A DNA stretch of 64,000 bases from an uncultured Lentisphaerota bacterium (GCA_903889245.1 CAISWQ010000091.1:1-64000), one strand, 5' to 3'. Positions 1 to 64,000 are shown, numbered from the stretch's first letter. Numbers and translations are program-made. The notes: generated by a model not told the origin, from the sequence alone.

Positions 1-2
1 AA

Positions 3-119
3 CTCGGCTGGCAGACCCCGGCCGAAAAATTGGCCGAAGTTTTGGCCGCGCGCGCCGCCCCCCTTGGGGGGCGGGAAGGTTCCGGTCCCGCCACCAATCC
101 CACCACCCCCACCCCGTGA
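3..119 (+). CDS. Partial C-terminus of an IS30-like transposase (cut by window edge)
   Basis: Reading frame 3 is open from the window edge to a TGA at 117-119 and begins LGWQTPAEKLAEVL. This resembles the end of IS30-family DDE transposases, where a motif of the form RKTLGW(K/R)TPAE lies close to the C-terminus. Only about 38 codons are visible, so the catalytic core lies outside the window. The proline/threonine-rich tail after the motif is not conserved and may be a readthrough. Seen: the open frame and motif. Inferred: the family. It could also be an IS481/IS3-type integrase end, which carries a similar LGxxTPxE motif. Confidence 0.4.
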   Translation, partial: LGWQTPAEKLAEVLAARAAPLGGREGSGPATNPTTPTP

Positions 120-154
120 CCTGACCACCCGCGGCCAACCATCCACCCGACCCC

Positions 155-171
155 CCAAGTGGTGCACTTGG
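155..171. repeat. Short perfect inverted repeat, possible IS terminal sequence
   Basis: CCAAGTG, three bases, CACTTGG. It lies 35 bp after the putative transposase stop, where the right end of an insertion sequence would be expected. The partner end is outside the window, so this is only a candidate. Confidence 0.25.
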
Positions 172-186
172 TCCTTGCGCCCGCAG

Positions 187-258
187 CCTTGGAAAATCGA
201 GCGGAAAATTTTCCAGGCTTTGGAAAAAGGCGGGGAATATTTTCCAAGCCCTTGGAAA
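187..258. repeat. TTCCAAGG-type palindrome cluster (2 units plus one half unit)
   Basis: One right half-site (CCTTGGAAAA) at 187, then two full units, TTTTCCAGGCTTTGGAAAA around 209-227 and TTTTCCAAGCCCTTGGAAA at 240-258. The cluster lies between the transposase remnant and the 3' end of the GH127 gene. Confidence 0.8.
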
Positions 259-285
259 CAAGGCGGGGCAGCGGCGGGCCGCGCG

Positions 286-2205
286 TCAGTGTTTCTTCGA
301 CGGCGGCGGGAGGCCCGCGAAAGGATTGGCGAGGTTGAGCGGCTGCGGCAGCCAGACGCGCAGGGTGGAATCCTCGCCCCACGTGTGGCCGGCCGAGGCA
401 TAGTCGCAGAGGCGCACGAGCGCGGGCTTGCCATCCACGACGAACGGCACATCCAGCGCCATGCGGATACCGGCGGGCAGCCCGCCCTGCACGGCGAGGG
501 CCTCGACGGTGCCATCGGCCTTGGCGACGACCTTGCCCTCGCCGATAAAGCCGGACAGCGAGACGCGCTTGTCGGCGGTGAAGACAATCGGGCCGCGCGT
601 GATGGCGACGCGGCCGGACTGGCCGGGCTCCTTCTCGCAGCGGACGGAGAAATCGAGCGTCAGCTTGATCACGTCGCCGCTCTGCCACGTCCGCGCGATG
701 CGCGCATAAACGCCGGCGGGCAGGCCGCTGATCGGCTGGCCGTTGACGCTGACCAGAGTCGCGCGGCTCCACGCAGGGAGGCGCAGGCTCACGGCGAACT
801 CCGCCGGCTTGTCGGGCGCGACGTTGATCTCGACCGTGTTGGCGCGCGGATAGTCGGATTTGATTTCGAGGCCGACGCTGCCGCCGTTTGGCAGCGGCAG
901 CTTGGCGGTGGCGGGTTCGTAGAAATTGACGACCGGCCCGGCGCTGCCGCTCATGCAGGCGAGCGCGGGGAGGAGCAGCAGGCCGCGCGGTCCATTCTCG
1001 ACGCAGCAGTTCGCGTGCATCTTGCATTGCTCCGGCGCCGGACCGCGCGGGCCTTCGAGCGGATTGTAGTGGCTCCACCAGGTGCCGTCGTCCTTCTGCG
1101 CGGCGAGCAGCGGGTTGTAGGCGCTGCGTTCGATCTCGTCGGCGTAGCTGGCGTCGCCGGTCATGCGCAGGAGCTGCGCGGCGAACTTGATCCACGTGAC
1201 GGTGACGCAGGTCTCCATCCACTCCGGCACCTGCTCGCCCTGCCGGACGCGGCCGTTGCACCAGCGCTCCCAGCTTGAGCCGGAGCCGATGATGGTGATC
1301 TCCGTGTCGCGGATGTCGGCGAAGACCTTGCGCGCGGCTTCCAGATGCCGCGGCTCGCCGGTGATCCGGTGGAGTTCGATGAGCCCTTCGTAGCACGACA
1401 TCATTTCGTAGGCCTTCGACTTGCCGCCGCTGCCGTAGCCCTTTTGTTTCGGGTCGGGGCCGCCGAACATTTTGAAGACGGTGGTGCCCGCGAGCGCCTT
1501 GCGGACGAGGTCGGGTCCCTGCGGGCCTTCCCACGACTTGACGATGTACTCGGCGAACTGCAGGTAGCGCGCCTCGCCGGTGGCGCGATAGAGCAGGACC
1601 ATCGGTTCGAGGATGCTGCTCGCGGCCATGCCGTTCCAGTAGCCGTTGGTGGCGATGTCGGCCTTGCCGGGGCCGAAGTGCGCGAGCACGCAGTCGGCAT
1701 GGCGGCACGCGGCGGCGAGCGTCTTCGTGTCGCCGGTCAGGTCGTGATAGGCGAGCAGGCCGAGCAACGTGTACTTGCGGCCCCACGTGTCCCAGTGGCT
1801 GAACTCGCTGGCCTGCTTATAGGTGGTGATGGCACCATCCGGCGTCTGCGTGGCGAGCAGCGCGCGCACGGCCTCATCCACAATCGCGCGCAACTTGGGA
1901 TCAGCCTGGTAGCGGTAGGCGAGTGTGGCCGAGGTGTACCACTTGCCCCAGAACTCCTCGCGCCACAGCCGGTCCTCCTCGCGCATCGCGAACGGGCTGA
2001 TCAGGTCGGAGATGATCTGTCCGTGAATGCGGCCCTTGAGGCACGTCTGGATTTCCTCGCCAATCCAGCCGGTGAACGTGACGTTGCCCGGCGGCGCGAA
2101 GGCGAGCGCGTCCGCGACCTTCGGTTTGATGGCCTCGGCGGCCGGCGTCACGACGGGCAAGCATCCGGCAACGATTACGATGGGCATCAGCAGTTTCAGT
2201 CGCAT
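286..2205 (-). CDS. Secreted GH127 beta-L-arabinofuranosidase-like protein (DUF1680)
   Basis: A 639-residue glycoside hydrolase expected to release terminal beta-L-arabinofuranose or related sugars outside the cytoplasm. Residues 1-25 form a signal peptide (MRLKLLMPIVIVAGCLPVV...). The zinc-thiolate active site of GH127 is recognisable: an ETC motif at 331-333 and a double cysteine CCVENG at 400-405. In characterised GH127 enzymes these positions supply the Glu/Cys zinc ligands and the cysteine nucleophile. The start is chosen because AGGAG precedes this ATG and the signal peptide follows; the open frame continues upstream only through repeats. It lies 100 bp downstream of the GH2 gene on the same strand, so the two probably act on the same glycan. 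The exact substrate cannot be read from sequence. Confidence 0.9.
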   Translation of the reverse strand: MRLKLLMPIVIVAGCLPVVTPAAEAIKPKVADALAFAPPGNVTFTGWIGEEIQTCLKGRIHGQIISDLISPFAMREEDRLWREEFWGKWYTSATLAYRYQADPKLRAIVDEAVRALLATQTPDGAITTYKQASEFSHWDTWGRKYTLLGLLAYHDLTGDTKTLAAACRHADCVLAHFGPGKADIATNGYWNGMAASSILEPMVLLYRATGEARYLQFAEYIVKSWEGPQGPDLVRKALAGTTVFKMFGGPDPKQKGYGSGGKSKAYEMMSCYEGLIELHRITGEPRHLEAARKVFADIRDTEITIIGSGSSWERWCNGRVRQGEQVPEWMETCVTVTWIKFAAQLLRMTGDASYADEIERSAYNPLLAAQKDDGTWWSHYNPLEGPRGPAPEQCKMHANCCVENGPRGLLLLPALACMSGSAGPVVNFYEPATAKLPLPNGGSVGLEIKSDYPRANTVEINVAPDKPAEFAVSLRLPAWSRATLVSVNGQPISGLPAGVYARIARTWQSGDVIKLTLDFSVRCEKEPGQSGRVAITRGPIVFTADKRVSLSGFIGEGKVVAKADGTVEALAVQGGLPAGIRMALDVPFVVDGKPALVRLCDYASAGHTWGEDSTLRVWLPQPLNLANPFAGLPPPSKKH

Positions 2206-2219
2206 GGTTTCATCTCCTG

Positions 2220-2300
2220 TTTTCCAAGGCTTGGAAAAAAGCGGGGCGATTCTTCCCAAGGATTGAAAAAAAGACGAGCTTCTTTTCCAAGCCTTGGAAC
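2220..2300. repeat. TTCCAAGG-type palindrome cluster (3 units)
   Basis: Units at 2220-2238, 2251-2270 (degenerate) and 2282-2300 fill nearly the whole space between the GH2 stop and the GH127 ribosome binding site, inside a probable operon. Confidence 0.85.
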
Positions 2301-2305
2301 GCGCG

Positions 2306-5032
2306 TCATGGCGCGCCGAAATGGAAGAAGACGCTACCGCGGTAGTGGCCGCTGGCGAGCGCCGGTTCGCCTGCCGGTCCAGTCTCGCGGGCGTTGTGGA
2401 ATTTGTTGCCGATGGCGGGGATCGCATTCAGGAAGGCGAGGCCGGCGTCGGGAAACGTCACGAGCGATTTTGCGGGCAGTTTGCCGGGCGGCAATTCCGG
2501 CTTCAGCACCTGCATATACGGCGTGTTGGCCAGGGCGAAGGTGAGCGAACCCGCGGTTGTGCCAAGCTGCATCCACTGGACGCCAGCATAGAAGCCTTTG
2601 AATTCCGGGTAGCGCCAGCCCGACCAGCCGGTGATGGTGTTGTTGAACGTGTTGGTCCAGACGCCAAGCGTGTTGCCCGTCATCCGGTTTTGCCACACCC
2701 GGTAAGGACCAAAACCGAGCCAGCGCATGTCCTTGACCGCCGCTTCGGGCAGGTCAAAGCCCAGACCGTGGCAGGCGTTGGTGCCCTGCAATTGATAGTC
2801 GTAGTCCATCCTGGTCCAGCCATCCTGCGCCACTGTCCAGGTGATGGCTTTCAGCGCGCCATCATAGGTGGCCTCGATGACCACCTCGCGCGCGGCGGCA
2901 TGCGTTTTGAGGCTGGTCAAGCTGGCGTTGCCGCCGAGCAGGCGCGGGCCATTCGTCAGCGGAAAATTCTGGCCGTCGCGCTGCGCGGAGAGCAGGAAAC
3001 CGGATTGCTTGCTGAAGCGGAGTTTCAGCGTTCCCGCCACGACAGTCATCTCGTCGGCCGTCTCGCCGGCGACCGGCTTGTTCGTGGTGGTTGTGGCTGG
3101 CAGTGCCAAGGAGGTTAGCGGCCACACCCAGGTCCAGAGTTCACGGCCGGTGGGATCATCCACGCGCAGTGCCAGGGCGCCGGCCTTGTCCCAATCCGCC
3201 GGCAGGTTGAGTTTCTGCTTGCTCGCACCGCCGGGTGGAATACTTGAAAAAGTGACGACGCCTTCGGCGCGAATCCGATGGCCCGCGCCGGTTTCCTGTG
3301 GCTGCGGAAAATCACGAAGCTGCCATGTGAAGCGGCACTGCGTGGCATCCGTGAAATCGTAATGATTCGCGATGGTCAACGTGGCTTCGTCTTGAATGAC
3401 ACCGATGGAGACTTGAATCGGCGACCAGAGCTGCTTGATCGTATAGAAGCTGGCTTCCTTTTCGCGGTAGGGGCCGACGATGCCGTCGGGGGCCCAGTTG
3501 CCTTTGACGTCCATGACGTTGTTGGAGTCGCAGCGGACGACGCCTTCATCCGCCAGCACCCAGAGGAAACCGCCGCAGGCGTTCGAGTGCAGTTGCATCA
3601 GGCCCCAGTAGTCGGCCAGCCCCGCGCCGTGGCCGCCGTCGTAGAGGCCGTGCAGGAACTCGGTGGGCATGACGAGGTCGCCGGATGCGAGCAGCTTCAC
3701 GAGGTCGTTGTACTTGGGATAGTGCTTGGTGTTGATGCCGCCATGTTTCTCCCACGGATGCAGGACGGCGCGTCGCTGGGGGTCGTATTGGGCGAAGTCG
3801 CCATCCACCTCGGTATTCCAGCCGCCCTCGTTGCCGTTATCCCAAAACAGAATCGAGGGATGATTCACATCGCGCGCGATCAACTCGGGGATCAGCTTGC
3901 GCGCGGTGGCGGTGTCGTAGCACTTCTGCCAGCCGGTGAGTTCATCGAGCACATAGAGGCCGAGTTCGTCGCAGAGGTCGAGGAACTGTTCGTCTGGCGA
4001 GTAGTGGCTCATGCGGACGGCGTTCATGTTCATGTCCTTCATGAGCGCGATGTCCTGCCGGTGGACGGCTTCGGAGAGCGTGCGGCCGCTGGTCGGCCAC
4101 GACGAGTGGCGGCAGACGCCCTTGAGCATCACGCGCTGACCGTTGACGTAGATGCCGTCGCGCTCGCGCACCTCGATCGTGCGGAAGCCGAAGCGCTGCT
4201 TGAGTTCATGCAGGACCGTCGCGCCCTGTTTGAGGCGGATGATGGCGGTGTAGAGGCGCGGCGTCTCGGCGGTCCACGTCAGCGGCTTGGTGAGCATGGT
4301 CGTCACGCGCTTCGCGGTCGCCGTCACCGTGACCGGCGTACCGGCTGGCTTGCCCTGTGGATCGAACAATTCCACCTCGACGGATTCCATCTGCGCGGGC
4401 TGGCCCAGAAAGAAATCCAGCGCGAACGCGCCATCAGCGCGCGCATCGATGGCGACGCGCTCGATGAACTGCTGCGGCTGCGCCTCCAGCCAGACGGGCC
4501 GGAAGATACCGCCGAAGACCCAGAAATCGGCGTAACGCTCGGCGCGATTGACCGACTCGTTGGCGGACTTGTCGCTGACCGCGACTTCGAGCAGATTTTC
4601 CTGCCCGGGTTTGAGTTGAGCCGTCACGTCGCGCTTGAAGCGGTAGAACGCGCCTTGATGAACCGGGCCGGTGCTGACGCCGTTGAGCTTGGCGTCGCAG
4701 TCGGTCATCACGCCATCGAAGACGAGGAAGATGCGCTTGCCCGCCCAGTCTGCGGGTGGCGTGAAGCGGTGACGATAGTTCGCGTGCAGCGCGGCAAAAG
4801 GTTTCTCCTCATGGCCGTAGCGGAACGTGCCGAAGCCTTGGCATTCCCAGCACGACGGTACGGCGATGCTTGACCAGACCCCGTTGCTGCGCCCGCCATC
4901 AATCCGGAAGTCCCACGGCACGGTGTGGTCCTTATCGGTGCCGGATAGATAGAGTCGCTGCGTATCGGCGGCCAAGGTGGTGGTGTGTGCGCTGAATAGG
5001 AGTGATGCCGCCAACGCCAGGTGTTTCTTCAT
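2306..5032 (-). CDS. Secreted GH2-family glycosidase (beta-galactosidase/beta-glucuronidase type)
   Basis: A 908-residue retaining glycosidase of family GH2. A signal peptide covers residues 1-22. A jelly-roll sugar-binding domain follows (about 30-185, with the FRPVWLE motif), then an immunoglobulin-like domain (about 190-290) and the TIM barrel from VNGQRVMLKGVCRHS at 296. The acid/base glutamate is in GNEGG (E402) and the likely nucleophile in MPTEF (E458). C-terminal beta domains complete the usual GH2 layout. The start has an AGGA motif 6-9 bases upstream. It lies 24 bp after the DUF192 gene and 100 bp before the GH127 gene. GH2 includes galactosidases, glucuronidases, mannosidases and arabinopyranosidases; which one applies is undecided. 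Confidence 0.9.
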   Translation of the reverse strand: MKKHLALAASLLFSAHTTTLAADTQRLYLSGTDKDHTVPWDFRIDGGRSNGVWSSIAVPSCWECQGFGTFRYGHEEKPFAALHANYRHRFTPPADWAGKRIFLVFDGVMTDCDAKLNGVSTGPVHQGAFYRFKRDVTAQLKPGQENLLEVAVSDKSANESVNRAERYADFWVFGGIFRPVWLEAQPQQFIERVAIDARADGAFALDFFLGQPAQMESVEVELFDPQGKPAGTPVTVTATAKRVTTMLTKPLTWTAETPRLYTAIIRLKQGATVLHELKQRFGFRTIEVRERDGIYVNGQRVMLKGVCRHSSWPTSGRTLSEAVHRQDIALMKDMNMNAVRMSHYSPDEQFLDLCDELGLYVLDELTGWQKCYDTATARKLIPELIARDVNHPSILFWDNGNEGGWNTEVDGDFAQYDPQRRAVLHPWEKHGGINTKHYPKYNDLVKLLASGDLVMPTEFLHGLYDGGHGAGLADYWGLMQLHSNACGGFLWVLADEGVVRCDSNNVMDVKGNWAPDGIVGPYREKEASFYTIKQLWSPIQVSIGVIQDEATLTIANHYDFTDATQCRFTWQLRDFPQPQETGAGHRIRAEGVVTFSSIPPGGASKQKLNLPADWDKAGALALRVDDPTGRELWTWVWPLTSLALPATTTTNKPVAGETADEMTVVAGTLKLRFSKQSGFLLSAQRDGQNFPLTNGPRLLGGNASLTSLKTHAAAREVVIEATYDGALKAITWTVAQDGWTRMDYDYQLQGTNACHGLGFDLPEAAVKDMRWLGFGPYRVWQNRMTGNTLGVWTNTFNNTITGWSGWRYPEFKGFYAGVQWMQLGTTAGSLTFALANTPYMQVLKPELPPGKLPAKSLVTFPDAGLAFLNAIPAIGNKFHNARETGPAGEPALASGHYRGSVFFHFGAP

Positions 5033-5056
5033 GGTATTCCTCGTGCCATCGGAAAG

Positions 5057-5467
5057 TCAGGACGGAGCCGGCTGCCACGCCAGTTGATCGCCGATGGCGA
5101 CGGTATCGGCCGGCAGCCAGCCGGTCGCCAGTTCCACGACGCTGTGCGCGGCCGCGCCGCCGGAGGCCATCTGCCAGGGGCGGATATTACGCACGATTTT
5201 GACGACGCGCAGGTCGGTATCAAGGAAGATCAGATCCAGCGCGAAGCGCATCCCGAACATATGGATGGAATGGCAGGGCGTGATCCAGAGGGCCGCGCCC
5301 GCCGGCAGGCCCGCGCGGCCGAGCAGGCCGACGCCGCGCCGCCAGAAGGAACCTGCGCGCTCGACGCCGCCGGCGACCTCGCGGTTGCCGCGGCTGCTAT
5401 TGAGGAGCCTGCCCACGCGCTGGTTGTGCCAAGAAAAACGCGGCCAGACAACTTTTTTCAAAAACAT
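5057..5467 (-). CDS. DUF192 family protein
   Basis: A 136-residue protein matching the DUF192 fold family. Typical features are the SFWRRGVGLLGR stretch around residues 40-51, the core PCHSIHMFGMRFALDLIFLD (about 64-83), and the final GDQL. The family is widespread, small, often exported, and of unestablished biochemical role. This copy has a basic, hydrophobic N-terminus but no clear signal peptide. It ends 24 bp before the GH2 gene and is probably co-transcribed with it, although nothing links it functionally to glycan breakdown. Its start lies 35 bp from the tRNA-Lys gene, which is transcribed in the opposite direction. Confidence 0.75.
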   Translation of the reverse strand: MFLKKVVWPRFSWHNQRVGRLLNSSRGNREVAGGVERAGSFWRRGVGLLGRAGLPAGAALWITPCHSIHMFGMRFALDLIFLDTDLRVVKIVRNIRPWQMASGGAAAHSVVELATGWLPADTVAIGDQLAWQPAPS

Positions 5468-5468
5468 C

Positions 5469-5496
5469 TTGTCAGCGGGAGTTCTTCTGATATTTT
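5469..5496 (+). promoter_or_regulatory. Sigma70-type promoter of tRNA-Lys
   Basis: TTGTCA (5469-5474), a 16-base spacer and TATTTT (5491-5496), ending six bases before the mature tRNA 5' end. Confidence 0.55.
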
Positions 5497-5502
5497 CGGC
5501 CC

Positions 5503-5579
5503 GGGAGCATAGCTCAGCTGGCTAGAGCAAGTGACTCTTAATCACTGGGTCCGGGGTTCGAATCCCCGTGCTCCCACCA
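5503..5579 (+). tRNA. tRNA-Lys (anticodon CTT), CCA encoded
   Basis: A complete 77-base cloverleaf. The acceptor stem GGGAGCA pairs with TGCTCCC at 5569-5575. The D stem is GCTC/GAGC. The anticodon stem is AGTGA/TCACT with loop CTCTTAA, giving anticodon CTT at 5537-5539. The T arm is CGGGG-TTCGAAT-CCCCG. Discriminator A and a genomically encoded CCA follow. Confidence 0.97.
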
Positions 5580-5689
5580 AAGCCCCTGCCATCACTCCAC
5601 GTCGTACCCTGACCCAACACTAATCCGATCTTGTGAATGCTCTGTGGATGGCCAGGGCGGGATGATCATCCAGCATTCACTGTGTTCAG

Positions 5690-5720
5690 AAAAAACGGCC
5701 GCCCGGTGGGGCGGCCGTTT
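5690..5720 (-). terminator. Rho-independent terminator of the rha transport operon
   Basis: A 9-bp perfect stem CGGCCGCCC/GGGCGGCCG (5696-5717) with a four-base loop. On the minus strand it is followed by six T residues, so it serves rhaT, which ends at 5742. On the plus strand the T tract is poor. Confidence 0.85.
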
Positions 5721-5741
5721 GTGTTGCGCTGAATGCCGGGC

Positions 5742-6839
5742 TTACGGGGCCTTGACGGCTTCGGGCGCGGGCTGGGCCTTGGCCAGTTTGCCGCTGACGC
5801 CGGCGATGACCGCCGAGCCGAGCAGCATGACGAGCCCGATGGCGAGCAGGGTACGCGTCCGGCTGCCGGTGCCCTTCCACTCGCCAAGCGCGATGCCGAG
5901 CAGCGAGCTGAAGAGGATCGCCGCGGCCATCAGCAGCGCCCAGCCGACGTAGGCTTGCTCGCCCATCGCGGGTTCGCCGGTCTTGAAGCAGATGAACTGC
6001 GAGCACCAGATCAGGCCCGCGAGGCCGGCGAAGATGATATTGCCGAGCAGCGGGGCGCTGGTCTTGACGTAGTCGCTGAGCGTCTTGTTCTTCGCGTTCA
6101 GGAACAGGCACCAGAGCGCGTTGACCGTCAGGCCGCCGAGCAGCACGACGACTAGGACGGGCATGCCGCTCCACGTCTTGCTGGTGATCGGCGCGGTGGT
6201 CTCGGCGAGCTTCTGGATCGTCGGGCCGCCCTGCAGGCCGAAGCTCATGCCGGCGCTCATCACGCCGGAGAAGCAGGCCGCGAGAATACCCTTCTGGAAG
6301 TTGTATTCCGCGACGGCCTTCTTCTTGGCCTCCTCCGGCATCTCCTTTTCCTTCGACATGCCCGCCATGCCGACCATGATGATGCCGGCGAGCGAGACGA
6401 AGACGCCGATCAGCGAGGCGATCGCCGAGGGTGTGCCGACGAGCGCGCCGAGATTACCGGAGAGAATCGGCGGGATCAGCGTGCCGGTGGCGGAGCAGAT
6501 GCCGCAGCCGAGCGCGAGGCCGAGGCCCACGCCGAGGAAGCGGATCATCAGGCCCCACGTCAGGCCGCCGACGCCCCAGCAGGCGCCGCAGAGGTAGCAC
6601 TTGAGGAGCTCGTTGCCCGGCGCGGCCTTGAGCACCGCGACGAGGTTGGGCGAGGTGGTCAGCGCCAGCGCGAGCGGAACGATCAGCAGGCCGAAGAGGG
6701 CGTAGATCATCCAATAGCTTTCCCACGCCCAGTCCTTGACCTTCTTGAAGGGCAGGTAGAACACCGCGCCCGCCAGGCCGCCGAGCGTGAAGATGATCAC
6801 ACCCAGCGTCGTGTTGGTGGTGGCTGTTACCGGATCCAT
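5742..6839 (-). CDS. rhaT: L-rhamnose-proton symporter RhaT
   Basis: A 365-residue, roughly ten-helix inner-membrane carrier of the RhaT family, which imports L-rhamnose with protons. Diagnostic stretches include FKKVKDWAWESYWMIYALFGL near the N-terminus, LCGACWGVGGLTWGLMIRFLG and GTLIPPIL. An AAGGAGG Shine-Dalgarno lies seven bases before the ATG, and its upstream part overlaps the intergenic end of rhaA. It is the last gene of a three-gene minus-strand unit (MFS transporter, rhaA, rhaT) that ends at the terminator at 5690. No rhamnulose kinase or aldolase is in the window, so later catabolic steps are encoded elsewhere. Confidence 0.93.
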   Translation of the reverse strand: MDPVTATTNTTLGVIIFTLGGLAGAVFYLPFKKVKDWAWESYWMIYALFGLLIVPLALALTTSPNLVAVLKAAPGNELLKCYLCGACWGVGGLTWGLMIRFLGVGLGLALGCGICSATGTLIPPILSGNLGALVGTPSAIASLIGVFVSLAGIIMVGMAGMSKEKEMPEEAKKKAVAEYNFQKGILAACFSGVMSAGMSFGLQGGPTIQKLAETTAPITSKTWSGMPVLVVVLLGGLTVNALWCLFLNAKNKTLSDYVKTSAPLLGNIIFAGLAGLIWCSQFICFKTGEPAMGEQAYVGWALLMAAAILFSSLLGIALGEWKGTGSRTRTLLAIGLVMLLGSAVIAGVSGKLAKAQPAPEAVKAP

Positions 6840-6848
6840 GAGGCCTCC

Positions 6849-8114
6849 TTATTTGCGGAGCGCGAGCACGTCCTGCTCGTACTGCTTGACCTCGGCGAGC
6901 CACGCGGACCCGACGGGGACATCCTGCTGGGCGCAGTAGTAATCCCACAGCGCGCCGAGCGGCATGGTACGGCTCTCTTCGAGCAGTGCGAGGCGGCTGG
7001 TGTAGTCGCCGCCGGCCTCGGCCTGGCGCAGCGTCTTGGCCGGCTCGGTCATCGCCTTGAGCAGCGACTTGAGCATGTTGCGCGTGCCGATGACCCACGC
7101 GGCGACGCGGTTGATGCTGGCATCGAAGTAGTCGAGGCCGATGTGCGTGCGGCCGAGGAAATTCCCGCGCACGAGCTCCTGCCCGATCTCCTCAAGGTCG
7201 TTGCTCAAGATGACCACGTGGTCGCTGTCCCAGCGGACGCCGCGGCTGACGTGCAGCAGGATCTCCGGCATGAACTGGAACACGCTGGAGATTTTGTCGG
7301 TGATCGTCTCGGTGGGGTGGTAGTGGCCGGTGTCGAGTGTGAAGAGCTTGCCGCGCGAGACCGCGTAGCCGAGGTAGTACTCGTGCGAGCCCACGGTGTA
7401 GCTCTCGCAGCCGATGCCAAACAGCTTGCCCTCGACGGAGTCGAGGTTGTAGGCGGGATTGATCTTCACGGCGAACATCTCGTCGAGCGACTGGGTGAGG
7501 CGCTCGCGCGGGCCGACGCGGTCAATGGGGATGTCCTTCATGCCGTCGGGAATCCAGACGTTGGTGACGCAGGTCTTGCCGAGCTGCTTGCCCATCGCTG
7601 CGGCGATCTTGCGGCAGGCGATACCGTGTTCGACCCAGAACTTGCGGATGCCCTTATCGGCATTGGAGAGCGTGAAGTTGCTCGCCGCCTTCGGGTGCGA
7701 GAAGAACGTCGGGTTGAAGTCGAGCCCGATGCCGAGCTTCTTCGCCCAGTCAATCCAGCCCTGGAAATGCCGCGGCGTGATTTCGTTGCGGTCCACGCGC
7801 TTGCCGCCGAACTCACCGTAGAAGGCGTGGATGTTGAAGCGGTGCTTGCCGGGGATCAGGGAGAACGCCTTCTCGGCGTCGGCGCGCAGCTCGGCGGGCG
7901 TGCGGGCCTTGCCGGGGTAGTTGCCAGTCGCCGCCAGGCCGCCGCCCAGCTCGGTGCCGAATTTCTCGAAGCCGCCGACGTCGTCGCCCTGCCAGCAGTG
8001 CAGCGAGATCGGTACGGCGCGCAGCTTGCGCAGCGCGGCATCGGTATCCACGCCGCTTGCGGCATATTGCTCGCGGGCGAGTTTATAGGCTTGCTCCACG
8101 TTCTTCCTGGCCAT
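6849..8114 (-). CDS. rhaA: L-rhamnose isomerase RhaA
   Basis: A 421-residue cytosolic isomerase converting L-rhamnose to L-rhamnulose. The full length matches the family. Recognisable segments are [13 protein letters not shown] near residue 40, [13 protein letters not shown], the metal and substrate site [12 protein letters not shown], and [10 protein letters not shown]. These supply the conserved His/Asp/Glu metal ligands. An AAGGAG precedes the ATG. It lies nine bases before rhaT and 26 bases after the MFS transporter, consistent with one transcript for uptake plus first catabolic step. Confidence 0.96.
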
Positions 8115-8140
8115 GGCGGTCTCCTTCTTTCGGTTGGGGT

Positions 8141-9769
8141 TTATGGTCCTTCAAATTTGACCGGCTCGAAGCGCGGCGCCAGCACGTGGTGGATCGCGAA
8201 CGAGACAAGGTAGGCGAAGGCGCAGATGCCGAACAGGATCGCGTAGCCGGCGGTGACGCCGCCCGCGGCCTTGAAGTGGTCGAGCAGCGCGCCGGTCATC
8301 AGCGGGAAGATCATGCCACCGAGCGAGCCGGCCATGCCGCCGATGCCGATGATCGAGGCGACCGCGCGCTTCGGGAACATGTCCGAGACCGTCGTGTAGA
8401 GGTTCGCCGACCACGCCTGGTGCGCCGCGCCCGCGAGGCTGATCAGCAGCACCGCGTACCAGAACAGCCCGTTGTCGCGCGCGGCGTCCGCCAACGCCTG
8501 CTTCAGTTGCGCGGCCTTCTCGGCGCCGATGATGTCGCTGGCCGCCTTGATGAACTCCTCGGCCGTGCGGTAGGTCTTGCCGTTGAGCGTGGCGAGCGCG
8601 GCGCCGACCTCGGCGGGCACCGGCTGCGTCGCCTTCGTCTTCACCGTCTTGCCGTCCACGACACTGCTCTGCTCGACCACATAGGTCGCTGCCTTGAGCC
8701 GCTCGAAGAAGCCGGCGCCCACGTCAAACTTGCCGAACTTGGTCGCGAACATCACTGGCACGACGCAGATGGCAAAGATGATCATGCCCGTCTTGCGCGC
8801 GCGCGTCACCGACCAGCCGAGCTTGTTCAGGTGGCCGGTGATCCAGCCGCCGAAGATACTCAAGATGGTGATGATCGTGTAGATGGTGACGAGGTGGACC
8901 CAGCTCTTCTTGATGTTCAGCAGCAGCGTCTCGTTGAAGAAGTCCGGCAGCCAGATCAGGAAGAACCACCAGACCGGGTCGGTCATGAACTTGGCGCTGA
9001 TGAACGACCACGTCTGCGGATATTTCAGCAACGCGAGCCACTTGATCTTGCCGCCCGCTTCCTCACCATCGCTGTGGATGTGGTCATATTCGGCCTGGTT
9101 ACAGCGCGGATGCTCGTCGGGCGTCTTGTACATCGGCAGCCAGAAGAACAGCCAGACGAAGCCCGCGATGCCGGCGATGATGAACGGCATCGGCCAGCCG
9201 TAGTGGATCGCGAGGAACGGGACCACGGCGGGCGCAATGATCGCGCCGACGTTCGTGCCCGCGTTGAAGATGCTCGTGGCGAACGCGCGCTCGCGTTTCG
9301 GGAACCACTGCGCCACGCCCTTGACCGCGGCGGGGAAGTTGCCGGCCTCGGCGAGCCCGAGCAGCACGCGGCAGAAGCCGAAGCCGCCGACCGCGAGGCC
9401 CGTGTAGGTGATCGCCGAGCCGCACAGTTGCATACCCTGGCCCACCGGGAGCAGGTTGACCAGCGCGTGCGCGATGGCCGCGAGGCTCCAGCCGATCATC
9501 GAGAGCGTGTAACCCGCGCGCACGCCGCGGCGGTCCACGTACCAGCCGAACCACAACAAGCCGAGGCCGTAGGCGCCCTGGAACATCGAGTTCACCAGGC
9601 CGAACTGCGCCTTGGTCCAGCCGAACTGCACATCGAGGAATTCCTTGATCAGCGAGAGAATCTGCCGGTCAATGTAGTTGATGGTGGTGGCGAAGAAGAG
9701 GAGCGCGCAGATGGTCCAGCGATAGTTCGTCATGGCCCCGCCCGCCTTTGCCTGCATGTTGTCGTTCAT
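8141..9769 (-). CDS. MFS transporter, hexuronate (ExuT-like) anion:cation symporter family
   Basis: A 542-residue permease of the ACS branch of the major facilitator superfamily. Family hallmarks are [20 protein letters not shown] at 14-33, [13 protein letters not shown] at 138-150 and [17 protein letters not shown] at 168-184. Relatives import hexuronates or similar sugar acids, which fits a pectin or rhamnogalacturonan diet. It is longer than the usual 430-450 residues because of a hydrophilic, helix-rich insertion at about 345-432 between membrane helices. An in-frame ATG 36 bases later (MTNYRW, 9733) is an alternative start; both have weak GGCGGG-type ribosome sites. Substrate is inferred only. 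Confidence 0.85.
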
Positions 9770-9834
9770 GGTCCCGCCCGGTTGGTCGGCAGAAAATAGC
9801 GGCCAGCCCTGCTTCGCGCCAGCTTTATTTCCGG

Positions 9835-9948
9835 TTTTTCCAGGCCCTGGAAAAACCGCCGGAACAAGTTCCAAGACTTGGAAAAAAACATCGCCAACGC
9901 GTCCAATCCTTGGAAAAATCCGCCCTGCCGTTTCCAAGCCATGGAAAC
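9835..9948. repeat. TTCCAAGG-type palindrome cluster (4 units)
   Basis: Units at 9835-9855 (TTTTTCCAGGCCCTGGAAAAA), 9868-9887, 9901-9918 and 9930-9948 (GTTTCCAAGCCATGGAAAC). They occupy the divergent region between the MFS operon and the first oxidoreductase, so the array covers both promoters rather than a transcript end. Confidence 0.9.
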
Positions 9949-9980
9949 GTTTTCGATGTGGCCGGACCCGGGATGCACCG

Positions 9981-11282
9981 ATGAAGACAAAAAAAAGCGG
10001 CCTGACGCGGCGGAAGTTCCTGGCGGCGGCGGCGGGCGCGCCGCTGGTCGTGCGCGCGGCCACGCTCGGCCGCGGAGGTGCGACGCCGCCGAGCGAGCGG
10101 CTGGTGCTCGCGGCCATCGGCATCGGCGGCCGCGGCAGCTATGATGTAGGCGTGGCGCTCCATGAGCGGGACGTGCAGTTTGTCGCCGTTTGTGATGTGC
10201 AGCGCGAGCGTCGCGAGCGCGCCAAGGCCACGGTGGACGAGCGCAACGGCAACAAGGCTTGTGCCGCCTACGTTGATTTCCGCGAGGTGCTCGCGCGGCC
10301 CGACGTGGATGCCATCATCATGGCGCCGGGCGACCGCTGGCATACGCCGATGGCCGTGCTCGCCATGCGCGCAGGCAAGGACGTCTTCTCCGAGAAGCCT
10401 TCGACCATGTCCATTGCTGAGGGCCAGACCTTGGTTGCCACCGCGCAGCGGCTCGGCCGGATGTTCCAGACGGGCACCCAGCGCCGCAGCGAAGCGCATT
10501 TTGTCTTTGCCGATGAACTGGCCCGCAGTGGGCGGCTGGGCCAACTGCACACGGTCTACGCGCACACCCTGCCGTTCGAGATGAAGCACGATCTGCTGCC
10601 CGCGCAGCCGGAGCCGGCGAAGACCGACCTCGACTGGGACCTGTGGCTCGGCCCCGCACCCTGGCGTCCTTATAACAAAGGCTATGTCAGTGGCTGTGGC
10701 GCGTGGCTGAACTACTACGACTTCGGCACCGGCGTCGCGGGTTGGTGCAGTCACACGATCTGCCAGTGCCAGGGCGTGATGGGGGCGGACCTGACCTCGG
10801 CGGTCGAATATACCTATCCCCACAACGAGACCAGCGAAGGCTTTACTGCGCGCTATGCCAGCGGCGTGAAGCTCAAGCTTTCGGTCGGCAATTTCGGGAA
10901 CCTGGGTTTCTGGCACGGCTCGTGTGGTGTGCGCTACGAGGGCAGCGAGGGCTGGGTCTCGTGCGCCGATGGTTATGCTGGCCCGGAGGTCTCGAACCCC
11001 GCGTTGCTCACCGAACGCGTGAAGCTGCTCGCGGCCTATGCCGAGCGGGAACGGCGCGTGATGAACCACGTGCGCGACTTTCTGGACAGTGTGCGGACAC
11101 GCCGCCAGCCGGTCGCCAATGCCGAGGTGGCTCACCGTTCGATGACCACCTGCCATGCGATCAACCTGTCCATGCTGCTCAAGCGTGACCTGAAGTTCGA
11201 TCCCGTGCAGGAGGAGTTTGTGGGTGACGCCGAGGCCAACCGCCTCCGTACGCGCGCCACTCGCGCGCCGTGGCAGGTCTGA
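9981..11282 (+). CDS. Tat-exported Gfo/Idh/MocA family oxidoreductase (copy 1)
   Basis: A 433-residue NAD(P)-dependent sugar-type dehydrogenase with a twin-arginine signal (LTRRKFLAAAAGAP, residues 8-21), so it folds in the cytoplasm and is exported with its cofactor. After a conserved LGRGGATPPSER linker, the Rossmann fold begins at LVLAAIGIGGRG (41-52). The catalytic EKP motif is at 138-140. The C-terminal half carries the alpha/beta substrate domain (WLGPAPWRPYN). The start is the only ATG leading into the Tat signal. It is the first of three similar genes, 24 bp before copy 2. Substrate is not determinable; the nearby DUF1080 gene suggests glycoside C3 oxidation. Confidence 0.88.
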   Translation: MKTKKSGLTRRKFLAAAAGAPLVVRAATLGRGGATPPSERLVLAAIGIGGRGSYDVGVALHERDVQFVAVCDVQRERRERAKATVDERNGNKACAAYVDFREVLARPDVDAIIMAPGDRWHTPMAVLAMRAGKDVFSEKPSTMSIAEGQTLVATAQRLGRMFQTGTQRRSEAHFVFADELARSGRLGQLHTVYAHTLPFEMKHDLLPAQPEPAKTDLDWDLWLGPAPWRPYNKGYVSGCGAWLNYYDFGTGVAGWCSHTICQCQGVMGADLTSAVEYTYPHNETSEGFTARYASGVKLKLSVGNFGNLGFWHGSCGVRYEGSEGWVSCADGYAGPEVSNPALLTERVKLLAAYAERERRVMNHVRDFLDSVRTRRQPVANAEVAHRSMTTCHAINLSMLLKRDLKFDPVQEEFVGDAEANRLRTRATRAPWQV

Positions 11283-11306
11283 CCAACGATGAGATAGGAA
11301 AACAAA

Positions 11307-12611
11307 ATGCTGAACAAGAAATTTGCCCGGCGGGATTTTTTCAAGCTGACGGCCAGGGCGGGTGCGGCGCTGGCGCTGCCGACGATCATCCCGGCTGCGG
11401 CGCTGGGGCGGGGTGGGGCGGTCGCGCCCAGCGAGCGCATTACCCTTGCCGCGATCGGCATCGGCCCGCGCGGCCGGCTGGTGCTGGAAAGCATGCTGCC
11501 GGAGAAGGACGTCCAGTTCATTGCCATCTGCGATGTGCAGGCGAGCCGGCGGCTGGCCGTGAAAAAAATGGCCGACGAGCATTACGGCAACCAGGACTGC
11601 GCGATGCTCCGCGACTTCCGCGAACTGCTCGCACGGCCGGACCTGGACGCGGTACTGATCGCGACCGGCGACCGCTGGCACGCGCTGGCCTCGATCATGG
11701 CCGCGCGCGCGGGCAAGGATGTCTATAGCGAGAAGCCGTGCGGCGTGACGATGGTCGAATGCCAGGCGATTGACGACACGTTCCGCCGGACCGGCCGCAT
11801 CTTCCAGGCGGGCACGCAGCGGCGCACGATCGCCAACTTCACCTATGCGGTGCACCTTGCACAGAGCGGCCAGCTCGGCCGTCTGCGGACGTTGCACGCC
11901 TCGGTCTATACACCGCGCGCGGAACACGCCTGGTTACCCGCCGAGCCATTACCGGACTCTGCGGAGGTGGATTGGGATATGTGGCTCGGCCCCGCGCCGT
12001 GGCGGCCGTTCAACCAGGATTACGTCAAGGGCAAATGGCGCGGGCAATATGACTTCGACGCCGGCGGCACACTGCTCGACTGGGGCGCGCACACAGTGGA
12101 CCTCTGCCAGTGGGCGAACAACTGCGATGGCACCACGCCGCTCGAGTTCGTGCCGGGCGCGAAAAACGTCACGGCAACCTACGCCAACGGCGTCAAGCTC
12201 GTGCTGGATTTTCTGCCGGATCCTTTTCATGATCGTGCACCGTTTTACCGGACGGAACTGGGTACTTGTCCCGTGCGTTTCGAGGGCGACGAGGGCTGGG
12301 TTGAGACCGGCGATGCGGGCGACCTGATCACGCAGCCGGCCTCGTTGCGCAACGCGCGCGTCGTCTCGCGCGAGAGCGGACTGCGGCCGGTGGGGCACAC
12401 GCGGAACTTTTTTGACTGTGTCCGCTCGCGCGCGCAACCGGCGGCGAACAGCGCGATCATGCGTAAATCGCACGTGGCCTGCCACGCCGCGGCCATCGCC
12501 TGGGAACTCGGTCGCGCGCTGCAGTTCGATCCGGTGAAGGAAGAATTTATCGGCAACGCCGACGCGAATCGGCTGCGGTCGCGCGCTCTGCGTCAACCAT
12601 GGCACATGTGA
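11307..12611 (+). CDS. Tat-exported Gfo/Idh/MocA family oxidoreductase (copy 2)
   Basis: A 434-residue paralogue of the preceding gene. The Tat signal is FARRDFFKLTARAG (6-19), the linker LGRGGAVAPSERI, the Rossmann glycine motif GIGPRG at 51-56, and the EKP motif at 142-144. AGGAAAACAAA before the ATG provides the ribosome site. It is clearly more diverged from copies 1 and 3 than those are from each other: copies 1 and 3 share the sequence GSCGVRYEG(S/T)EGWV(S/A)CADGY in the C-terminal domain, where copy 2 has a different segment. This suggests a distinct substrate or partner rather than simple gene dosage. Confidence 0.88.
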   Translation: MLNKKFARRDFFKLTARAGAALALPTIIPAAALGRGGAVAPSERITLAAIGIGPRGRLVLESMLPEKDVQFIAICDVQASRRLAVKKMADEHYGNQDCAMLRDFRELLARPDLDAVLIATGDRWHALASIMAARAGKDVYSEKPCGVTMVECQAIDDTFRRTGRIFQAGTQRRTIANFTYAVHLAQSGQLGRLRTLHASVYTPRAEHAWLPAEPLPDSAEVDWDMWLGPAPWRPFNQDYVKGKWRGQYDFDAGGTLLDWGAHTVDLCQWANNCDGTTPLEFVPGAKNVTATYANGVKLVLDFLPDPFHDRAPFYRTELGTCPVRFEGDEGWVETGDAGDLITQPASLRNARVVSRESGLRPVGHTRNFFDCVRSRAQPAANSAIMRKSHVACHAAAIAWELGRALQFDPVKEEFIGNADANRLRSRALRQPWHM

Positions 12612-12676
12612 GCCCGGTGGCGTGGACGGAAAAATGGCGCTGCACGCCAAGGAGGTCGGGGTGAGGAACCCCATAG

Positions 12677-12753
12677 GTTGCGTGCAACGCCACGCGGAAA
12701 GCATACAATAAGTTCGCGTGCTGGCAAGTCCGGGGACGTAAGAAATTTCTTAC
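12677..12753 (+). promoter_or_regulatory. Two palindromic operator candidates upstream of oxidoreductase copy 3
   Basis: The 264-bp gap between copies 2 and 3 contains a perfect 12-bp palindrome GTTGCGTGCAAC-type site (GTTGC-GT-GCAAC, 12677-12688), a possible -10 TACAAT (12704-12709), and a perfect 16-bp palindrome GTAAGAAATTTCTTAC (12738-12753). Both palindromes look like transcription-factor sites, and the gap implies a separate promoter for copy 3. Nothing in the sequence identifies the regulator. Confidence 0.4.
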
Positions 12754-12875
12754 ACTGCATGGACGCCAGGCAGCCATCTCGATGCTGGCGGAAACTTTTC
12801 CGGACCGCGGGGAATATGACGTAAAATTTTCAAGCTTGGGATGCGTTCTCGGTGGGACATGAAACGGAGCACGAC

Positions 12876-14162
12876 ATGAAGAAAATGACAGGTGGGATTT
12901 CGCGGCGGACATTCCTGGCGGCGGCGGTCGCGCCGCTGATCGTGAAGGCGCAGACGCTTGGGCGCGGCGGCGCAACGCCGCCAAGCGAGCGGATCATCCT
13001 CGGCGGCATCGGCATCGGCCATCGCGGCCGGCACGACCTGCAATGGATGATCGCGGAGAAGGACGTGCAGTTCGTCGCCATCTGCGACGCGTGGAAGCAG
13101 CGGCGCGAGTCGGTCAAGCAGGTCGTGGACCGCTACTACGGCAACACCAACTGCGCGATGTACCGCGACATCCGCGAGTTCCTCGCGACGCGGTCCGATA
13201 TTGATGCCGTGCTCATCACCACCGGCGACCGCTGGCACGCGCTGGCCTCGGTGATGGCGATGCGCGCGGGCAAGGATGTGTATTCGGAGAAACCGTCGAG
13301 CATGACGATCGCCGAGGGGCAGGCGGTGGTGCAGACCGCGGCGCGCTTCGGCCGCATCTACCAGACCGGCACGCAGCGGTTGAGCGAGGCGAACTTCGTC
13401 GCCGCGAACGAGCTGCTGCGGCTCGGCCGGCTCGGCAAGGTGCACACGGTGCGCGCGCACATCGCCGGCGGCAGCGCCGTCACCAGCCGCGAGTGGGCGG
13501 CGGGCCAGCCGGAGCCCGCGCGCGACGAGCTCGACTGGGACGAGTGGCTGGGTCCCTGCCCGTGGCGGCCGTTCAATCAGCGTTACGTGGATGGCGGCTG
13601 GCGCGGGCAATATGATTTCCACACCGGTAGCATCGGCGAGTGGGGCGCGCACACGTTCGCGCAATGCCAGGTGGCGCTCGGCCTCGGCGAGACCTCGGCC
13701 GTCAGCTACGAACCGGTCGCGGCGGCGAGCGGCGACGGCATGGCCGTGCGGTTCGCCAACGGCGTGCAGATGGTCTTGCAGCAGGGCGGCTGGCACGGCT
13801 CGTGTGGCGTGCGCTACGAGGGCACCGAGGGCTGGGTCGCCTGCGCCGATGGCTACTCGCGGCCGGAGGTTTCCAGCCCGGCGCTGCTCGCCGACTACAC
13901 GAAGCTGGTGCAGGACTACGCCGCGCGCACCGGCCGCGCGCTCAACCACGTCCGCAATTTCTTCGACTGCGTGAAGTCGCGCCAGAAGACCGTCGCCAAC
14001 GAGATGGTGATGCACCGCTCGATGAGCACCGTCCACGGCGCCAACATCTGCATGTGGCTCAACCGGAAGCTGACGCTTGATCCCCTGAAGGAGGAGTTTG
14101 TTGGCGACGCCGAGGCGAACCGCCTGTGCTCGCGCGCGATGCGCGCGCCGTGGCAGATCTGA
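12876..14162 (+). CDS. Tat-exported Gfo/Idh/MocA family oxidoreductase (copy 3)
   Basis: A 428-residue protein closely resembling copy 1. The Tat motif is ISRRTFLAAAVAP (8-20), the linker LGRGGATPPSER, the Rossmann motif GIGIGHRG (44-51) and the EKP motif at 138-140. An upstream in-frame ATG would add eight residues, but the ATG used here has GGAG seven bases upstream and gives a normal Tat signal. It has its own upstream regulatory region (12612-12875) and is followed after 62 bp by the HEAT-repeat gene. Confidence 0.88.
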   Translation: MKKMTGGISRRTFLAAAVAPLIVKAQTLGRGGATPPSERIILGGIGIGHRGRHDLQWMIAEKDVQFVAICDAWKQRRESVKQVVDRYYGNTNCAMYRDIREFLATRSDIDAVLITTGDRWHALASVMAMRAGKDVYSEKPSSMTIAEGQAVVQTAARFGRIYQTGTQRLSEANFVAANELLRLGRLGKVHTVRAHIAGGSAVTSREWAAGQPEPARDELDWDEWLGPCPWRPFNQRYVDGGWRGQYDFHTGSIGEWGAHTFAQCQVALGLGETSAVSYEPVAAASGDGMAVRFANGVQMVLQQGGWHGSCGVRYEGTEGWVACADGYSRPEVSSPALLADYTKLVQDYAARTGRALNHVRNFFDCVKSRQKTVANEMVMHRSMSTVHGANICMWLNRKLTLDPLKEEFVGDAEANRLCSRAMRAPWQI

Positions 14163-14166
14163 AGAA

Positions 14167-14215
14167 AAGCAGAAAGCAGAAAACTGAAAGCAAAAAGCGG
14201 AAATCCGAAACGAAA
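14167..14215 (+). repeat. Heptad tandem array, consensus AAGCRGA (7 units)
   Basis: Seven consecutive 7-base units in perfect register (AAGCAGA, AAGCAGA, AAACTGA, AAGCAAA, AAGCGGA, AATCCGA, AACGAAA), ending nine bases before the start codon of the HEAT-repeat gene. The array occupies nearly the whole intergenic space. No Shine-Dalgarno sequence is visible between it and the ATG. Confidence 0.85.
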
Positions 14216-14224
14216 AGAACCATC

Positions 14225-16363
14225 ATGAATGCTCTTCAACGTGTTGTGCTGTTCGCGGTCATGCTAGCGGCCTCAACGGCGCTGGCGCAGTCGCCGGAGG
14301 CGAAACTGCTCGATGTGCTCAAATCGAATGCGACCCGGCCGGAAAAGGCCGACGCCTGCCGCGAGTTGGGCCGCGTCGGTACGCAGGCGGCGGTCGCGCC
14401 GCTCGCGGCGCTGCTGGGCGATGAACAACTGGCGGATATGGCGCGCCACGGGCTTGAGAACATCCCTGACCCCGCCGCCGGTGCGGCGCTGCGCGTGGCG
14501 CTCGGCCAGCTCAAGGGAAAATTTCTGGTCGGCGTGATCGCCTCGCTCGGTGTCCGGCGCGATGCGCAGGCGGTCGAGCCGCTGGCCAGGCTGCTCGGCG
14601 ATGCCGATAGCGGCGTGGCCGCGGCGGCGGCGATGGCGCTCGGCAAGATCGGGACCGGCGCGGCCGCGGCGGCGCTGAAGCCGGCGCTCGGGAAAAATTC
14701 TGCGGCGGGCGAGGCGCTGCTGCGCTGCGCCGAGGCGCTGCCGGATCAGGCCGTCGCCCTCTATGACGCCGTCCGCGGCGCGGCGGGGCCGGCCTATCTG
14801 AAGACGGCGGCGACGCGTGGCGCGATCCTGGCGCGCGGCGCGGCAGGATTGCCGCTGTTGCTGGAGCAACTGGGCAGCGCCGATCCGGCGATGTTCAAGG
14901 TCGCGCTCGGCGCCGGCCGCGAACTACCCGGGGCGAACGTGACGCAGGCGCTCGCGGCCGAGGTCGGGAAATTTACGCCGGAGAAGCAAGGGCTCGTGAT
15001 CCAGATGCTCGGCGACCGGCACGACGTGGCCGCCGCGCCCGCACTGCTCGCGCTGGCCGGACAGGGCGCGGGCGAGGTCCGCGTCGCGGCGATTCGCGCG
15101 CTGTCGCAGATGGGCTGTACCGCGGCCGTGCCGTTGCTCGGCGGGCTGGCGGTGTCCGGCGAGGCCGAGATCGCCAAGGCCGCGCTCTCCGCGCTCGCGG
15201 GTTTTCAGGGGCACGATGTGGATGCCGCCATCGTCGCGCTGCTGAACCGGCCGGACGCCAAGCTGCGCGCGGTCGGTGTCGAATTGGTCGGCCGCCGCCG
15301 CATCACCGGCGCGTGCGCCGAGCTGCTCCGGCTGACCGCCGACGCCGATACGCAGGTCAGCGCGGCGAGTTTCAAGGTGCTCGGCGACATCGCCGGGCCC
15401 AGCGAGATCACGCCGCTGCTCGCCGCTCTTCAGAAGACGGCGACGCCCCAGGCCGCCGAGGATGCGCTCGCCGCCATCTGCGCGCGGCAGGCGCAGGCCA
15501 CCGGCGCGGTTGTCATCCAGAAGGCGGTCTACGGCGATCTGCCCGACGGCCCGTCGGCCGATGTCACCGCAAAGGTCAACGAACTGATCCGCGCCGGCAA
15601 GCAGGCCTTCGAGGTCTCCAATGGAAGCTTCGGCGATCCGGCGAGCGGCCGCGTCAAGCGCCTCCAGGTGGACTACAGTGTGGAAGGCCGTCCGCGCAGC
15701 GCCAAGGCCGACGAGGGCGAGCTGCTCAAGCTCGACGCCACCACTGCCGCGCCCGCGGTGGTCGTCGAGCCGCTGCTCGCCGCCTACGCGCAGGCGCAGG
15801 GCGCGCCCAAGCTTTCCATTCTCGCGTTGTTACGCACCGCCGGCGGCGCCAAGGCGCTGGCCGTGGTGCGCGAGGCCAGCGGCGCGGGCGATGCCGCGCT
15901 CCGCGAGACCGCCCTGCGCGCGCTGTGCGACTGGCCGACCGCCGAGGTCCTGCCCGACCTCGAAAAGCTCGCGCGGACCTCCACCGACGACAAATTCAAA
16001 ATCCTCGCGCTGCGCGGCTACCTCCGGCTCATCCCGCTGCGCGCGGCGACGCCGGCGGCGAACGCCGCGGTGTTGAAGGAGGCGATGGGCTTGTGCGGTC
16101 GCGATGAGGAGCGGCGGCTCGCGCTGGCCGCGCTCGGCAACGTGCCCGCGCCGGAGGCGCTCGCGCTGGCCGCCACCTATCTCGATAACGCCAGCCTCAA
16201 GGAGGAGGCGGGCCTCGCGGCCGTCGCCATCGCCGAGAGCATCGCGAAGTCGCATCCCGACCAGGTGGGCGAGGTGATGAAGCAACTCACCAAGACGAGC
16301 AAGAATCCCGCGGTGCTCAAGCGCGCCCGGAAGCTGGCGGGGCTGGGCCGGAAGAACAAATAG
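14225..16363 (+). CDS. Secreted HEAT-repeat protein
   Basis: A 712-residue protein with a signal peptide (MNALQRVVLFAVMLAASTALAQ, 1-22) followed by a run of HEAT-like helical repeats of about 30 residues, for example AAVAPLAALLGDEQLADMA and AVEPLARLLGDADSGVAAA. Such solenoids bind other proteins and have no catalytic residues. In PVC bacteria similar proteins are commonly encoded beside secreted Gfo/Idh/MocA and DUF1080 proteins, as here. The start is chosen for the signal peptide; no clear ribosome site precedes it, only the heptad array. The DUF1080 gene follows after nine bases, its Shine-Dalgarno overlapping this stop codon. Confidence 0.8.
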   Translation: MNALQRVVLFAVMLAASTALAQSPEAKLLDVLKSNATRPEKADACRELGRVGTQAAVAPLAALLGDEQLADMARHGLENIPDPAAGAALRVALGQLKGKFLVGVIASLGVRRDAQAVEPLARLLGDADSGVAAAAAMALGKIGTGAAAAALKPALGKNSAAGEALLRCAEALPDQAVALYDAVRGAAGPAYLKTAATRGAILARGAAGLPLLLEQLGSADPAMFKVALGAGRELPGANVTQALAAEVGKFTPEKQGLVIQMLGDRHDVAAAPALLALAGQGAGEVRVAAIRALSQMGCTAAVPLLGGLAVSGEAEIAKAALSALAGFQGHDVDAAIVALLNRPDAKLRAVGVELVGRRRITGACAELLRLTADADTQVSAASFKVLGDIAGPSEITPLLAALQKTATPQAAEDALAAICARQAQATGAVVIQKAVYGDLPDGPSADVTAKVNELIRAGKQAFEVSNGSFGDPASGRVKRLQVDYSVEGRPRSAKADEGELLKLDATTAAPAVVVEPLLAAYAQAQGAPKLSILALLRTAGGAKALAVVREASGAGDAALRETALRALCDWPTAEVLPDLEKLARTSTDDKFKILALRGYLRLIPLRAATPAANAAVLKEAMGLCGRDEERRLALAALGNVPAPEALALAATYLDNASLKEEAGLAAVAIAESIAKSHPDQVGEVMKQLTKTSKNPAVLKRARKLAGLGRKNK

Positions 16364-16372
16364 GAGAACGCG

Positions 16373-17050
16373 GTGAAGAAAATCCTGCTGCTGCTACTGG
16401 CCGCCGCCCTGCTCGCGCCCGCCGCGCGCGCGCTGGAGGAAGGCTTCACCGCGATGTTCAATGGCCAGGACCTGACCGGCTGGGACGCCAAACCCGGCAC
16501 GTGGCGCGTCGAGAACGGCGCGCTGACGTGCGAGAGCACGAAGGAAAAGCCCTGCCTCAAATGTCATTACCTGATCTGGAAAGATGGCCAACCCGGCGAC
16601 TTTGAGCTGCGCGCCGAGTTCCGTCTGGGCCTGCAGGGTAACTCCGGCATCCAAGTCCGCTCCACCGCTGGCGCCGACTGGAACACCTCCGGCTACCAGG
16701 CCGACATGACCGGCGACGGCAAAATCCTTGGCTACGTCTATCACTCCAGCCTGGGCCTCGTGTGCGCGCGCGGCGAAAACGTCACGCTTGCCGCCGATGG
16801 CAAAAAGTCCGTGGAGAAAATCGGCGACGCCAAGGAGCTGCTCAAGAACTTCAAGCCGGGCGACTGGAACACCTACCGCGTCGTCTGCCGCGGCCCGGTG
16901 ATCGAGCTCTTCATCAACGACGTGCTGATGAGCCGGATGACCGATAACACCGCCAAGGCGCGGCGCGATGGCGTCATCGCCCTCCAGATGCATCCCGGCC
17001 CGCCGATGAAGATCGAGTTCCGCAACCTGCGGCTCAAGGAACTGAAGTAA
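16373..17050 (+). CDS. Secreted DUF1080 (3-keto-disaccharide hydrolase-like) protein
   Basis: A 225-residue protein with a signal peptide (1-21) and one DUF1080 domain, a concanavalin-like beta sandwich. Typical stretches are FTAMFNGQDLTGWDAKPGTWRVENGAL, FELRAEFRLGLQGNSGIQVRS and the final IEFRNLRLKEL. Relatives hydrolyse 3-keto-glycosides made by Gfo/Idh/MocA dehydrogenases. The start codon is GTG with a GGAG nine bases upstream. It closes the plus-strand group of three oxidoreductases plus the HEAT protein, which supports the 3-keto-glycoside interpretation; activity itself is inferred. Confidence 0.87.
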   Translation: MKKILLLLLAAALLAPAARALEEGFTAMFNGQDLTGWDAKPGTWRVENGALTCESTKEKPCLKCHYLIWKDGQPGDFELRAEFRLGLQGNSGIQVRSTAGADWNTSGYQADMTGDGKILGYVYHSSLGLVCARGENVTLAADGKKSVEKIGDAKELLKNFKPGDWNTYRVVCRGPVIELFINDVLMSRMTDNTAKARRDGVIALQMHPGPPMKIEFRNLRLKELK

Positions 17051-17052
17051 CG

Positions 17053-17102
17053 TTTTCCAAGCCTTGGAAAAACGCCGTGAAAAATTTCCAAGGCTTGGAA
17101 AA
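17053..17102. repeat. TTCCAAGG-type palindrome cluster (2 units)
   Basis: TTTTCCAAGCCTTGGAAAAA and TTTCCAAGGCTTGGAAAA lie between the convergent 3' ends of the DUF1080 gene and the aminotransferase gene and occupy the entire gap. Confidence 0.9.
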
Positions 17103-17103
17103 G

Positions 17104-18483
17104 TCAGCGTGGCTGGCCGGCCAGCACCTCGTCCACGGCTTCCTCGAAGATGGCGATGGATTCGCGCAGCGCGTCCTCGGCGATGGTCAGCGGCGGCGCG
17201 ATCTTGAGGCACTCGCCGGCGAGACCGACCGGCGCGAACATCAAGAGCCCCTTGTGGAAGCACTTCACGTTGATCTTCAGTGCGGTCGCCGGATCGGGGT
17301 CCTTGGTGCCGGGCTTGACCACCTGCAGACCGGCGACGAGACCCAGCCCGTGGCAGCAGCCAAGGACGCTCGGATATTTGCGCTGGATGCGCTCGAGTTC
17401 CGGCATGAGGAGCTGGCCCATCTGTGCAGCGCGCCCGGCGAGGTCTTCATGCAGGAGCACCTTGATGTTCTCGATCGCCGCCGCCACCGCCAGTGGCGAG
17501 GCGGAATGCGTCGAAGTCATCGAGCCGGGCGCGTAGATGTCCATGATGTCCTTGCGGCCGATGACGGCGGAAAGCGGGAGCGAGGACGAAACACCTTTGC
17601 CGCACGCGATCAAATCAGGTGTGATGCCGTAGTGCTCGAAGCAGAACATTTTGCCCGTGCGGCCGAAGCCAGACTGGACCTCGTCCATGATCAGCACGAT
17701 GTCTTGTTCGCGGCAGAACGCGGCCAGCTTCCGCGCGTACTCCCTCGGCAGGAAGTCGGGGCCGATGCCCTGGTAGCTTTCGGTCATGACGCCGGCGATG
17801 TCCTTGGGCTGCACGCCCTGCTCCTGAAGTGAGCGCAGGAACAGCTCGAAGGAGGTGTCCTCGTTCTTGTAGCCGTCGGGGAAGGGGACCTGCACGAAGG
17901 TGCGGTCGCGGTCAACCATCCATGTTTTCAACCGCTCCATGCCGCCAGCGAGCTGCGCGCCCATCGTGCGGCCGTGGAACGCGCCGCGAAACGAAACGAA
18001 GTATTTTTTGTGCGGCCCATGTTGCTGAAGCGCATAGGTTTTGGCGAGCTTGATGCAGTTCTCCGTGGCCTCGCTGCCGGTACTCAAGAGGAACACGCGA
18101 TAGTTCTCTGGTTGAGGCATCAGGTCGCAGAACAGCTGCGTCAGGGTCGCACGACCTTCGTGGACGAAGACATAGCTGGCGAGCAGGTCCTGCTCAATGA
18201 TGCGGCGGAGGCCGGCGCGAATTTCTTCGCGGCCGTGACCGGCGTTGGTGATGAGCACACCGGACGACCAGTCGAGCCACCGGTTGCCCCAGCGGTCGCT
18301 GACCGTGAAGTTCTCGGCGCGGTGCCAGACGACGGGTGGCTGGCCCCACATCGAGCGTGGCTCGGAGCGCTGCAACGCCGCGAAGAGGGGCAGCGATTCC
18401 GGCACCGGCAACGCCGTGCGGATGGTACGATATTTCGTCTGGACGGCGGGCACGTGGACGGGTGTCAGATCATATTCGGCCAT
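17104..18483 (-). CDS. Class III aminotransferase (PLP-dependent)
   Basis: A 459-residue pyridoxal-phosphate enzyme of the 4-aminobutyrate/ornithine aminotransferase class. The PLP-binding lysine is in LIACGKGVSSS (K296), the cofactor ring aspartate in IMDEVQSGFGRTG (D267), and phosphate-binding STGSEATE at 134-141. The ATG lies 19 bases inside the upstream oxidoreductase gene and has AGGAG at the right distance, so it is translationally coupled. It is the third gene of the LacI, oxidoreductase, aminotransferase unit. A sequential oxidation and transamination of a sugar-derived ketone is plausible; the substrate is unknown. Confidence 0.88.
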   Translation of the reverse strand: MAEYDLTPVHVPAVQTKYRTIRTALPVPESLPLFAALQRSEPRSMWGQPPVVWHRAENFTVSDRWGNRWLDWSSGVLITNAGHGREEIRAGLRRIIEQDLLASYVFVHEGRATLTQLFCDLMPQPENYRVFLLSTGSEATENCIKLAKTYALQQHGPHKKYFVSFRGAFHGRTMGAQLAGGMERLKTWMVDRDRTFVQVPFPDGYKNEDTSFELFLRSLQEQGVQPKDIAGVMTESYQGIGPDFLPREYARKLAAFCREQDIVLIMDEVQSGFGRTGKMFCFEHYGITPDLIACGKGVSSSLPLSAVIGRKDIMDIYAPGSMTSTHSASPLAVAAAIENIKVLLHEDLAGRAAQMGQLLMPELERIQRKYPSVLGCCHGLGLVAGLQVVKPGTKDPDPATALKINVKCFHKGLLMFAPVGLAGECLKIAPPLTIAEDALRESIAIFEEAVDEVLAGQPR

Positions 18484-19772
18484 GGTGTTTCTCCTGCAAG
18501 TTGGCTGCGTTCTTCGACATGGGGGCTTTCCCCGTACAGAATGTTCACCCACTCGCCATCGGCGAGGATCGAGCGCCGCGCGGCCTCGACCACGAGTTCG
18601 TTGATGTAGCTGTTGGCCGGCGTGGCGATCAGCCCCGTGGCATCCACCTGCCGGATCAACTCGCGCCGTTTGGCGAGCGCGTCACCAGCGGCGAGGCCAG
18701 CGGTCTCGCGCTCGATGCGCTGCATGGTCTCGAGGTTGGCGGCGATGGAATCGTAACCGTAGCCCACCGGTTTGAAGCCGGGCTGTTCCCAAGCGACGAG
18801 CCGGTAGAAATCCGGGCTGACGTAGTTGTAGTGCGTGCCGCCGCAGCCGAGGCCCTTGAGGTAGCAGTGGCGCACGCCGCGGTCCTGGTCGTTGTGCTGA
18901 ATCAGGCCGGTGCGATCCGGTCCCTCGCAATACATCAGCAGACCCTGGTCGTTGCTGCCGGCCCCCTCGTCAGGATAACCAAGGCCATCCATTACGGAGA
19001 GCAGCGCGCCGTTCTCGTAGCGGATGCGGCCGTGCGCCCAGAGATAGCCCTCCTTGCCGTTGGGGAAGCGGCCCTTGACGCCCGCAACCGAGACCGCGAC
19101 GGGTTTGAGGCCGGTGATGAAGTAGACGAGGTCCACATAGTGGCAGCCGACGTAGACGAACGGGTCGGTCTTGTCGCAGGTGAACCAGTTTTGGAAGTTG
19201 GAGTGGCGGTAATAATAGGGCTCGATCATCCGCGCCTCGCCCATCGCGAACTCGCCGAAGTGGCCGAGCGCGTATTGCCGCCGCGCCATCAGCGCGCGCC
19301 GGTCGAACCGCTTGTGATACTCCACACCCACGAACAGCCCGCGCTCCCGCGCCAGCTTTTCAAGTTCTACCGTCTGCGTGTATTGGAGTACCAGCGGTTT
19401 CACGCACAGCACGTGTTGATCGTGCCGCAGCGCCTCCCGCACGATCTCGTAGTGGAACTGGTCCGGTACCGCCACGATCACCGCCTGCCGCGGCCGCGCC
19501 GCGGCGAATAAATCCTTGTAGAGGTTCGGGAAAAGTTTTTCGTCTGGCTCGGTCAACGCTGGCTGCGCCTCGAAGTCCTGCCCCGGAAAAGCCTCCAGGA
19601 TTTCGCGGTTCTGTTTGAGCGCCTTGAGCGGCGCGCTGTTGAGCGCGCAGACCGTGATCGGCCCCGCCACGCCGAGGCGCTGCAGGTGATAGGCCGAGGG
19701 CAGGATCAGGTCGTTGGTGATCATGCCGCCACCGACGATGATGAGGTCGAGGCCTGGGTTGGTGGTGTTCAT
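18465..19772 (-). CDS. Cytosolic Gfo/Idh/MocA family oxidoreductase
   Basis: A 435-residue NAD(P)-dependent dehydrogenase without export signal, unlike the three Tat copies. The N-terminal Rossmann fold starts LDLIIVGGGMITNDLILPSAY. A lysine motif CVKPLVLQ takes the place of the usual EKP, and the C-terminal domain contains GVEYHKRFDRRA and YVGCHYVDLVYFITG. Its ATG overlaps the TGA of the LacI gene as ATGA, and its own end overlaps the aminotransferase start by 19 bases. The tight coupling indicates that regulator and both enzymes serve one pathway acting on a sugar or polyol. Confidence 0.85.
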   Translation of the reverse strand: MNTTNPGLDLIIVGGGMITNDLILPSAYHLQRLGVAGPITVCALNSAPLKALKQNREILEAFPGQDFEAQPALTEPDEKLFPNLYKDLFAAARPRQAVIVAVPDQFHYEIVREALRHDQHVLCVKPLVLQYTQTVELEKLARERGLFVGVEYHKRFDRRALMARRQYALGHFGEFAMGEARMIEPYYYRHSNFQNWFTCDKTDPFVYVGCHYVDLVYFITGLKPVAVSVAGVKGRFPNGKEGYLWAHGRIRYENGALLSVMDGLGYPDEGAGSNDQGLLMYCEGPDRTGLIQHNDQDRGVRHCYLKGLGCGGTHYNYVSPDFYRLVAWEQPGFKPVGYGYDSIAANLETMQRIERETAGLAAGDALAKRRELIRQVDATGLIATPANSYINELVVEAARRSILADGEWVNILYGESPHVEERSQLAGETPWPNMI

Positions 19773-20812
19773 GGGGTCGCCTTTCTGTTGCCAAGTTCGC
19801 TGGTCGGTCGCCCGCAGGATTCGCGGATGATCAGCTTGGGTGGAATCACCATGTTGCTCGCCTTGCGTGCGCCGGTGGGGCGGGTCAGCAGTTCGAAGGC
19901 CGACTGGACCAACGGCTGCGTCGGCTGTCGGATGGTCGTCAGCGCGGGGATGGTCATGGCGGCGGCGGGAATATCATCAATGCCGGCGATCGAGATATCC
20001 TGTGGCGCACGCAGCCCGGCTTCGAAGATCGCGCGCAGCGCCGACTGGGCCAGCACATCTTCCATTGCGATCACAGCCGTTGGGCGCTTCGGCGCATCGA
20101 GTCGCAACAGTTGCTGCATGCCGCGATAACCCGCCTCGGTCGCCGTCAAGGCTGACGTCACAATCCATGACGCGCGCATGGGCAGGGCCTCGTTTTCCAG
20201 CAGACTCCGGAGCAGCGGCAGCCGGCGCGCGGTGGGGCTCGCCTGGTTGCCAAGCACGCCGATGGCGCGATGGCCGAGTTGCTTCAGGTGCTGCACGAGA
20301 TTCTGGAGACCACGCTGCTCATCCATTGCCACACGACAGGTGCCCGGTACCGGTGTGCCGTTACCGATGAAGACCACCGGCACGCGGTGGTGCGCAAACG
20401 CCTCCAAGCCCGCCGGTGCGAAATCGCTGCCGACGATCAGCAGTCCATCCAGCCGGTGTTTGAGTAACATCGTAAGTTCCTGCTTGCCGCCGGCGCCGGT
20501 CAGGAGCAGGACGTATTCGCGGCACAGGGCCAGCGCCTGCAATTCGCCAATCAGGTGACCGAAGAACGGATCGTCGAAATCCTTGATAACCACGCCAAGT
20601 GTGCGTGTCGGCCTACCACGCAGCGTCAGGGCCGCGGCGCTGGGCCGGTAATGCAACTCGGCGGCGGCGGCGCGGATGCGCCGGATGGTCGCCGCGGCCG
20701 CACCGATATCACCCGCTGTGCCGGTCAGCGCCCGCGAGACCAGCGTCTGCGAGACACCCAGCCGCCGCGCAATATCCTTCTGTGTGATCACGCCGGCAGG
20801 ATAAGGGGGCAC
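19769..20812 (-). CDS. LacI-family transcriptional regulator
   Basis: A 347-residue repressor. The N-terminal helix-turn-helix ITQKDIARRLGVSQTLVSRAL (9-29) is followed by the hinge helix and a periplasmic-binding-protein-like effector domain from RTLGVVIKDFDDPFFGHL. The start is GTG; a second in-frame GTG eight codons later, directly before ITQKD, is equally possible, and neither has a clear Shine-Dalgarno. It heads the operon with a dehydrogenase and an aminotransferase and ends in a 4-base ATGA overlap. A palindrome 13 bases upstream of its start is a probable autoregulatory operator. The effector is probably a sugar of that pathway. Confidence 0.88.
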   Translation of the reverse strand: MPPYPAGVITQKDIARRLGVSQTLVSRALTGTAGDIGAAAATIRRIRAAAAELHYRPSAAALTLRGRPTRTLGVVIKDFDDPFFGHLIGELQALALCREYVLLLTGAGGKQELTMLLKHRLDGLLIVGSDFAPAGLEAFAHHRVPVVFIGNGTPVPGTCRVAMDEQRGLQNLVQHLKQLGHRAIGVLGNQASPTARRLPLLRSLLENEALPMRASWIVTSALTATEAGYRGMQQLLRLDAPKRPTAVIAMEDVLAQSALRAIFEAGLRAPQDISIAGIDDIPAAAMTIPALTTIRQPTQPLVQSAFELLTRPTGARKASNMVIPPKLIIRESCGRPTSELGNRKATP

Positions 20813-20824
20813 TGTTATATGTCA

Positions 20825-20842
20825 ATCTCATACGTGTGAGAT
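20825..20842 (-). promoter_or_regulatory. Candidate LacI-family operator
   Basis: ATCTCATACGTGTGAGAT, an 18-bp palindrome centred on ACGT with only one mismatched pair, 13 bp upstream of the LacI-family start codon. A palindrome with a central CpG is the usual form of LacI-family sites. Confidence 0.55.
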
Positions 20843-20846
20843 AGTG

Positions 20847-20926
20847 CTTCCAGGAATTGGAAGACGGGGCTGCTTGATTTTCCGGGCCCTGGGAAAAACG
20901 CCCTGGAATTTTCCAGGCTTTGGAAG
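20847..20926. repeat. TTCCAAGG-type palindrome cluster (3 units)
   Basis: Units at 20847-20863 (CTTCCAGGAATTGGAAG), 20878-20898 (TTTTCCGGGCCCTGGGAAAA) and about 20909-20925. The half-sites change (AATTGG, CCTGGG, TTTGG) while pairing is largely kept. The cluster separates the LacI operator from the rsmE 3' end. Confidence 0.85.
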
Positions 20927-20928
20927 CA

Positions 20929-21663
20929 TCAAGCGCGTGCCAGCGCGGCGTGGGTCAGGGCGAGGAGCGCGACGCAGGCGGTGTCGGTGCGCAGGGTGCG
21001 CGGGCCGAGGCCGACGCCGACGAAACCTTGGCGCGCGAACAGCTCGCGCTCGTACTCCGTCCAACCGCCCTCCGGTCCGACCGCGAGCAGCACCCGGCCG
21101 GGAAAATCCGCCGGTATCTTTTCGCTGATGCTTTCCTTGGCCAGCGGGTCGGCCAGCAGCCGGAACGTGCCAGGGAAAAGTTCGTCGAGCCGGTCTTCCA
21201 CGAGCGGCTTGAGTTGCTTGTGGAGGCCGACGAGCGGCAGGCGCGTGTCCTGCGCCTGCTGCAAACCTTCGAGCAGCAGCGGGCGGTAGGTGGCGGGCTG
21301 GACGACGTGCGTGTCGAAATAGTTCCGTTCGACTTTCGCCGCGTTGGTCAGCGCGATACGGCCGACGCCGAGCGCGGCGAGCTGGGCCCAGAGGCGGCGT
21401 AGCACCTTGGGCCGCGGCAGTGCGAGCAACAAATCCACGCGCGGTGCGGCCGGGATTTCATTATCAAAAACGCACTGCAGTTCGACGCGCTCCCTGTCCA
21501 GAGTCGTGATACGCGCCGTGCCGCGCGGTCCATCGAGCAGGCCGATGCGGATGCTCTCGCCGGGTTGCGCGCGCAGCACCTCGCGGATGTGCGCCGCCCG
21601 ATCGTCGCGCAACGTGACGCCCCCGCCGGCGAGCTCGTGCGGCTCGATGAGGATCAGGTTCAC
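20929..21663 (-). CDS. rsmE: 16S rRNA m3U1498 methyltransferase RsmE
   Basis: A 244-residue SPOUT-class RNA methyltransferase that modifies U1498 of 16S rRNA with S-adenosylmethionine. The N-terminal PUA-like domain contains RAAHIREVLRAQPGE; the C-terminal knot has LLALPRPKVLRRL, the AdoMet loop LLAVGPEGGWTEYE (192-205) and GLGPRTLRTDTAC. Translation starts at GTG, overlapping the TGA of the upstream metallopeptidase gene as GTGA, so it is coupled. A housekeeping gene at the end of a glycan-related operon is unusual. Confidence 0.93.
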   Translation of the reverse strand: MNLILIEPHELAGGGVTLRDDRAAHIREVLRAQPGESIRIGLLDGPRGTARITTLDRERVELQCVFDNEIPAAPRVDLLLALPRPKVLRRLWAQLAALGVGRIALTNAAKVERNYFDTHVVQPATYRPLLLEGLQQAQDTRLPLVGLHKQLKPLVEDRLDELFPGTFRLLADPLAKESISEKIPADFPGRVLLAVGPEGGWTEYERELFARQGFVGVGLGPRTLRTDTACVALLALTHAALARA

Positions 21664-22358
21664 GGCAGCGGCCCCCAGATTTTCAGGAGCAGGGCGAAAA
21701 TCTCCGGGAAGTCGCGGCGCAGCTCGGCGCGGTTGAACGGGTAGAAGTCGTTCATGCCGAAGTAAGCCTCGCTCATCTCGGCGAAGAATTCCTTCTGGTC
21801 GGTCAGCGCGTAGTGCTTCTGCATCCGGCCATCCACGTGCAGGACGGAAGCGAAGCGCCCGCTCGCGCAGATTTTTCGCCACGCGGCCATGATCTCGGCC
21901 TCCCCGAAACCGAGGACCTGGTCGTGGTAGGCGTGGGCGAGCTCGTGTAGCACGGCCCACGGTTGCTGCTGCTGGTGATGCGGCTGCAGGAAGCGCGCAA
22001 CGTCGGGGATGTGGACGCACTTGGCGAGATTCGTCGTGAAGCCGTGGTCGCGCAGCCAGACCGGGTTCGGGTGATACTGCATCGAAGTCAGCGAGCCGTG
22101 TGTCAGGTCGAGCCAGATGCCGACGCGTTGCAACCTCTCCACGTGGTCGGTGGCCATGAAGGTCTTGATCTCCGCCAGCCGGTCGGCGAGCAGCCGCAGC
22201 GCGCGTTCGCCCGTACCGGCGTCGGGGCCGGCGAGCAGGCGCGCATCCACCTGCACGGTCCAGCCTTCGATCTGCCGTTGCGTGTGAGCGGTGGGGATGA
22301 CCGGCGCGGCGTGCGCCGTGCCGAGCAGCAGCAGGAGGCTGAACCAGCGTACGATCAT
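21660..22358 (-). CDS. Secreted HExxH metallopeptidase-like protein
   Basis: A 232-residue protein with a signal peptide (MIVRWFSLLLLLGTAHA, 1-17). It contains a zinc-protease signature HELAHAYHDQ (H138, E139, H142) and a downstream glutamate-rich EFFAEMSEAYFG (190-201) that can supply the third ligand, as in gluzincins. Other conserved-looking features are IWLDLTHG, the cluster HPNPVWLRDHG and FYPFNRAELRRDFPE at the C-terminus. The ATG overlaps the stop of the beta-helix gene (ATGA), and the gene ends in a GTGA overlap with rsmE. The substrate is unknown; extracytoplasmic action is inferred from the signal peptide. Confidence 0.72.
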   Translation of the reverse strand: MIVRWFSLLLLLGTAHAAPVIPTAHTQRQIEGWTVQVDARLLAGPDAGTGERALRLLADRLAEIKTFMATDHVERLQRVGIWLDLTHGSLTSMQYHPNPVWLRDHGFTTNLAKCVHIPDVARFLQPHHQQQQPWAVLHELAHAYHDQVLGFGEAEIMAAWRKICASGRFASVLHVDGRMQKHYALTDQKEFFAEMSEAYFGMNDFYPFNRAELRRDFPEIFALLLKIWGPLP

Positions 22359-25015
22359 GGCGAGAGCGGATGTTCGCGCGCGCCCTCGGCCTCGACGATC
22401 GGCCAGCTCGCGCGCAGTTCGGAGGCATAGGGACCGATCTTCTCGAACGGGATCGGCTGGAAGCCGAGCTTGAACGCGGGCGAGTCGGGCTTCAGCCGGT
22501 AATCGTCCTGCGCCGCGTTCACGAAGAGCGGATCGGCGACGAGCGAATGCTGGTCGTTGCCCTCCGCCTGCCACGAAGCCCAGTCATCGAGGACGACCGC
22601 TTCCTTGAGCGTCACGTTGTCCACCCAGAGGGTGCCGGCGTCCTGCCGGATATCGAAGCGGATGCAGAAAGCATCCATGCCCGGCTTGAACTGCGCCTCG
22701 CCGGGCGCGGGGAACTTGAAGGTGACTTCGTAATCCTGCCACGCGGGGCCGGCCTTGGCGGCGAGGTCCTTCGACCAGAAGAAGACGTTGTGCTTATAGG
22801 CCTGCGGCATCAGCGCGAACTTGGTGTCCGGCGCGGCGGCCTTGATGCGCGCGGTCAGGCGATACCACTGGCCGGCCTTGGCCGGGATGTTCACGCTGAC
22901 GAAATTCGGCGAGAGCTTCTGGTGCTTGCCATCGCTGGTGGTGCCGCGGCCCTCGATGCGGAGCACCTGCTTGCCCGTACCCTGCACGGCCGCGTCGAGC
23001 GCGGCTTTGGAGTCGTTGGGCTTGATCTGCCACTTCCAGCCCTTGGGCAACGCGCCCGGCTCGCCCTCGGCGAAGCCGGGATTCGGCGCGAGGTTCGGGC
23101 CGGTCACGTCCTTGACCTTTTGCAGTCCGGTTTGCAGCGGCAGTCCGCCGTGCCAGACGAGGTTGCTGTCGCACACGTTGTGCGCGAACGAGACGCTGCG
23201 CATCTGGTAGAGCTTCGCCTTGGGATTTTCGTAGTAGATGATGTTCCGCGTACAGACGTTGCCCGCCATGATCGTGTGGTCGGGCAGCACGGCGTCCTTC
23301 GGATGCAATTCCATGTGGCGCAGCTTTTGCCACGCCGGCTGGCTGGCGACCGACTCATAGCCCTTGGCCATGCTGTCGAAATGATTGGTCCAGTAGCGGT
23401 GCTTGTCGGTCCAGCCGCTGTATTCCACCTGCTGGAGCCGCCCCTCGATGAAGATGTTGTTCGCGATCACGTTGTCGCGCCCGTTGTGCAGGTGGAGGCA
23501 CGCGCGCGAGCAGCGCGCCACGATGTTGCCGATCACGTCCACGCCGCCGGCGTTGTCGTCGAGGTACACGCCCCATGCGAAGTGCGGCGAACGCCACACG
23601 CCCTTGTCGTCGTGGCCATAGCCGAGCATGTCGTGGAAATAGTTGTGGCGGATCACCGTCCCGCGTGAGCCGAGCCAGTCGCGCCCGCCGGTATAGACCG
23701 CGCCGGTGTCCTCGGTCTCCAGGTTCATGTGGCGGATGTGGTTATATTCGATCACGAGGTTGTTCCCGGAAAAGTGAATGCCCATGCGCGGGCCGTCGTG
23801 GATCAGGTTGTGCGACGCGCGGTTGCCGCAGCCGTTCAGGCTCACGCCGACGCCCTGCCCATAGTACACACCGACGTGGTGGATGTAGTTGTTGTCGGCA
23901 TAATTTCCGGCCGGTGTCAGCGTGATGCGGTCGCCGCCGCCCACGCTGACGCCGCAACTGCCAACCGCGTAAATGTCGCAGCCCGCGATGCCATTGTTCC
24001 GGCCGCCACTGATGCTGGCGCCGTGTCCGCCGTAATCGCCGACGTTGCGGATCGTGCTGGCGGCGATCAGGCAGTTGGTCGTGTCCTTGAGCGTGATCGC
24101 GGTGCCCTCGGCGCACTCGAAGATGAAGCCGCGGAAGGTCACGTCGCGCGTGCCGGGACCGAGTTCGAGGATCGTGCGCATCGTCGGCGCGCACACCGTC
24201 CGGCCCGCGAGCGGCGCGGGCGGCCAGAAGTAGAGCGTCTGCGTGCGCGGATCGAGGAACCACTCGCCGGGCGCGTCGAGTTCCTCCAGCAGCCCGCGCA
24301 CATAGTAGCGGTCGAACGTGCGGATGGCATAGGAGCAATCCTTGGCCAGCGTCAGCGTGCGCGCCTCCGCGTTGACCGACTTGATGCGCACGATGTTGTT
24401 CCACCAGTTGTAGCGCGGGAAGACCATGACCTCGCCGTCCTGCGGATGCGCCCACGTCCGCGCGTCGGCGGGCTTGAACTGGAGCGTGTGCTTGTCCTCG
24501 CCCGCGCGCTCCGCGTACATCGGCCACGTCTTGCCATCGGCATAGGCCCAGCCGCCGCCGTACGGATTCTTCGGGTCAAAATTCGGATAACGCGCCAAGT
24601 GTTGGCGCTGCCCGTCGAAGAAAAGCTGACGGAAGTTCACACCCTTGAAGCCCTGCGCCGCGACATCGGCCTTCAAGATGCCCTTCTCGTGCGGCACGAA
24701 GTTGCCGATCACGCGCCCGCCGAGCAGCACCACCTTTTCGCCCTCGGAGCTGCGCCACGTTGTGCCCGCATCCCTGGCGTCGAGTTTCAGCGTGCGCGGC
24801 AGTGCGTAGGTGCCGCCACGAACCCAAACCATCACCGGTTCCGCAGGATTCACTGCGTGCGCGGCCCGCGCGGCGTCACGCGCCTTTTCCAGCGTCGCCA
24901 GCGGACTGCCCTTGGCGCCGCTGTTCGCGTCACTGCCATCCGACGCCACGAAAATTTCCGCCGCGAACGCCTGCACGCCCGCCGCCATCATGCCGACCAG
25001 CCAGCTTTTCTTCAT
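22355..25015 (-). CDS. Secreted right-handed parallel beta-helix protein, GH141-like
   Basis: An 886-residue exported protein. The signal peptide is MKKSWLVGMMAAGVQAFAA (1-19). The mature N-terminus, IFVASDGSDANSGAKGSPLATLEKARDA, followed by VMVWVRGGTYAL, is typical of a beta-helix family containing GH141 enzymes (fucosidase/xylanase). Asn/Gly-rich coils such as NNGIAGCDIYAVGSCGVSV form the helix at about 300-560. A carbohydrate-binding-like sandwich follows (NLAPNPGFAEGEPGALPKGW to WVDNVTLKE), then a DPLFVNAAQDDYRL coil. GGAG precedes the ATG. It leads an overlapping three-gene unit with the metallopeptidase and rsmE. Enzyme activity is likely but unproven. Confidence 0.82.
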   Translation of the reverse strand: MKKSWLVGMMAAGVQAFAAEIFVASDGSDANSGAKGSPLATLEKARDAARAAHAVNPAEPVMVWVRGGTYALPRTLKLDARDAGTTWRSSEGEKVVLLGGRVIGNFVPHEKGILKADVAAQGFKGVNFRQLFFDGQRQHLARYPNFDPKNPYGGGWAYADGKTWPMYAERAGEDKHTLQFKPADARTWAHPQDGEVMVFPRYNWWNNIVRIKSVNAEARTLTLAKDCSYAIRTFDRYYVRGLLEELDAPGEWFLDPRTQTLYFWPPAPLAGRTVCAPTMRTILELGPGTRDVTFRGFIFECAEGTAITLKDTTNCLIAASTIRNVGDYGGHGASISGGRNNGIAGCDIYAVGSCGVSVGGGDRITLTPAGNYADNNYIHHVGVYYGQGVGVSLNGCGNRASHNLIHDGPRMGIHFSGNNLVIEYNHIRHMNLETEDTGAVYTGGRDWLGSRGTVIRHNYFHDMLGYGHDDKGVWRSPHFAWGVYLDDNAGGVDVIGNIVARCSRACLHLHNGRDNVIANNIFIEGRLQQVEYSGWTDKHRYWTNHFDSMAKGYESVASQPAWQKLRHMELHPKDAVLPDHTIMAGNVCTRNIIYYENPKAKLYQMRSVSFAHNVCDSNLVWHGGLPLQTGLQKVKDVTGPNLAPNPGFAEGEPGALPKGWKWQIKPNDSKAALDAAVQGTGKQVLRIEGRGTTSDGKHQKLSPNFVSVNIPAKAGQWYRLTARIKAAAPDTKFALMPQAYKHNVFFWSKDLAAKAGPAWQDYEVTFKFPAPGEAQFKPGMDAFCIRFDIRQDAGTLWVDNVTLKEAVVLDDWASWQAEGNDQHSLVADPLFVNAAQDDYRLKPDSPAFKLGFQPIPFEKIGPYASELRASWPIVEAEGAREHPLSP

Positions 25016-25183
25016 CGGTGCTCCTTCAACTCGGTTGCGATGGCGCGAGGCTTTCGCAAACGCGCCGCCCAAAGTCAAGCCGGGGAACCGGAGAGGTGAG
25101 ATGGAAGATGTGAGAAGTGAGCTTTTCCTGACCTCCGGGTGACCATACCTCCCGGAAACCGCAGTTGCTTCCTCATGGGGAGC

Positions 25184-25300
25184 GCAGGCCTCTGGCCTGC
25201 GACGGCCGGCATCTTGCCGGCCGCTGGAAACCGGGTTGCTTTTGTGCGCAGGACAACGCGGCCAGAGGCCGCGTTGGGCGGGCTGGAAGCCCGCGCTACC
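25184..25300. repeat. Group of four GC-rich hairpins (REP-like, GTAG type)
   Basis: Hairpins at 25184-25200 (CAGGCCTCTGGCCTG core), 25204-25222 (GGCCGGCATCTTGCCGGCC), 25255-25275 and 25277-25300. The last one, read on the minus strand, is GGTAG followed by a hairpin CGGGCTTCCAGCCCG, the head-plus-hairpin layout of REP elements. The stretch 25016-25519 holds no gene: it contains these hairpins, a palindrome cluster and a heptad array. Confidence 0.65.
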
Positions 25301-25315
25301 CGTTTCCTCCTGCGG

Positions 25316-25428
25316 TTTCCAAGCCTCGGAAAATTTCACACGATTTTTTCCAAGGCTCGGAAAAGTTAGGGGCGAAATCTTCCAATGCTCGGAAAAACAG
25401 GGTGGGGGCCTTTCCAATCCTCGGAAAA
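25316..25428. repeat. TTCCAAGG-type palindrome cluster, CTCGG variant (4 units)
   Basis: Units at 25316-25334, 25345-25364, 25379-25396 and 25410-25428. All four end in CTCGGAAAA instead of CTTGGAAAA, while the left half varies (AAGC, AAGG, AATG, AATC). A variant fixed across one cluster points to local duplication. It lies between divergent genes. Confidence 0.9.
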
Positions 25429-25429
25429 C

Positions 25430-25464
25430 TTCGATGTTCGATGTTGGATGTTCGGTGTTCGATG
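25430..25464 (+). repeat. Heptad tandem array, consensus TTCGATG (5 units)
   Basis: TTCGATG, TTCGATG, TTGGATG, TTCGGTG, TTCGATG in perfect 7-base register, followed by TTCGCCATGG. It starts two bases after the palindrome cluster and ends about 55 bases before the ABC permease start codon. Confidence 0.85.
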
Positions 25465-25519
25465 TTCGCCATGGTTTTACTGCTGCAATGCGCTTGCTCC
25501 CGCATCGCCAGCCATTAGA

Positions 25520-26500
25520 ATGCGCCCCGACATGCGATGGCGGCTTGAACAATTTGGTGCGCTGGCGTGGCTGACGGCGCTGGAGGCGATGCGGCAGCCG
25601 GTCTTCCTGCTGCTGATGGCGGCGGCGTCCTTCTTTGCCGGGCTGCTGCCGCTGATCACCGCGCACACGCTCGGCGAGGCCGAGCGCATGGTCCGCGATA
25701 GCGCGCTCGCGCTGCACTTCGTCACCGGCCTCGTCCTCGGCAGCTACCTCGCCTGCGCCGCGCTCCAGCACGAAATCCGCCGCGGCACCGTCGCTGCCAT
25801 CCTCTCCAAGCCGGTCGGCCGCCTGACGCTTTTCCTCGCCAAGTTCGCCGGCATCGGGCTGGTCATGACCCTTTTCTCCGCCGCGCTGACCATCACCACC
25901 ATGCTGGCGACGCGCGCGGCGACGCCGGAGAACTATGTGGACTGGTGGAGCGAAGGCCCGCTGCTCGGCGCCGTCCCGCTCGCGTTCCTGATTGCCGGGC
26001 TGATCAACTATTTCACGCGCCGCCCGTTCGTCTCGAACGCGTTCGTCCTGCTCGTCGCCGCGCTTGGGGGTGCGCTGCTGTTCGCCGGTTTCTTCAGCGA
26101 TAGCGGCGAGCTTGTCACCTGGGGCCAGCCGCTGCCATGGAAAATCCTGCCCGCCGGCGCGCTCATCACGCTCGCGATCCTCGTCCTTGCCGCCTTCGCG
26201 CTGTTGCTGGCGACGAAGCTCGACGTGGTCCCGACCCTCTCGCTGTGCAGCGTCCTGTTCCTGCTCGGCCTGATGTCCGATTATTTCTTCGGTCGCACCG
26301 CCGCCACGAGCAAGGTCAGCGCCGTCCTCTACGGCCTGATTCCGAACCTCCAGCAATTCTGGCTGGCCGACGCGCTCGCCGGCGGCGGCGCGATCCCGTG
26401 GTCCTACGTCGGCGCCGCCGTGCTCTATGCGTTCTGCCTCTTGGCGTTTCTGCTCGCGCTCGGTATGCTCGTCTTCGGCCGCATGGAAGTGAAGGCGTGA
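25520..26500 (+). CDS. ABC-2 type transporter permease subunit
   Basis: A 326-residue integral membrane protein with about six or seven hydrophobic helices and the layout of ABC-2/NosY-type permeases. Indicative features are the N-terminal LAWLTALEAMRQPVFLLLMAAASF, the LQHEIRRGTVAAILSKPVGR loop and SNAFVLLVAALGGALLF. Such permeases need an ATP-binding partner, but none is encoded in the window; the upstream 500 bases are repeats only. The chosen ATG precedes an in-frame ATG by four codons, and neither has a Shine-Dalgarno. It is the first gene of the plus-strand group that continues with SPFH proteins and a P-type ATPase. Confidence 0.75.
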   Translation: MRPDMRWRLEQFGALAWLTALEAMRQPVFLLLMAAASFFAGLLPLITAHTLGEAERMVRDSALALHFVTGLVLGSYLACAALQHEIRRGTVAAILSKPVGRLTLFLAKFAGIGLVMTLFSAALTITTMLATRAATPENYVDWWSEGPLLGAVPLAFLIAGLINYFTRRPFVSNAFVLLVAALGGALLFAGFFSDSGELVTWGQPLPWKILPAGALITLAILVLAAFALLLATKLDVVPTLSLCSVLFLLGLMSDYFFGRTAATSKVSAVLYGLIPNLQQFWLADALAGGGAIPWSYVGAAVLYAFCLLAFLLALGMLVFGRMEVKA

Positions 26501-26504
26501 AGAA

Positions 26505-26647
26505 ATGGCTGATGGAAAATGGATGATGGTTAATGGAGGATGGTTGATGGCGGATGATAAATGGCAAAATGTTGATTATAGATGGCGGGCAATTAGAAGT
26601 TTACTGCCCATCAGCCATGAACCATTAGCCATCCTCCATTAACCATT
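26505..26647 (+). repeat. Two facing heptad arrays, consensus ATGGNNR (12 plus about 6 units)
   Basis: From 26505 to 26588 twelve 7-base units follow in register (ATGGCTG, ATGGAAA, ATGGATG, ATGGTTA, ATGGAGG and so on). After an 18-base spacer, about 26607-26647 carries the same motif on the opposite strand (reverse complement AATGGTT, AATGGAG, GATGGCT, AATGGTT, CATGGCT). The arms can pair over roughly 20 bases. The element fills the gap between the ABC permease stop and the SPFH start at 26657. Confidence 0.85.
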
Positions 26648-26656
26648 CGCTTCGCA

Positions 26657-28555
26657 ATGCATTCGCGCAACGAAAAACTCTGCTGGCTGGCTGCCGCGTT
26701 CGCGGCGGTCTGCCTGCTGCTGGCGCCGATTCTGCAGACGCGCACGAATCTGCTGCTGTTGCCCTCGTTGCTGCCCTTCTACGTCTATGCCCTGACCGCC
26801 GCCGTGCTCGTCGCCATCCGCCTGCGCCTCGCGCGCCTGGCCGATGACGAGCAGCGCGAAACGGAATTGCTCGAAAAGGAATCCGCGCACGGCGCGCTCT
26901 TCGCGACCGCGCACGGCGAGGCCGCGCCGCTGCAGCAGGCGCGCAGCCGCGACCAGTTCGAGAAATGGTTCGTGCCCGCCATCGCGCCGCTGCTCGCGAT
27001 CGTGTTCGGCCTCTGGATCTGGCAGCTCTCGCGCCGCTTCGCGCTGCCGGCCGCGGTGCCCGCGCAGCCGCTGATCGCCGCCGCCTTCCTCGCGGGCGAG
27101 GCGTTCCTGCTGTTCCTCTTGAGCCGCTTCCTGGTTGGCCTCGCGCGCAGCGACGATAGCAAGCTGCTGCGCGGCCCCGCCTTCGCGCTCGGCCTCGCCA
27201 GCTACGCCAACCTCATCGGCACCATCGCCGCCGCCTGCGTCGAGGGCGAGGTCCGCCCCGCCGACAAAATCGCCACCGTGGTCTTGCTTGCTGTGCTTGC
27301 CCTCGTCGCCGTGGAACTGGCGATGCGCGCGGTCGCCTCGTTCTACCGCGGCCCCGGCCGCGCCGGCGCGGTCATCGCCTACGAAAGCCGCCTCGCCGGC
27401 CTGCTGGCCGACCCGGCGTCGTGGACGCAGAACATCGCCGGCGCGCTCGACTACCAGTTCGGTTTCCAGGTCTCCGAGACGTGGCTCTACCGCTTTCTGC
27501 GCCGCGCGCTGTTGCCGCTCGTGGTGCTCAACCTCGTCGTCCTCTACGCGAGCACGTGCATCGTCACGCTCGGCCCCGACGAGGAAGGCATCCTCGAACA
27601 CTTCGGCAAGCCGAAGGCCGACGCGTGGCGGCTGGCGAGCGGCCTGCACTTCAAGCTGCCGTGGCCGTTCGAGACTGTCCGCCGCTTCCCGACCAAGCGG
27701 ATTCTCTCGCTCAACGTCGGCTTCCACAAAGAGGCTGGCGCGGCGCGCGAGACGCTGCTGCTCTGGACCGCGGCGCATTTCGATAGCGAGGAGCAGTACC
27801 TTGTTGCCAGCCGCGCCGACGCGGCCACCACCAACCTCGCGGGCGGCGTGGAGAACAGCGTGCCGGTCAACCTCGTCGTCATCAACATGCCGGTCGAGTT
27901 CCGTATTACCAACCTCTTCGCCTACGCCTATGAGCACGCCGAGCCGCAGAAGGCGATGGAGCAACTGGCCACCGCCGCGCTGACGCAGGAACTGGCGAGC
28001 CGCGACCTGCTCGGTCTGCTGGGGCCGGAGCGCTCCGCGGTCGCCGGCGCGCTCCGCCAACGGATGCAGCAGGCCGCCGACCGCCAGCGCCTCGGCGTCG
28101 AGATCGTTTTCGTCGGGCTCGCCGGTGTCCATCCGCCGCTCGGCGTCGCCGAGGCGTTCGAGTCGGTCGTCGGCGCGACGGAGGAGAAGGAGGCGACGAT
28201 CCTCGCCGCGCACGCCTACAGTAACAGCAACGCGCCGATCGCCATCGCCAACGCCGCGCGGCTCGGCGCCGAGGCCAGCGCCTACCGCGTCCGCCGTACT
28301 GAACTCGCGCAGGCCGAAGCCCAGCAGTTCGCCCGCCGCCTCGAGGCCGGCCGCACCGCGCCCGGCGTCTTCCGCAGCCGCGCCTACTTCGACACGCTTA
28401 CCGACTCGCTTGCCGGCATCCGCAAATACATCGTCGCCGCCGAGTCCGGCCACGACGTCCTGATTTTCAACCTCGAGGAAAAGCTCAACCTCGACTGGAT
28501 GAACCTCGGTGGCCCCGCGCCGGAGAAGCCGAAACTCCAAGGTGGAAACAAATGA
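26657..28555 (+). CDS. Large membrane protein with C-terminal SPFH (band 7/HflK-like) domain
   Basis: A 632-residue protein. About six hydrophobic helices occupy the first 310 residues, the last being LPLVVLNLVVLYASTCIVTL. An SPFH domain follows, beginning GPDEEGILEHFGKPKADAWRLASGLHFKLPWPFETVRRFPTK, the usual band-7 entry. The C-terminal part is an Ala/Glu-rich coiled coil (EEKEATILAAHAY..., RTELAQAEAQQFARRLEAG). The multi-helix N-terminus is much longer than in HflK or HflC. No ribosome site is visible. Its stop overlaps the next ATG. Presumed role: scaffold or protease-modulating platform in the membrane together with the two later SPFH proteins. Confidence 0.8.
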   Translation: MHSRNEKLCWLAAAFAAVCLLLAPILQTRTNLLLLPSLLPFYVYALTAAVLVAIRLRLARLADDEQRETELLEKESAHGALFATAHGEAAPLQQARSRDQFEKWFVPAIAPLLAIVFGLWIWQLSRRFALPAAVPAQPLIAAAFLAGEAFLLFLLSRFLVGLARSDDSKLLRGPAFALGLASYANLIGTIAAACVEGEVRPADKIATVVLLAVLALVAVELAMRAVASFYRGPGRAGAVIAYESRLAGLLADPASWTQNIAGALDYQFGFQVSETWLYRFLRRALLPLVVLNLVVLYASTCIVTLGPDEEGILEHFGKPKADAWRLASGLHFKLPWPFETVRRFPTKRILSLNVGFHKEAGAARETLLLWTAAHFDSEEQYLVASRADAATTNLAGGVENSVPVNLVVINMPVEFRITNLFAYAYEHAEPQKAMEQLATAALTQELASRDLLGLLGPERSAVAGALRQRMQQAADRQRLGVEIVFVGLAGVHPPLGVAEAFESVVGATEEKEATILAAHAYSNSNAPIAIANAARLGAEASAYRVRRTELAQAEAQQFARRLEAGRTAPGVFRSRAYFDTLTDSLAGIRKYIVAAESGHDVLIFNLEEKLNLDWMNLGGPAPEKPKLQGGNK

Positions 28556-28899
28556 AAAAAATTTCACCTAATTGGATTTGGTTTGTTGGGCTGTTTCTAT
28601 TTGCTTTGCTTGTTGCAGGCGGCAGATTGCTTTTTGCTGGCGCAGACGGAATAGGCATGGCGTTGGTTGCCTTGTTACATTTTCCAGTCGGTATTGAAAT
28701 CGCCTTGACACGAAATACGTCGGCTGAAGTGCTGAATCATTGGGGCGTTGTTGTTTTTGGGTTTGTAATTTATGCGGCAATAATCACCTTCGGTTCGTTG
28801 CGCAGGAGTCTGGCGCTCTGGACAATTTTCCTGTTGATGTTGGTGGTGAATGTCGCTGGCTGCCATTGCCTATGGCATGATCTTGGTACGATAAAATAA
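28552..28899 (+). CDS. Small four-helix membrane protein of low GC content
   Basis: A 115-residue hydrophobic protein, not recognised. Four predicted membrane segments: WIWFVGLFLFALLVAGG, GMALVALLHFPVGIEIAL, WGVVVFGFVIYAAIITF and LWTIFLLMLVVNVAG. The ATG overlaps the SPFH stop codon (ATGA), so it is built into the operon. Its base composition is strikingly different: codons such as AAA, ATT, TTT and TTG dominate and G+C is roughly 45 percent against about 70 percent in its neighbours. This suggests recent acquisition by transfer. It ends 21 bases before the hflC-like start. Confidence 0.7.
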   Translation: MKKISPNWIWFVGLFLFALLVAGGRLLFAGADGIGMALVALLHFPVGIEIALTRNTSAEVLNHWGVVVFGFVIYAAIITFGSLRRSLALWTIFLLMLVVNVAGCHCLWHDLGTIK

Positions 28900-28920
28900 G
28901 ATTCATTGAACGAGGAAGTC

Positions 28921-29820
28921 ATGAAACGCAACGTTGGCATGTTGATGTTCGGCCTGTGTGTGGCGGCGCTGCTGCTGCTGCTGCAGGTGCTGTTCATCGT
29001 GCGGCAGGGCGAGGTTGCCGTGCTGACCACCTTCGGCAAGCCGCAGCGCGCGCTGACCGAGCCCGGCCTCTATGGCCGCTGGCCTTGGCCGGTGCAGCGC
29101 GTCTACACCTTCGACGCGCGCCTGCGCAGCCTCGAAGGCGCCTTCGAGCAGACCATCACGCAGGACGGCAAAAACCTGCTCGTCTCCGTCGCCGCCGGCT
29201 GGCGCGTCAAGGAGCCGCTGCTCTTCCTCGAGCGCGTCGGTTCCGATGCGCAGGCGGAGCAGAATCTCGATGGCCTCATCCGCAACCACAAGACCGCGGT
29301 GCTCGGCCAGGTCCCGCTCGCCGCGCTCGTCAACACGCGCCGTGAGGCGCTGAAGTTCGACGAGGTCGAGCGGCGCATGCTCGCCGCCGTGCAGGCCGAG
29401 GCGCGCGACCGCTATGGCATCGAGGTCGAGTTCCTCACCATCCGCAAGCTCGGCCTGCCGGAGGGCATCACCGCGAAGGTCTTCGAGCGCATGCGCGAGG
29501 AGCGCAAGGCGATTGCGGAGGGCTACCGCGCCGAGGGCGAGGGCGAGGCCATCCGCATCCGTGCCGAGGCCGATAGCCAGCGCGACCAGACGCTCGCCAA
29601 GGCCGAGGCCGACGCCAAGCGCCTGCGCGCCGAGGGCGATGCCGCCGCCGCCGAGTTCTACCGCGAGTTCGAGAAGAATCCCGACCTCGCCATGTTCCTG
29701 CGCAAGCTAGAGGCGCTGGAGCAGACGCTGAAGGAGAAGTCCACGGTCGTCCTCGGCGCCGATACCGAACCCTTCGACCTCCTCCGCAGCGGCGAGGCGA
29801 AAAAACAGAACCCGAAATGA
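28921..29820 (+). CDS. hflC: HflC-like SPFH protease modulator
   Basis: A 299-residue protein with one N-terminal membrane helix (about 4-25), an SPFH domain starting IVRQGEVAVLTTFGKPQRALTEPGLYGRWPWPVQRVYTFD, and the HflC-type C-terminal part DRYGIEVEFLTIRKLGLPEGITAKVFERMREERKAIAEGYRAEGEGEAIRIRAEAD. In proteobacteria HflC and HflK form a cage that modulates the FtsH protease. A TTG five codons earlier is open, but the ATG at 28921 has GAGGAAG in the right place. Its partner hflK follows after 518 bp of repeats, an unusually long gap for this pair. Confidence 0.85.
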   Translation: MKRNVGMLMFGLCVAALLLLLQVLFIVRQGEVAVLTTFGKPQRALTEPGLYGRWPWPVQRVYTFDARLRSLEGAFEQTITQDGKNLLVSVAAGWRVKEPLLFLERVGSDAQAEQNLDGLIRNHKTAVLGQVPLAALVNTRREALKFDEVERRMLAAVQAEARDRYGIEVEFLTIRKLGLPEGITAKVFERMREERKAIAEGYRAEGEGEAIRIRAEADSQRDQTLAKAEADAKRLRAEGDAAAAEFYREFEKNPDLAMFLRKLEALEQTLKEKSTVVLGADTEPFDLLRSGEAKKQNPK

Positions 29821-29849
29821 GCCACAGCGATTCCAGGATTCTGTTCAGT

Positions 29850-30043
29850 GTGGGCGGGGCTGGAAGCCCCGCGTTCATGCTGCGGTTTTGCTTGGCTCGC
29901 GGGACTTGGAAGTCCCGCCCACAAGACTGGCTTGGCTCTGCTGGTGGGCGGGCGCTACAGCTCCCGCGGGAAAAAGGTCGCGGGAAATTTGGGAGGGTTG
30001 AGGCAGATTTCTCTGGCGGACGGCTCGGCGCGCCGTCCCTCCC
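29850..30043. repeat. Group of four GC-rich REP-like hairpins
   Basis: Hairpins at 29851-29875 (GCGGGGCTGGAAGCCCCGC), 29897-29922 (GCGGGACTTGGAAGTCCCGC), 29944-29970 (GGGCGGGCGCTACAGCTCCC) and 30018-30043 (GGACGGCTCGGCGCGCCGTCC-like). The stretch 29821-30338 between hflC and hflK contains no gene; it is a mosaic of hairpins, one TTCCAAGG cluster and heptad or nonamer arrays. Confidence 0.65.
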
Positions 30044-30124
30044 TTTCCAAGGCTTGGAAAAATTCTGGCGAAAAGTTCCAAGCCTCGGGGAAAAAATCCG
30101 CGAAAATTTCCAATCCTTGGAAAA
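30044..30124. repeat. TTCCAAGG-type palindrome cluster (3 units)
   Basis: TTTCCAAGGCTTGGAAAA at 30044-30062, GTTCCAAGCCTCGGGGAAAA at 30075-30093 and TTTCCAATCCTTGGAAAA at 30107-30124, lying between hflC and hflK on the same strand. Confidence 0.88.
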
Positions 30125-30138
30125 GTTGCGGCTGGGGC

Positions 30139-30256
30139 GCGCCGGGTCGGAGACCCGGCCTACAGCAGGCTGTTGCAGCTTGGTTGGGTTCGCGGGGTTG
30201 GAAACCCCGCACTCAAGAGCAGGCTGGTTTTGTGGGCGGGAGCTACAGCTCCCGCG
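30139..30256. repeat. Group of three GC-rich REP-like hairpins
   Basis: Hairpins at 30139-30166 (GCCGGGTCGGAGACCCGGC then CTACAGC), 30190-30214 (GCGGGGTTGGAAACCCCGC) and 30231-30256 (GGGCGGGAGCTACAGCTCCC). Several carry a GTAG or GTGG-like head next to the stem on one strand. Confidence 0.6.
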
Positions 30257-30283
30257 AAAGTGTTTGGCTGCGGCCGATCAGTC

Positions 30284-30363
30284 GGATTCGTCCGATCCGT
30301 CTGATCTCCGCGAACAACTGACAAATGACAACTGACCAATGACAGCCGACAAAGAACAACTTG
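30284..30363 (+). repeat. Composite array: GATC nonamers then CAACTGA heptads across the hflK start
   Basis: From about 30286, three 9-base units (GTCGGATTC, GTCCGATCC, GTCTGATCT). Then from 30315 seven 7-base units in register: CAACTGA, CAAATGA, CAACTGA, CCAATGA, CAGCCGA, CAAAGAA, CAACTTG. The hflK ATG (30339-30341) lies inside the fourth heptad, so the array continues into coding sequence. A similar composite precedes the alkD-like gene. Confidence 0.82.
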
Positions 30364-31367
30364 ATGCCGGACAGCAGGCGCTGGGCGATGCGCTGGCGGT
30401 CAGCTTCCGCGCGCTGCGCGCGGTGATGCTGGCGCTGCTGGCGGGCTATCTGCTCTCCGGCCTGTTCATCGTGCATCAGGACGAGCGCGCGTTCACGCTA
30501 GTCTTCGGTCAGGTGTCCGGCGACGCCGCGCACCGCCTCAAGGGGCCGGGCCTGCACTGGACGTGGCCCAAGCCCATCGCCGAGGTCGTCCGCCTCAAGA
30601 CCGAGCGCGTCGCGACGCTGATGACAACCTCGTTCTGGCCCAAGGAAGATCCGCTTGCGAAGGACGCGGGCGCGCCCTCTCCGACGCTCAAGCCCGGCAC
30701 CGATGGCTATACGCTGACCGGCGACGCCAACCTGCTGCATTCGCGCTGGGCGGTCCGCTATACCTTGAGCGATCCCGAGACCTTCGCCTTCGGCTGGCGC
30801 GACGCCGCGCAGACGCTGCACGACGAGTTCGACCGCGCGATCCTCGCAACCAGCGCGCAGATGCCCGTGGACCAGGCGCTGCGCACGAACGTCGAGGATT
30901 TCCGCTCCACGGTCGAGCAGACGCTGCGCACGCGCTGCGACGCGCTGCGCCTCGGCGTGCGCGTACAGGGCGTGGATATCCTCGGGCTGACGCCGCCGCG
31001 GCAGGTGGCGGAGGCGTTTAATGCTGTGGTCGAGTCGGAGCAGGAGCGCAGCCGGCGCATCAGCGAGGCCCGCGCCTACGCGACGCGGCAGACCAGTGAG
31101 GCGCGCGGGCAGGCGGCGCGTACGCTTGCCGAAGGCGCGTCGGAGAAAAACAGGATCATCAGCCAGACCAAGGCCGACGCCGACTATTTCCGCAAGATTC
31201 TGGTCGAGTACGCGAAGAACCCGGACGTGATCCTGAAGACGCTGCGGCAGGACGCCGTACGCCGGACGCTGGAAAAGGTGGACCAGAAATTCGTGGTCCA
31301 CCGCGACGCCAGCGGTCAGCAGGAAATCCGCGTGATGGTTTCGCCGGAGCAGCCGAAGAGGAAATAG
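30339..31367 (+). CDS. hflK: HflK-like SPFH protease modulator
   Basis: A 342-residue protein with one membrane helix (about 27-48) and an SPFH domain beginning LFIVHQDERAFTLVFGQVSGDAAHRLKGPGLHWTWPKPIAEVVRLKTERV. The HflK-type tail is RVQGVDILGLTPPRQVAEAFNAVVESEQERSRRISEARAYATR with a long coiled coil. The first residues (MTADKEQL) are written by the heptad array and are probably not conserved. No Shine-Dalgarno is visible. It is presumed to assemble with the HflC-like protein around a membrane protease; no ftsH is in the window. Confidence 0.85.
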   Translation: MTADKEQLDAGQQALGDALAVSFRALRAVMLALLAGYLLSGLFIVHQDERAFTLVFGQVSGDAAHRLKGPGLHWTWPKPIAEVVRLKTERVATLMTTSFWPKEDPLAKDAGAPSPTLKPGTDGYTLTGDANLLHSRWAVRYTLSDPETFAFGWRDAAQTLHDEFDRAILATSAQMPVDQALRTNVEDFRSTVEQTLRTRCDALRLGVRVQGVDILGLTPPRQVAEAFNAVVESEQERSRRISEARAYATRQTSEARGQAARTLAEGASEKNRIISQTKADADYFRKILVEYAKNPDVILKTLRQDAVRRTLEKVDQKFVVHRDASGQQEIRVMVSPEQPKRK

Positions 31368-31381
31368 CGACAAAGACGGAA

Positions 31382-31459
31382 GATTAGGATTAGGAGTTAC
31401 GAGTAAGATTAAGAGTCGATGGCCAAATGACAACTGACCACCAACAACTGACGACTGAC
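31382..31459 (+). repeat. Tandem arrays upstream of the P-type ATPase
   Basis: A GATTAGG/AGTAAGA-like degenerate run (31382-31415), then five heptads in register: AAATGAC (31425), AACTGAC, CACCAAC, AACTGAC, GACTGAC (ends 31459). The start codon is five bases further on, with no Shine-Dalgarno between. Confidence 0.8.
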
Positions 31460-31464
31460 GCTCC

Positions 31465-33360
31465 ATGCTGATCAAACACCATGCTCATGAAGCCGGCGAA
31501 CCGCACGGACACTCCGCGCAGGGGTTGCTGGTGTGGATTTTCCTCGGCACGGCTTTCGTGCTGAATGGCTTTCTGGCACCGCATATTTTCAGCGATGATC
31601 CCTTGGTCGGGCACATCTCCGCCGCCATCGGCGCGGTCATCCTGCTGCTGCCGATCCTGAAAACCTCCGTCGAGGATTTGCTGCACGGTCACGTACACAT
31701 GAACGAGCTGGTGGCGCTCGCGGTACTGGCGGCGATGGCGCAGGGCGATTTCCTGACGGCGGGCGTCGTCGCGTTCTTCATGCTGATCGCGCTGGTCATC
31801 GAGACGTGTTCCGCCGCCGGCGCGCATCAGGCCATCGAGAAACTCATCCGCCTGACGCCGACGACCGCGCGCAAGCTCGACGCCAACAATAACGAAGTCA
31901 CCGTCCCGGCCGCGCAGCTTGCCGTCGGCGACCGCATCCGCGTCCTGCCCGGCGATGCGATTCCGGCCGACGGCCTGATCGAGCGCGGCCAGACGACGCT
32001 GAACGAGGCGACGGTGACAGGCGAGTCGCTGCCGCGCGACAAGGGCCCGCAGGAGGAAGTCTTCGCCGGCACGCAGAACCTGACCGGCGCGATCGATGTC
32101 ATCGTCAAGCGCGTCGGCGAGGACACGACGCTCGGCCACGTTCGCAAATTGATTCTCGCCGCCGAACAGACGCGGCTGCCGATCCAGCGGATCATGGACC
32201 GCTACGTGAGCTATTACACGCCGGTGATGCTGATGCTGGCGGCGCTGGTGTGGTTCTTCACGGGCGAGTGGAGCCGCGTCATCGCGCTGCTCGTCATCGC
32301 CTGCCCGTGCGCGGTGATCCTCGCGACGCCGACGGCGATGGTCGCCGCGCTTTCCGCCGCGGCCAAGCTCGGCATCCTCATCCGCAACGTCGGCGACCTT
32401 GAATCGGCGGCGAAGCTGAATGCGGTGATTTTCGACAAGACCGGCACGCTGACCACCGGCAAGCTCGGCGTGGCGCGGCTCGCGCCGCGCGAGGGCGTGA
32501 CACCCTCGGCATTGCTGCTCGCCGCTGCCGGCGCGGAGCGGTTCAGCAAACATCCCGCCGCGCTCGCGCTCGTCGAACTCGCGCAGCAGACCGGCCTCGC
32601 GCTGCCGGAGCCGGCCGACTTCAAGGAAACACCGGGCCAGGGCGTCAGCGCCACCATCGCCGGCCAGAAGATCGTCAGCGGCCGCGCCACGTTCCTCAAG
32701 GCGCAGGGCATCAACTCCGATACGCTGGCGCAGGCCGATGCGCAGGAGACGGAAGGCTTCAGCGTCATCTTCGTCGCCGCCGACGGGAAGTATCTCGGCT
32801 GGGTCGGTTTCCAGGATCAGCCGCGCGCCGAGGCCGAGGCCAGCCTGCAAACGCTCGCCGGCCTCAAGGTCAAGCGTATCGCGATGGTCACCGGCGACCG
32901 CTCGTCCGTCGCGCGCGCCGTGGCCGCGAAGATCGGCTGCCGCGAGTTCAAGGCCGAGTGCCTGCCGCAGGAGAAGGTCGAGTTTGTACGCGGCGTCCAG
33001 CGCGAAGGCTACCGCGTCGCGTTCGTCGGCGATGGCGTCAACGATGCGCCCGCGCTCGCCGCCGGCGATTCCGGCATCGCGATGGGCGCGGCCGGCAGCG
33101 ACGTGGCGATCCACAGCGCCTCCGTCGCGTTGATGAGCAGCGACCTGCGCCGCGTACCCACGCTGATCCGCATCTCGCGCAGCGCCCGCAACGTCATCCA
33201 CCAGAACCTGGGCCTCGGCGGCCTGTTCATCGTGGGCGGTTTGATTCTCTCCGGCCTCGGCCTGATGGGCCCGATCATCGCCGCGATCCTGCACAACGCC
33301 GGCAGCCTGCTGGTGGTGATGAACAGCGCCCGCCTGATTCGCTTGGGCGACGATAAGTAA
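31465..33360 (+). CDS. Heavy-metal P1B-type ATPase
   Basis: A 631-residue cation-pumping ATPase. The actuator loop has TGES (185-188), the transmembrane metal site is CPC (280-282) in IACPCAVILATPTAM, the phosphorylated aspartate is D324 in DKTGTLT, the P1B-specific HP pair is at 363-364 in SKHPAALAL, and the hinge motif is GDGVNDAPAL. A short histidine-rich N-terminus (KHHAHEAGEPHGH) replaces the usual HMA metal-binding domain. CPC proteins pump Zn/Cd/Pb or Cu/Ag; which one is not clear. The gene follows hflK after about 100 bp of tandem repeats. The TAA is followed one base later by a REP element. Confidence 0.9.
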   Translation: MLIKHHAHEAGEPHGHSAQGLLVWIFLGTAFVLNGFLAPHIFSDDPLVGHISAAIGAVILLLPILKTSVEDLLHGHVHMNELVALAVLAAMAQGDFLTAGVVAFFMLIALVIETCSAAGAHQAIEKLIRLTPTTARKLDANNNEVTVPAAQLAVGDRIRVLPGDAIPADGLIERGQTTLNEATVTGESLPRDKGPQEEVFAGTQNLTGAIDVIVKRVGEDTTLGHVRKLILAAEQTRLPIQRIMDRYVSYYTPVMLMLAALVWFFTGEWSRVIALLVIACPCAVILATPTAMVAALSAAAKLGILIRNVGDLESAAKLNAVIFDKTGTLTTGKLGVARLAPREGVTPSALLLAAAGAERFSKHPAALALVELAQQTGLALPEPADFKETPGQGVSATIAGQKIVSGRATFLKAQGINSDTLAQADAQETEGFSVIFVAADGKYLGWVGFQDQPRAEAEASLQTLAGLKVKRIAMVTGDRSSVARAVAAKIGCREFKAECLPQEKVEFVRGVQREGYRVAFVGDGVNDAPALAAGDSGIAMGAAGSDVAIHSASVALMSSDLRRVPTLIRISRSARNVIHQNLGLGGLFIVGGLILSGLGLMGPIIAAILHNAGSLLVVMNSARLIRLGDDK

Positions 33361-33361
33361 G

Positions 33362-33386
33362 GTGGAACGCGACCTCCGGGCGCGTT
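33362..33386 (+). repeat. REP element of the GTGGAA type (plus orientation)
   Basis: Head GTGGAAC followed by the hairpin GCGACCTCCGGGCGC, whose arms pair except for one A-G mismatch. It starts two bases after the P-type ATPase stop and lies 20 bases before the RAYT start codon. Confidence 0.85.
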
Positions 33387-33405
33387 AGAACTGTGGAGAT
33401 GTTGT

Positions 33406-33906
33406 ATGAGTGAAGAGGTCAAAGCGGATGAAGCGAACGCGCCCAGAGGTCGCGTTCCACCTGCGAAGCAAATTTATCCGCAACGCCTTCATCATGCCGT
33501 GCCATCGTGGGTGGCATCTGGACGTATCTTTCACATTCGGATTCGCTGCTTGCCGGAGAATTCGGTCCCGCTGATCAAGCCGGAGGTTGCCGAGCAGTTG
33601 CGATTATCCGTTGCCTTCTATGAGGCCAAGATGCGCTGGCACTGTCGCTTGTTTCTGTTGATGCCCGATCATGTACATGCCTTGCTGGGGTTTCCAGAAC
33701 AAGAACCGATGTCTCGTGTTGTCGGCGATTGGAAGCGTTACCAGCACAAGCAACTGGGAATTCTCTGGCAGGACAATTACTTTGATCATCGCCTTCGCAA
33801 CTCGGATGAACTGGTCACGAAGACATCCTATATCCGGCAGAATCCTGTGGTAAAAGGATTGTGCTCCACAGCAGAAGAATGGCCTTGGGTGTGGAGTTTT
33901 GAGTAA
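33406..33906 (+). CDS. REP-associated tyrosine transposase (RAYT, Y1 family)
   Basis: A 166-residue single-strand nuclease of the IS200/IS605-like Y1 superfamily that acts on REP hairpins. The divalent-metal HUH motif is MPDHVHALLG (H89, H91) and the catalytic tyrosine is Y142 in KTSYIRQNPVVKGLC. The core domain starts near residue 24 (YPQRLHH). Residues 9-20 are encoded by an inverted copy of the same REP sequence that flanks the gene, so the N-terminus is not conserved protein. GGAG lies about nine bases before the ATG. Four more GTGGAA-type REP copies lie within 700 bp, which identifies its substrate with good confidence. Confidence 0.88.
   Translation: MSEEVKADEANAPRGRVPPAKQIYPQRLHHAVPSWVASGRIFHIRIRCLPENSVPLIKPEVAEQLRLSVAFYEAKMRWHCRLFLLMPDHVHALLGFPEQEPMSRVVGDWKRYQHKQLGILWQDNYFDHRLRNSDELVTKTSYIRQNPVVKGLCSTAEEWPWVWSFE
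33436..33460 (-). repeat. REP element inside the RAYT N-terminus (minus orientation)
   Basis: The reverse complement of the flanking REP, with GCGACCTCTGGGCGC as hairpin (one change). It pairs as an inverted partner with the copy at 33362 and encodes part of the RAYT N-terminus. Confidence 0.8.
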
Positions 33907-33919
33907 GGTGACGCGACTG

Positions 33920-33987
33920 TTGGAATGCGACCTTCGGGCGCTTTCAAACGATGCTGAAAGAGAACGCGCCCGGAGGTCGCGTTCCAC
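33920..33987. repeat. Inverted REP pair (REPIN)
   Basis: A plus-strand REP at 33920-33944 (hairpin GCGACCTTCGGGCGC) and a minus-strand REP at 33963-33987 (GCGACCTCCGGGCGC), separated by 18 bases. This is the REPIN arrangement thought to be the mobile unit of RAYT systems, placed directly after the RAYT gene. Confidence 0.82.
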
Positions 33988-34010
33988 CAGGGTTCAAGTG
34001 ACTTGTGAAT

Positions 34011-34037
34011 TTAGCGCGCCCGGAGGTCGCGCTCCAC
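34011..34037 (-). repeat. REP element forming the 3' end of the alkD-like gene
   Basis: A minus-strand REP (GTGGAGC head, hairpin GCGACCTCCGGGCGC). Translated in the frame of the gene it gives VERDLRAR and then the TAA stop. Confidence 0.85.
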
Positions 34038-34694
34038 CAGTTCCCGCAGGGCGTCGGTGGCGATCCAGCGGGCGGCTTTGGTGCCCTGCATGCGGATGCG
34101 GCGGGCGGAGGCAATAGCGGCGCGGCGCAGGCGCGGATTGCGTTTACCAATCTGACGTAGGGCCCAGTTGACCGCCTTGCGGACGAAGTTGCGCTCGTCA
34201 TGGGCCTCGCGCTCGATCAACGGCAGAAATTCCAAAAACAACTCATCCGGAGCCTGCTTGTCGTGGACCGCGAGCGCCGCCATCAGCACGAAGCCGGCGC
34301 GTTTCACGTATTCGGCGCGCCGCTTCGTCCAAGCGCGAATCTTCGTGCGCGCGAACGGCGTTTTGTCAAAGCGGTTGCAGCAGACGCCGTCGCAGATGTC
34401 CCACGAGTCGAAGTCGCGGACCCATGCTTCCATCTGGCGTGCCGTCACCTGCTTGGCGTCATCCACGAGTGCGGCGAGAATCCGCGCCTCGTGGATGCCA
34501 CTCTGCCACAGTTCCAGCGCCAGCCCGTGGTTGCGCCGGTTCTCCCGGCCGATCTTCCGCAACACCGGCATGCTGACGCCGAGCGTGCCCTTGGGGTTGA
34601 TGCCATAGCGCGCCATGCCGGCGACGTTCGCCGGATTGGCGAAGGTGCGTAGGGTCGCAATGATGTCGGTGGTGAGAGCAGAGTCAGTTGTCAT
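34011..34694 (-). CDS. AlkD-like DNA alkylation repair protein
   Basis: A 227-residue all-helical HEAT-like protein of the DNA alkylation repair (AlkC/AlkD) family, whose members excise alkylated purines. Recognisable segments are GINPKGTLGVSMPVLRKIGRE, the central DSWDICDGVCCNRF with the conserved aspartate and tryptophan, and DERNFVRKAVNWALRQIGKRN. Its last eight codons and stop come from a REP element, so the original C-terminus may have been replaced. Its first codons (MTTDS) are part of a CAACTGA-type heptad array. There is no Shine-Dalgarno. Confidence 0.82.
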   Translation of the reverse strand: MTTDSALTTDIIATLRTFANPANVAGMARYGINPKGTLGVSMPVLRKIGRENRRNHGLALELWQSGIHEARILAALVDDAKQVTARQMEAWVRDFDSWDICDGVCCNRFDKTPFARTKIRAWTKRRAEYVKRAGFVLMAALAVHDKQAPDELFLEFLPLIEREAHDERNFVRKAVNWALRQIGKRNPRLRRAAIASARRIRMQGTKAARWIATDALRELVERDLRAR

Positions 34695-34744
34695 TGGTCG
34701 GTTGTTGGTGGGGATCGGTCGGATCAGGCGGATCCGACTGATCG
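34684..34744 (-). repeat. Composite array across the alkD start (nonamers and heptads)
   Basis: On the minus strand: GATC-containing 9-base units (GTCGGATCC, GCCTGATCC, GACCGATCC), then heptads CAACCGA, CCAATGA, CAACTGA. The ATG sits in the CCAATGA unit exactly as in hflK. The two loci share the order and motif of both parts. Confidence 0.8.
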
Positions 34745-34757
34745 AATGCAGCCAACT

Positions 34758-36509
34758 TCAGAACGTGGCTTCCAGTTTCTGGATGAGGTCCACGGCGGGG
34801 GCGGCGGCCGGAGCGTCGGCGTTCACGCCGCGGCGTTCGCGCAGCAGAATCTGACCGGGATATTCGAGGGAATATTCGAGGCGGTAGCTCTTCTTCTCGC
34901 CGGGCGCGAGGTGCAGCTTCCACTGGAGCAGGCCGCGGTCGTCGGGTTTGCCTTCCGGTTCAACGCGGACGCGGTAGACGCGGATATCCCGGTTCTGCGA
35001 GACCGGCACGCGGTCCATCAGGTCCACGTCCACGGCGGCCTTGTAGAGATTCTCCACGGTGATGTCGAAGGCGACTTCCATCTTCGTCCGCTCGCCGCGC
35101 GCGAGCGTGCTGTTGCGCCGGTCGAGCACGCGCTTGACCTTGACGCCATCGGCGACGCCGAGGACGAGCGAGAACGCCTCGTTATCGGCGACGAAATCCA
35201 CGTCGGTGTGGCCGAGGAACGCCTCGTCCTGGTAGATCGCCACGCGGCCGGGCAGCAGCGGCAGCTTGCCGGTATTGATCATCGCCAGCGCGTGGATGGC
35301 GTTCGGATTTTTTTCCGGCGCGCACATGATCTTCTCCGCCGCCGCTAGCGTCTGGGCGGCCAGCGGGACGCGGACAGCGCGCCCGTCCTGCCGCACCGTC
35401 GGCCGGCCCTGGCCCTCGAAGTGGATGGTCGTGCCGCGCTTCTGCAGCTTCTCGAATACGGCCAGCACGCGGTCGCGGGTTTTGTTCTGGCGTTCGTAGT
35501 TGTCGTTATAAAAATCCAGTTGCGCGGTGCCGTTGTTCAACAGGAAGAAGCTGTTGTTCTGCACATCGAACACCTGTTGCGCCTTGCTGAACGACGAACC
35601 ACTGGATTTGGCCGCGACCGGCATCGGCAACTGGCCGAGCAACAGCGACTGCAACTCCGGCAGCTCCATGGTCTCCGACGGCGATTGCGTCGAGAAGGCC
35701 AGCTTGGCGCCGTTCCAGTCCTCGCCGCTGGTCTGGCTGACGATGGCGTAGCTGGTGAGCTGCGCGTTGGTCGGATGCTCACCCGCGGTCCGCAGCTCGT
35801 GCGACACCTCCCACGTGCAGCCGGGCAGCATATAAATTAGCGAGAGCCTTGCCGCCTGCGCCGCGGGCGCTTCCACGGCGATGGTGATGGTCGTCTGTTC
35901 CAGTTGGTTGCGCTGCTTGAGATCGTTGAGCTTCTTCTGGCGCGCGGCCAGCTCCGGCTTCAGGTCGCGCAGCTTGCGCTCCAGCGCGCGCCGCGCGCTG
36001 CCGGTATCGCGCAGGGAATCGCCGACGAACTTGACCACCGCGCCGTAGCCGTTGACGTCCACGCCCTTGAACGCCACCTCCTTCGGCAATTGTGTATCGG
36101 CGAAGGCGCGGACGTTCTCGACCTGCTTGGCCTGCGCCGCGAGCACCTTCAGGTCGTCTTCGAGGTCGCTGATGGCGTCGCTGGTTTCCTGCACGGCGGC
36201 CTCGACCTTGCGCACCTCGTTATCGGTGGAGCGCGTCAGGTGCTCGCGCGCCACGCGGACATCCACGATTTTACCCGCGCCCGCCGGCTGCAGTGCAAGC
36301 CGGACGCTTTCCTCGTCAATCCAGCCTGGCAGACCGGCGAACACGAGTTCCTGCCGGCCCGCCGCGAGTGGCGCCGAAGCCTCGCGCTCGACCCGCGCGC
36401 GGTCGGCATAGACCGTCACGCGGCCGATCTCCGACTTCACCGCCACCGGCGGCTGCGCCACCGCCGCGCCCGCCACCACCAGCGCCACGATCCAAGCATT
36501 CGTTTTCAT
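34758..36509 (-). CDS. Secreted MuiA-like protein (DUF4140/DUF4139)
   Basis: A 583-residue exported protein of the mucoidy inhibitor A family. A signal peptide covers residues 1-18 (MKTNAWIVALVVAGAAVA). The N-terminal DUF4140 domain starts SEIGRVTVYADRARVEREAS, a coiled coil follows (about 115-150 and 190-215), and the C-terminal DUF4139 beta region contains YMLPGCTWEVSHELRT and TSGEDWNGAKLAFST. The ATG giving MKTNAW has AAGGAG at eight bases; the ATG two codons upstream is too close to it. Function in the family is undefined beyond envelope effects. Confidence 0.85.
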   Translation of the reverse strand: MKTNAWIVALVVAGAAVAQPPVAVKSEIGRVTVYADRARVEREASAPLAAGRQELVFAGLPGWIDEESVRLALQPAGAGKIVDVRVAREHLTRSTDNEVRKVEAAVQETSDAISDLEDDLKVLAAQAKQVENVRAFADTQLPKEVAFKGVDVNGYGAVVKFVGDSLRDTGSARRALERKLRDLKPELAARQKKLNDLKQRNQLEQTTITIAVEAPAAQAARLSLIYMLPGCTWEVSHELRTAGEHPTNAQLTSYAIVSQTSGEDWNGAKLAFSTQSPSETMELPELQSLLLGQLPMPVAAKSSGSSFSKAQQVFDVQNNSFFLLNNGTAQLDFYNDNYERQNKTRDRVLAVFEKLQKRGTTIHFEGQGRPTVRQDGRAVRVPLAAQTLAAAEKIMCAPEKNPNAIHALAMINTGKLPLLPGRVAIYQDEAFLGHTDVDFVADNEAFSLVLGVADGVKVKRVLDRRNSTLARGERTKMEVAFDITVENLYKAAVDVDLMDRVPVSQNRDIRVYRVRVEPEGKPDDRGLLQWKLHLAPGEKKSYRLEYSLEYPGQILLRERRGVNADAPAAAPAVDLIQKLEATF

Positions 36510-36588
36510 CGTCATATCTCCTTCACGCGAGGGCTGCATAACAGACCTGACAGCTTCAGACAAGGTTGCCGATACGTGCGTTCAACGG

Positions 36589-39090
36589 TTAGGTGGAGCA
36601 ATGAACCAGCAGATAGATCAACCAACTCACGCCCGCCAGGAATAGCAGGAACTGCAGCCATGGCTTCTGTAGCAGATGATAGGTTCCGACCAAGGTCCAG
36701 ATCACCCACGTGATGACTTGCAACATGCTCTTCAAGATGGGGGCCAGTTTGCTGCTCTGCAGGGTGTCGCGGAGCATGGTGAGCGTGGTGACGGCGCCGC
36801 GCATGATCCAGTTGAGTTTACGGCTCCAAGGGATATCGCGCAGCGTCTGGCGTCCGATCAGGTGCTCAAAGTCGCGCGCGCGGCCGCTGGTGGAGATGCC
36901 CATGCCGAGTTGGCGCATCTCCCTGATGATGTCAATCTGGAGTTGCTTGCGGAGCGTCTCACGCCCAGCCGGATCGGCCCCTGGGGGCCAGAGGTGCTTC
37001 AGGATGATTTCCGCGGCGTCGAGACGCCCCCACGTCAGGTCATTACCGCGCCAGACCTCGGACATGAAGCCGCCGAAATGCAGGCCTTGCTCGCCGGCGA
37101 GTTTCTGCCGGGCGCTTAACTGGCCCATGAAGGCGCTGGCATCGGCGGGGCTGATGCGGGCGAAGGCCACGGGTTGCAACTCGGCGGCCAGTTCCGGGCT
37201 TTGCATCATTGGATAGAGGATCAGGTCACGCTGAAAGAAGCTGTCGAGCGCGTCGCGCACTTTCCAATAGCCCGCTTCCACCTGGTAGTCGCCGCGGTGC
37301 AGGGCGAGCACCTCGGCAGGCAGGGTCAGGTAATCGTTCTGCAACTTGCGCCACGCGGTCTCGCGCAGTTTTTCGAGGAACGCTTTGCGCTGGCCCAGCA
37401 GGCTGTGTTGCGCCAACTGGCGCGCCAACCCGGACAGGCGGCTCGCGACCTGTGCGGACAGATGCTCCGCGACCCGTCCATCGGGGCCAAGAGGCAGACG
37501 ACGGAGTTCCTCGACCGCGTGTTTCAGGCTGGCCATGAGTTCATCCACCTCGGCGGTTTGCAGGGTGGCCTCGGCCCGCTGCCGGGAGCGGATCAGTTCC
37601 TCCTGGCTGTAGAAGAAATCCTTCAAGCCATTGAGTATGCCGGTGACCGCCTGTTGCCAGGGCAGATCGCCCGTGCCCGTACCCGTGCCGCCGGGAGCCG
37701 CGGGGTAGAGTTCGCGGACCAGTTGCGCCAGATAACGGTACATGCGCTGGTGATAGGTGAGGTCGAGCCGGTCCAGCAGCATCCGCTTTACGTCATAGAA
37801 GGGTCCGCGCGCTGTCTCGCCCAGGAGCCTGGCCAGCGCCTGCAACGCCGCCTGCAGGGCGGCACGTTGGGCTTCCTTTTCCACGACATCGTTGTCCAGT
37901 CGCAGGTCCAGATAACCATCCTCCAAAGCACGATAGAGTGCCGTTGCGCGGTTGCTGTCCGGCAGAAACGTGAGGCAACGATGCTGGTCATCGGCCCAGG
38001 AATCCCGGGTGATGCGCTCCCGCGCCTGTTCCGGCGCCTTCGCGTCTTTCAGCACGCCCCTGGCGCGGTAGCGGCCGGCCGCATCGTCATAGTAGGCCAG
38101 CGTCCGCTTGCGCGCCTCCACCACGCGGTTGTGTTGCTGGATTTTCCGCAGGGCACTGGTGATGCTCTGGTAGGCCGGCAGCGTGAGGACAGACTTGAGG
38201 ATCACCTCCCACGGCGAGTAACAGCGGGCTGCCGTTGTGCCGGGGTTGGGCGTGATGTGTTCCGGGTCCGGCTCGATATAAAACAGCAGACGTTGAATCT
38301 GCTTGTCGGCGCGGCGCGCGGCGATGGCTTGCACGGCGTGGTCAATCGGTTTGTTGTCCAGCACGCCGCCATCCACGTGGTAGGCCGGCGCGGAGAGATC
38401 ACAGGCGCGGCGGCCCAACCCCTCCCTGGTCACCAGCACCGGCTCGAACGCAAACGGAAATGACGAGGTGGTCCGCACCGCGTCCGCCAGCAGGCCGGTA
38501 TCCTCGGTGGAGGCAAAGTCGTTGCGCCCCGGTTCATCGGCGTGCGCCGGCGCGCGATAGGCAAAATGAAAGACCTGCCGGTGCGTGCGCGTCTTGAGCG
38601 GCGCGCCGCGCGGCGTCGGGATGGTCACGCAGTCGCCATCGAGGTTGGTGGCTGTGATGAACAGGTCCAGATAGGGCTGGAGCGCCCCGCCGCCCGTTTG
38701 CTTCTCGAGCAGCGCCTCGAAAATCTTCTGGCGGAACCGGTCGCCATCGAGCAGCGCGCGCGGCTGTTGCCGGCCGGGCGGATAGAGCAACTTGCCGATA
38801 TCGCCTTCCTCCCGCCAGACCTCCATCAGCTTGGCCATGTTGCCGCCATTGACCAGCGCATTGGCGAGGAACGCGCCGTTGAGTCCGCCCGCCGAGGAAC
38901 CGGTGATGATGTCCACCTCGACCTTGCCAATCAGCGGGCGCAGCGCCGCGTAGGCGCCTTCGCCGCGGACCAGCCGGAAAAATTCCAGCGCCACGCCGCT
39001 CTCATACACCGCCAGCGCGACACCGCCGTAGAACGCCAGCGCGATGCGCGTCTCCTGCAACCCTTCCCACGTGGCCCGTTGTGTCTCCAT
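36589..39090 (-). CDS. Patatin-like phospholipase with C-terminal membrane helices
   Basis: An 833-residue lipid acyl hydrolase of the patatin-related (DUF3376-like) type. The oxyanion loop YGGVALAVYESG (21-32), nucleophile elbow GSSAG (64-68, S66) and catalytic aspartate in VDGGVLDNKP form the Ser-Asp dyad. A long helical middle region follows. The C-terminus has two hydrophobic helices (ILKSMLQVITWVIWTLVGTYHLL and WLQFLLFLAGVSWLIYLLVH), which would anchor it in a membrane. AAAGGGG precedes the ATG. Neighbours are muiA-like downstream and uppP divergently, all envelope-related. Substrate lipid is unknown. Confidence 0.87.
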   Translation of the reverse strand: METQRATWEGLQETRIALAFYGGVALAVYESGVALEFFRLVRGEGAYAALRPLIGKVEVDIITGSSAGGLNGAFLANALVNGGNMAKLMEVWREEGDIGKLLYPPGRQQPRALLDGDRFRQKIFEALLEKQTGGGALQPYLDLFITATNLDGDCVTIPTPRGAPLKTRTHRQVFHFAYRAPAHADEPGRNDFASTEDTGLLADAVRTTSSFPFAFEPVLVTREGLGRRACDLSAPAYHVDGGVLDNKPIDHAVQAIAARRADKQIQRLLFYIEPDPEHITPNPGTTAARCYSPWEVILKSVLTLPAYQSITSALRKIQQHNRVVEARKRTLAYYDDAAGRYRARGVLKDAKAPEQARERITRDSWADDQHRCLTFLPDSNRATALYRALEDGYLDLRLDNDVVEKEAQRAALQAALQALARLLGETARGPFYDVKRMLLDRLDLTYHQRMYRYLAQLVRELYPAAPGGTGTGTGDLPWQQAVTGILNGLKDFFYSQEELIRSRQRAEATLQTAEVDELMASLKHAVEELRRLPLGPDGRVAEHLSAQVASRLSGLARQLAQHSLLGQRKAFLEKLRETAWRKLQNDYLTLPAEVLALHRGDYQVEAGYWKVRDALDSFFQRDLILYPMMQSPELAAELQPVAFARISPADASAFMGQLSARQKLAGEQGLHFGGFMSEVWRGNDLTWGRLDAAEIILKHLWPPGADPAGRETLRKQLQIDIIREMRQLGMGISTSGRARDFEHLIGRQTLRDIPWSRKLNWIMRGAVTTLTMLRDTLQSSKLAPILKSMLQVITWVIWTLVGTYHLLQKPWLQFLLFLAGVSWLIYLLVHCST

Positions 39091-39213
39091 GACCAACCCC
39101 TTTCCGGGGGCAGCTCCCCCATGGCTGGGGTGCATAGCAAACCCGCCTGTCCAATACAAGCCTGCCACGCTTTGCGGTTGTGCGGCGCCGGGGCGGCGAC
39201 TATCCTCCGCGCC

Positions 39214-40020
39214 ATGACGAACAACGTGCTCATCACCACGGTCGCCGGCATCGTCGAGGGCCTCACCGAATTCCTCCCTGTTTCTTCCACGGGCCACCTG
39301 CTGCTCACCGAGCGCTTGTTTGGGCAGCAGTTGAGCGACCTGTTCAACATCGTCATCCAGTCCGGCGCGGTGTTGGCGGTCCTGCCGCTGTTCCGCGAGC
39401 GGCTGGCGCAGTTCCTCTTTCGCTGGCGCGAGCGGGCGACGCAACTCTATGCCGCCAAGATTGCCGTTGCTTTCCTCGTTACGGCCATCGGCGGGCTGGC
39501 GCTGGAGAAAAGTGGCTTCAAGCTGCCGGAGACCGCCTTCCCGATCGCGATGGCGCTGCTGGTCGGCGGTCTCGGCTTCATCGCCGTGGAGGCCTGGCTC
39601 AAGCGGCGGACGACGGGCAGTGACATCACCTGGCTCATCGCCGTGGTGGTGGGCTTGGCGCAGGTGCTGGCCGCGGTCTATCCCGGCACCTCGCGCTCCG
39701 GGTCCAGCATCCTGTTCGCGCTGCTGCTCGGCTTGAGTCGGCCGGCGGCGACAGAGTTCTCCTTCCTCGTCGGCATCCCGACCATGCTCGCGGCGGGCAG
39801 CCTGAAAATCCTGCACGAGGTGCGGCATCCGGTACCCGGTGCACCGCCAGAGGATTGGGCGCTGGTCGCGCTCGGCTTTATGGTCTCCGCCCTCGTTTCC
39901 TTCATCGTCGTCAAATGGCTGTTGCGCTACGTCCAGACCCACACCTTCACGGCTTTCGGCTGGTATCGCATCGCCATCGCTGCCCTGATCTTTGGCTTGC
40001 TCGCCGCCGGTTCGTCATGA
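39214..40020 (+). CDS. uppP: Undecaprenyl-diphosphatase UppP (BacA)
   Basis: A 268-residue multi-helix inner-membrane phosphatase that recycles undecaprenyl pyrophosphate for peptidoglycan and other envelope polymers. Both signature loops are present: EGLTEFLPVSSTGH (15-28) and the PGTSRSGSS arginine motif. Length and helix count match the family. It is transcribed away from the patatin gene, separated by a 123-bp gap with no evident element. Overexpression is known to give bacitracin resistance. Confidence 0.95.
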   Translation: MTNNVLITTVAGIVEGLTEFLPVSSTGHLLLTERLFGQQLSDLFNIVIQSGAVLAVLPLFRERLAQFLFRWRERATQLYAAKIAVAFLVTAIGGLALEKSGFKLPETAFPIAMALLVGGLGFIAVEAWLKRRTTGSDITWLIAVVVGLAQVLAAVYPGTSRSGSSILFALLLGLSRPAATEFSFLVGIPTMLAAGSLKILHEVRHPVPGAPPEDWALVALGFMVSALVSFIVVKWLLRYVQTHTFTAFGWYRIAIAALIFGLLAAGSS

Positions 40021-40088
40021 ACCGCGCGCTGCCCGCTGCCGACGCCATGGCGGGCGGGCGTGGTGCCCGGCGACACCCGTGCGGTCTG

Positions 40089-40141
40089 GTTTTCCAGGGC
40101 TTGGAAACCCGCACGACGTTTTTTCCAGGGCTTGGAAAATT
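40089..40141. repeat. TTCCAAGG-type palindrome cluster (2 units)
   Basis: GTTTTCCAGGGCTTGGAAAC (40089-40108) and TTTTCCAGGGCTTGGAAAA (about 40120-40140). Both units carry the same CAGGGCTTGG core, again a cluster-specific variant. It lies between uppP and FAD-oxidoreductase 3' ends. Confidence 0.88.
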
Positions 40142-40151
40142 TCACCACAAC

Positions 40152-40325
40152 GGCTCGCGAGTACGCTCGCCCTCCCATTCAAGGCGATGGTGTGTGCCGC
40201 ACGCTCACGAGTGCGCCTACAGAGCAACTATGCCCAGCATGATGTGGCTGGTGGAATGCGACCTCCGGGCGCATACGGTGTGCTACCGACGATAGCATGA
40301 GACCTCGGATACCGAGGTGTTCATG
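40152..40325. repeat. Hairpin group containing a GTGGAA-type REP
   Basis: Hairpins at 40152-40176, 40198-40222 (CGCACGCTCACGAGTGCG) and 40300-40320 (ACCTCGGATACCGAGGT), and between them at 40251-40275 a REP identical in type to those around the RAYT gene (head GTGGAAT, hairpin GCGACCTCCGGGCGC). The whole stretch 40021-40363 has no gene. Confidence 0.75.
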
Positions 40326-40363
40326 CGAGGCTGGTTGCCTGATGGCGAGGAGCGGAGTTGGCG

Positions 40364-43300
40364 TCAGCGCGGTTTGGCGTCGAGGACGGCCTGCGCATGG
40401 CGGGCGATCGGGCCGCGCAGGTCGCGGGCGTAGGCGCGCAGGACCTTTTCTCCGCGGCCGTCTTGGTCGCCGCAGCGGTAGAGCGCGCGGGCGAGCATCA
40501 GCTCGCGCAGCGAGTCGTGACGCGTGGTGATCGTACGGCCGTGCTGTTCCACCTCGAAGTGGATCGCCTGCTCCAGCGTCTCGTGCGCGTAGCCGGTCAT
40601 GCCGGGCATGGCGAGGGCGGCGGCGAGCGGCGCGGCGGCGGCGGGGTCGCCGATGGTTTCGAGCGCGAGTGCGACGGCGCGGAAGTGCGAGAAATCGCTC
40701 TCCGGCTTGAGTTGGCCCAGTTTGGCGAGCAACACTGGCACCGCGCGTTTGTTGCGCGTGTGGCCGAGCGCCATGATGCGGCCATCGAGCTGGCTGACGT
40801 TGCCGCCGCCGCGATGCTGCCAGCCTTCGTCCCACTTTGCATCGCGCACCACGGCAAGCAGCGCCTCGCTGCCGGTGGCGTCGCCGAGCATGGCGAGCAG
40901 CGCGGCGTATTGCACGCGGGCGGCCTTCTCGCTGCTGGCGTAGGCCTGGCGCAGCAGCGGCAGCGCGGCCTCGGCGTTCCCGAAGACCGCCGCGCCCGCG
41001 TACATGTTCGTGCGTGCCTGCGTGACGGCCACGGCAAGCTGTTCCTTGGAGAGCGGGAAGGAATCCACATCGGTCAGCACGTTGGTCGTCAGCCCGCCCA
41101 TCGCCACGAGGTGCTGTTGCACGGCGCGGACATCCACGGTGCGCGCGGTCTTGCCGGTCTTGAGGGCAAGCGCGGCGGCGTAGCCGGCGGCATAGCCGCC
41201 GTTCTGGATGTCCGGCTGCATGCGGATCAGCGGCACGGCGTCGCGGTGCGCGCTGATGCCGAGCGCGACGACGAGGAGGCCGTCCCAGCCTTTGGGCAGC
41301 AGGCTGCGGTACGGAATGTTCTCGATCAGTCTGCCGGTCGGGTAGGGCCACGGCCAGATGTGCAGGAACGGATCCACGACGTAGCCGTGCGTGTCGAAGC
41401 CGCCGCCGCGCGCCTGCACGACCGTGTCGGGAAACGTGCGCGAGGCAAGCTGGTCTCGGACATTGAGGATGTGGTCACCGACGATGCGGCGGCGCTCGCG
41501 TGTATCTATGAGTTGGCCGAGATCGAACGCGGACTGGAATTTGTGCTTGGCGAAGACGTAGAGGTGCCAGACGTCGAGCAGGTCGCTTTCGTCGGTGAGC
41601 GTGTAGTCGGTGTTGATCATGTTGATGCCGAGCTGGCGCGGCGGCAGCCCGACGCCCTGCATGCCGAAGTCGCTCGCGTCGGTGGTCAGGCACGGCGCGC
41701 CCGCGGCGGCGGCGATGTCGGAGTTGCCGGTGGCGTCAATCACGACCTTCGCGCGCACGACACCGCGGCCCTGTGGCGTCGCGAGCACGACGCCGGTGAC
41801 CTTTTGCCCCTCGACCAGCGCGCCGCAGCCGGTCGTGCCGAACCAGATGTCCGCGCCGGCCTTGAGCAGTTCGCTGCGCCACAAATTCGCGCGCTGCTCG
41901 ATGCCCCAGATGCGTCCGCCCGGCTTCCACGGCTGCCGCTCGTCCTTGATCGTGTCGGTGAAGCCGACGCGATTGCCGGAGCAATAGCCGGTGATTTCGC
42001 CGACCGTGCCGACGCCGCCGAGCGCGGAGAGCGCCTCGACGACGAGCGTCTTCGCGCCCTGCCGCGCGGCGCCGATACCGGCCGGCGCGCCCGCGGTACC
42101 GCCGCCGATGACGACCACGTCGTAAGCGCCCCACACCGGCACGACGCCCGCCTCCTGCGGAATCGTCGGCGACTTCTGCGTCGGCCGCACGCCGGTCAGC
42201 AGCTCGCGTACTTCGCCTGCGACGATCTTTTCGCCGGCCTTCGCGCCCGCAACGCGCGGCTGCTGCGGAGCGCGCAGGCTCCTGGCTTCCTGCGCAGCGG
42301 CCGCACCGACGCGCGTGCCGGCCTCCAGCAGCGCGAGCGGGCGCATCAGTTTGGCCGCGTCGCTGCGCGCGACAGCGGCGCAGCCGCCGAGCACATAGAC
42401 GCGGTCGAGGCCCTGGGGTTGAAACGCGGCGACGGAGTCCAGCGCTTGGCCGCGACCGAGCAGCGCATCGGGCGGCACCTCGAAAAGCACGTCGGAGGTG
42501 ATCTGCTGGCCGGGGTCAAAGGTGAAGGTCCGCGCCATCTGGTCGGCCTCGGCCCACGCGGCGGGTGTGTCGCCGGCCATCGGCAGCTTCAGCGTGTACT
42601 CGATGACCTGGTAGTTGACGTTCGTGCCGCCGGCGTATTCCGGCGCGCGCGCGGTGTAGGGTGGGGCGATGACGCGCGCGGTCAGGTTCTCGCTCTCGCG
42701 CACCGCGCCGCCGATGACGACGCGCTTGAACGTGTGCTGGCCCGCCGGATAGGGGCGGAACCCGGCGCCCGCGAGCCGCGCAACCAGCGCGCGGTCTGTC
42801 GCATCCACGAGCACCTTCGCGATCACCGCCTGCCGCCCGGCGCGGTTGGCCATGACGATGCCGCACGGCTGGCCGGCGGCGTCGCGCAGCACATGCGTGG
42901 CCTGGCAACTGTAGAGGAACGGCACGCCGGCCTTGATGAGTGCGTCGTCGAGCGTCCTCTTCACGTGCATCGGCCGCGGCGGCGGAATCGGATTGGGCGG
43001 CGGATTCCGCTCGGTGTGCAACACCTCGATCTCACCCAGCAGGAGGCGCGTGGCCGTGTTGCTTTTCTGCACGGCGAACTTCACGTAGCGCGCGGTCGCG
43101 CTGACCGGCGCGGCCCACGTCTGGCAATCGTCCAGGTTGGTGTGCTTGCCCGGCAGCGTGCTGGTGGGCGCGCCGAGCTGGGCTACCTCGCGCCACGTCT
43201 GCTTGTCGTCACTCACAAAAACCGTCACACGCTGTGCGCTGAATTTTCCGTCCGGGCGGTGATAGGACATCAGTCGCACCGCCTCGAGTTCCTGCGGCGC

Positions 43301-43780
43301 TTTGAGATCGGCGATGATCTGCACGTCGCCGGCATACTGGACGCTCTCGGCGCTGGCGGAACCCCACGCGCCATCGGTCAGCGCCGAGGGCGGCTTGGTG
43401 TCCGGGTGCGCGCCGCCGGCGGGCACATCCGTGGTGTAGGTCAGCGCGATCCGGTTCGGGCTGACGCGGAAATCGTTGGTGGCAAAATGGAAAATTTTAC
43501 AGGCGAGTGGCGACTTGGGTTCCTCGCCCGGTTCGAGCCAGAGCCGCAGCGTCGCGGTCATGTCGTCGCCGAGGTAGGGGCGCGGCGCGGCGAGGAAGAC
43601 CTTCGCGCCCTGTTCCGCGGCGGCGACCGCCGCGGCCACCGCGCCGCCGCTGCCGCCGACGACGAGCACATCGGCCTCGGCCGCGACCGGGATGGCGCGC
43701 GCCGCCTCCTCCACCACCGCCGCCGGGACGGCCTGGCAAGCCCAGACCAGAACGGCGCTCCACCGGAGAAAAGTTTTCAT
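40364..43780 (-). CDS. Secreted double FAD-dependent oxidoreductase with discoidin-like insert and HEAT tail
   Basis: A 1138-residue exported protein with an unusual layout. The signal peptide is at 1-20. The first FAD-binding domain begins ADVLVVGGSGGAVAAAVAAAEQGAKV (36-61). It is interrupted at about 108-250 by an F5/8C (discoidin)-like sandwich (VQIIADLKAPQELEAVRLMSYHR, then WREVAQLGAPTSTL). A second complete FAD domain starts at about 553 (YDVVVIGGGTAGAPAGIGAARQGAKTLVVEALSALGGVGT). The final 200 residues are HEAT-like repeats. Both FAD units belong to the FAD-dependent oxidoreductase family common in PVC glycan clusters. GAGG precedes the ATG; the frame upstream is noncoding. Substrate is probably carbohydrate, by context only. 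Confidence 0.82.
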   Translation of the reverse strand: MKTFLRWSAVLVWACQAVPAAVVEEAARAIPVAAEADVLVVGGSGGAVAAAVAAAEQGAKVFLAAPRPYLGDDMTATLRLWLEPGEEPKSPLACKIFHFATNDFRVSPNRIALTYTTDVPAGGAHPDTKPPSALTDGAWGSASAESVQYAGDVQIIADLKAPQELEAVRLMSYHRPDGKFSAQRVTVFVSDDKQTWREVAQLGAPTSTLPGKHTNLDDCQTWAAPVSATARYVKFAVQKSNTATRLLLGEIEVLHTERNPPPNPIPPPRPMHVKRTLDDALIKAGVPFLYSCQATHVLRDAAGQPCGIVMANRAGRQAVIAKVLVDATDRALVARLAGAGFRPYPAGQHTFKRVVIGGAVRESENLTARVIAPPYTARAPEYAGGTNVNYQVIEYTLKLPMAGDTPAAWAEADQMARTFTFDPGQQITSDVLFEVPPDALLGRGQALDSVAAFQPQGLDRVYVLGGCAAVARSDAAKLMRPLALLEAGTRVGAAAAQEARSLRAPQQPRVAGAKAGEKIVAGEVRELLTGVRPTQKSPTIPQEAGVVPVWGAYDVVVIGGGTAGAPAGIGAARQGAKTLVVEALSALGGVGTVGEITGYCSGNRVGFTDTIKDERQPWKPGGRIWGIEQRANLWRSELLKAGADIWFGTTGCGALVEGQKVTGVVLATPQGRGVVRAKVVIDATGNSDIAAAAGAPCLTTDASDFGMQGVGLPPRQLGINMINTDYTLTDESDLLDVWHLYVFAKHKFQSAFDLGQLIDTRERRRIVGDHILNVRDQLASRTFPDTVVQARGGGFDTHGYVVDPFLHIWPWPYPTGRLIENIPYRSLLPKGWDGLLVVALGISAHRDAVPLIRMQPDIQNGGYAAGYAAALALKTGKTARTVDVRAVQQHLVAMGGLTTNVLTDVDSFPLSKEQLAVAVTQARTNMYAGAAVFGNAEAALPLLRQAYASSEKAARVQYAALLAMLGDATGSEALLAVVRDAKWDEGWQHRGGGNVSQLDGRIMALGHTRNKRAVPVLLAKLGQLKPESDFSHFRAVALALETIGDPAAAAPLAAALAMPGMTGYAHETLEQAIHFEVEQHGRTITTRHDSLRELMLARALYRCGDQDGRGEKVLRAYARDLRGPIARHAQAVLDAKPR

Positions 43781-43850
43781 GTTGTTGCCTCGTTGGAAAC
43801 CACACACCGGCCGCGCGGATAACGTCCGGCTCACAGGTTTATTTGAGGAA

Positions 43851-43903
43851 CTTTTCCAAGGCTTGGAACAGTTGGGTGGCCAGTTTCCAAGCCTTGGAAA
43901 CTG
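43851..43903. repeat. TTCCAAGG-type palindrome cluster (2 units)
   Basis: A unit at about 43851-43870 and CAGTTTCCAAGCCTTGGAAACTG at 43881-43903 (centre AAGCCTT), the latter a near-perfect 23-bp palindrome, between the PEP-CTERM 3' end and the FAD-oxidoreductase 5' end. Confidence 0.9.
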
Positions 43904-43912
43904 GCGCCGGCT

Positions 43913-46900
43913 TCAACTGTTCCAGCGGGTGGGTTTGCCATGCAGCCGGCGGCGCAGCCAGTAGGCGGCGCCGAGCATGAGCAGCAGGTTGAAGGACGCC
44001 GGTTCCGGGATGGCGGTCAGCAGGAGGTCGTTGTTCTGGCCATCGCCGCTGTTGAAGTCGTAGCGGAGCGAGAACAGATTGGTGGCCGTGCCGCCGCCGG
44101 TGACTGCGCTGAAGAGCGTGTTGTTATAGAGGTTGGACACCGCGCCAAAGGCGTCGGTGATCTGGAAATAGCGGTTGGTGCCATCGAACGCGCTGATACC
44201 GGTGAAGAGGTTGTTGTAGAGCAGGAACGTATCGCCGGCGTTCCACGTGTAGGTGGAAAGGTCCAGTTTCAACTGCGGCATGCCGCTGCCGGTGTAGTCG
44301 AGGCTGTTGCTGACCACGCTCATGTCGTGTGTGGTGGCGCTGCCGATCCAGAACAGGTTCGTCGAGCCGCCGGCCAGCGTCAGGCTCTGGAAGAAATTCG
44401 TGTCGCCGCCCGTGCCCGGCGTCAGGGTGCCGCCGGCGAGGTTGGTGACGGCGCCGGCGTAGCTGCCACTGCCCAGCGCCAGCGCGCCGTTGCCGATGAT
44501 CAGGCCACCGGCAACCGTTCCACTGTTGGTCAGATTCTGGCCAGCGAGGAGGGTGAAGCTGCTGCCAAGCGCGGACACGTCGAGTCTGGCTCCGCTGGCG
44601 ATGCTGATGAAGTTGCTGCCGAGCATGCCATTGCCGGCCAGCGCGAGGGTACCGCCGCTGATCGTGGAGCCACCGTTGTAGGTGTTGACACCGGAGAGGG
44701 TCCAGATACCGGCGCCAACCTTGTTGATCGCTGCCTTGGAACTCGCGTCCACACTGTCGGTGATCTCACCATCAAATTGCGTGTTGGAACCCAGGGCGCC
44801 CACGCTGAACGTGGTGCGACCGGCCTGATTGCCGCCCGCCCGCAGGGTGGTGCCGGCCGCGCCAGCCAAGGAGCCCAGGTGGAGAGTCTTATCGGCGCCA
44901 CCGGTGTTGTTATTGAAAGCGAGTGTTCCGCCGACCACTTCCCACGTCCCGCTGGAACTGCCGGCTGCTTCATGGTTGAACCAGATGTTGCCATTGCTGC
45001 TGACGAACGTGCCGTTGAAACTGCTGTTATCGCCCCAAAGTTGCAAGGGACTGGCTCCAGCCTTGGCGAGCCAGCCTGCCCCGGAGAGATTGGTGCCATT
45101 GGTCAGGATCAGGTCGCTGCTGGCGTCGAGGATGTTGCTGCTGGCCGCAGCGACTTGGATAGCATTGCTCACCACCCAACCGGAACCCCCGGTGGCGCGC
45201 AAGGTGCCATTGCTCAAGGTGACGGGCCCGGCACCCAACGCATGGTTGGTGGCGATGGCCAGCACGCCGCCACGGATGAGCGTACCGCCGCCGTAGGTGT
45301 TCACATTGGCGAGCGTGAACGTGGAGGAACCAGCTTTAGTCAGGCTGTAGCCATTCCCGCCATCGCCAATGACGCCGTTGAAGATGGCGCTGTCATTGCC
45401 GCCGCCGGTCAAGGTACGGCTGCCGCCGGATAGGGTGACGGTACCGAGAAAGGTCAGGTTTTTGCTGTTGCTACCGCCCAGGGTGCTGTCGGCGGCGACG
45501 AACACGTTGTTGGAAATGTAGCTGACCCCGCTAGCCGATTGAGCGGCGCGCAGCAAGCCGCCGGTCAAGGTAAGCGTGCCTGTACCCAGCGCGCTGTTGC
45601 CGATGATGAGCAGATTCCCGCCGGTCGGAACCAGTGTGCCGCCGGAGTAGGTGTTGTTACCGCTCAACACCGTACTGCTGCCGCCGCCGCTGGTGACGGT
45701 GACGAATCCGGCCTCGCCGGCCCAATCGCTGACCGGGCCTTGAATGCGCAAAACACCACTGACAGGTGTACTGAACGTGACGCCATTGCTGCCAATGGCG
45801 AAACCGCGCTTGGCATTGATGGCGATGTCGGAAGCGGGCCCCACGAGAACACCACCATTGATAAGGATGTTGGTGGCGGTCGTTGCTGTTGGAACTGCGC
45901 CTAGATGGGCATCCGAACCGATCTGAAGAGTGCTGGAGACCAGTGAAACACCGCCACTGAACGTGTTATTGGCAGAGAAGGCCACCGTGCCGCCGCCCAG
46001 TATGGTCAAGCGATAGTTGCCGCCATCATCACCGATGCTGCCGTTGTAGTTGACCTTGCCACCGAGCACCGTATTGGTCTGGTCGGCGCGTAGCGTGATC
46101 GGTTCGCTTAACGTCAGCGTACCATTGCCCGCCTTGGTGATGTCGAAGGCATTGAGTCTGACGCCACCGACATTACCGGTGACGACGCCACCCACCGTCA
46201 AGGTGTTGGCGCTGGTGGTCAAGGTCAGATTACTGCCCAGCGTGACCAAGCCCGAACCCAAGCTCACGGCGCGGGTACCTGTATAGGTGAAATCCTTATT
46301 CCATGTCTGGGCGTTGGTATTGCCGTTGGTCACTCCAGACGACAGGCTATCGAGTGTGCCGCCGTTGATGGTGAGTGTGCCGGAGCCCAGCGCGTAGTTG
46401 TGATTCAGGTTGAGGGTTCCGGCATTGAGGGTGACATCGCCACTGATGGTGTTGCTGCCGTTGAGCGACAAGGCACCTTCATTATTGGCCAGGGAACCCA
46501 GCGTGTTGTTGGCCATCAGCACCAAGCCACCACTGCCGATTTTAGAGATGCTGCCCGCGCCGCTCAAGACCGCCTGATTGGTGACGCCAAAGGCTTGGGT
46601 GTCAAAAATGACTGGTCCTGAGACGTTATAGGTCGCGCTCGTACTAACCAGCCAACTGCTCGTGGTCTGCGCGGCTTGCAGAGTGCCACCCGCCAGATTG
46701 ACCGTCAGGAGCGCCTTGCCGCTCATCGTCAACTGTTTCATCGAAAGCAGCCCGCCATTCAAATTGATGTAGCCGTTGGTGGCGTTGTAGCCCTGAATCG
46801 TGGCCACCGTGGCCGTGCCGCTGTTGACCGTCAGCGTGGCCCCAATACCGACATAGGCAAACAACATGGTTTGATTTGTATGAATATAGACACCACCGTC

Positions 46901-47323
46901 CACGGTAAGCGCCGCTTGACCCAACGCGCCATTGGCGAGGATATCGCCAGCGGAGCCGCGGCTCTCCAAGGTGCCGCCTGTGATATACAGCGCGCCGTTG
47001 TTTTGGTCGCCAATACGCAACGCGCGTCCGGAACCTTCGGCGGTGGTGTTCGTAAAGATCGTCGTGCCCAAATCGGCGGTGTAGTAGAGGGCGTTGTTGG
47101 CCTTGTTCGTCACATAGAGGGAGACGCTATACATGCCGCCTGTCGGTGCCATGGTGCTGGTCCGCCAGTTAGCGGTCTCAAGCCAGTTGGTGCTGGAATT
47201 GCCGTTCCAACCATAGGCGGCGGCCAGCGCTGGCGCGCTGATCAGAAAGGGCGCTGCTAGCAACAGCTTGAACAGCGAACGGCAAGCACACACCTTCACG
47301 ACGGTCCCTGTACTATGTCTCAT
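43913..47323 (-). CDS. PEP-CTERM protein with autotransporter-associated beta-strand repeats
   Basis: A 1136-residue surface or secreted protein. A signal peptide occupies about 1-35. The mature part is a long Gly/Asn/Thr-rich beta-helix made of autotransporter-associated strand repeats (patterns such as LSGNNTYSGGTLV and LGTGTLTLTGG recur many times). The C-terminus is a PEP-CTERM sorting signal: IPEPASFNLLLMLGAAYWLRRRLHGK, that is PEP, hydrophobic helix and basic tail, which is recognised by exosortase. No exosortase gene is in the window. GAGG lies five bases before the ATG. Likely a cell-surface or matrix protein. Confidence 0.9.
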   Translation of the reverse strand: MRHSTGTVVKVCACRSLFKLLLAAPFLISAPALAAAYGWNGNSSTNWLETANWRTSTMAPTGGMYSVSLYVTNKANNALYYTADLGTTIFTNTTAEGSGRALRIGDQNNGALYITGGTLESRGSAGDILANGALGQAALTVDGGVYIHTNQTMLFAYVGIGATLTVNSGTATVATIQGYNATNGYINLNGGLLSMKQLTMSGKALLTVNLAGGTLQAAQTTSSWLVSTSATYNVSGPVIFDTQAFGVTNQAVLSGAGSISKIGSGGLVLMANNTLGSLANNEGALSLNGSNTISGDVTLNAGTLNLNHNYALGSGTLTINGGTLDSLSSGVTNGNTNAQTWNKDFTYTGTRAVSLGSGLVTLGSNLTLTTSANTLTVGGVVTGNVGGVRLNAFDITKAGNGTLTLSEPITLRADQTNTVLGGKVNYNGSIGDDGGNYRLTILGGGTVAFSANNTFSGGVSLVSSTLQIGSDAHLGAVPTATTATNILINGGVLVGPASDIAINAKRGFAIGSNGVTFSTPVSGVLRIQGPVSDWAGEAGFVTVTSGGGSSTVLSGNNTYSGGTLVPTGGNLLIIGNSALGTGTLTLTGGLLRAAQSASGVSYISNNVFVAADSTLGGSNSKNLTFLGTVTLSGGSRTLTGGGNDSAIFNGVIGDGGNGYSLTKAGSSTFTLANVNTYGGGTLIRGGVLAIATNHALGAGPVTLSNGTLRATGGSGWVVSNAIQVAAASSNILDASSDLILTNGTNLSGAGWLAKAGASPLQLWGDNSSFNGTFVSSNGNIWFNHEAAGSSSGTWEVVGGTLAFNNNTGGADKTLHLGSLAGAAGTTLRAGGNQAGRTTFSVGALGSNTQFDGEITDSVDASSKAAINKVGAGIWTLSGVNTYNGGSTISGGTLALAGNGMLGSNFISIASGARLDVSALGSSFTLLAGQNLTNSGTVAGGLIIGNGALALGSGSYAGAVTNLAGGTLTPGTGGDTNFFQSLTLAGGSTNLFWIGSATTHDMSVVSNSLDYTGSGMPQLKLDLSTYTWNAGDTFLLYNNLFTGISAFDGTNRYFQITDAFGAVSNLYNNTLFSAVTGGGTATNLFSLRYDFNSGDGQNNDLLLTAIPEPASFNLLLMLGAAYWLRRRLHGKPTRWNS

Positions 47324-47511
47324 AGGCCCTCATCAACACACAACGTGCATACATCTAATGGAACACCCAAAAGGCGCGGCTGTTTACCGCAGATGCGGGG
47401 AAAAATCAAGGTGAAAGTAACGTCCCCAAGTGGCGGCCAACACGTCATCGAATTTCTAATGGCGTTCCATCTGCGCTTGGCTTATCTTTTCGCAGATATT
47501 GAGCGTGACTT

Positions 47512-50799
<3,288 letters not shown>

Positions 50800-50808
50800 A
50801 CGGGTCTG

Positions 50809-50940
50809 GTCCAGGGGTTGGAAACACCACGGGCCTGTTTTTCCAGGGGTTGGAAAAACCTGCGCGCGTGCGCCGGTCCTGTTGTTGCCCAGTTTCCGGG
50901 CCTTGGAAAAAAGCAACGGGTTGGTTCCAGGCCTTGGAAA
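50809..50940. repeat. TTCCAAGG-type palindrome cluster (4 units)
   Basis: Units at 50809-50824, 50837-50858 (TTTTTCCAGGGGTTGGAAAA), 50891-50911 (GTTTCCGGGCCTTGGAAAA) and 50922-50940 (GGTTCCAGGCCTTGGAAAG), filling the gap between the two kinase genes. Confidence 0.88.
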
Positions 50941-50971
50941 GGACTGCGGCCCACACGGAAAGTGAGCTGAC

Positions 50972-53900
50972 ATGAGCGAGTGGTTGAAGTCACAAATGGA
51001 TTTCATCTATGTGGCCTATGGCTTGGCGTTTTTCTTTCTCGCCATCGCCGCCTGGTCCCTGCGCCGTCAGCGCTCGGGTACGCCCCGCTGGATCTGGCTG
51101 GTGGCGTTCGGCGTCATCCATGGGGCGAATCTCTGGCTGGAAGGCCTGATGTATGGCTGGTCCTGGCTGCCGGGCGGTACCCTGCGGCTGCTCCTGCGCC
51201 TGCTCTCTTTCGTCTGCCTGCTGGAATTCGGGCGCGCCAGTCTGGCCGCGGTCTGGCCGCGGTTTCCGGGCCCCTGGTTGCATCTGCCCTGCTTGGCCAT
51301 CGTGTTCTCTTATGCGGGCAGCGAACTGTCCACCTTGCAGGCGGTGGTGCGCTATGCCGTCGGCCTGCCCGCCGGTCTGCTGACCACGTGGGCGCTGCTG
51401 CGCCATGCTGCTCCTCGCGGGCGGCCAGAGCGGTTGCAGTTGCAGGTGGCGGCTCTGCTCATGGGTATCTACACGCTGTTGATTGGCGCGGTCGTCGCGC
51501 CGGCGCCCTGGCCGCCGGCCGCTTTCCTGAACGAGGCGGAAATCTGGCAACTGACCGGCTGGCCGGCGCAGTGCTGGCGTGGCGGCCTGATCTTTGGCGT
51601 GGCGATCCTCCTGTGGTGGCATTACTGCCGCGGACAGGAGGCCAGTGCGGGGCGCGAGGGCAGCCTGTTCTGGTGGCATTATCTGCGGTGGGCCATGCCC
51701 TTTGTCGCGCTATTGCTGGGCTTGGGCTGGCTGATCACCGAGCGGGCCGGAAGGATGGAAACCAAACGCCTGCGCACCGACATCCTGTGGCGCGCCAATC
51801 TGATGGCCGCCGCCTTGGATGCCGACCACGTCGCCCGGTTGCAGGGTTCACCGGCAGATCTGGCTCGTCCTGATTACCAGATTATCAAAACACAATTGCA
51901 GCGCCTGCGCCGGGCCGATCCGGGCACTCGTTTTTGCTATGTGGCTGCTCCCAATGCGCAGGGTGACTTCATCTGCCTGGCCGACTCCGGGCAGGTGCTT
52001 TCGCGCCATGCGTCTGTACCCAGGGAGTGTTGTCAGGCGGGCAGCGTGGCGCTTAAACAAGTCTGGCAAAGTGGACAGGGCAGGTTGGAGGAAGCCTGGT
52101 CGGATGCAAGAAAACAATGGGTGCTGGCACTGGCGCCCATCAAGGATGCACAGGGTCAACTCTGCGCCGTGCTGGGCATGGAGGCGGATGTGGCCGGTTG
52201 GGAGCTGGTCGTGGCCAAGCAACGCATGTGGCCGATTCTGGCGGTGATGTTGTTGATGGTGCTGTTGATCGCAGCCTTCGTTGTGGTGCAACGGGTGCAG
52301 ATGCTGACCGACTGGTTGGCGGAATCCGAGGAACGCCATCGTTCCCTGTTTGAGAACAGTGGCGTGGTCATGGCGTTGCTGGATGCCGAGACTCTGCGGG
52401 TGGTGGCCGCCAATCCGGCGGCGGCGGCGTTCTATGGCTATCCGCAGTCCGAACTCATCGGCATGCCAGCCACGCAATTCAGCCAGCGGTCACAGGAGGA
52501 ATTGAGCGTTATCATCCGTGCCGCGGAGCAATCGCCCAAGCGGGTGCGCGGGCCACACCGGCTGGCTGATGGCAGCATCCGTACCGTCGAGGTCTGCGTT
52601 TCCCCTTTGTTGGTTCGTCGGCGGCGACTGGTCTTCATCATCGTCATGGACGTGAGTGACCAGGTCCGGGCCGAGTGCGCCTTGCAGGAAAACGAAGCGC
52701 GTCTGCGCAAGATCTATGACTCGATGGCCGAGTTGATGTTGCTGGGGGAAGTGGTGTGCGACGAGAAGGGGGCGGCCACGAACGTCATCCTGTTGGATGG
52801 GAACGCGAGTTTCCTGCGGGTGTTTGGTTTGAGACGCGAAGAGGTGGTCGGTCGTCTGGCGTCGCAGGTTTTTGGCGGTCTGCCGGCGTTCTTGGAGCCC
52901 TGTGCCGCCGTCGTCGCCAGTGGTCAGCCGCAACATTTCGAGAGCGCGCACGTGGCCCTGGGCTTGCAGTTGGATGTCTCGCTCTTCTCGCCGGAACCCA
53001 GGCGCTTTGCCCTGTTTGCCACCGATATCACCGCCAGAAAATACGATGAGGAGCAACTGCGCCTGCAAGGCGCGGCGCTCGCCGCTGCCGCCAACGGCAT
53101 CGTCATTACAGATCGCCTCGGCCGGATCATCTGGGCCAATCCGGCGTTCACCGCGATCACCGGCTATGAACTGCGGGAAGTCCAGGGCCAGACCATGGCC
53201 TTTCTGCGGTCCGGCCAGCACCCGCCGGAGTTTTATGCTGACTTGGATGAGTCCTTCAGGTCCGGGCGCGTCTGGAGCGGGGAGCTCATCAACCGCCGCA
53301 AGGATAACCGTCTGTACACAGATGCCACCACCATCACGCCGGTGCGTAACCGTGAGGGGGTGGTCACCCATTTCGTCGAGATCAAGCAGGACGTCACGGA
53401 CCAGCGCTCGCTACAGCAGCAATTCCTGCAGGCGCAGAAGATGGAAAGCATCGGGCGGCTGGCTGCGGGCATCGCCCACGATTTCAACAACCAGTTGCAG
53501 GGTATTCTCGGCTTCAGCGATCTGCTGCGCCGCGCACTGCCGGAGGGTGACCAGCGCCGCGCCGATGTTGAGGAAGTGCGCAAGGCCGCCTATGCGGCGG
53601 CTGATCTGACCCGGCAACTGATGGCCTTTGGTCGTAAGCAGGCTCTCGCCATGCAGATCATGGATGTGACCGCGGTGATCCGCCAAAACCAGAAGATGTA
53701 TCAACGCCTGCTGGGCGAAGACGTGGAATGCGAGTTGAACCTTGCCCCTGATCTGGATCGCATCAAAGCCGACCCGAGCCAGGTGGACCAGGTCCTGATG
53801 AACCTGCTGGTCAACGCGCGGGACGCCATGCCGCAGGGCGGTCGTGTCAGCATCTCGGCCTATAACATCACGCTTGATGCGCGCGATGTGGGACATTGGA

Positions 53901-54595
53901 AAGATGTCCGCCCCGGTCGTTTCATCGTGCTGGCGGTTTCCGATACCGGTGTGGGCATGCCAGAGGAAGTGGTGCCGCACATCTTTGAACCGTTTTTCAC
54001 CACGAAGGAGAAACATCGCGGCACCGGCTTGGGCCTGGCCACCGTCTATGGCATCACCCGTCAGCATGGCGGCTGGATTCATGTTTATAGCCAGTTGGGC
54101 TCGGGCACCACCTTCAAACTCTATTTTCCGGCGCTTGCCAGCGCCGAGGAGCCCTCAGTCATCCCCCGGCCGCCGCCCACCGAGGTGGAAACCAAGGGCA
54201 AGGGGCAGCGTATTTTGCTGGTCGAGGATGAGGGCGGTGTGCGCGCCCTGGCTCTGCGCATCCTGACCGAGAGCAACTACAACGTTACGGCCGCCGCCAC
54301 GGTGGGCGAGGCGCTGAAACTCTATGCCGCCGCCGAGACGCCCTTTGAGATGGTGTTGAGCGATGTGGTGTTGCCCGACGGCAATGGCCTTGAACTGGTG
54401 GAGCAGTTGCTGGCGAAGCAGCCCGGTCTGCGCGTCTTGATGGCCAGTGGCTATACCGATGAACGTTCGCGCTGGCCGGCCATTCAGTCGCGCGGTCTGC
54501 GCTTCATCCCCAAGCCCTATCCCGTCGCGCTGTTGTTACGAACGGTACACGAAGTCATCCACGCGCCGGTGCCGCCGCCGGCAACAGGTGGTTGA
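50972..54595 (+). CDS. Hybrid sensor histidine kinase/response regulator (kinase 2)
   Basis: A 1207-residue kinase. The N-terminus has about eight membrane helices (residues 10-255), then an extracytoplasmic sensor segment (about 260-410, RADPGTRFCYVAAPNAQGDFICLADSG) and another helix (about 415-438). Three PAS domains follow (about 450-570, 575-690, 695-815). The phosphoacceptor is H836 in AAGIAHDFNNQLQGILGF; the ATPase N box is LLVNARDAMPQGG. The receiver aspartate is D1131 in LSDVVLPDGNG. The catalytic and receiver halves closely resemble kinase 1, including TDERSRWP versus TDERARWP, so the two arose by duplication with different sensors. Confidence 0.92.
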   Translation: MSEWLKSQMDFIYVAYGLAFFFLAIAAWSLRRQRSGTPRWIWLVAFGVIHGANLWLEGLMYGWSWLPGGTLRLLLRLLSFVCLLEFGRASLAAVWPRFPGPWLHLPCLAIVFSYAGSELSTLQAVVRYAVGLPAGLLTTWALLRHAAPRGRPERLQLQVAALLMGIYTLLIGAVVAPAPWPPAAFLNEAEIWQLTGWPAQCWRGGLIFGVAILLWWHYCRGQEASAGREGSLFWWHYLRWAMPFVALLLGLGWLITERAGRMETKRLRTDILWRANLMAAALDADHVARLQGSPADLARPDYQIIKTQLQRLRRADPGTRFCYVAAPNAQGDFICLADSGQVLSRHASVPRECCQAGSVALKQVWQSGQGRLEEAWSDARKQWVLALAPIKDAQGQLCAVLGMEADVAGWELVVAKQRMWPILAVMLLMVLLIAAFVVVQRVQMLTDWLAESEERHRSLFENSGVVMALLDAETLRVVAANPAAAAFYGYPQSELIGMPATQFSQRSQEELSVIIRAAEQSPKRVRGPHRLADGSIRTVEVCVSPLLVRRRRLVFIIVMDVSDQVRAECALQENEARLRKIYDSMAELMLLGEVVCDEKGAATNVILLDGNASFLRVFGLRREEVVGRLASQVFGGLPAFLEPCAAVVASGQPQHFESAHVALGLQLDVSLFSPEPRRFALFATDITARKYDEEQLRLQGAALAAAANGIVITDRLGRIIWANPAFTAITGYELREVQGQTMAFLRSGQHPPEFYADLDESFRSGRVWSGELINRRKDNRLYTDATTITPVRNREGVVTHFVEIKQDVTDQRSLQQQFLQAQKMESIGRLAAGIAHDFNNQLQGILGFSDLLRRALPEGDQRRADVEEVRKAAYAAADLTRQLMAFGRKQALAMQIMDVTAVIRQNQKMYQRLLGEDVECELNLAPDLDRIKADPSQVDQVLMNLLVNARDAMPQGGRVSISAYNITLDARDVGHWKDVRPGRFIVLAVSDTGVGMPEEVVPHIFEPFFTTKEKHRGTGLGLATVYGITRQHGGWIHVYSQLGSGTTFKLYFPALASAEEPSVIPRPPPTEVETKGKGQRILLVEDEGGVRALALRILTESNYNVTAAATVGEALKLYAAAETPFEMVLSDVVLPDGNGLELVEQLLAKQPGLRVLMASGYTDERSRWPAIQSRGLRFIPKPYPVALLLRTVHEVIHAPVPPPATGG

Positions 54596-54669
54596 CGGAT
54601 GGCGGGGTGCTTGTTAAGGAAACCGCGGACGACATCGCCAAAACTGGAACGGATGGAAGGAGAACCACG

Positions 54670-55431
54670 ATGAAAAAAAACAGGACGTATGCGTTCACGC
54701 TGATCGAACTGCTGGTGGTGATGGCCATCATCGGTACCCTGGCCGCGCTGTTGCTGCCGGGGCTGTTCCGTTCCTTGAGTGCCGGCCGCGGGGCCACCTG
54801 CGCACAGAACGCTCATCAGATTGCCGTGGCCTTCAAGAATTACGAGAGCGATCACGGCTGGCTGCCGTGGCGCACCTCGGGGCTGTGGAAGGAAATCACG
54901 TCACCCAAGGGCAACACGTCCTTTGGTCCCGGCGGCACCTGGTGGATGAGTTTGCTGGGCAACTCCAAATACCTGCCGACGGATTTGAAACGCACCGTCT
55001 GGCGTTGCCCGGAAGTGCGTCAGGTCGAAATTGATGCCCAGGATGCCAACGGCTGGACTGGCGGTGTGGGTGGCTATGGGGCCCTGTATAACCTGCTGCA
55101 AACTGAATTTGGTTCCAGCAGCAACCGGCAGGGCAAGGTGCGCAGTTCCGATGTGGCGCGTCCCGCGTACATCTGGATGGTGGGCGATGTCGGTCATCCT
55201 TTGGCGGGCGCGACCCCGGGCGATGGCCGCTATATTCGCACCAATCATGGTTTCTCGCGCCCCTCCACACTGGGAGGGTGGTCGTTCGCCGGAACGCCTC
55301 CGCCGGTCCAGCCGGCCGTGCGTCACAACAGTTTTGCCAACTTCGCCACCGTGGATGGTCATGTGACCAAGATGAATTGGGATGGGATGAGGACCGAGGT
55401 CGGTAACTTCACCGGGCGCGGCGAATTCTAA
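54670..55431 (+). CDS. DUF1559-type pseudopilin
   Basis: A 253-residue protein with a type IV prepilin N-terminus (FTLIELLVVMAIIGTLAALLLP, cleavage before the phenylalanine at about residue 9) and the Hx9DG-like end motif VDGHVTKMN. This class (DUF1559 or H-X9-DG pseudopilins) is amplified in Planctomycetes and Verrucomicrobia. It would be processed by prepilin peptidase and inserted in the inner membrane or a type II secretion-like pseudopilus. AAGGAG precedes the ATG. It follows kinase 2 by 74 bp. Confidence 0.88.
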   Translation: MKKNRTYAFTLIELLVVMAIIGTLAALLLPGLFRSLSAGRGATCAQNAHQIAVAFKNYESDHGWLPWRTSGLWKEITSPKGNTSFGPGGTWWMSLLGNSKYLPTDLKRTVWRCPEVRQVEIDAQDANGWTGGVGGYGALYNLLQTEFGSSSNRQGKVRSSDVARPAYIWMVGDVGHPLAGATPGDGRYIRTNHGFSRPSTLGGWSFAGTPPPVQPAVRHNSFANFATVDGHVTKMNWDGMRTEVGNFTGRGEF

Positions 55432-55447
55432 ACCTGTAGATAGGTTC

Positions 55448-56302
55448 ATGGCCTTTCCCCCAGTTCAATCCAAGACGGTGCTGGTGACCGGCTGCTCGAC
55501 CGGCATCGGCTGGGCGACGGCGCACGTGTTGCGCGCGGCCGGCTGGCAGGTCTTCCCGACGGCGCGCAAGGCGGCCGACCTGGAGAAACTGCGCGCCGCC
55601 GGCTTCACGCCCGTGACGCTCGATATCGCCAGCGGCGAAAGCGTGCGCGCGGCGGCGGCCGGGACGCTCCAACTCACCGGTGGCAAACTGGGCGCGCTGG
55701 TGAACAACGCCGGTTACGGCCAGCCCGGCGCCTTGGAGGACCTCTCGCGCGCGGCGCTACGCGAGCAGTTCGAGACGAACGTCGTTGGCCTGCAGGATTT
55801 GACCAATCAGTTTATCCCGCTGTTCCGCCAGCAGGGGTGGGGGCGGATCATCAACGTCAGCAGCGTGGTGGGACGGTTACCGCTGCCGCTGATGGGCGCC
55901 TATTGCGCCAGCAAGTATGCGCTCGAAGCGCTGAGCGACTGCTTGCGGCTGGAATTGCGCGGCTCCGGCGTCGCGGTCAGCATTGTGGAGCCGGGTCCGA
56001 TCAAGACGGATTTCCGCCCCAACGCGGCTGCCGCGGGTTGGAAGCATCTGGCGGATTTGAAGCACTCGCGCTTTGCCGGGTATTACCGGCGCAATGCCGA
56101 GGAGCCCCATCGTCCCAAGACGCGCGACCGTTTTGAACTGCCACCCGAAGCCGTCAGCGAAAAAATCCTGCACGCCATGGTGGCCGACAACCCGCGCACG
56201 CGCTATCCGGTGACGTTGGTGGCGTGGGCCGGCGCAGCCTTGCGCCGCGTGGCGCCGGATGCGCTCATGGATCAACTGCTCTCCCACCGCGTGGCGGACT
56301 GA
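55448..56302 (+). CDS. Short-chain dehydrogenase/reductase
   Basis: A 284-residue classical SDR oxidoreductase using NAD(P)H. The cofactor loop is TGCSTGIG (14-21), the structural NNAG motif is at about 86-89, the catalytic serine is in INVSSVVG and the YxxxK pair in YCASK. The 60-residue C-terminal extension after EPGPIKTDF is typical of the retinol-dehydrogenase-like subgroup. Substrate is unknown. It is 16 bp after the pseudopilin gene and shares the downstream bidirectional terminator with the opposite gene. Confidence 0.88.
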   Translation: MAFPPVQSKTVLVTGCSTGIGWATAHVLRAAGWQVFPTARKAADLEKLRAAGFTPVTLDIASGESVRAAAAGTLQLTGGKLGALVNNAGYGQPGALEDLSRAALREQFETNVVGLQDLTNQFIPLFRQQGWGRIINVSSVVGRLPLPLMGAYCASKYALEALSDCLRLELRGSGVAVSIVEPGPIKTDFRPNAAAAGWKHLADLKHSRFAGYYRRNAEEPHRPKTRDRFELPPEAVSEKILHAMVADNPRTRYPVTLVAWAGAALRRVAPDALMDQLLSHRVAD

Positions 56303-56337
56303 AAAGAAAAACAGGCAACCTTCCGGTTGCCTGTTTC
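56302..56337. terminator. Bidirectional rho-independent terminator
   Basis: A perfect 10-bp stem ACAGGCAACC/GGTTGCCTGT (56311-56334) with TTCC loop. On the minus strand a TTTTTCTTTT tract follows, and on the plus strand a short TT run, between the convergent SDR and DUF4412-like genes. Confidence 0.85.
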
Positions 56338-56358
56338 GCGCTGACAGTTTTCCCAGTA

Positions 56359-57234
56359 TTACTGCTGCTGCTTCATCTGCTCCTGCAGCATTTTCAGGAG
56401 CGGATTGTCGCCGCCCTTCTTGCCGTCGCCGGACTTCTTGCCGCCGCCCATGAGCGCGGCCAGCGGATTCATTTCCTGCTCGGTGTAGCCCTTGGGCATC
56501 TGGAAGACATCGGCGGCGGGGCTGATTTTCTTGAGGGACGTCACTTCCATCGTCACGGTGGATTCCTGCGCGTTGCCGTTGGGGTCCGTGGCGCTGTTCT
56601 TGGTGATCACCTTGAGCGGGAAGCCCTGCGCCTTGTTCATCTGGTCGGCGATCAGCCTGTCGAGGTCGGCATTGCCGGTCTTCATCTCCTTACGCATGGC
56701 GGCGAAGGTCAGCGCGTCATCCTTGAGCGCTGTGGTCACCCACATCTCCTCCTCGTTGGCCGTGCTGGTGGCTTGCTTCATGCCCATGAAGTTGATCTCC
56801 ATGGTGTAGGACGTGCGGAATTTATAATGCGTGGTCGGCAGCCCGTGGATCGCCGGCCCTTTTTCCTCCAGCAGTTTCTCGGCCTTCTGGTCTTTGATCT
56901 TCATGTTCATCATGCCCATCATGCCGCCGGCCATGCCGAGCATCGCGTTCATGTCCCACGTGCCATAGGTTTTCTCGCCGGGATTGACGAGGTGGGCGGT
57001 CTTGCCCGCGTCGGTGGTGAGCAGGTAATTGCCGGTGCCCATCATCGGGTTCTTGCTCTCGGTGAATTCGATCTTCGCCTTGCTGCCATCCACGATGGCG
57101 TGGACCGTGGCGTTGGCCATCTCGGCGTGCTTGCCGCCCTCGGCCTTGGTGACCGACGTGTATTCCCACCCCGCGCGCGCCGTCAGCGCCGCGCATAGCA
57201 AACCGACCGCACCCAGCATCATTTGTTTCTGCAT
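56359..57234 (-). CDS. Secreted DUF4412-like protein
   Basis: A 291-residue exported protein. A signal peptide covers 1-21 (MQKQMMLGAVGLLCAALTARA). The mature part is rich in Met, Lys and Gly (NAMLGMAGGMMGMMNMKIKDQ) and resembles DUF4412, a beta-rich lipocalin-like domain of unknown role: KAKIEFTESKNPMMGTGNYLLTTDAGKTAHLVNPGEKTY. The C-terminus is low-complexity Lys/Gln. AAGGAG precedes the ATG. No functional partner is evident; it stands alone between a terminator and a palindrome cluster. Confidence 0.65.
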   Translation of the reverse strand: MQKQMMLGAVGLLCAALTARAGWEYTSVTKAEGGKHAEMANATVHAIVDGSKAKIEFTESKNPMMGTGNYLLTTDAGKTAHLVNPGEKTYGTWDMNAMLGMAGGMMGMMNMKIKDQKAEKLLEEKGPAIHGLPTTHYKFRTSYTMEINFMGMKQATSTANEEEMWVTTALKDDALTFAAMRKEMKTGNADLDRLIADQMNKAQGFPLKVITKNSATDPNGNAQESTVTMEVTSLKKISPAADVFQMPKGYTEQEMNPLAALMGGGKKSGDGKKGGDNPLLKMLQEQMKQQQ

Positions 57235-57343
57235 GTTGGCTCCTTTTAGGTTGGCGGGACTCTAGCCGTTGACCGCTGAAAAGCAAGCGCCGAGGATGGG
57301 CCACACAAGGCACAAGGGGGCACACAGGAAAGCCGCGTCCGCA

Positions 57344-57395
57344 CCTTTCCTGACCTTGGAAAAGCTGGCGTGTTTCCATCCAAGCCTTGGGAAAC
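57344..57395. repeat. TTCCAAGG-type palindrome cluster (2 degenerate units)
   Basis: TTTCCTGACCTTGGAAAA and GTTTCCATCCAAGCCTTGGGAAAC (here with four extra bases), in the divergent gap between the DUF4412-like gene and the next membrane-protein gene. Confidence 0.75.
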
Positions 57396-57489
57396 TCGCT
57401 CCGCCGTTCCTCTGCTTCCGGTTTCTGCTTCCCACCGGCGCGGCGGCGGCTATACTGCACGCAGAAATGATGCGTGAGGGGCCTACATC

Positions 57490-58485
57490 ATGAATGAAGC
57501 TGCCGCTGTTCCGCCAGTCGCCGCGTTCAAAGACCGTCGTATCGGGCTGATGGTCTTTGGCATTCTGCTGATCCTGCTGGGCGCGCTGGTCGCATTCGCA
57601 ATCCCGTTCATGTTGCTGGGGCAGCTCATGGCCTCGCGGATGCCGGATGCGCCGGTGACGCCCATGCAGTTCATCTGGCCGGCGATCCTGATGTATCTGG
57701 GGGTCGCGACGGTGTTCATCTGGCTGGGCATCGGGTCAATCAAGTGCCGCCGTTGGGCGCGCGCGCTGCTGCTGGTCATCGGCTGGATGTGGCTGATCAT
57801 GGGCATCGTCGGGGTCATCTCTGTGGGCGTCATCATGCCGCAGGTTTTCTCCCATATGCCCGCGCCGGCGGGCGCGCCACCGCTGCCGCCGGCCGCGATC
57901 ACGGTCATCACGCTGATCATGCTGGCGTTCTGCTCGGTGATTTACATCCTCATCCCCGGCGCGCTGGTCTTCTTCTACCGCAGCCCGCACGTCAAGGCGA
58001 CCTGCGAGTTGCGTGACCCGGTGTCGCGCTGGACCGACGCGTGTCCGCTGCCGGTGCTGGCGATCAGCCTGTTGCTGGGGTGCGGCGCGGCGTTCATGCC
58101 GCTGATGATCCTGTTCTATCACAGCATCGTGCCGTGCTTCGGTGCCTACATCAGCGGCCTGCCGGGCGCGGTGGTCGTGCTGGTGACAACGCTGGTCTAT
58201 GCGTGGGCGGCGCGGGCCACGTACAAGTTGCAGATGGCCGGCTGGTGGGTGGCGTTGCTCGGTTTTGCGCTGTGGGTCCTCTCCGCGGCCATCACGATGG
58301 CACGGATAGGGCTGCTGCCGATGTACGAGCACATGGGCTTTCCCAAGGAGCAACTCGACCTGCTCAAGCAGATGGAGTTCTTGAACAGCCCGCTGCTCTG
58401 GATTTTGATGGTGGCCGCGTGGGTGCCGTTCCTTGGCTACATCATCTACACCAAGAAATATTTCAGGCCGGGAAGGGCAGGGTAG
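57490..58485 (+). CDS. Multi-helix membrane protein of unknown function
   Basis: A 331-residue protein with about eight hydrophobic segments (for example IGLMVFGILLILLGALVAFAIPFMLL, AILMYLGVATVFIWLGIGSI and LLWILMVAAWVPFLGYIIY). No family motif is recognised. A Pro/Ala-rich loop (SHMPAPAGAPPLPPAA) separates the first and second halves. It ends six bases before the response regulator-cyclase gene, whose ribosome site lies next to its stop codon, so the two are probably co-transcribed and may form a sensing module. Confidence 0.75.
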   Translation: MNEAAAVPPVAAFKDRRIGLMVFGILLILLGALVAFAIPFMLLGQLMASRMPDAPVTPMQFIWPAILMYLGVATVFIWLGIGSIKCRRWARALLLVIGWMWLIMGIVGVISVGVIMPQVFSHMPAPAGAPPLPPAAITVITLIMLAFCSVIYILIPGALVFFYRSPHVKATCELRDPVSRWTDACPLPVLAISLLLGCGAAFMPLMILFYHSIVPCFGAYISGLPGAVVVLVTTLVYAWAARATYKLQMAGWWVALLGFALWVLSAAITMARIGLLPMYEHMGFPKEQLDLLKQMEFLNSPLLWILMVAAWVPFLGYIIYTKKYFRPGRAG

Positions 58486-58490
58486 GGCGC

Positions 58491-59432
58491 ATGCGGATCC
58501 TGGTGGCGGAAGATAATGCGGTGTTCCAGAAGATTCTGGAGAACAACCTGAAGGCGTGGGGGTACGAGGTTGTGCTGGCCTCCGATGGCACCGAGGCGTG
58601 GAAAATTCTGTGTGGTCCCACCGCGCCGCAACTGGCCGTCCTCGATTGGATGATGCCCGGCATGAGCGGTATTGAGTTGTGCAAGAAAATCAGGCAGGAG
58701 AATCGCGAGCCCTACACCTATGTGATCTTGCTAACGGCCTTGCATGGCGAAGACGAATTGGTCGCCGGTATGGAGGCGGGTGCAGATGATTATGTCACCA
58801 AGCCCTTCAAGCCCGCCGAATTGCGCGTCCGCCTGCGCGCCGGCAAACGGGTGGTTGAGCTGCAGAACGATCTGGTGCAGGCGCGCGAGGCCTTGCGCGT
58901 CAAAGCCACCCACGATTCGTTGACCGGGTTGTGGAATCACGAGGAAATCTTCCGCCTGCTCGACCTCGAACTGTTCCGCGCTGAGCGGCAGAAGACGCCC
59001 GTCGGCATCGTGCTGGCCGATATTGACCATTTCAAAAAGATCAATGACACCTACGGCCATCTGGCCGGTGACCAGGCCTTGCGCATGGTGGCGCAGCAGC
59101 TGCAAAAACTGGTCCGCTCCTACGATTCCATCGGCCGCTACGGCGGCGATGAATTTCTGCTGGTGTTGCCGGGTTGTGACCGTGCGAGCCTCACCTCGCT
59201 GGGCGCGCGCCTGCGCGACAGTCTGCAGGAAAACCAGGCCGCCTCGCCCGCCGGCCCGATCACGCTGACCTTGAGCCTTGGCGGCATCGTCTATGAGCAG
59301 CACCGCGGCATCAACGCCACCACCCTGCTGCACGAGACCGATTCCGCGCTCTACCGCGCCAAGCACGCCGGCCGCGACCAGTTGGTGATCGCCGAAACTT
59401 TGCCGCCCGCGGCCTCACCGCCGCCGGCGTGA
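58491..59432 (+). CDS. Response regulator with diguanylate cyclase (REC-GGDEF)
   Basis: A 313-residue PleD-like protein that makes cyclic di-GMP when phosphorylated. The receiver domain (1-120) has the acidic pair AEDN and D52 in LDWMMPGMSG. A short helical linker leads to a GGDEF domain from ATHDSLTGLWNHEEIF; the active-site loop is GGDEF (218-222), intact. The product-inhibition I-site RxxD is present as RSYD five residues before it. Substrate side chains DIDHFKKINDTYGH are conserved. Its kinase could be one of the nearby orphan hybrids, but this is not shown. Confidence 0.93.
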   Translation: MRILVAEDNAVFQKILENNLKAWGYEVVLASDGTEAWKILCGPTAPQLAVLDWMMPGMSGIELCKKIRQENREPYTYVILLTALHGEDELVAGMEAGADDYVTKPFKPAELRVRLRAGKRVVELQNDLVQAREALRVKATHDSLTGLWNHEEIFRLLDLELFRAERQKTPVGIVLADIDHFKKINDTYGHLAGDQALRMVAQQLQKLVRSYDSIGRYGGDEFLLVLPGCDRASLTSLGARLRDSLQENQAASPAGPITLTLSLGGIVYEQHRGINATTLLHETDSALYRAKHAGRDQLVIAETLPPAASPPPA

Positions 59433-59450
59433 CCCGAAAGGAGTTGTCCC

Positions 59451-60827
59451 ATGACGTCTTCATGCGTGGCCACCGACCTGCCGGAGCAGGAGCGGGGCAT
59501 CGTCGAGACTGTCGAGGAGGCGGTCGCGCTGGCGAAGGTGGCGTTCGATTATTACCAGCACACGCCGCTCGACCTGCGCAAGCAGCTCATCGCCGGCATC
59601 CGCACGCTGCTTTTCGAGCACAAGGAGGAACTGGCGCGGCTGGCGGTGGAGGAGACCGGCCTCGGCCGTGTCGCCGATAAGATCGCCAAGAACACGCTGG
59701 TCATCGAGAAGACACCGGGCCTTGAGGTGCGCGATACCGGCCTCGCGGTGACCTTTGCTGGCGACAACGGGCTGACCTTCCTCGGCAAGGCGCCGTGGGG
59801 CGTTATCGGTGCCGTCACACCCTCGACCAATCCGGGCGCGACGATCATCAACAACTCCCTTACGATGCTGTCTGCCGGCAACGTCGTGGTTTTCAACACG
59901 CACCCCGGAGCGAAGCGCGTCTCCAACCGCGCCGCCTACCTCGTCAACTGCGCCGTCCGCGCCGCGGGCAGCGCGCACAACCTCGTCTTCTCGGTCCGCA
60001 ACCCGACGATCGAGAGCAGCCAGCAATTGATGAAGCATCCCGCTATCAAGCTGCTGGTCGTCACCGGCGGTCCCGATGTCGTGCGCGCCGCGATGGCGTC
60101 GGGCAAGAAGGTGATCGCCGCCGGGCCCGGCAACCCGCCGGTCATCGTGGATGAGACCGCCGACCTCGTGCAGGCGGCAGCCGATATCGTCACCGGCGCG
60201 TCGTTCGAGAACAACATCCTCTGCATCGCAGAGAAGGAGCTCCTGTGCGTCGCCAGCGTCGCTGATCGGCTCAAGGCGGAGATGACGAAGCACCACGCGG
60301 TGGAACTCGCCGGCGCCGATTTGGAGCGCGTCTTCAAGCTGATTTTCGTCGCTAAGGATGGCGCGCTGGTCGTTAACAAGAAATACATCGGCAAGGACGC
60401 GACCCTGATCGCCCGCGATGCCGGCGTGAGCGTGTCCGCGGAGACGCGCCTGCTCTTCTGCGAAGTCGGCTTCGAGCATCCGCTTGTACAGCACGAGCAG
60501 TTGATGCCCGTGCTGCCGCTGGTCCGCGTCGCCGACTGGCGGCAGGCGATGGAACTGGCGATCCAGGCCGAGCACGGCTTCCACCATACCGCGATCATGC
60601 ACTCCGAGAGCGTGGACCGCGTCTTTCTTGTCGCGCGCCTGATCAACACGGCAATCTTCGTGGAGAACGGGCCGAGCCTGGCCGGTCTCGGCGTCGGCGG
60701 CGAGGGCTATACCTCCATGACCATCGCCGGCCCGACCGGCGAGGGTGTGACCGCGCCGTGGACCTTCGTCAAGCAGCGCCGCTACGTGCTGGTGGATGAA
60801 TCGCGCGGCCTCGTCCCGCACGGCTGA
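59451..60827 (+). CDS. CoA-acylating aldehyde dehydrogenase (EutE/PduP-like)
   Basis: A 458-residue NAD-dependent dehydrogenase converting short aldehydes (acetaldehyde, propionaldehyde) and CoA to acyl-CoA. The family is recognised by the N-terminal ETVEEAVALAKVAFDYYQ, GAVTPSTNPGATIINNSL, VTGGPDVVRAAMASGKKVIAAGPGNPP and catalytic C258 in NNILCIAEKEL. EutE/PduP enzymes often work in microcompartments for ethanolamine or rhamnose/fucose-derived 1,2-propanediol. Rhamnose genes occur 50 kb away, but no shell protein is present here, and an encapsulation peptide is not obvious. It stands alone after the cyclase gene. Confidence 0.9.
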   Translation: MTSSCVATDLPEQERGIVETVEEAVALAKVAFDYYQHTPLDLRKQLIAGIRTLLFEHKEELARLAVEETGLGRVADKIAKNTLVIEKTPGLEVRDTGLAVTFAGDNGLTFLGKAPWGVIGAVTPSTNPGATIINNSLTMLSAGNVVVFNTHPGAKRVSNRAAYLVNCAVRAAGSAHNLVFSVRNPTIESSQQLMKHPAIKLLVVTGGPDVVRAAMASGKKVIAAGPGNPPVIVDETADLVQAAADIVTGASFENNILCIAEKELLCVASVADRLKAEMTKHHAVELAGADLERVFKLIFVAKDGALVVNKKYIGKDATLIARDAGVSVSAETRLLFCEVGFEHPLVQHEQLMPVLPLVRVADWRQAMELAIQAEHGFHHTAIMHSESVDRVFLVARLINTAIFVENGPSLAGLGVGGEGYTSMTIAGPTGEGVTAPWTFVKQRRYVLVDESRGLVPHG

Positions 60828-60839
60828 AGACGCTGGCTG

Positions 60840-60888
60840 TTTCCAAGGCTTGGAAAAAAGGCGCAAACTTTTTCCAAGGACTGGAAAG
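60840..60888. repeat. TTCCAAGG-type palindrome cluster (2 units)
   Basis: TTTCCAAGGCTTGGAAAA at about 60840-60857 and TTTTTCCAAGGACTGGAAA at 60869-60887, between the convergent ends of the aldehyde dehydrogenase and nrpR genes. Confidence 0.9.
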
Positions 60889-60890
60889 GA

Positions 60891-61892
60891 TCAACCGGAG
60901 AAGCGGTCGCGCACGACGTAGAAGGGCAGGAAGGAACTGAACTCCTCCAGGCCGGCGAGCGATTGCAGCTGGATCTGTGCGCCGGCCTCGCGCAGCGCGG
61001 CGAACGGATTCATGCCGCCGACGACGATCATGCCGGTGCGCCCCTCGGACACGGGAATCTGCAAGAGCGGCTGGTTGGGCCGGCCGAGGGCCAGCACGCT
61101 GGCGAGGCCCTGCTTCTCCATCTGCCGGACGAGCCGCTGCACCTCGTCGAGCGCGACGGTCGGGATCTCGCGGAAGCTCGCGCCGATGATGCCGCTGCCG
61201 GTACGCGCGCAGTCACGCACCGTGGTCATGTTGGCGTTGATGAAAAATTCCAGCGGGTCAATCGTGGTGCCGCGATACTCCAGCAGTTCCAAAAAGCGCA
61301 CGGGCTTGTCCTCGCGCATTTCGAGCAGGCCGCCGAAGCGCGAGGTGACGGGAATACGCTCGGCGAGCAGAATGCCGTTGACCGTCATGCTGCACACCGT
61401 GCCGAGCGCGACCATACCCGGCGGCACAGTCAGTCCGCCGAGCGTTTCGCCGGCGCGGACGACGGCGAGCTTGGTGCCCATACACAGGTGGCGCGCGAAG
61501 ACGGGCTTCATGTATTCCAGTGCGCGGGCGAGAAAATCTTCGCGGATGAACGCCATGTTCGCGATGATCGTGCCTTGGCCGGATGCGTTCCGATAGGTCA
61601 TGCGGTAACCCAGCGCGTCAATCTTCGCGCCAATGAAGCCGAGGCGCTCGATGATGTTGCTGTGCCCAAGTTCCTCGCGGCCGCGCGGCGTCAGCTCGCG
61701 GCCGCGGCGGCGGTTGATGAAGCGCGTGAGGCCCTCGCGGTCGAGTTGGAGGAGATAGTGGCGGATCGTGCGAGGCTGGAGGTGCGCGCCATCGGCGCTG
61801 ATGCGGTCGAGCAGGCGCGAGGCGCCGGCGGGGCCGCCGAGTTCCTGCAAGGCGCGGAGGATCGCGAGCTTGACGGTCTGGCTTTGTTTCAT
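60891..61892 (-). CDS. nrpR: NrpR-type (DUF128) transcriptional regulator
   Basis: A 333-residue protein with an N-terminal winged helix (VKLAILRALQELGGPAGASRLLDRIS..., ELTPRGREELGHSNIIERLGFIGAKIDALGYRMTY) and one NrpR regulatory domain, recognised by GTVCSMTVNGILLAERIPVTSRFGGLLE, TIDPLEFFINANMTTV and GSGIIGASFREIP. In methanogens NrpR represses nitrogen-assimilation genes and is released by 2-oxoglutarate. Here only one regulatory domain is present, as in other bacterial members. The gene is divergent from gdhA, an obvious target. No clear Shine-Dalgarno is seen. Effector and DNA site are inferred. Confidence 0.85.
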   Translation of the reverse strand: MKQSQTVKLAILRALQELGGPAGASRLLDRISADGAHLQPRTIRHYLLQLDREGLTRFINRRRGRELTPRGREELGHSNIIERLGFIGAKIDALGYRMTYRNASGQGTIIANMAFIREDFLARALEYMKPVFARHLCMGTKLAVVRAGETLGGLTVPPGMVALGTVCSMTVNGILLAERIPVTSRFGGLLEMREDKPVRFLELLEYRGTTIDPLEFFINANMTTVRDCARTGSGIIGASFREIPTVALDEVQRLVRQMEKQGLASVLALGRPNQPLLQIPVSEGRTGMIVVGGMNPFAALREAGAQIQLQSLAGLEEFSSFLPFYVVRDRFSG

Positions 61893-61945
61893 GGTCGTCG
61901 GACGCTGCCGTTTTCGGCTGCCGTTTGCGCGGCCGCGATGCTACG

Positions 61946-61961
61946 GATTTCCCCGGAAATC
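61946..61961. promoter_or_regulatory. Candidate operator in the nrpR-gdhA divergent region
   Basis: GATTTCCCCGGAAATC: 7-bp arms GATTTCC and GGAAATC with a 2-base spacer, 54 bp upstream of nrpR. It is reminiscent of, but inverted relative to, the archaeal NrpR site GGAA-N6-TTCC. Confidence 0.4.
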
Positions 61962-62042
61962 GCAACATCCAAGTTCTTCCAAGCCCGCCATAATACGGCA
62001 ATATGGCCATGAACGATTTGGCCCTTTGCATCAATGACTCTT

Positions 62043-63464
<1,422 letters not shown>

Positions 63465-63479
63465 GCCACGGTTCCGACA

Positions 63480-63519
63480 GCGGTGGTCCTGCGCGCAAGG
63501 CGGGACCACCGCTTTTTTT
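63480..63519 (+). terminator. Rho-independent terminator of gdhA
   Basis: A perfect 10-bp stem GCGGTGGTCC/GGACCACCGC (63480-63512) followed by seven T residues, 16 bases after the gdhA stop. Confidence 0.93.
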
Positions 63520-63572
63520 CTCCAGCGCGGCGCGACGCTGTGGCATAGTGCCGCGGGCGCACGGGACGAATC

Positions 63573-64000
63573 ATGCTTCACGCTGCCGCGAAAATTACCG
63601 TGGTGGGCAAAGGACCGCTGGGGCCGGTCGCGGAATGTCTCCAGCATGTCTGCCGCACCTTGCCGACCACGGCCAGCATCCCCGACACCATCGCCTGCCC
63701 CCCACTCTGCTTCGTCGCGCCGGAGGTCTTGCGAGAGTGGCTGACGGCGGAAACTTCCGCGCGCCTGTACGAGCAGATTCAAGCCGCCCTAGCGCCCCTG
63801 GGCGCGCGGCCGTTGCGCCTGCAAGTCTGCCGGGCCGATGAGGATGCCGACCTCGGCGAGTGTCTGCCGCCGGCCGTTTTTCTGGCCCAGCAGGGCGCGC
63901 CTGCTGAACGCGCCCAGCAGTTCCTCGCCAGCCTGCGCACGCTAATCCCGAACACCGCGACTCCGCAAACGCTGGTGCTCTCCGCGCTGGCCGGCCACCA
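63573..64000 (+). CDS. Unknown protein, truncated by the window end
   Basis: An open frame of at least 142 codons starting MLHAAAKITVVGKGPLGPVAECLQHV and running off the window without a stop. It begins with a beta-strand and glycine-containing loop that could be a nucleotide-binding or response-like fold, but no family is recognised. Cysteines are frequent (CLQHVCRTL, CPPLCFV, VCRAD, ECLPP). There is only a weak GGGAC ribosome site. The third-position G+C bias is that of the neighbouring genes, supporting a real gene. It follows the gdhA terminator, so it has its own promoter. Confidence 0.55.
   Translation, partial: MLHAAAKITVVGKGPLGPVAECLQHVCRTLPTTASIPDTIACPPLCFVAPEVLREWLTAETSARLYEQIQAALAPLGARPLRLQVCRADEDADLGECLPPAVFLAQQGAPAERAQQFLASLRTLIPNTATPQTLVLSALAGH

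What the first reader, a model, noticed from the sequence alone, without database searches (positions are those of the whole stretch)
25520..33360. Membrane gene set: ABC permease, three SPFH proteins, a small membrane protein and a P1B ATPase
Seen: six same-strand genes, including a 632-residue SPFH protein with a multi-helix N-terminus, then HflC- and HflK-like proteins and a CPC-type metal ATPase without an HMA domain. Known: HflK/HflC form a ring cage around FtsH; SPFH proteins organise membrane domains. Three SPFH proteins beside a metal pump and an orphan ABC-2 permease is not the classical hflKC context. Inference: a membrane platform in which SPFH assembly controls turnover or activity of the pump or permease, possibly a metal or membrane-stress system.
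Basis: partly seen in the sequence, partly recalled or inferred. Interest (0 to 1): 0.68.

Follow-up and report, generated by a model that had tools for sequence, protein, structure and literature searches.

The report
Three SPFH proteins serving metal pump
A Verrucomicrobiota-type bacterium carries a set of genes, kept together across very distant bacteria and on plasmids, in which three ring-forming membrane scaffold proteins travel with a zinc-type metal pump, pointing to a dedicated scaffold for metal transport that nobody seems to have recognised as one system.

Summary
The six genes are there. Five of them are a deeply conserved unit: ABC-2 permease, long SPFH protein, HflC-like, HflK-like, P1B ATPase. 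The 115-residue "small membrane protein" is a private, low-GC insertion.

In related loci with enough flank, 87 of 90 keep HflC, HflK and the pump behind the long SPFH protein. In many relatives an ABC ATPase, a second permease and a TPR protein follow. In this genome those three sit together on another contig, so the permease is not an orphan. The same SPFH-SPFH-SPFH-pump order occurs on Rhizobium, Klebsiella, Burkholderia and Paraburkholderia plasmids. Published P. aeruginosa data list a matching zinc-starvation cluster (HmtA with PA2437-PA2439).

The pump forms its own clade with CPC and an "HN" motif, as in CtpC (P1B6-like). The long protein's extra helices look like a degenerate cation-diffusion-facilitator (CDF) domain; true CDF-SPFH fusions exist elsewhere. 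Canonical HflK-HflC pairs coexist with the unit in other genomes.

Best reading: a dedicated HflKC-type ring for a zinc-class P-type ATPase. Linkage is shown; ring enclosure, metal and direction are inferred. It is a new variant of a known kind.

The parts
25520..26500 (+). ABC-2 type permease (PERM), about 326 aa
   Evidence: Pfam ABC2_membrane_4/2 just below cut-off; conserved directly upstream of the long SPFH gene in 71 of 98 loci with enough upstream sequence; homologous to the second permease of the extended operon, hhalign probability 97% over 314 columns
26657..28555 (+). long SPFH protein (632 aa): six-helix N-terminal domain of degenerate CDF type, seventh helix, HflK-like SPFH and coiled coil
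   Evidence: Band_7 45.5 bits and TIGR01933 130.4 bits; AlphaFold model pLDDT 80.8; Foldseek: HflK first, YiiP/ZnT1 for the helical part; hhalign against CDF probability 80%, 201 columns
28552..28899 (+). 115-aa small membrane protein; private insertion, not part of the conserved unit
   Evidence: no Pfam/NCBIfam match; GC 45% against 67-69% for its neighbours; no tblastn match in any fetched related locus
28921..29820 (+). HflC-like SPFH protein (ORF opens at TTG 28906; ATG at 28921 more likely)
   Evidence: TIGR01932 146.9 bits, above cut-off; only HflC in the genome
30339..31367 (+). HflK-like SPFH protein (342 aa)
   Evidence: TIGR01933 142.6 bits, Band_7 66 bits; operon K proteins form one clade including the plasmid copies
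31465..33360 (+). P1B-type ATPase (631 aa): CPC, SxHP, DKTGT, TM8 HNAGS, His-rich N-terminus, no HMA domain
   Evidence: TIGR01525 519.7 bits; alignment A2; separate group with TM8 His motif

Best explanation
The locus encodes a dedicated HflK/HflC-type SPFH assembly for a transition-metal P-type ATPase, most likely of the zinc group. Three paralogous SPFH proteins (one fused to a degenerate CDF-type membrane domain) would form a hetero-oligomeric ring or dome on the outer face of the inner membrane that holds, concentrates and protects the pump and controls the space into or from which it moves metal. In this phylum the unit is usually coupled to an ABC-2 exporter with a TPR partner, split off to another contig in this genome. 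Shown: gene content, conserved linkage across phyla, the pump's sequence group and motifs, remote CDF likeness of the long protein, a paralogous canonical HflKC in other genomes. Inferred: ring assembly, contact with the pump, zinc as substrate. Undecided: import or export.
For: Linkage: 87/90 loci with enough flank keep HflC, HflK and P1B behind the long SPFH gene, across more than ten GTDB families and on plasmids of Rhizobium, Klebsiella, Burkholderia and Paraburkholderia. Pump: own group, 762-1072 bits against at most 573 for other P1Bs of the same genomes; nearly all CPC, TM8 His (mostly HN or HT), the combination called P1B6-like for CtpC, which needs a scaffold, PacL1, to form efflux platforms (PMC9374683). 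Long SPFH: CDF-like helices and true CDF-SPFH fusions in sister trios. Not merely relocated HflKC: canonical HflK-HflC pairs coexist in G112 and G240 and are a separate clade. Metal context: Paraburkholderia copy next to zinc ABC transporter genes, a GTP-binding protein and PCu(A)C; P. aeruginosa PA2434-PA2439 (HmtA plus three HflC/K proteins) rises under zinc depletion (PMC4542158, PMC11761036). ABC partner in trans.
Against: No interaction, localisation or transport data exist for this unit in this phylum. CPC is lost (VPA) in two members and altered in two others, so the substrate may vary. A same-genus genome (G062, 94% complete) lacks the long SPFH protein, so the unit is dispensable. L065 and L068 keep the SPFH trio without the pump. 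The CDF likeness is remote and the HxxxD metal sites are absent.
Confidence: 0.6

Rival explanations
1. The trio is simply this lineage's FtsH-regulating HflKC complex; the pump is one FtsH client or a neighbour without a special role.
For: The operon HflC passes the TIGR01932 cut-off. This genome has no other HflC and has one FtsH on another contig. HflKC may shield proteins from FtsH in E. coli (PMC12005517).
Against: Genomes such as G112 and G240 hold a canonical HflK-HflC pair as well, in a separate well-supported clade. The pump is linked in 87/90 loci while the canonical pairs examined lack it. Other SPFH plus P1B pairings exist with different pump types (L217, L218).
Confidence: 0.17
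2. A direction-specific version of the main reading: the unit serves zinc uptake under scarcity (HmtA-like import), not efflux. It is compatible with the main explanation, so the two confidences overlap.
For: HmtA is described as a Zn/Cu importer, and PA2434-PA2439 is induced in zinc depletion with a weak Zur site (PMC4542158, PMC11761036). Zinc ABC transporter and GTP-binding protein genes flank the Paraburkholderia copy.
Against: Nearly all characterised P1B ATPases export (general knowledge), including CtpC (PMC9374683). CDF-SPFH fusions with intact HxxxD-type sites, one of them beside a ZntA-type pump, suggest efflux for sister units. No regulator or Zur site was identified in this phylum.
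Confidence: 0.35
3. The heart of the unit is the ABC-2/TPR exporter (envelope lipid or polymer export); SPFH proteins and P1B pump are accessories.
For: ABC ATPase, second permease and TPR protein follow in 41 of 72 loci with enough flank; about 97% of genomes with a clear long SPFH protein also hold the TPR protein (my count from the lists).
Against: The TPR module is also common in genomes without the SPFH unit. The plasmid copies have SPFH trio plus pump and no ABC-2/TPR module.
Confidence: 0.1
4. Gene order is conserved without functional coupling.
For: Most loci come from one phylum and are related.
Against: Linkage survives at 23-45% identity, in two divergent copies within one genome (G212) and on conjugative plasmids in other classes.
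Confidence: 0.03

Closest known systems
P. aeruginosa hmtA cluster PA2434-PA2439 (PaFlo5-6-7 operon)
   Same: Three HflC/HflK-family proteins beside a metal P-type ATPase; zinc-depletion induced (PMC4542158, PMC11761036, PMC9431628); three-SPFH operon noted in PMC13086221
   Different: Treated as separate items in those papers; no ABC-2/TPR module described; PA2436 lies between trio and pump; sequence orthology not tested here
HflK/HflC-FtsH complex (E. coli)
   Same: HflK/HflC-type SPFH proteins with a membrane helix before the SPFH domain (PMC12005517)
   Different: Three paralogues instead of two, one with six extra helices; linked to a P1B pump, not hfq/hflX; the unit coexists with canonical HflKC in other genomes
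PacL/CtpC metal efflux platforms (M. tuberculosis)
   Same: P1B6-like ATPase (CPC plus HN) with a dedicated membrane scaffold in its operon (PMC9374683)
   Different: Scaffold there is a small DUF1490 protein and clustering is flotillin-independent; here the partners are SPFH proteins
CDF zinc transporters (YiiP, ZnT)
   Same: Six-helix arrangement of the long SPFH protein's N-terminus; true CDF-SPFH fusions exist
   Different: The long protein lacks the HxxxD metal-site pairs

Membership tests
HflK/HflC (TIGR01932/TIGR01933) | Score above curated cut-off | tested here: inconclusive
   HflC yes (146.9 vs 134.4); long and third SPFH proteins below the hflK cut-off
HflK/HflC (TIGR01932/TIGR01933) | Falls in the clade of canonical HflK-HflC pairs | tested here: not met
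   Canonical HflC is a separate starred clade; operon K and LONG are their own starred clades
HflK/HflC (TIGR01932/TIGR01933) | Binds FtsH | not testable with these tools
   No FtsH gene in the unit; one FtsH on contig C28
P1B metal ATPase | DKTGT, GDGVNDAP, HP locus, CPC-type membrane motif | tested here: met
   Alignment A2, TIGR01525 519.7 bits
P1B6-like ATPase (as CtpC) | HN motif in the last helix plus CPC | tested here: met
   HNAGS and CPC in the window; H followed mostly by N or T in other members; definition from PMC9374683
CDF transporter | Six-helix fold | tested here: inconclusive
   hhalign 80%, score 42 vs at most 20.5 in reversed/shuffled controls; Foldseek E 1e-2 to YiiP
CDF transporter | HxxxD/DxxxD metal site in helices 2 and 5 | tested here: not met
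   No equivalent residues in the aligned helices
PacL/DUF1490 scaffold | A DUF1490 protein encoded with the pump | tested here: not met
   No such Pfam match in any of the window proteins
HmtA cluster | Three HflC/K genes plus metal P-type ATPase in one cluster | tested here: met
   Gene content here against published Table 2 of PMC4542158
HmtA cluster | Sequence orthology to PA2435, PA2437-PA2439 | not testable with these tools

The most novel reading that the evidence does not exclude
Three SPFH paralogues, one carrying a dead CDF transporter domain, build a mixed HflKC-like cage that encloses the P1B pump and forms an outer-face metal-transfer chamber; transporters were recruited to such cages more than once, in cis as CDF-SPFH fusions and in trans as P1B ATPases, making SPFH cages general compartments for metal transport.
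Probability: 0.27. Interest if true: 0.85.

Novelty: new variant of a known kind. Interest (0 to 1): 0.62.

Why it matters
[quoted passage not shown] aeruginosa concluded that its SPFH operons lack conserved context (PMC13086221). Here a three-SPFH unit is tied to one group of metal ATPases across phyla and on conjugative plasmids, with a remote CDF-like domain built into one subunit. That gives a direct, testable client for an SPFH assembly and links two unexplained observations: zinc-starvation induction of HflC/K-like proteins, and scaffold-dependent P1B6-like pumps.

Tried and rejected
1) Small membrane protein as a subunit: rejected, private low-GC insertion. 2) Orphan permease: rejected, ATPase, second permease and TPR protein lie together on C31. 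3) Other SPFH genes of this genome (C3, C28) as a second copy: the C3 region is unrelated to the unit; C28 was not resolved. 4) NCBIfam scan of L004/L006 with stops read through gave nothing useful. 5) First collection scan with the 24-row alignment failed for lack of conserved stretches; repeated with 12 rows. 6) LONG as a direct descendant of the CDF-SPFH fusions: not supported; the SPFH domains of the fusions group with their own K partners and near canonical HflK, not with LONG, so the CDF likeness may be an independent fusion. 7) Cu, ZntA-type or Co type for the pump: TM8 motifs differ from those groups in the same genomes. 8) E. coli genomes for the Klebsiella plasmid operon: no match. 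9) The TPR protein model gave only generic solenoid matches with low TM-scores.

Full report
1. What is in the window. ORF listing and sequence show six consecutive + strand genes: ABC-2 permease (25520-26500), long SPFH protein (26657-28555), a 115-aa ORF (28552-28899), HflC-like (28921-29820), HflK-like (30339-31367) and a P1B ATPase (31465-33360). A REP-associated tyrosine transposase-like gene follows (33406-33906). The window lies in a 5.26 Mb genome of 125 contigs whose nearest named relatives are uncultured 'Lentisphaerae' and Kiritimatiellaeota MAGs; I take the phylum to be Verrucomicrobiota in GTDB terms.

2. Conservation. The long SPFH protein was searched in 289 genomes of the phylum. 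Neighbourhoods of such loci and of 80 named loci from a scan of one genome per species show the order PERM - LONG - HflC - HflK - P1B again and again, often followed by ABC ATPase - second ABC-2 permease - TPR protein. Counting only loci with enough flank: 87 of 90 have HflC, HflK and P1B; 71 of 98 have PERM upstream; 41 of 72 have all three downstream genes. The loci are related to each other and partly overlap between the two sets, so the counts are not independent, but identities to the window protein run down to 23-45% for the more distant members. Three exceptions (L065, L067, L068) have other genes in the pump's place.

3. Split operon. The window genome lacks the downstream module next door but holds it intact at C31:8431-12414: ABC ATPase 67% and permease 39% identical to the operonic copies of L042, and the TPR protein. 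The same split is seen in other genomes of the class. PERM and the second permease are homologous over their length (hhalign 97%), so one ATPase with two permeases is a plausible exporter (inference). The TPR module is also present in many genomes without the SPFH unit, so it is separable.

4. The 115-aa ORF. GC 45% against 67-69%, no family, no match in any related locus; the same-genus relative goes directly from LONG to HflC. It is an insertion.

5. The pump. With sequences from the operon loci and from a P1B search of 22 genomes, the operon pumps score 762-1072 bits with their own profile and all other P1Bs at most 573; the profile was built from operon pumps, so the gap rather than the absolute score is the evidence. 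The others in the same genomes show the copper (MxxSS), zinc (DTGA plus Lys) and cobalt (SPC, HEG) motifs; the operon pumps show CPC and a TM8 His followed mostly by Asn or Thr (92 of 99 CPC). Two have VPA and two LPC in place of CPC. About half of the called set (17 of 35) have five or more His before the first helix, in places GHDH-like. CPC plus HN is what PMC9374683 calls P1B6-like for CtpC.

6. The long SPFH protein. The model has seven long helices and an HflK-like SPFH/coiled-coil part. Foldseek finds HflK/C, stomatin and prohibitin first, then YiiP and ZnT1 for the helical part at E about 0.01-0.2. Profile alignment of the helical domain with CDF proteins of the same phylum gives probability 80%, P 1.4e-5, 201 columns covering all six helices, score 42; reversed and block-shuffled controls score at most 20.5. 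A first run with fewer sequences was weaker (11% with plain CDFs, 49% with the fusions added). The HxxxD pairs are absent. A search for CDF domains hit two HflK-like proteins that carry both PF01545 and PF01145 far above cut-off; a third is on an Aquibium plasmid and a fourth in G279 (full-length match). In the SPFH tree these fusions do not group with LONG, so common descent of the two architectures is not shown. A CDF membrane domain has both ends inside the cell (general knowledge), so one more helix would put the SPFH domain outside, as in HflK/C (topology of HflK/C from PMC12005517; inference for LONG).

7. Relation to canonical HflKC. Canonical HflK-HflC pairs without a pump occur in G066, G068, G112 and G240; G112 and G240 also have the operon. 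They form separate clades. The window genome has no other HflC. Second copies or other SPFH-P1B pairings occur in G007, G088, G114 and G212.

8. Outside the phylum. Plasmids of Rhizobium tumorigenes, Klebsiella aerogenes (conjugative), Burkholderia ubonensis (conjugative) and Paraburkholderia sprentiae carry long HflK - HflC - HflK/SPFH - P1B, the pumps with CPC and HN. The Paraburkholderia copy is near zinc ABC transporter genes, a GTP-binding protein and PCu(A)C.

9. Literature. PMC4542158 Table 2 lists PA2434, PA2435 (HmtA, importer) and PA2437-PA2439 (HflC/HflK family) as 5.6-14.4-fold up in a znuA mutant with a weak Zur site; PMC11761036 sees the proteins up in zinc depletion; PMC9431628 lists the three HflC/K genes in the zur response. 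PMC13086221 describes the three-SPFH operon and finds it restricted; a search of its text found no mention of hmtA or P-type ATPases. PMC2636767 does not mention ATPases. Searches for papers joining SPFH or HflK/C with P-type ATPases found no description of the unit; most subscription papers are not held, so an earlier description cannot be excluded.

10. Verdict. The best mechanism is a dedicated SPFH assembly for a zinc-class P-type ATPase; assembly, contact, metal and direction are inferences.

Noticed in passing
L219:6328-7857, L225:5683-7215, L274:9001-10548, L255: CDF (PF01545) domains fused to HflK-type SPFH domains in trios with HflC and HflK, with intact HxxxD-type sites; on the Aquibium plasmid beside a PPIase and a ZntA-type pump.
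   Followed up: partly
L049, L054 (P1B genes): Two operon pumps have VPA instead of CPC in the membrane metal site while keeping the TM8 His.
   Followed up: no
window 33361-33988: REP-associated tyrosine transposase-like gene flanked by 26-nt perfect inverted repeats (33361-33386 / 33963-33988).
   Followed up: no
window 25316-25436 and 30044-30132: Six copies of a 26-nt palindrome-like repeat (TTTCCAAGGCTTGGAAA type) in intergenic DNA upstream of the permease and between hflC and hflK.
   Followed up: no
L226 (G212:C2:318000-334000): A second, divergent complete eight-gene operon in a genome that already has one.
   Followed up: partly
L210 (G000:C31:8431-12414): ABC ATPase - ABC-2 permease - TPR operon, widespread in the phylum also without the SPFH unit (TPR matches in 197 of 289 genomes at E 1e-3).
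   Followed up: partly
L056:19341-19901: A DUF21/CNNM-like membrane protein gene follows the TPR gene in some loci (identity by eye only).
   Followed up: no
window 36589-39942: Long minus-strand ORF whose sequence carries a patatin-like GSSAGG motif and terminal helices (by eye).
   Followed up: no
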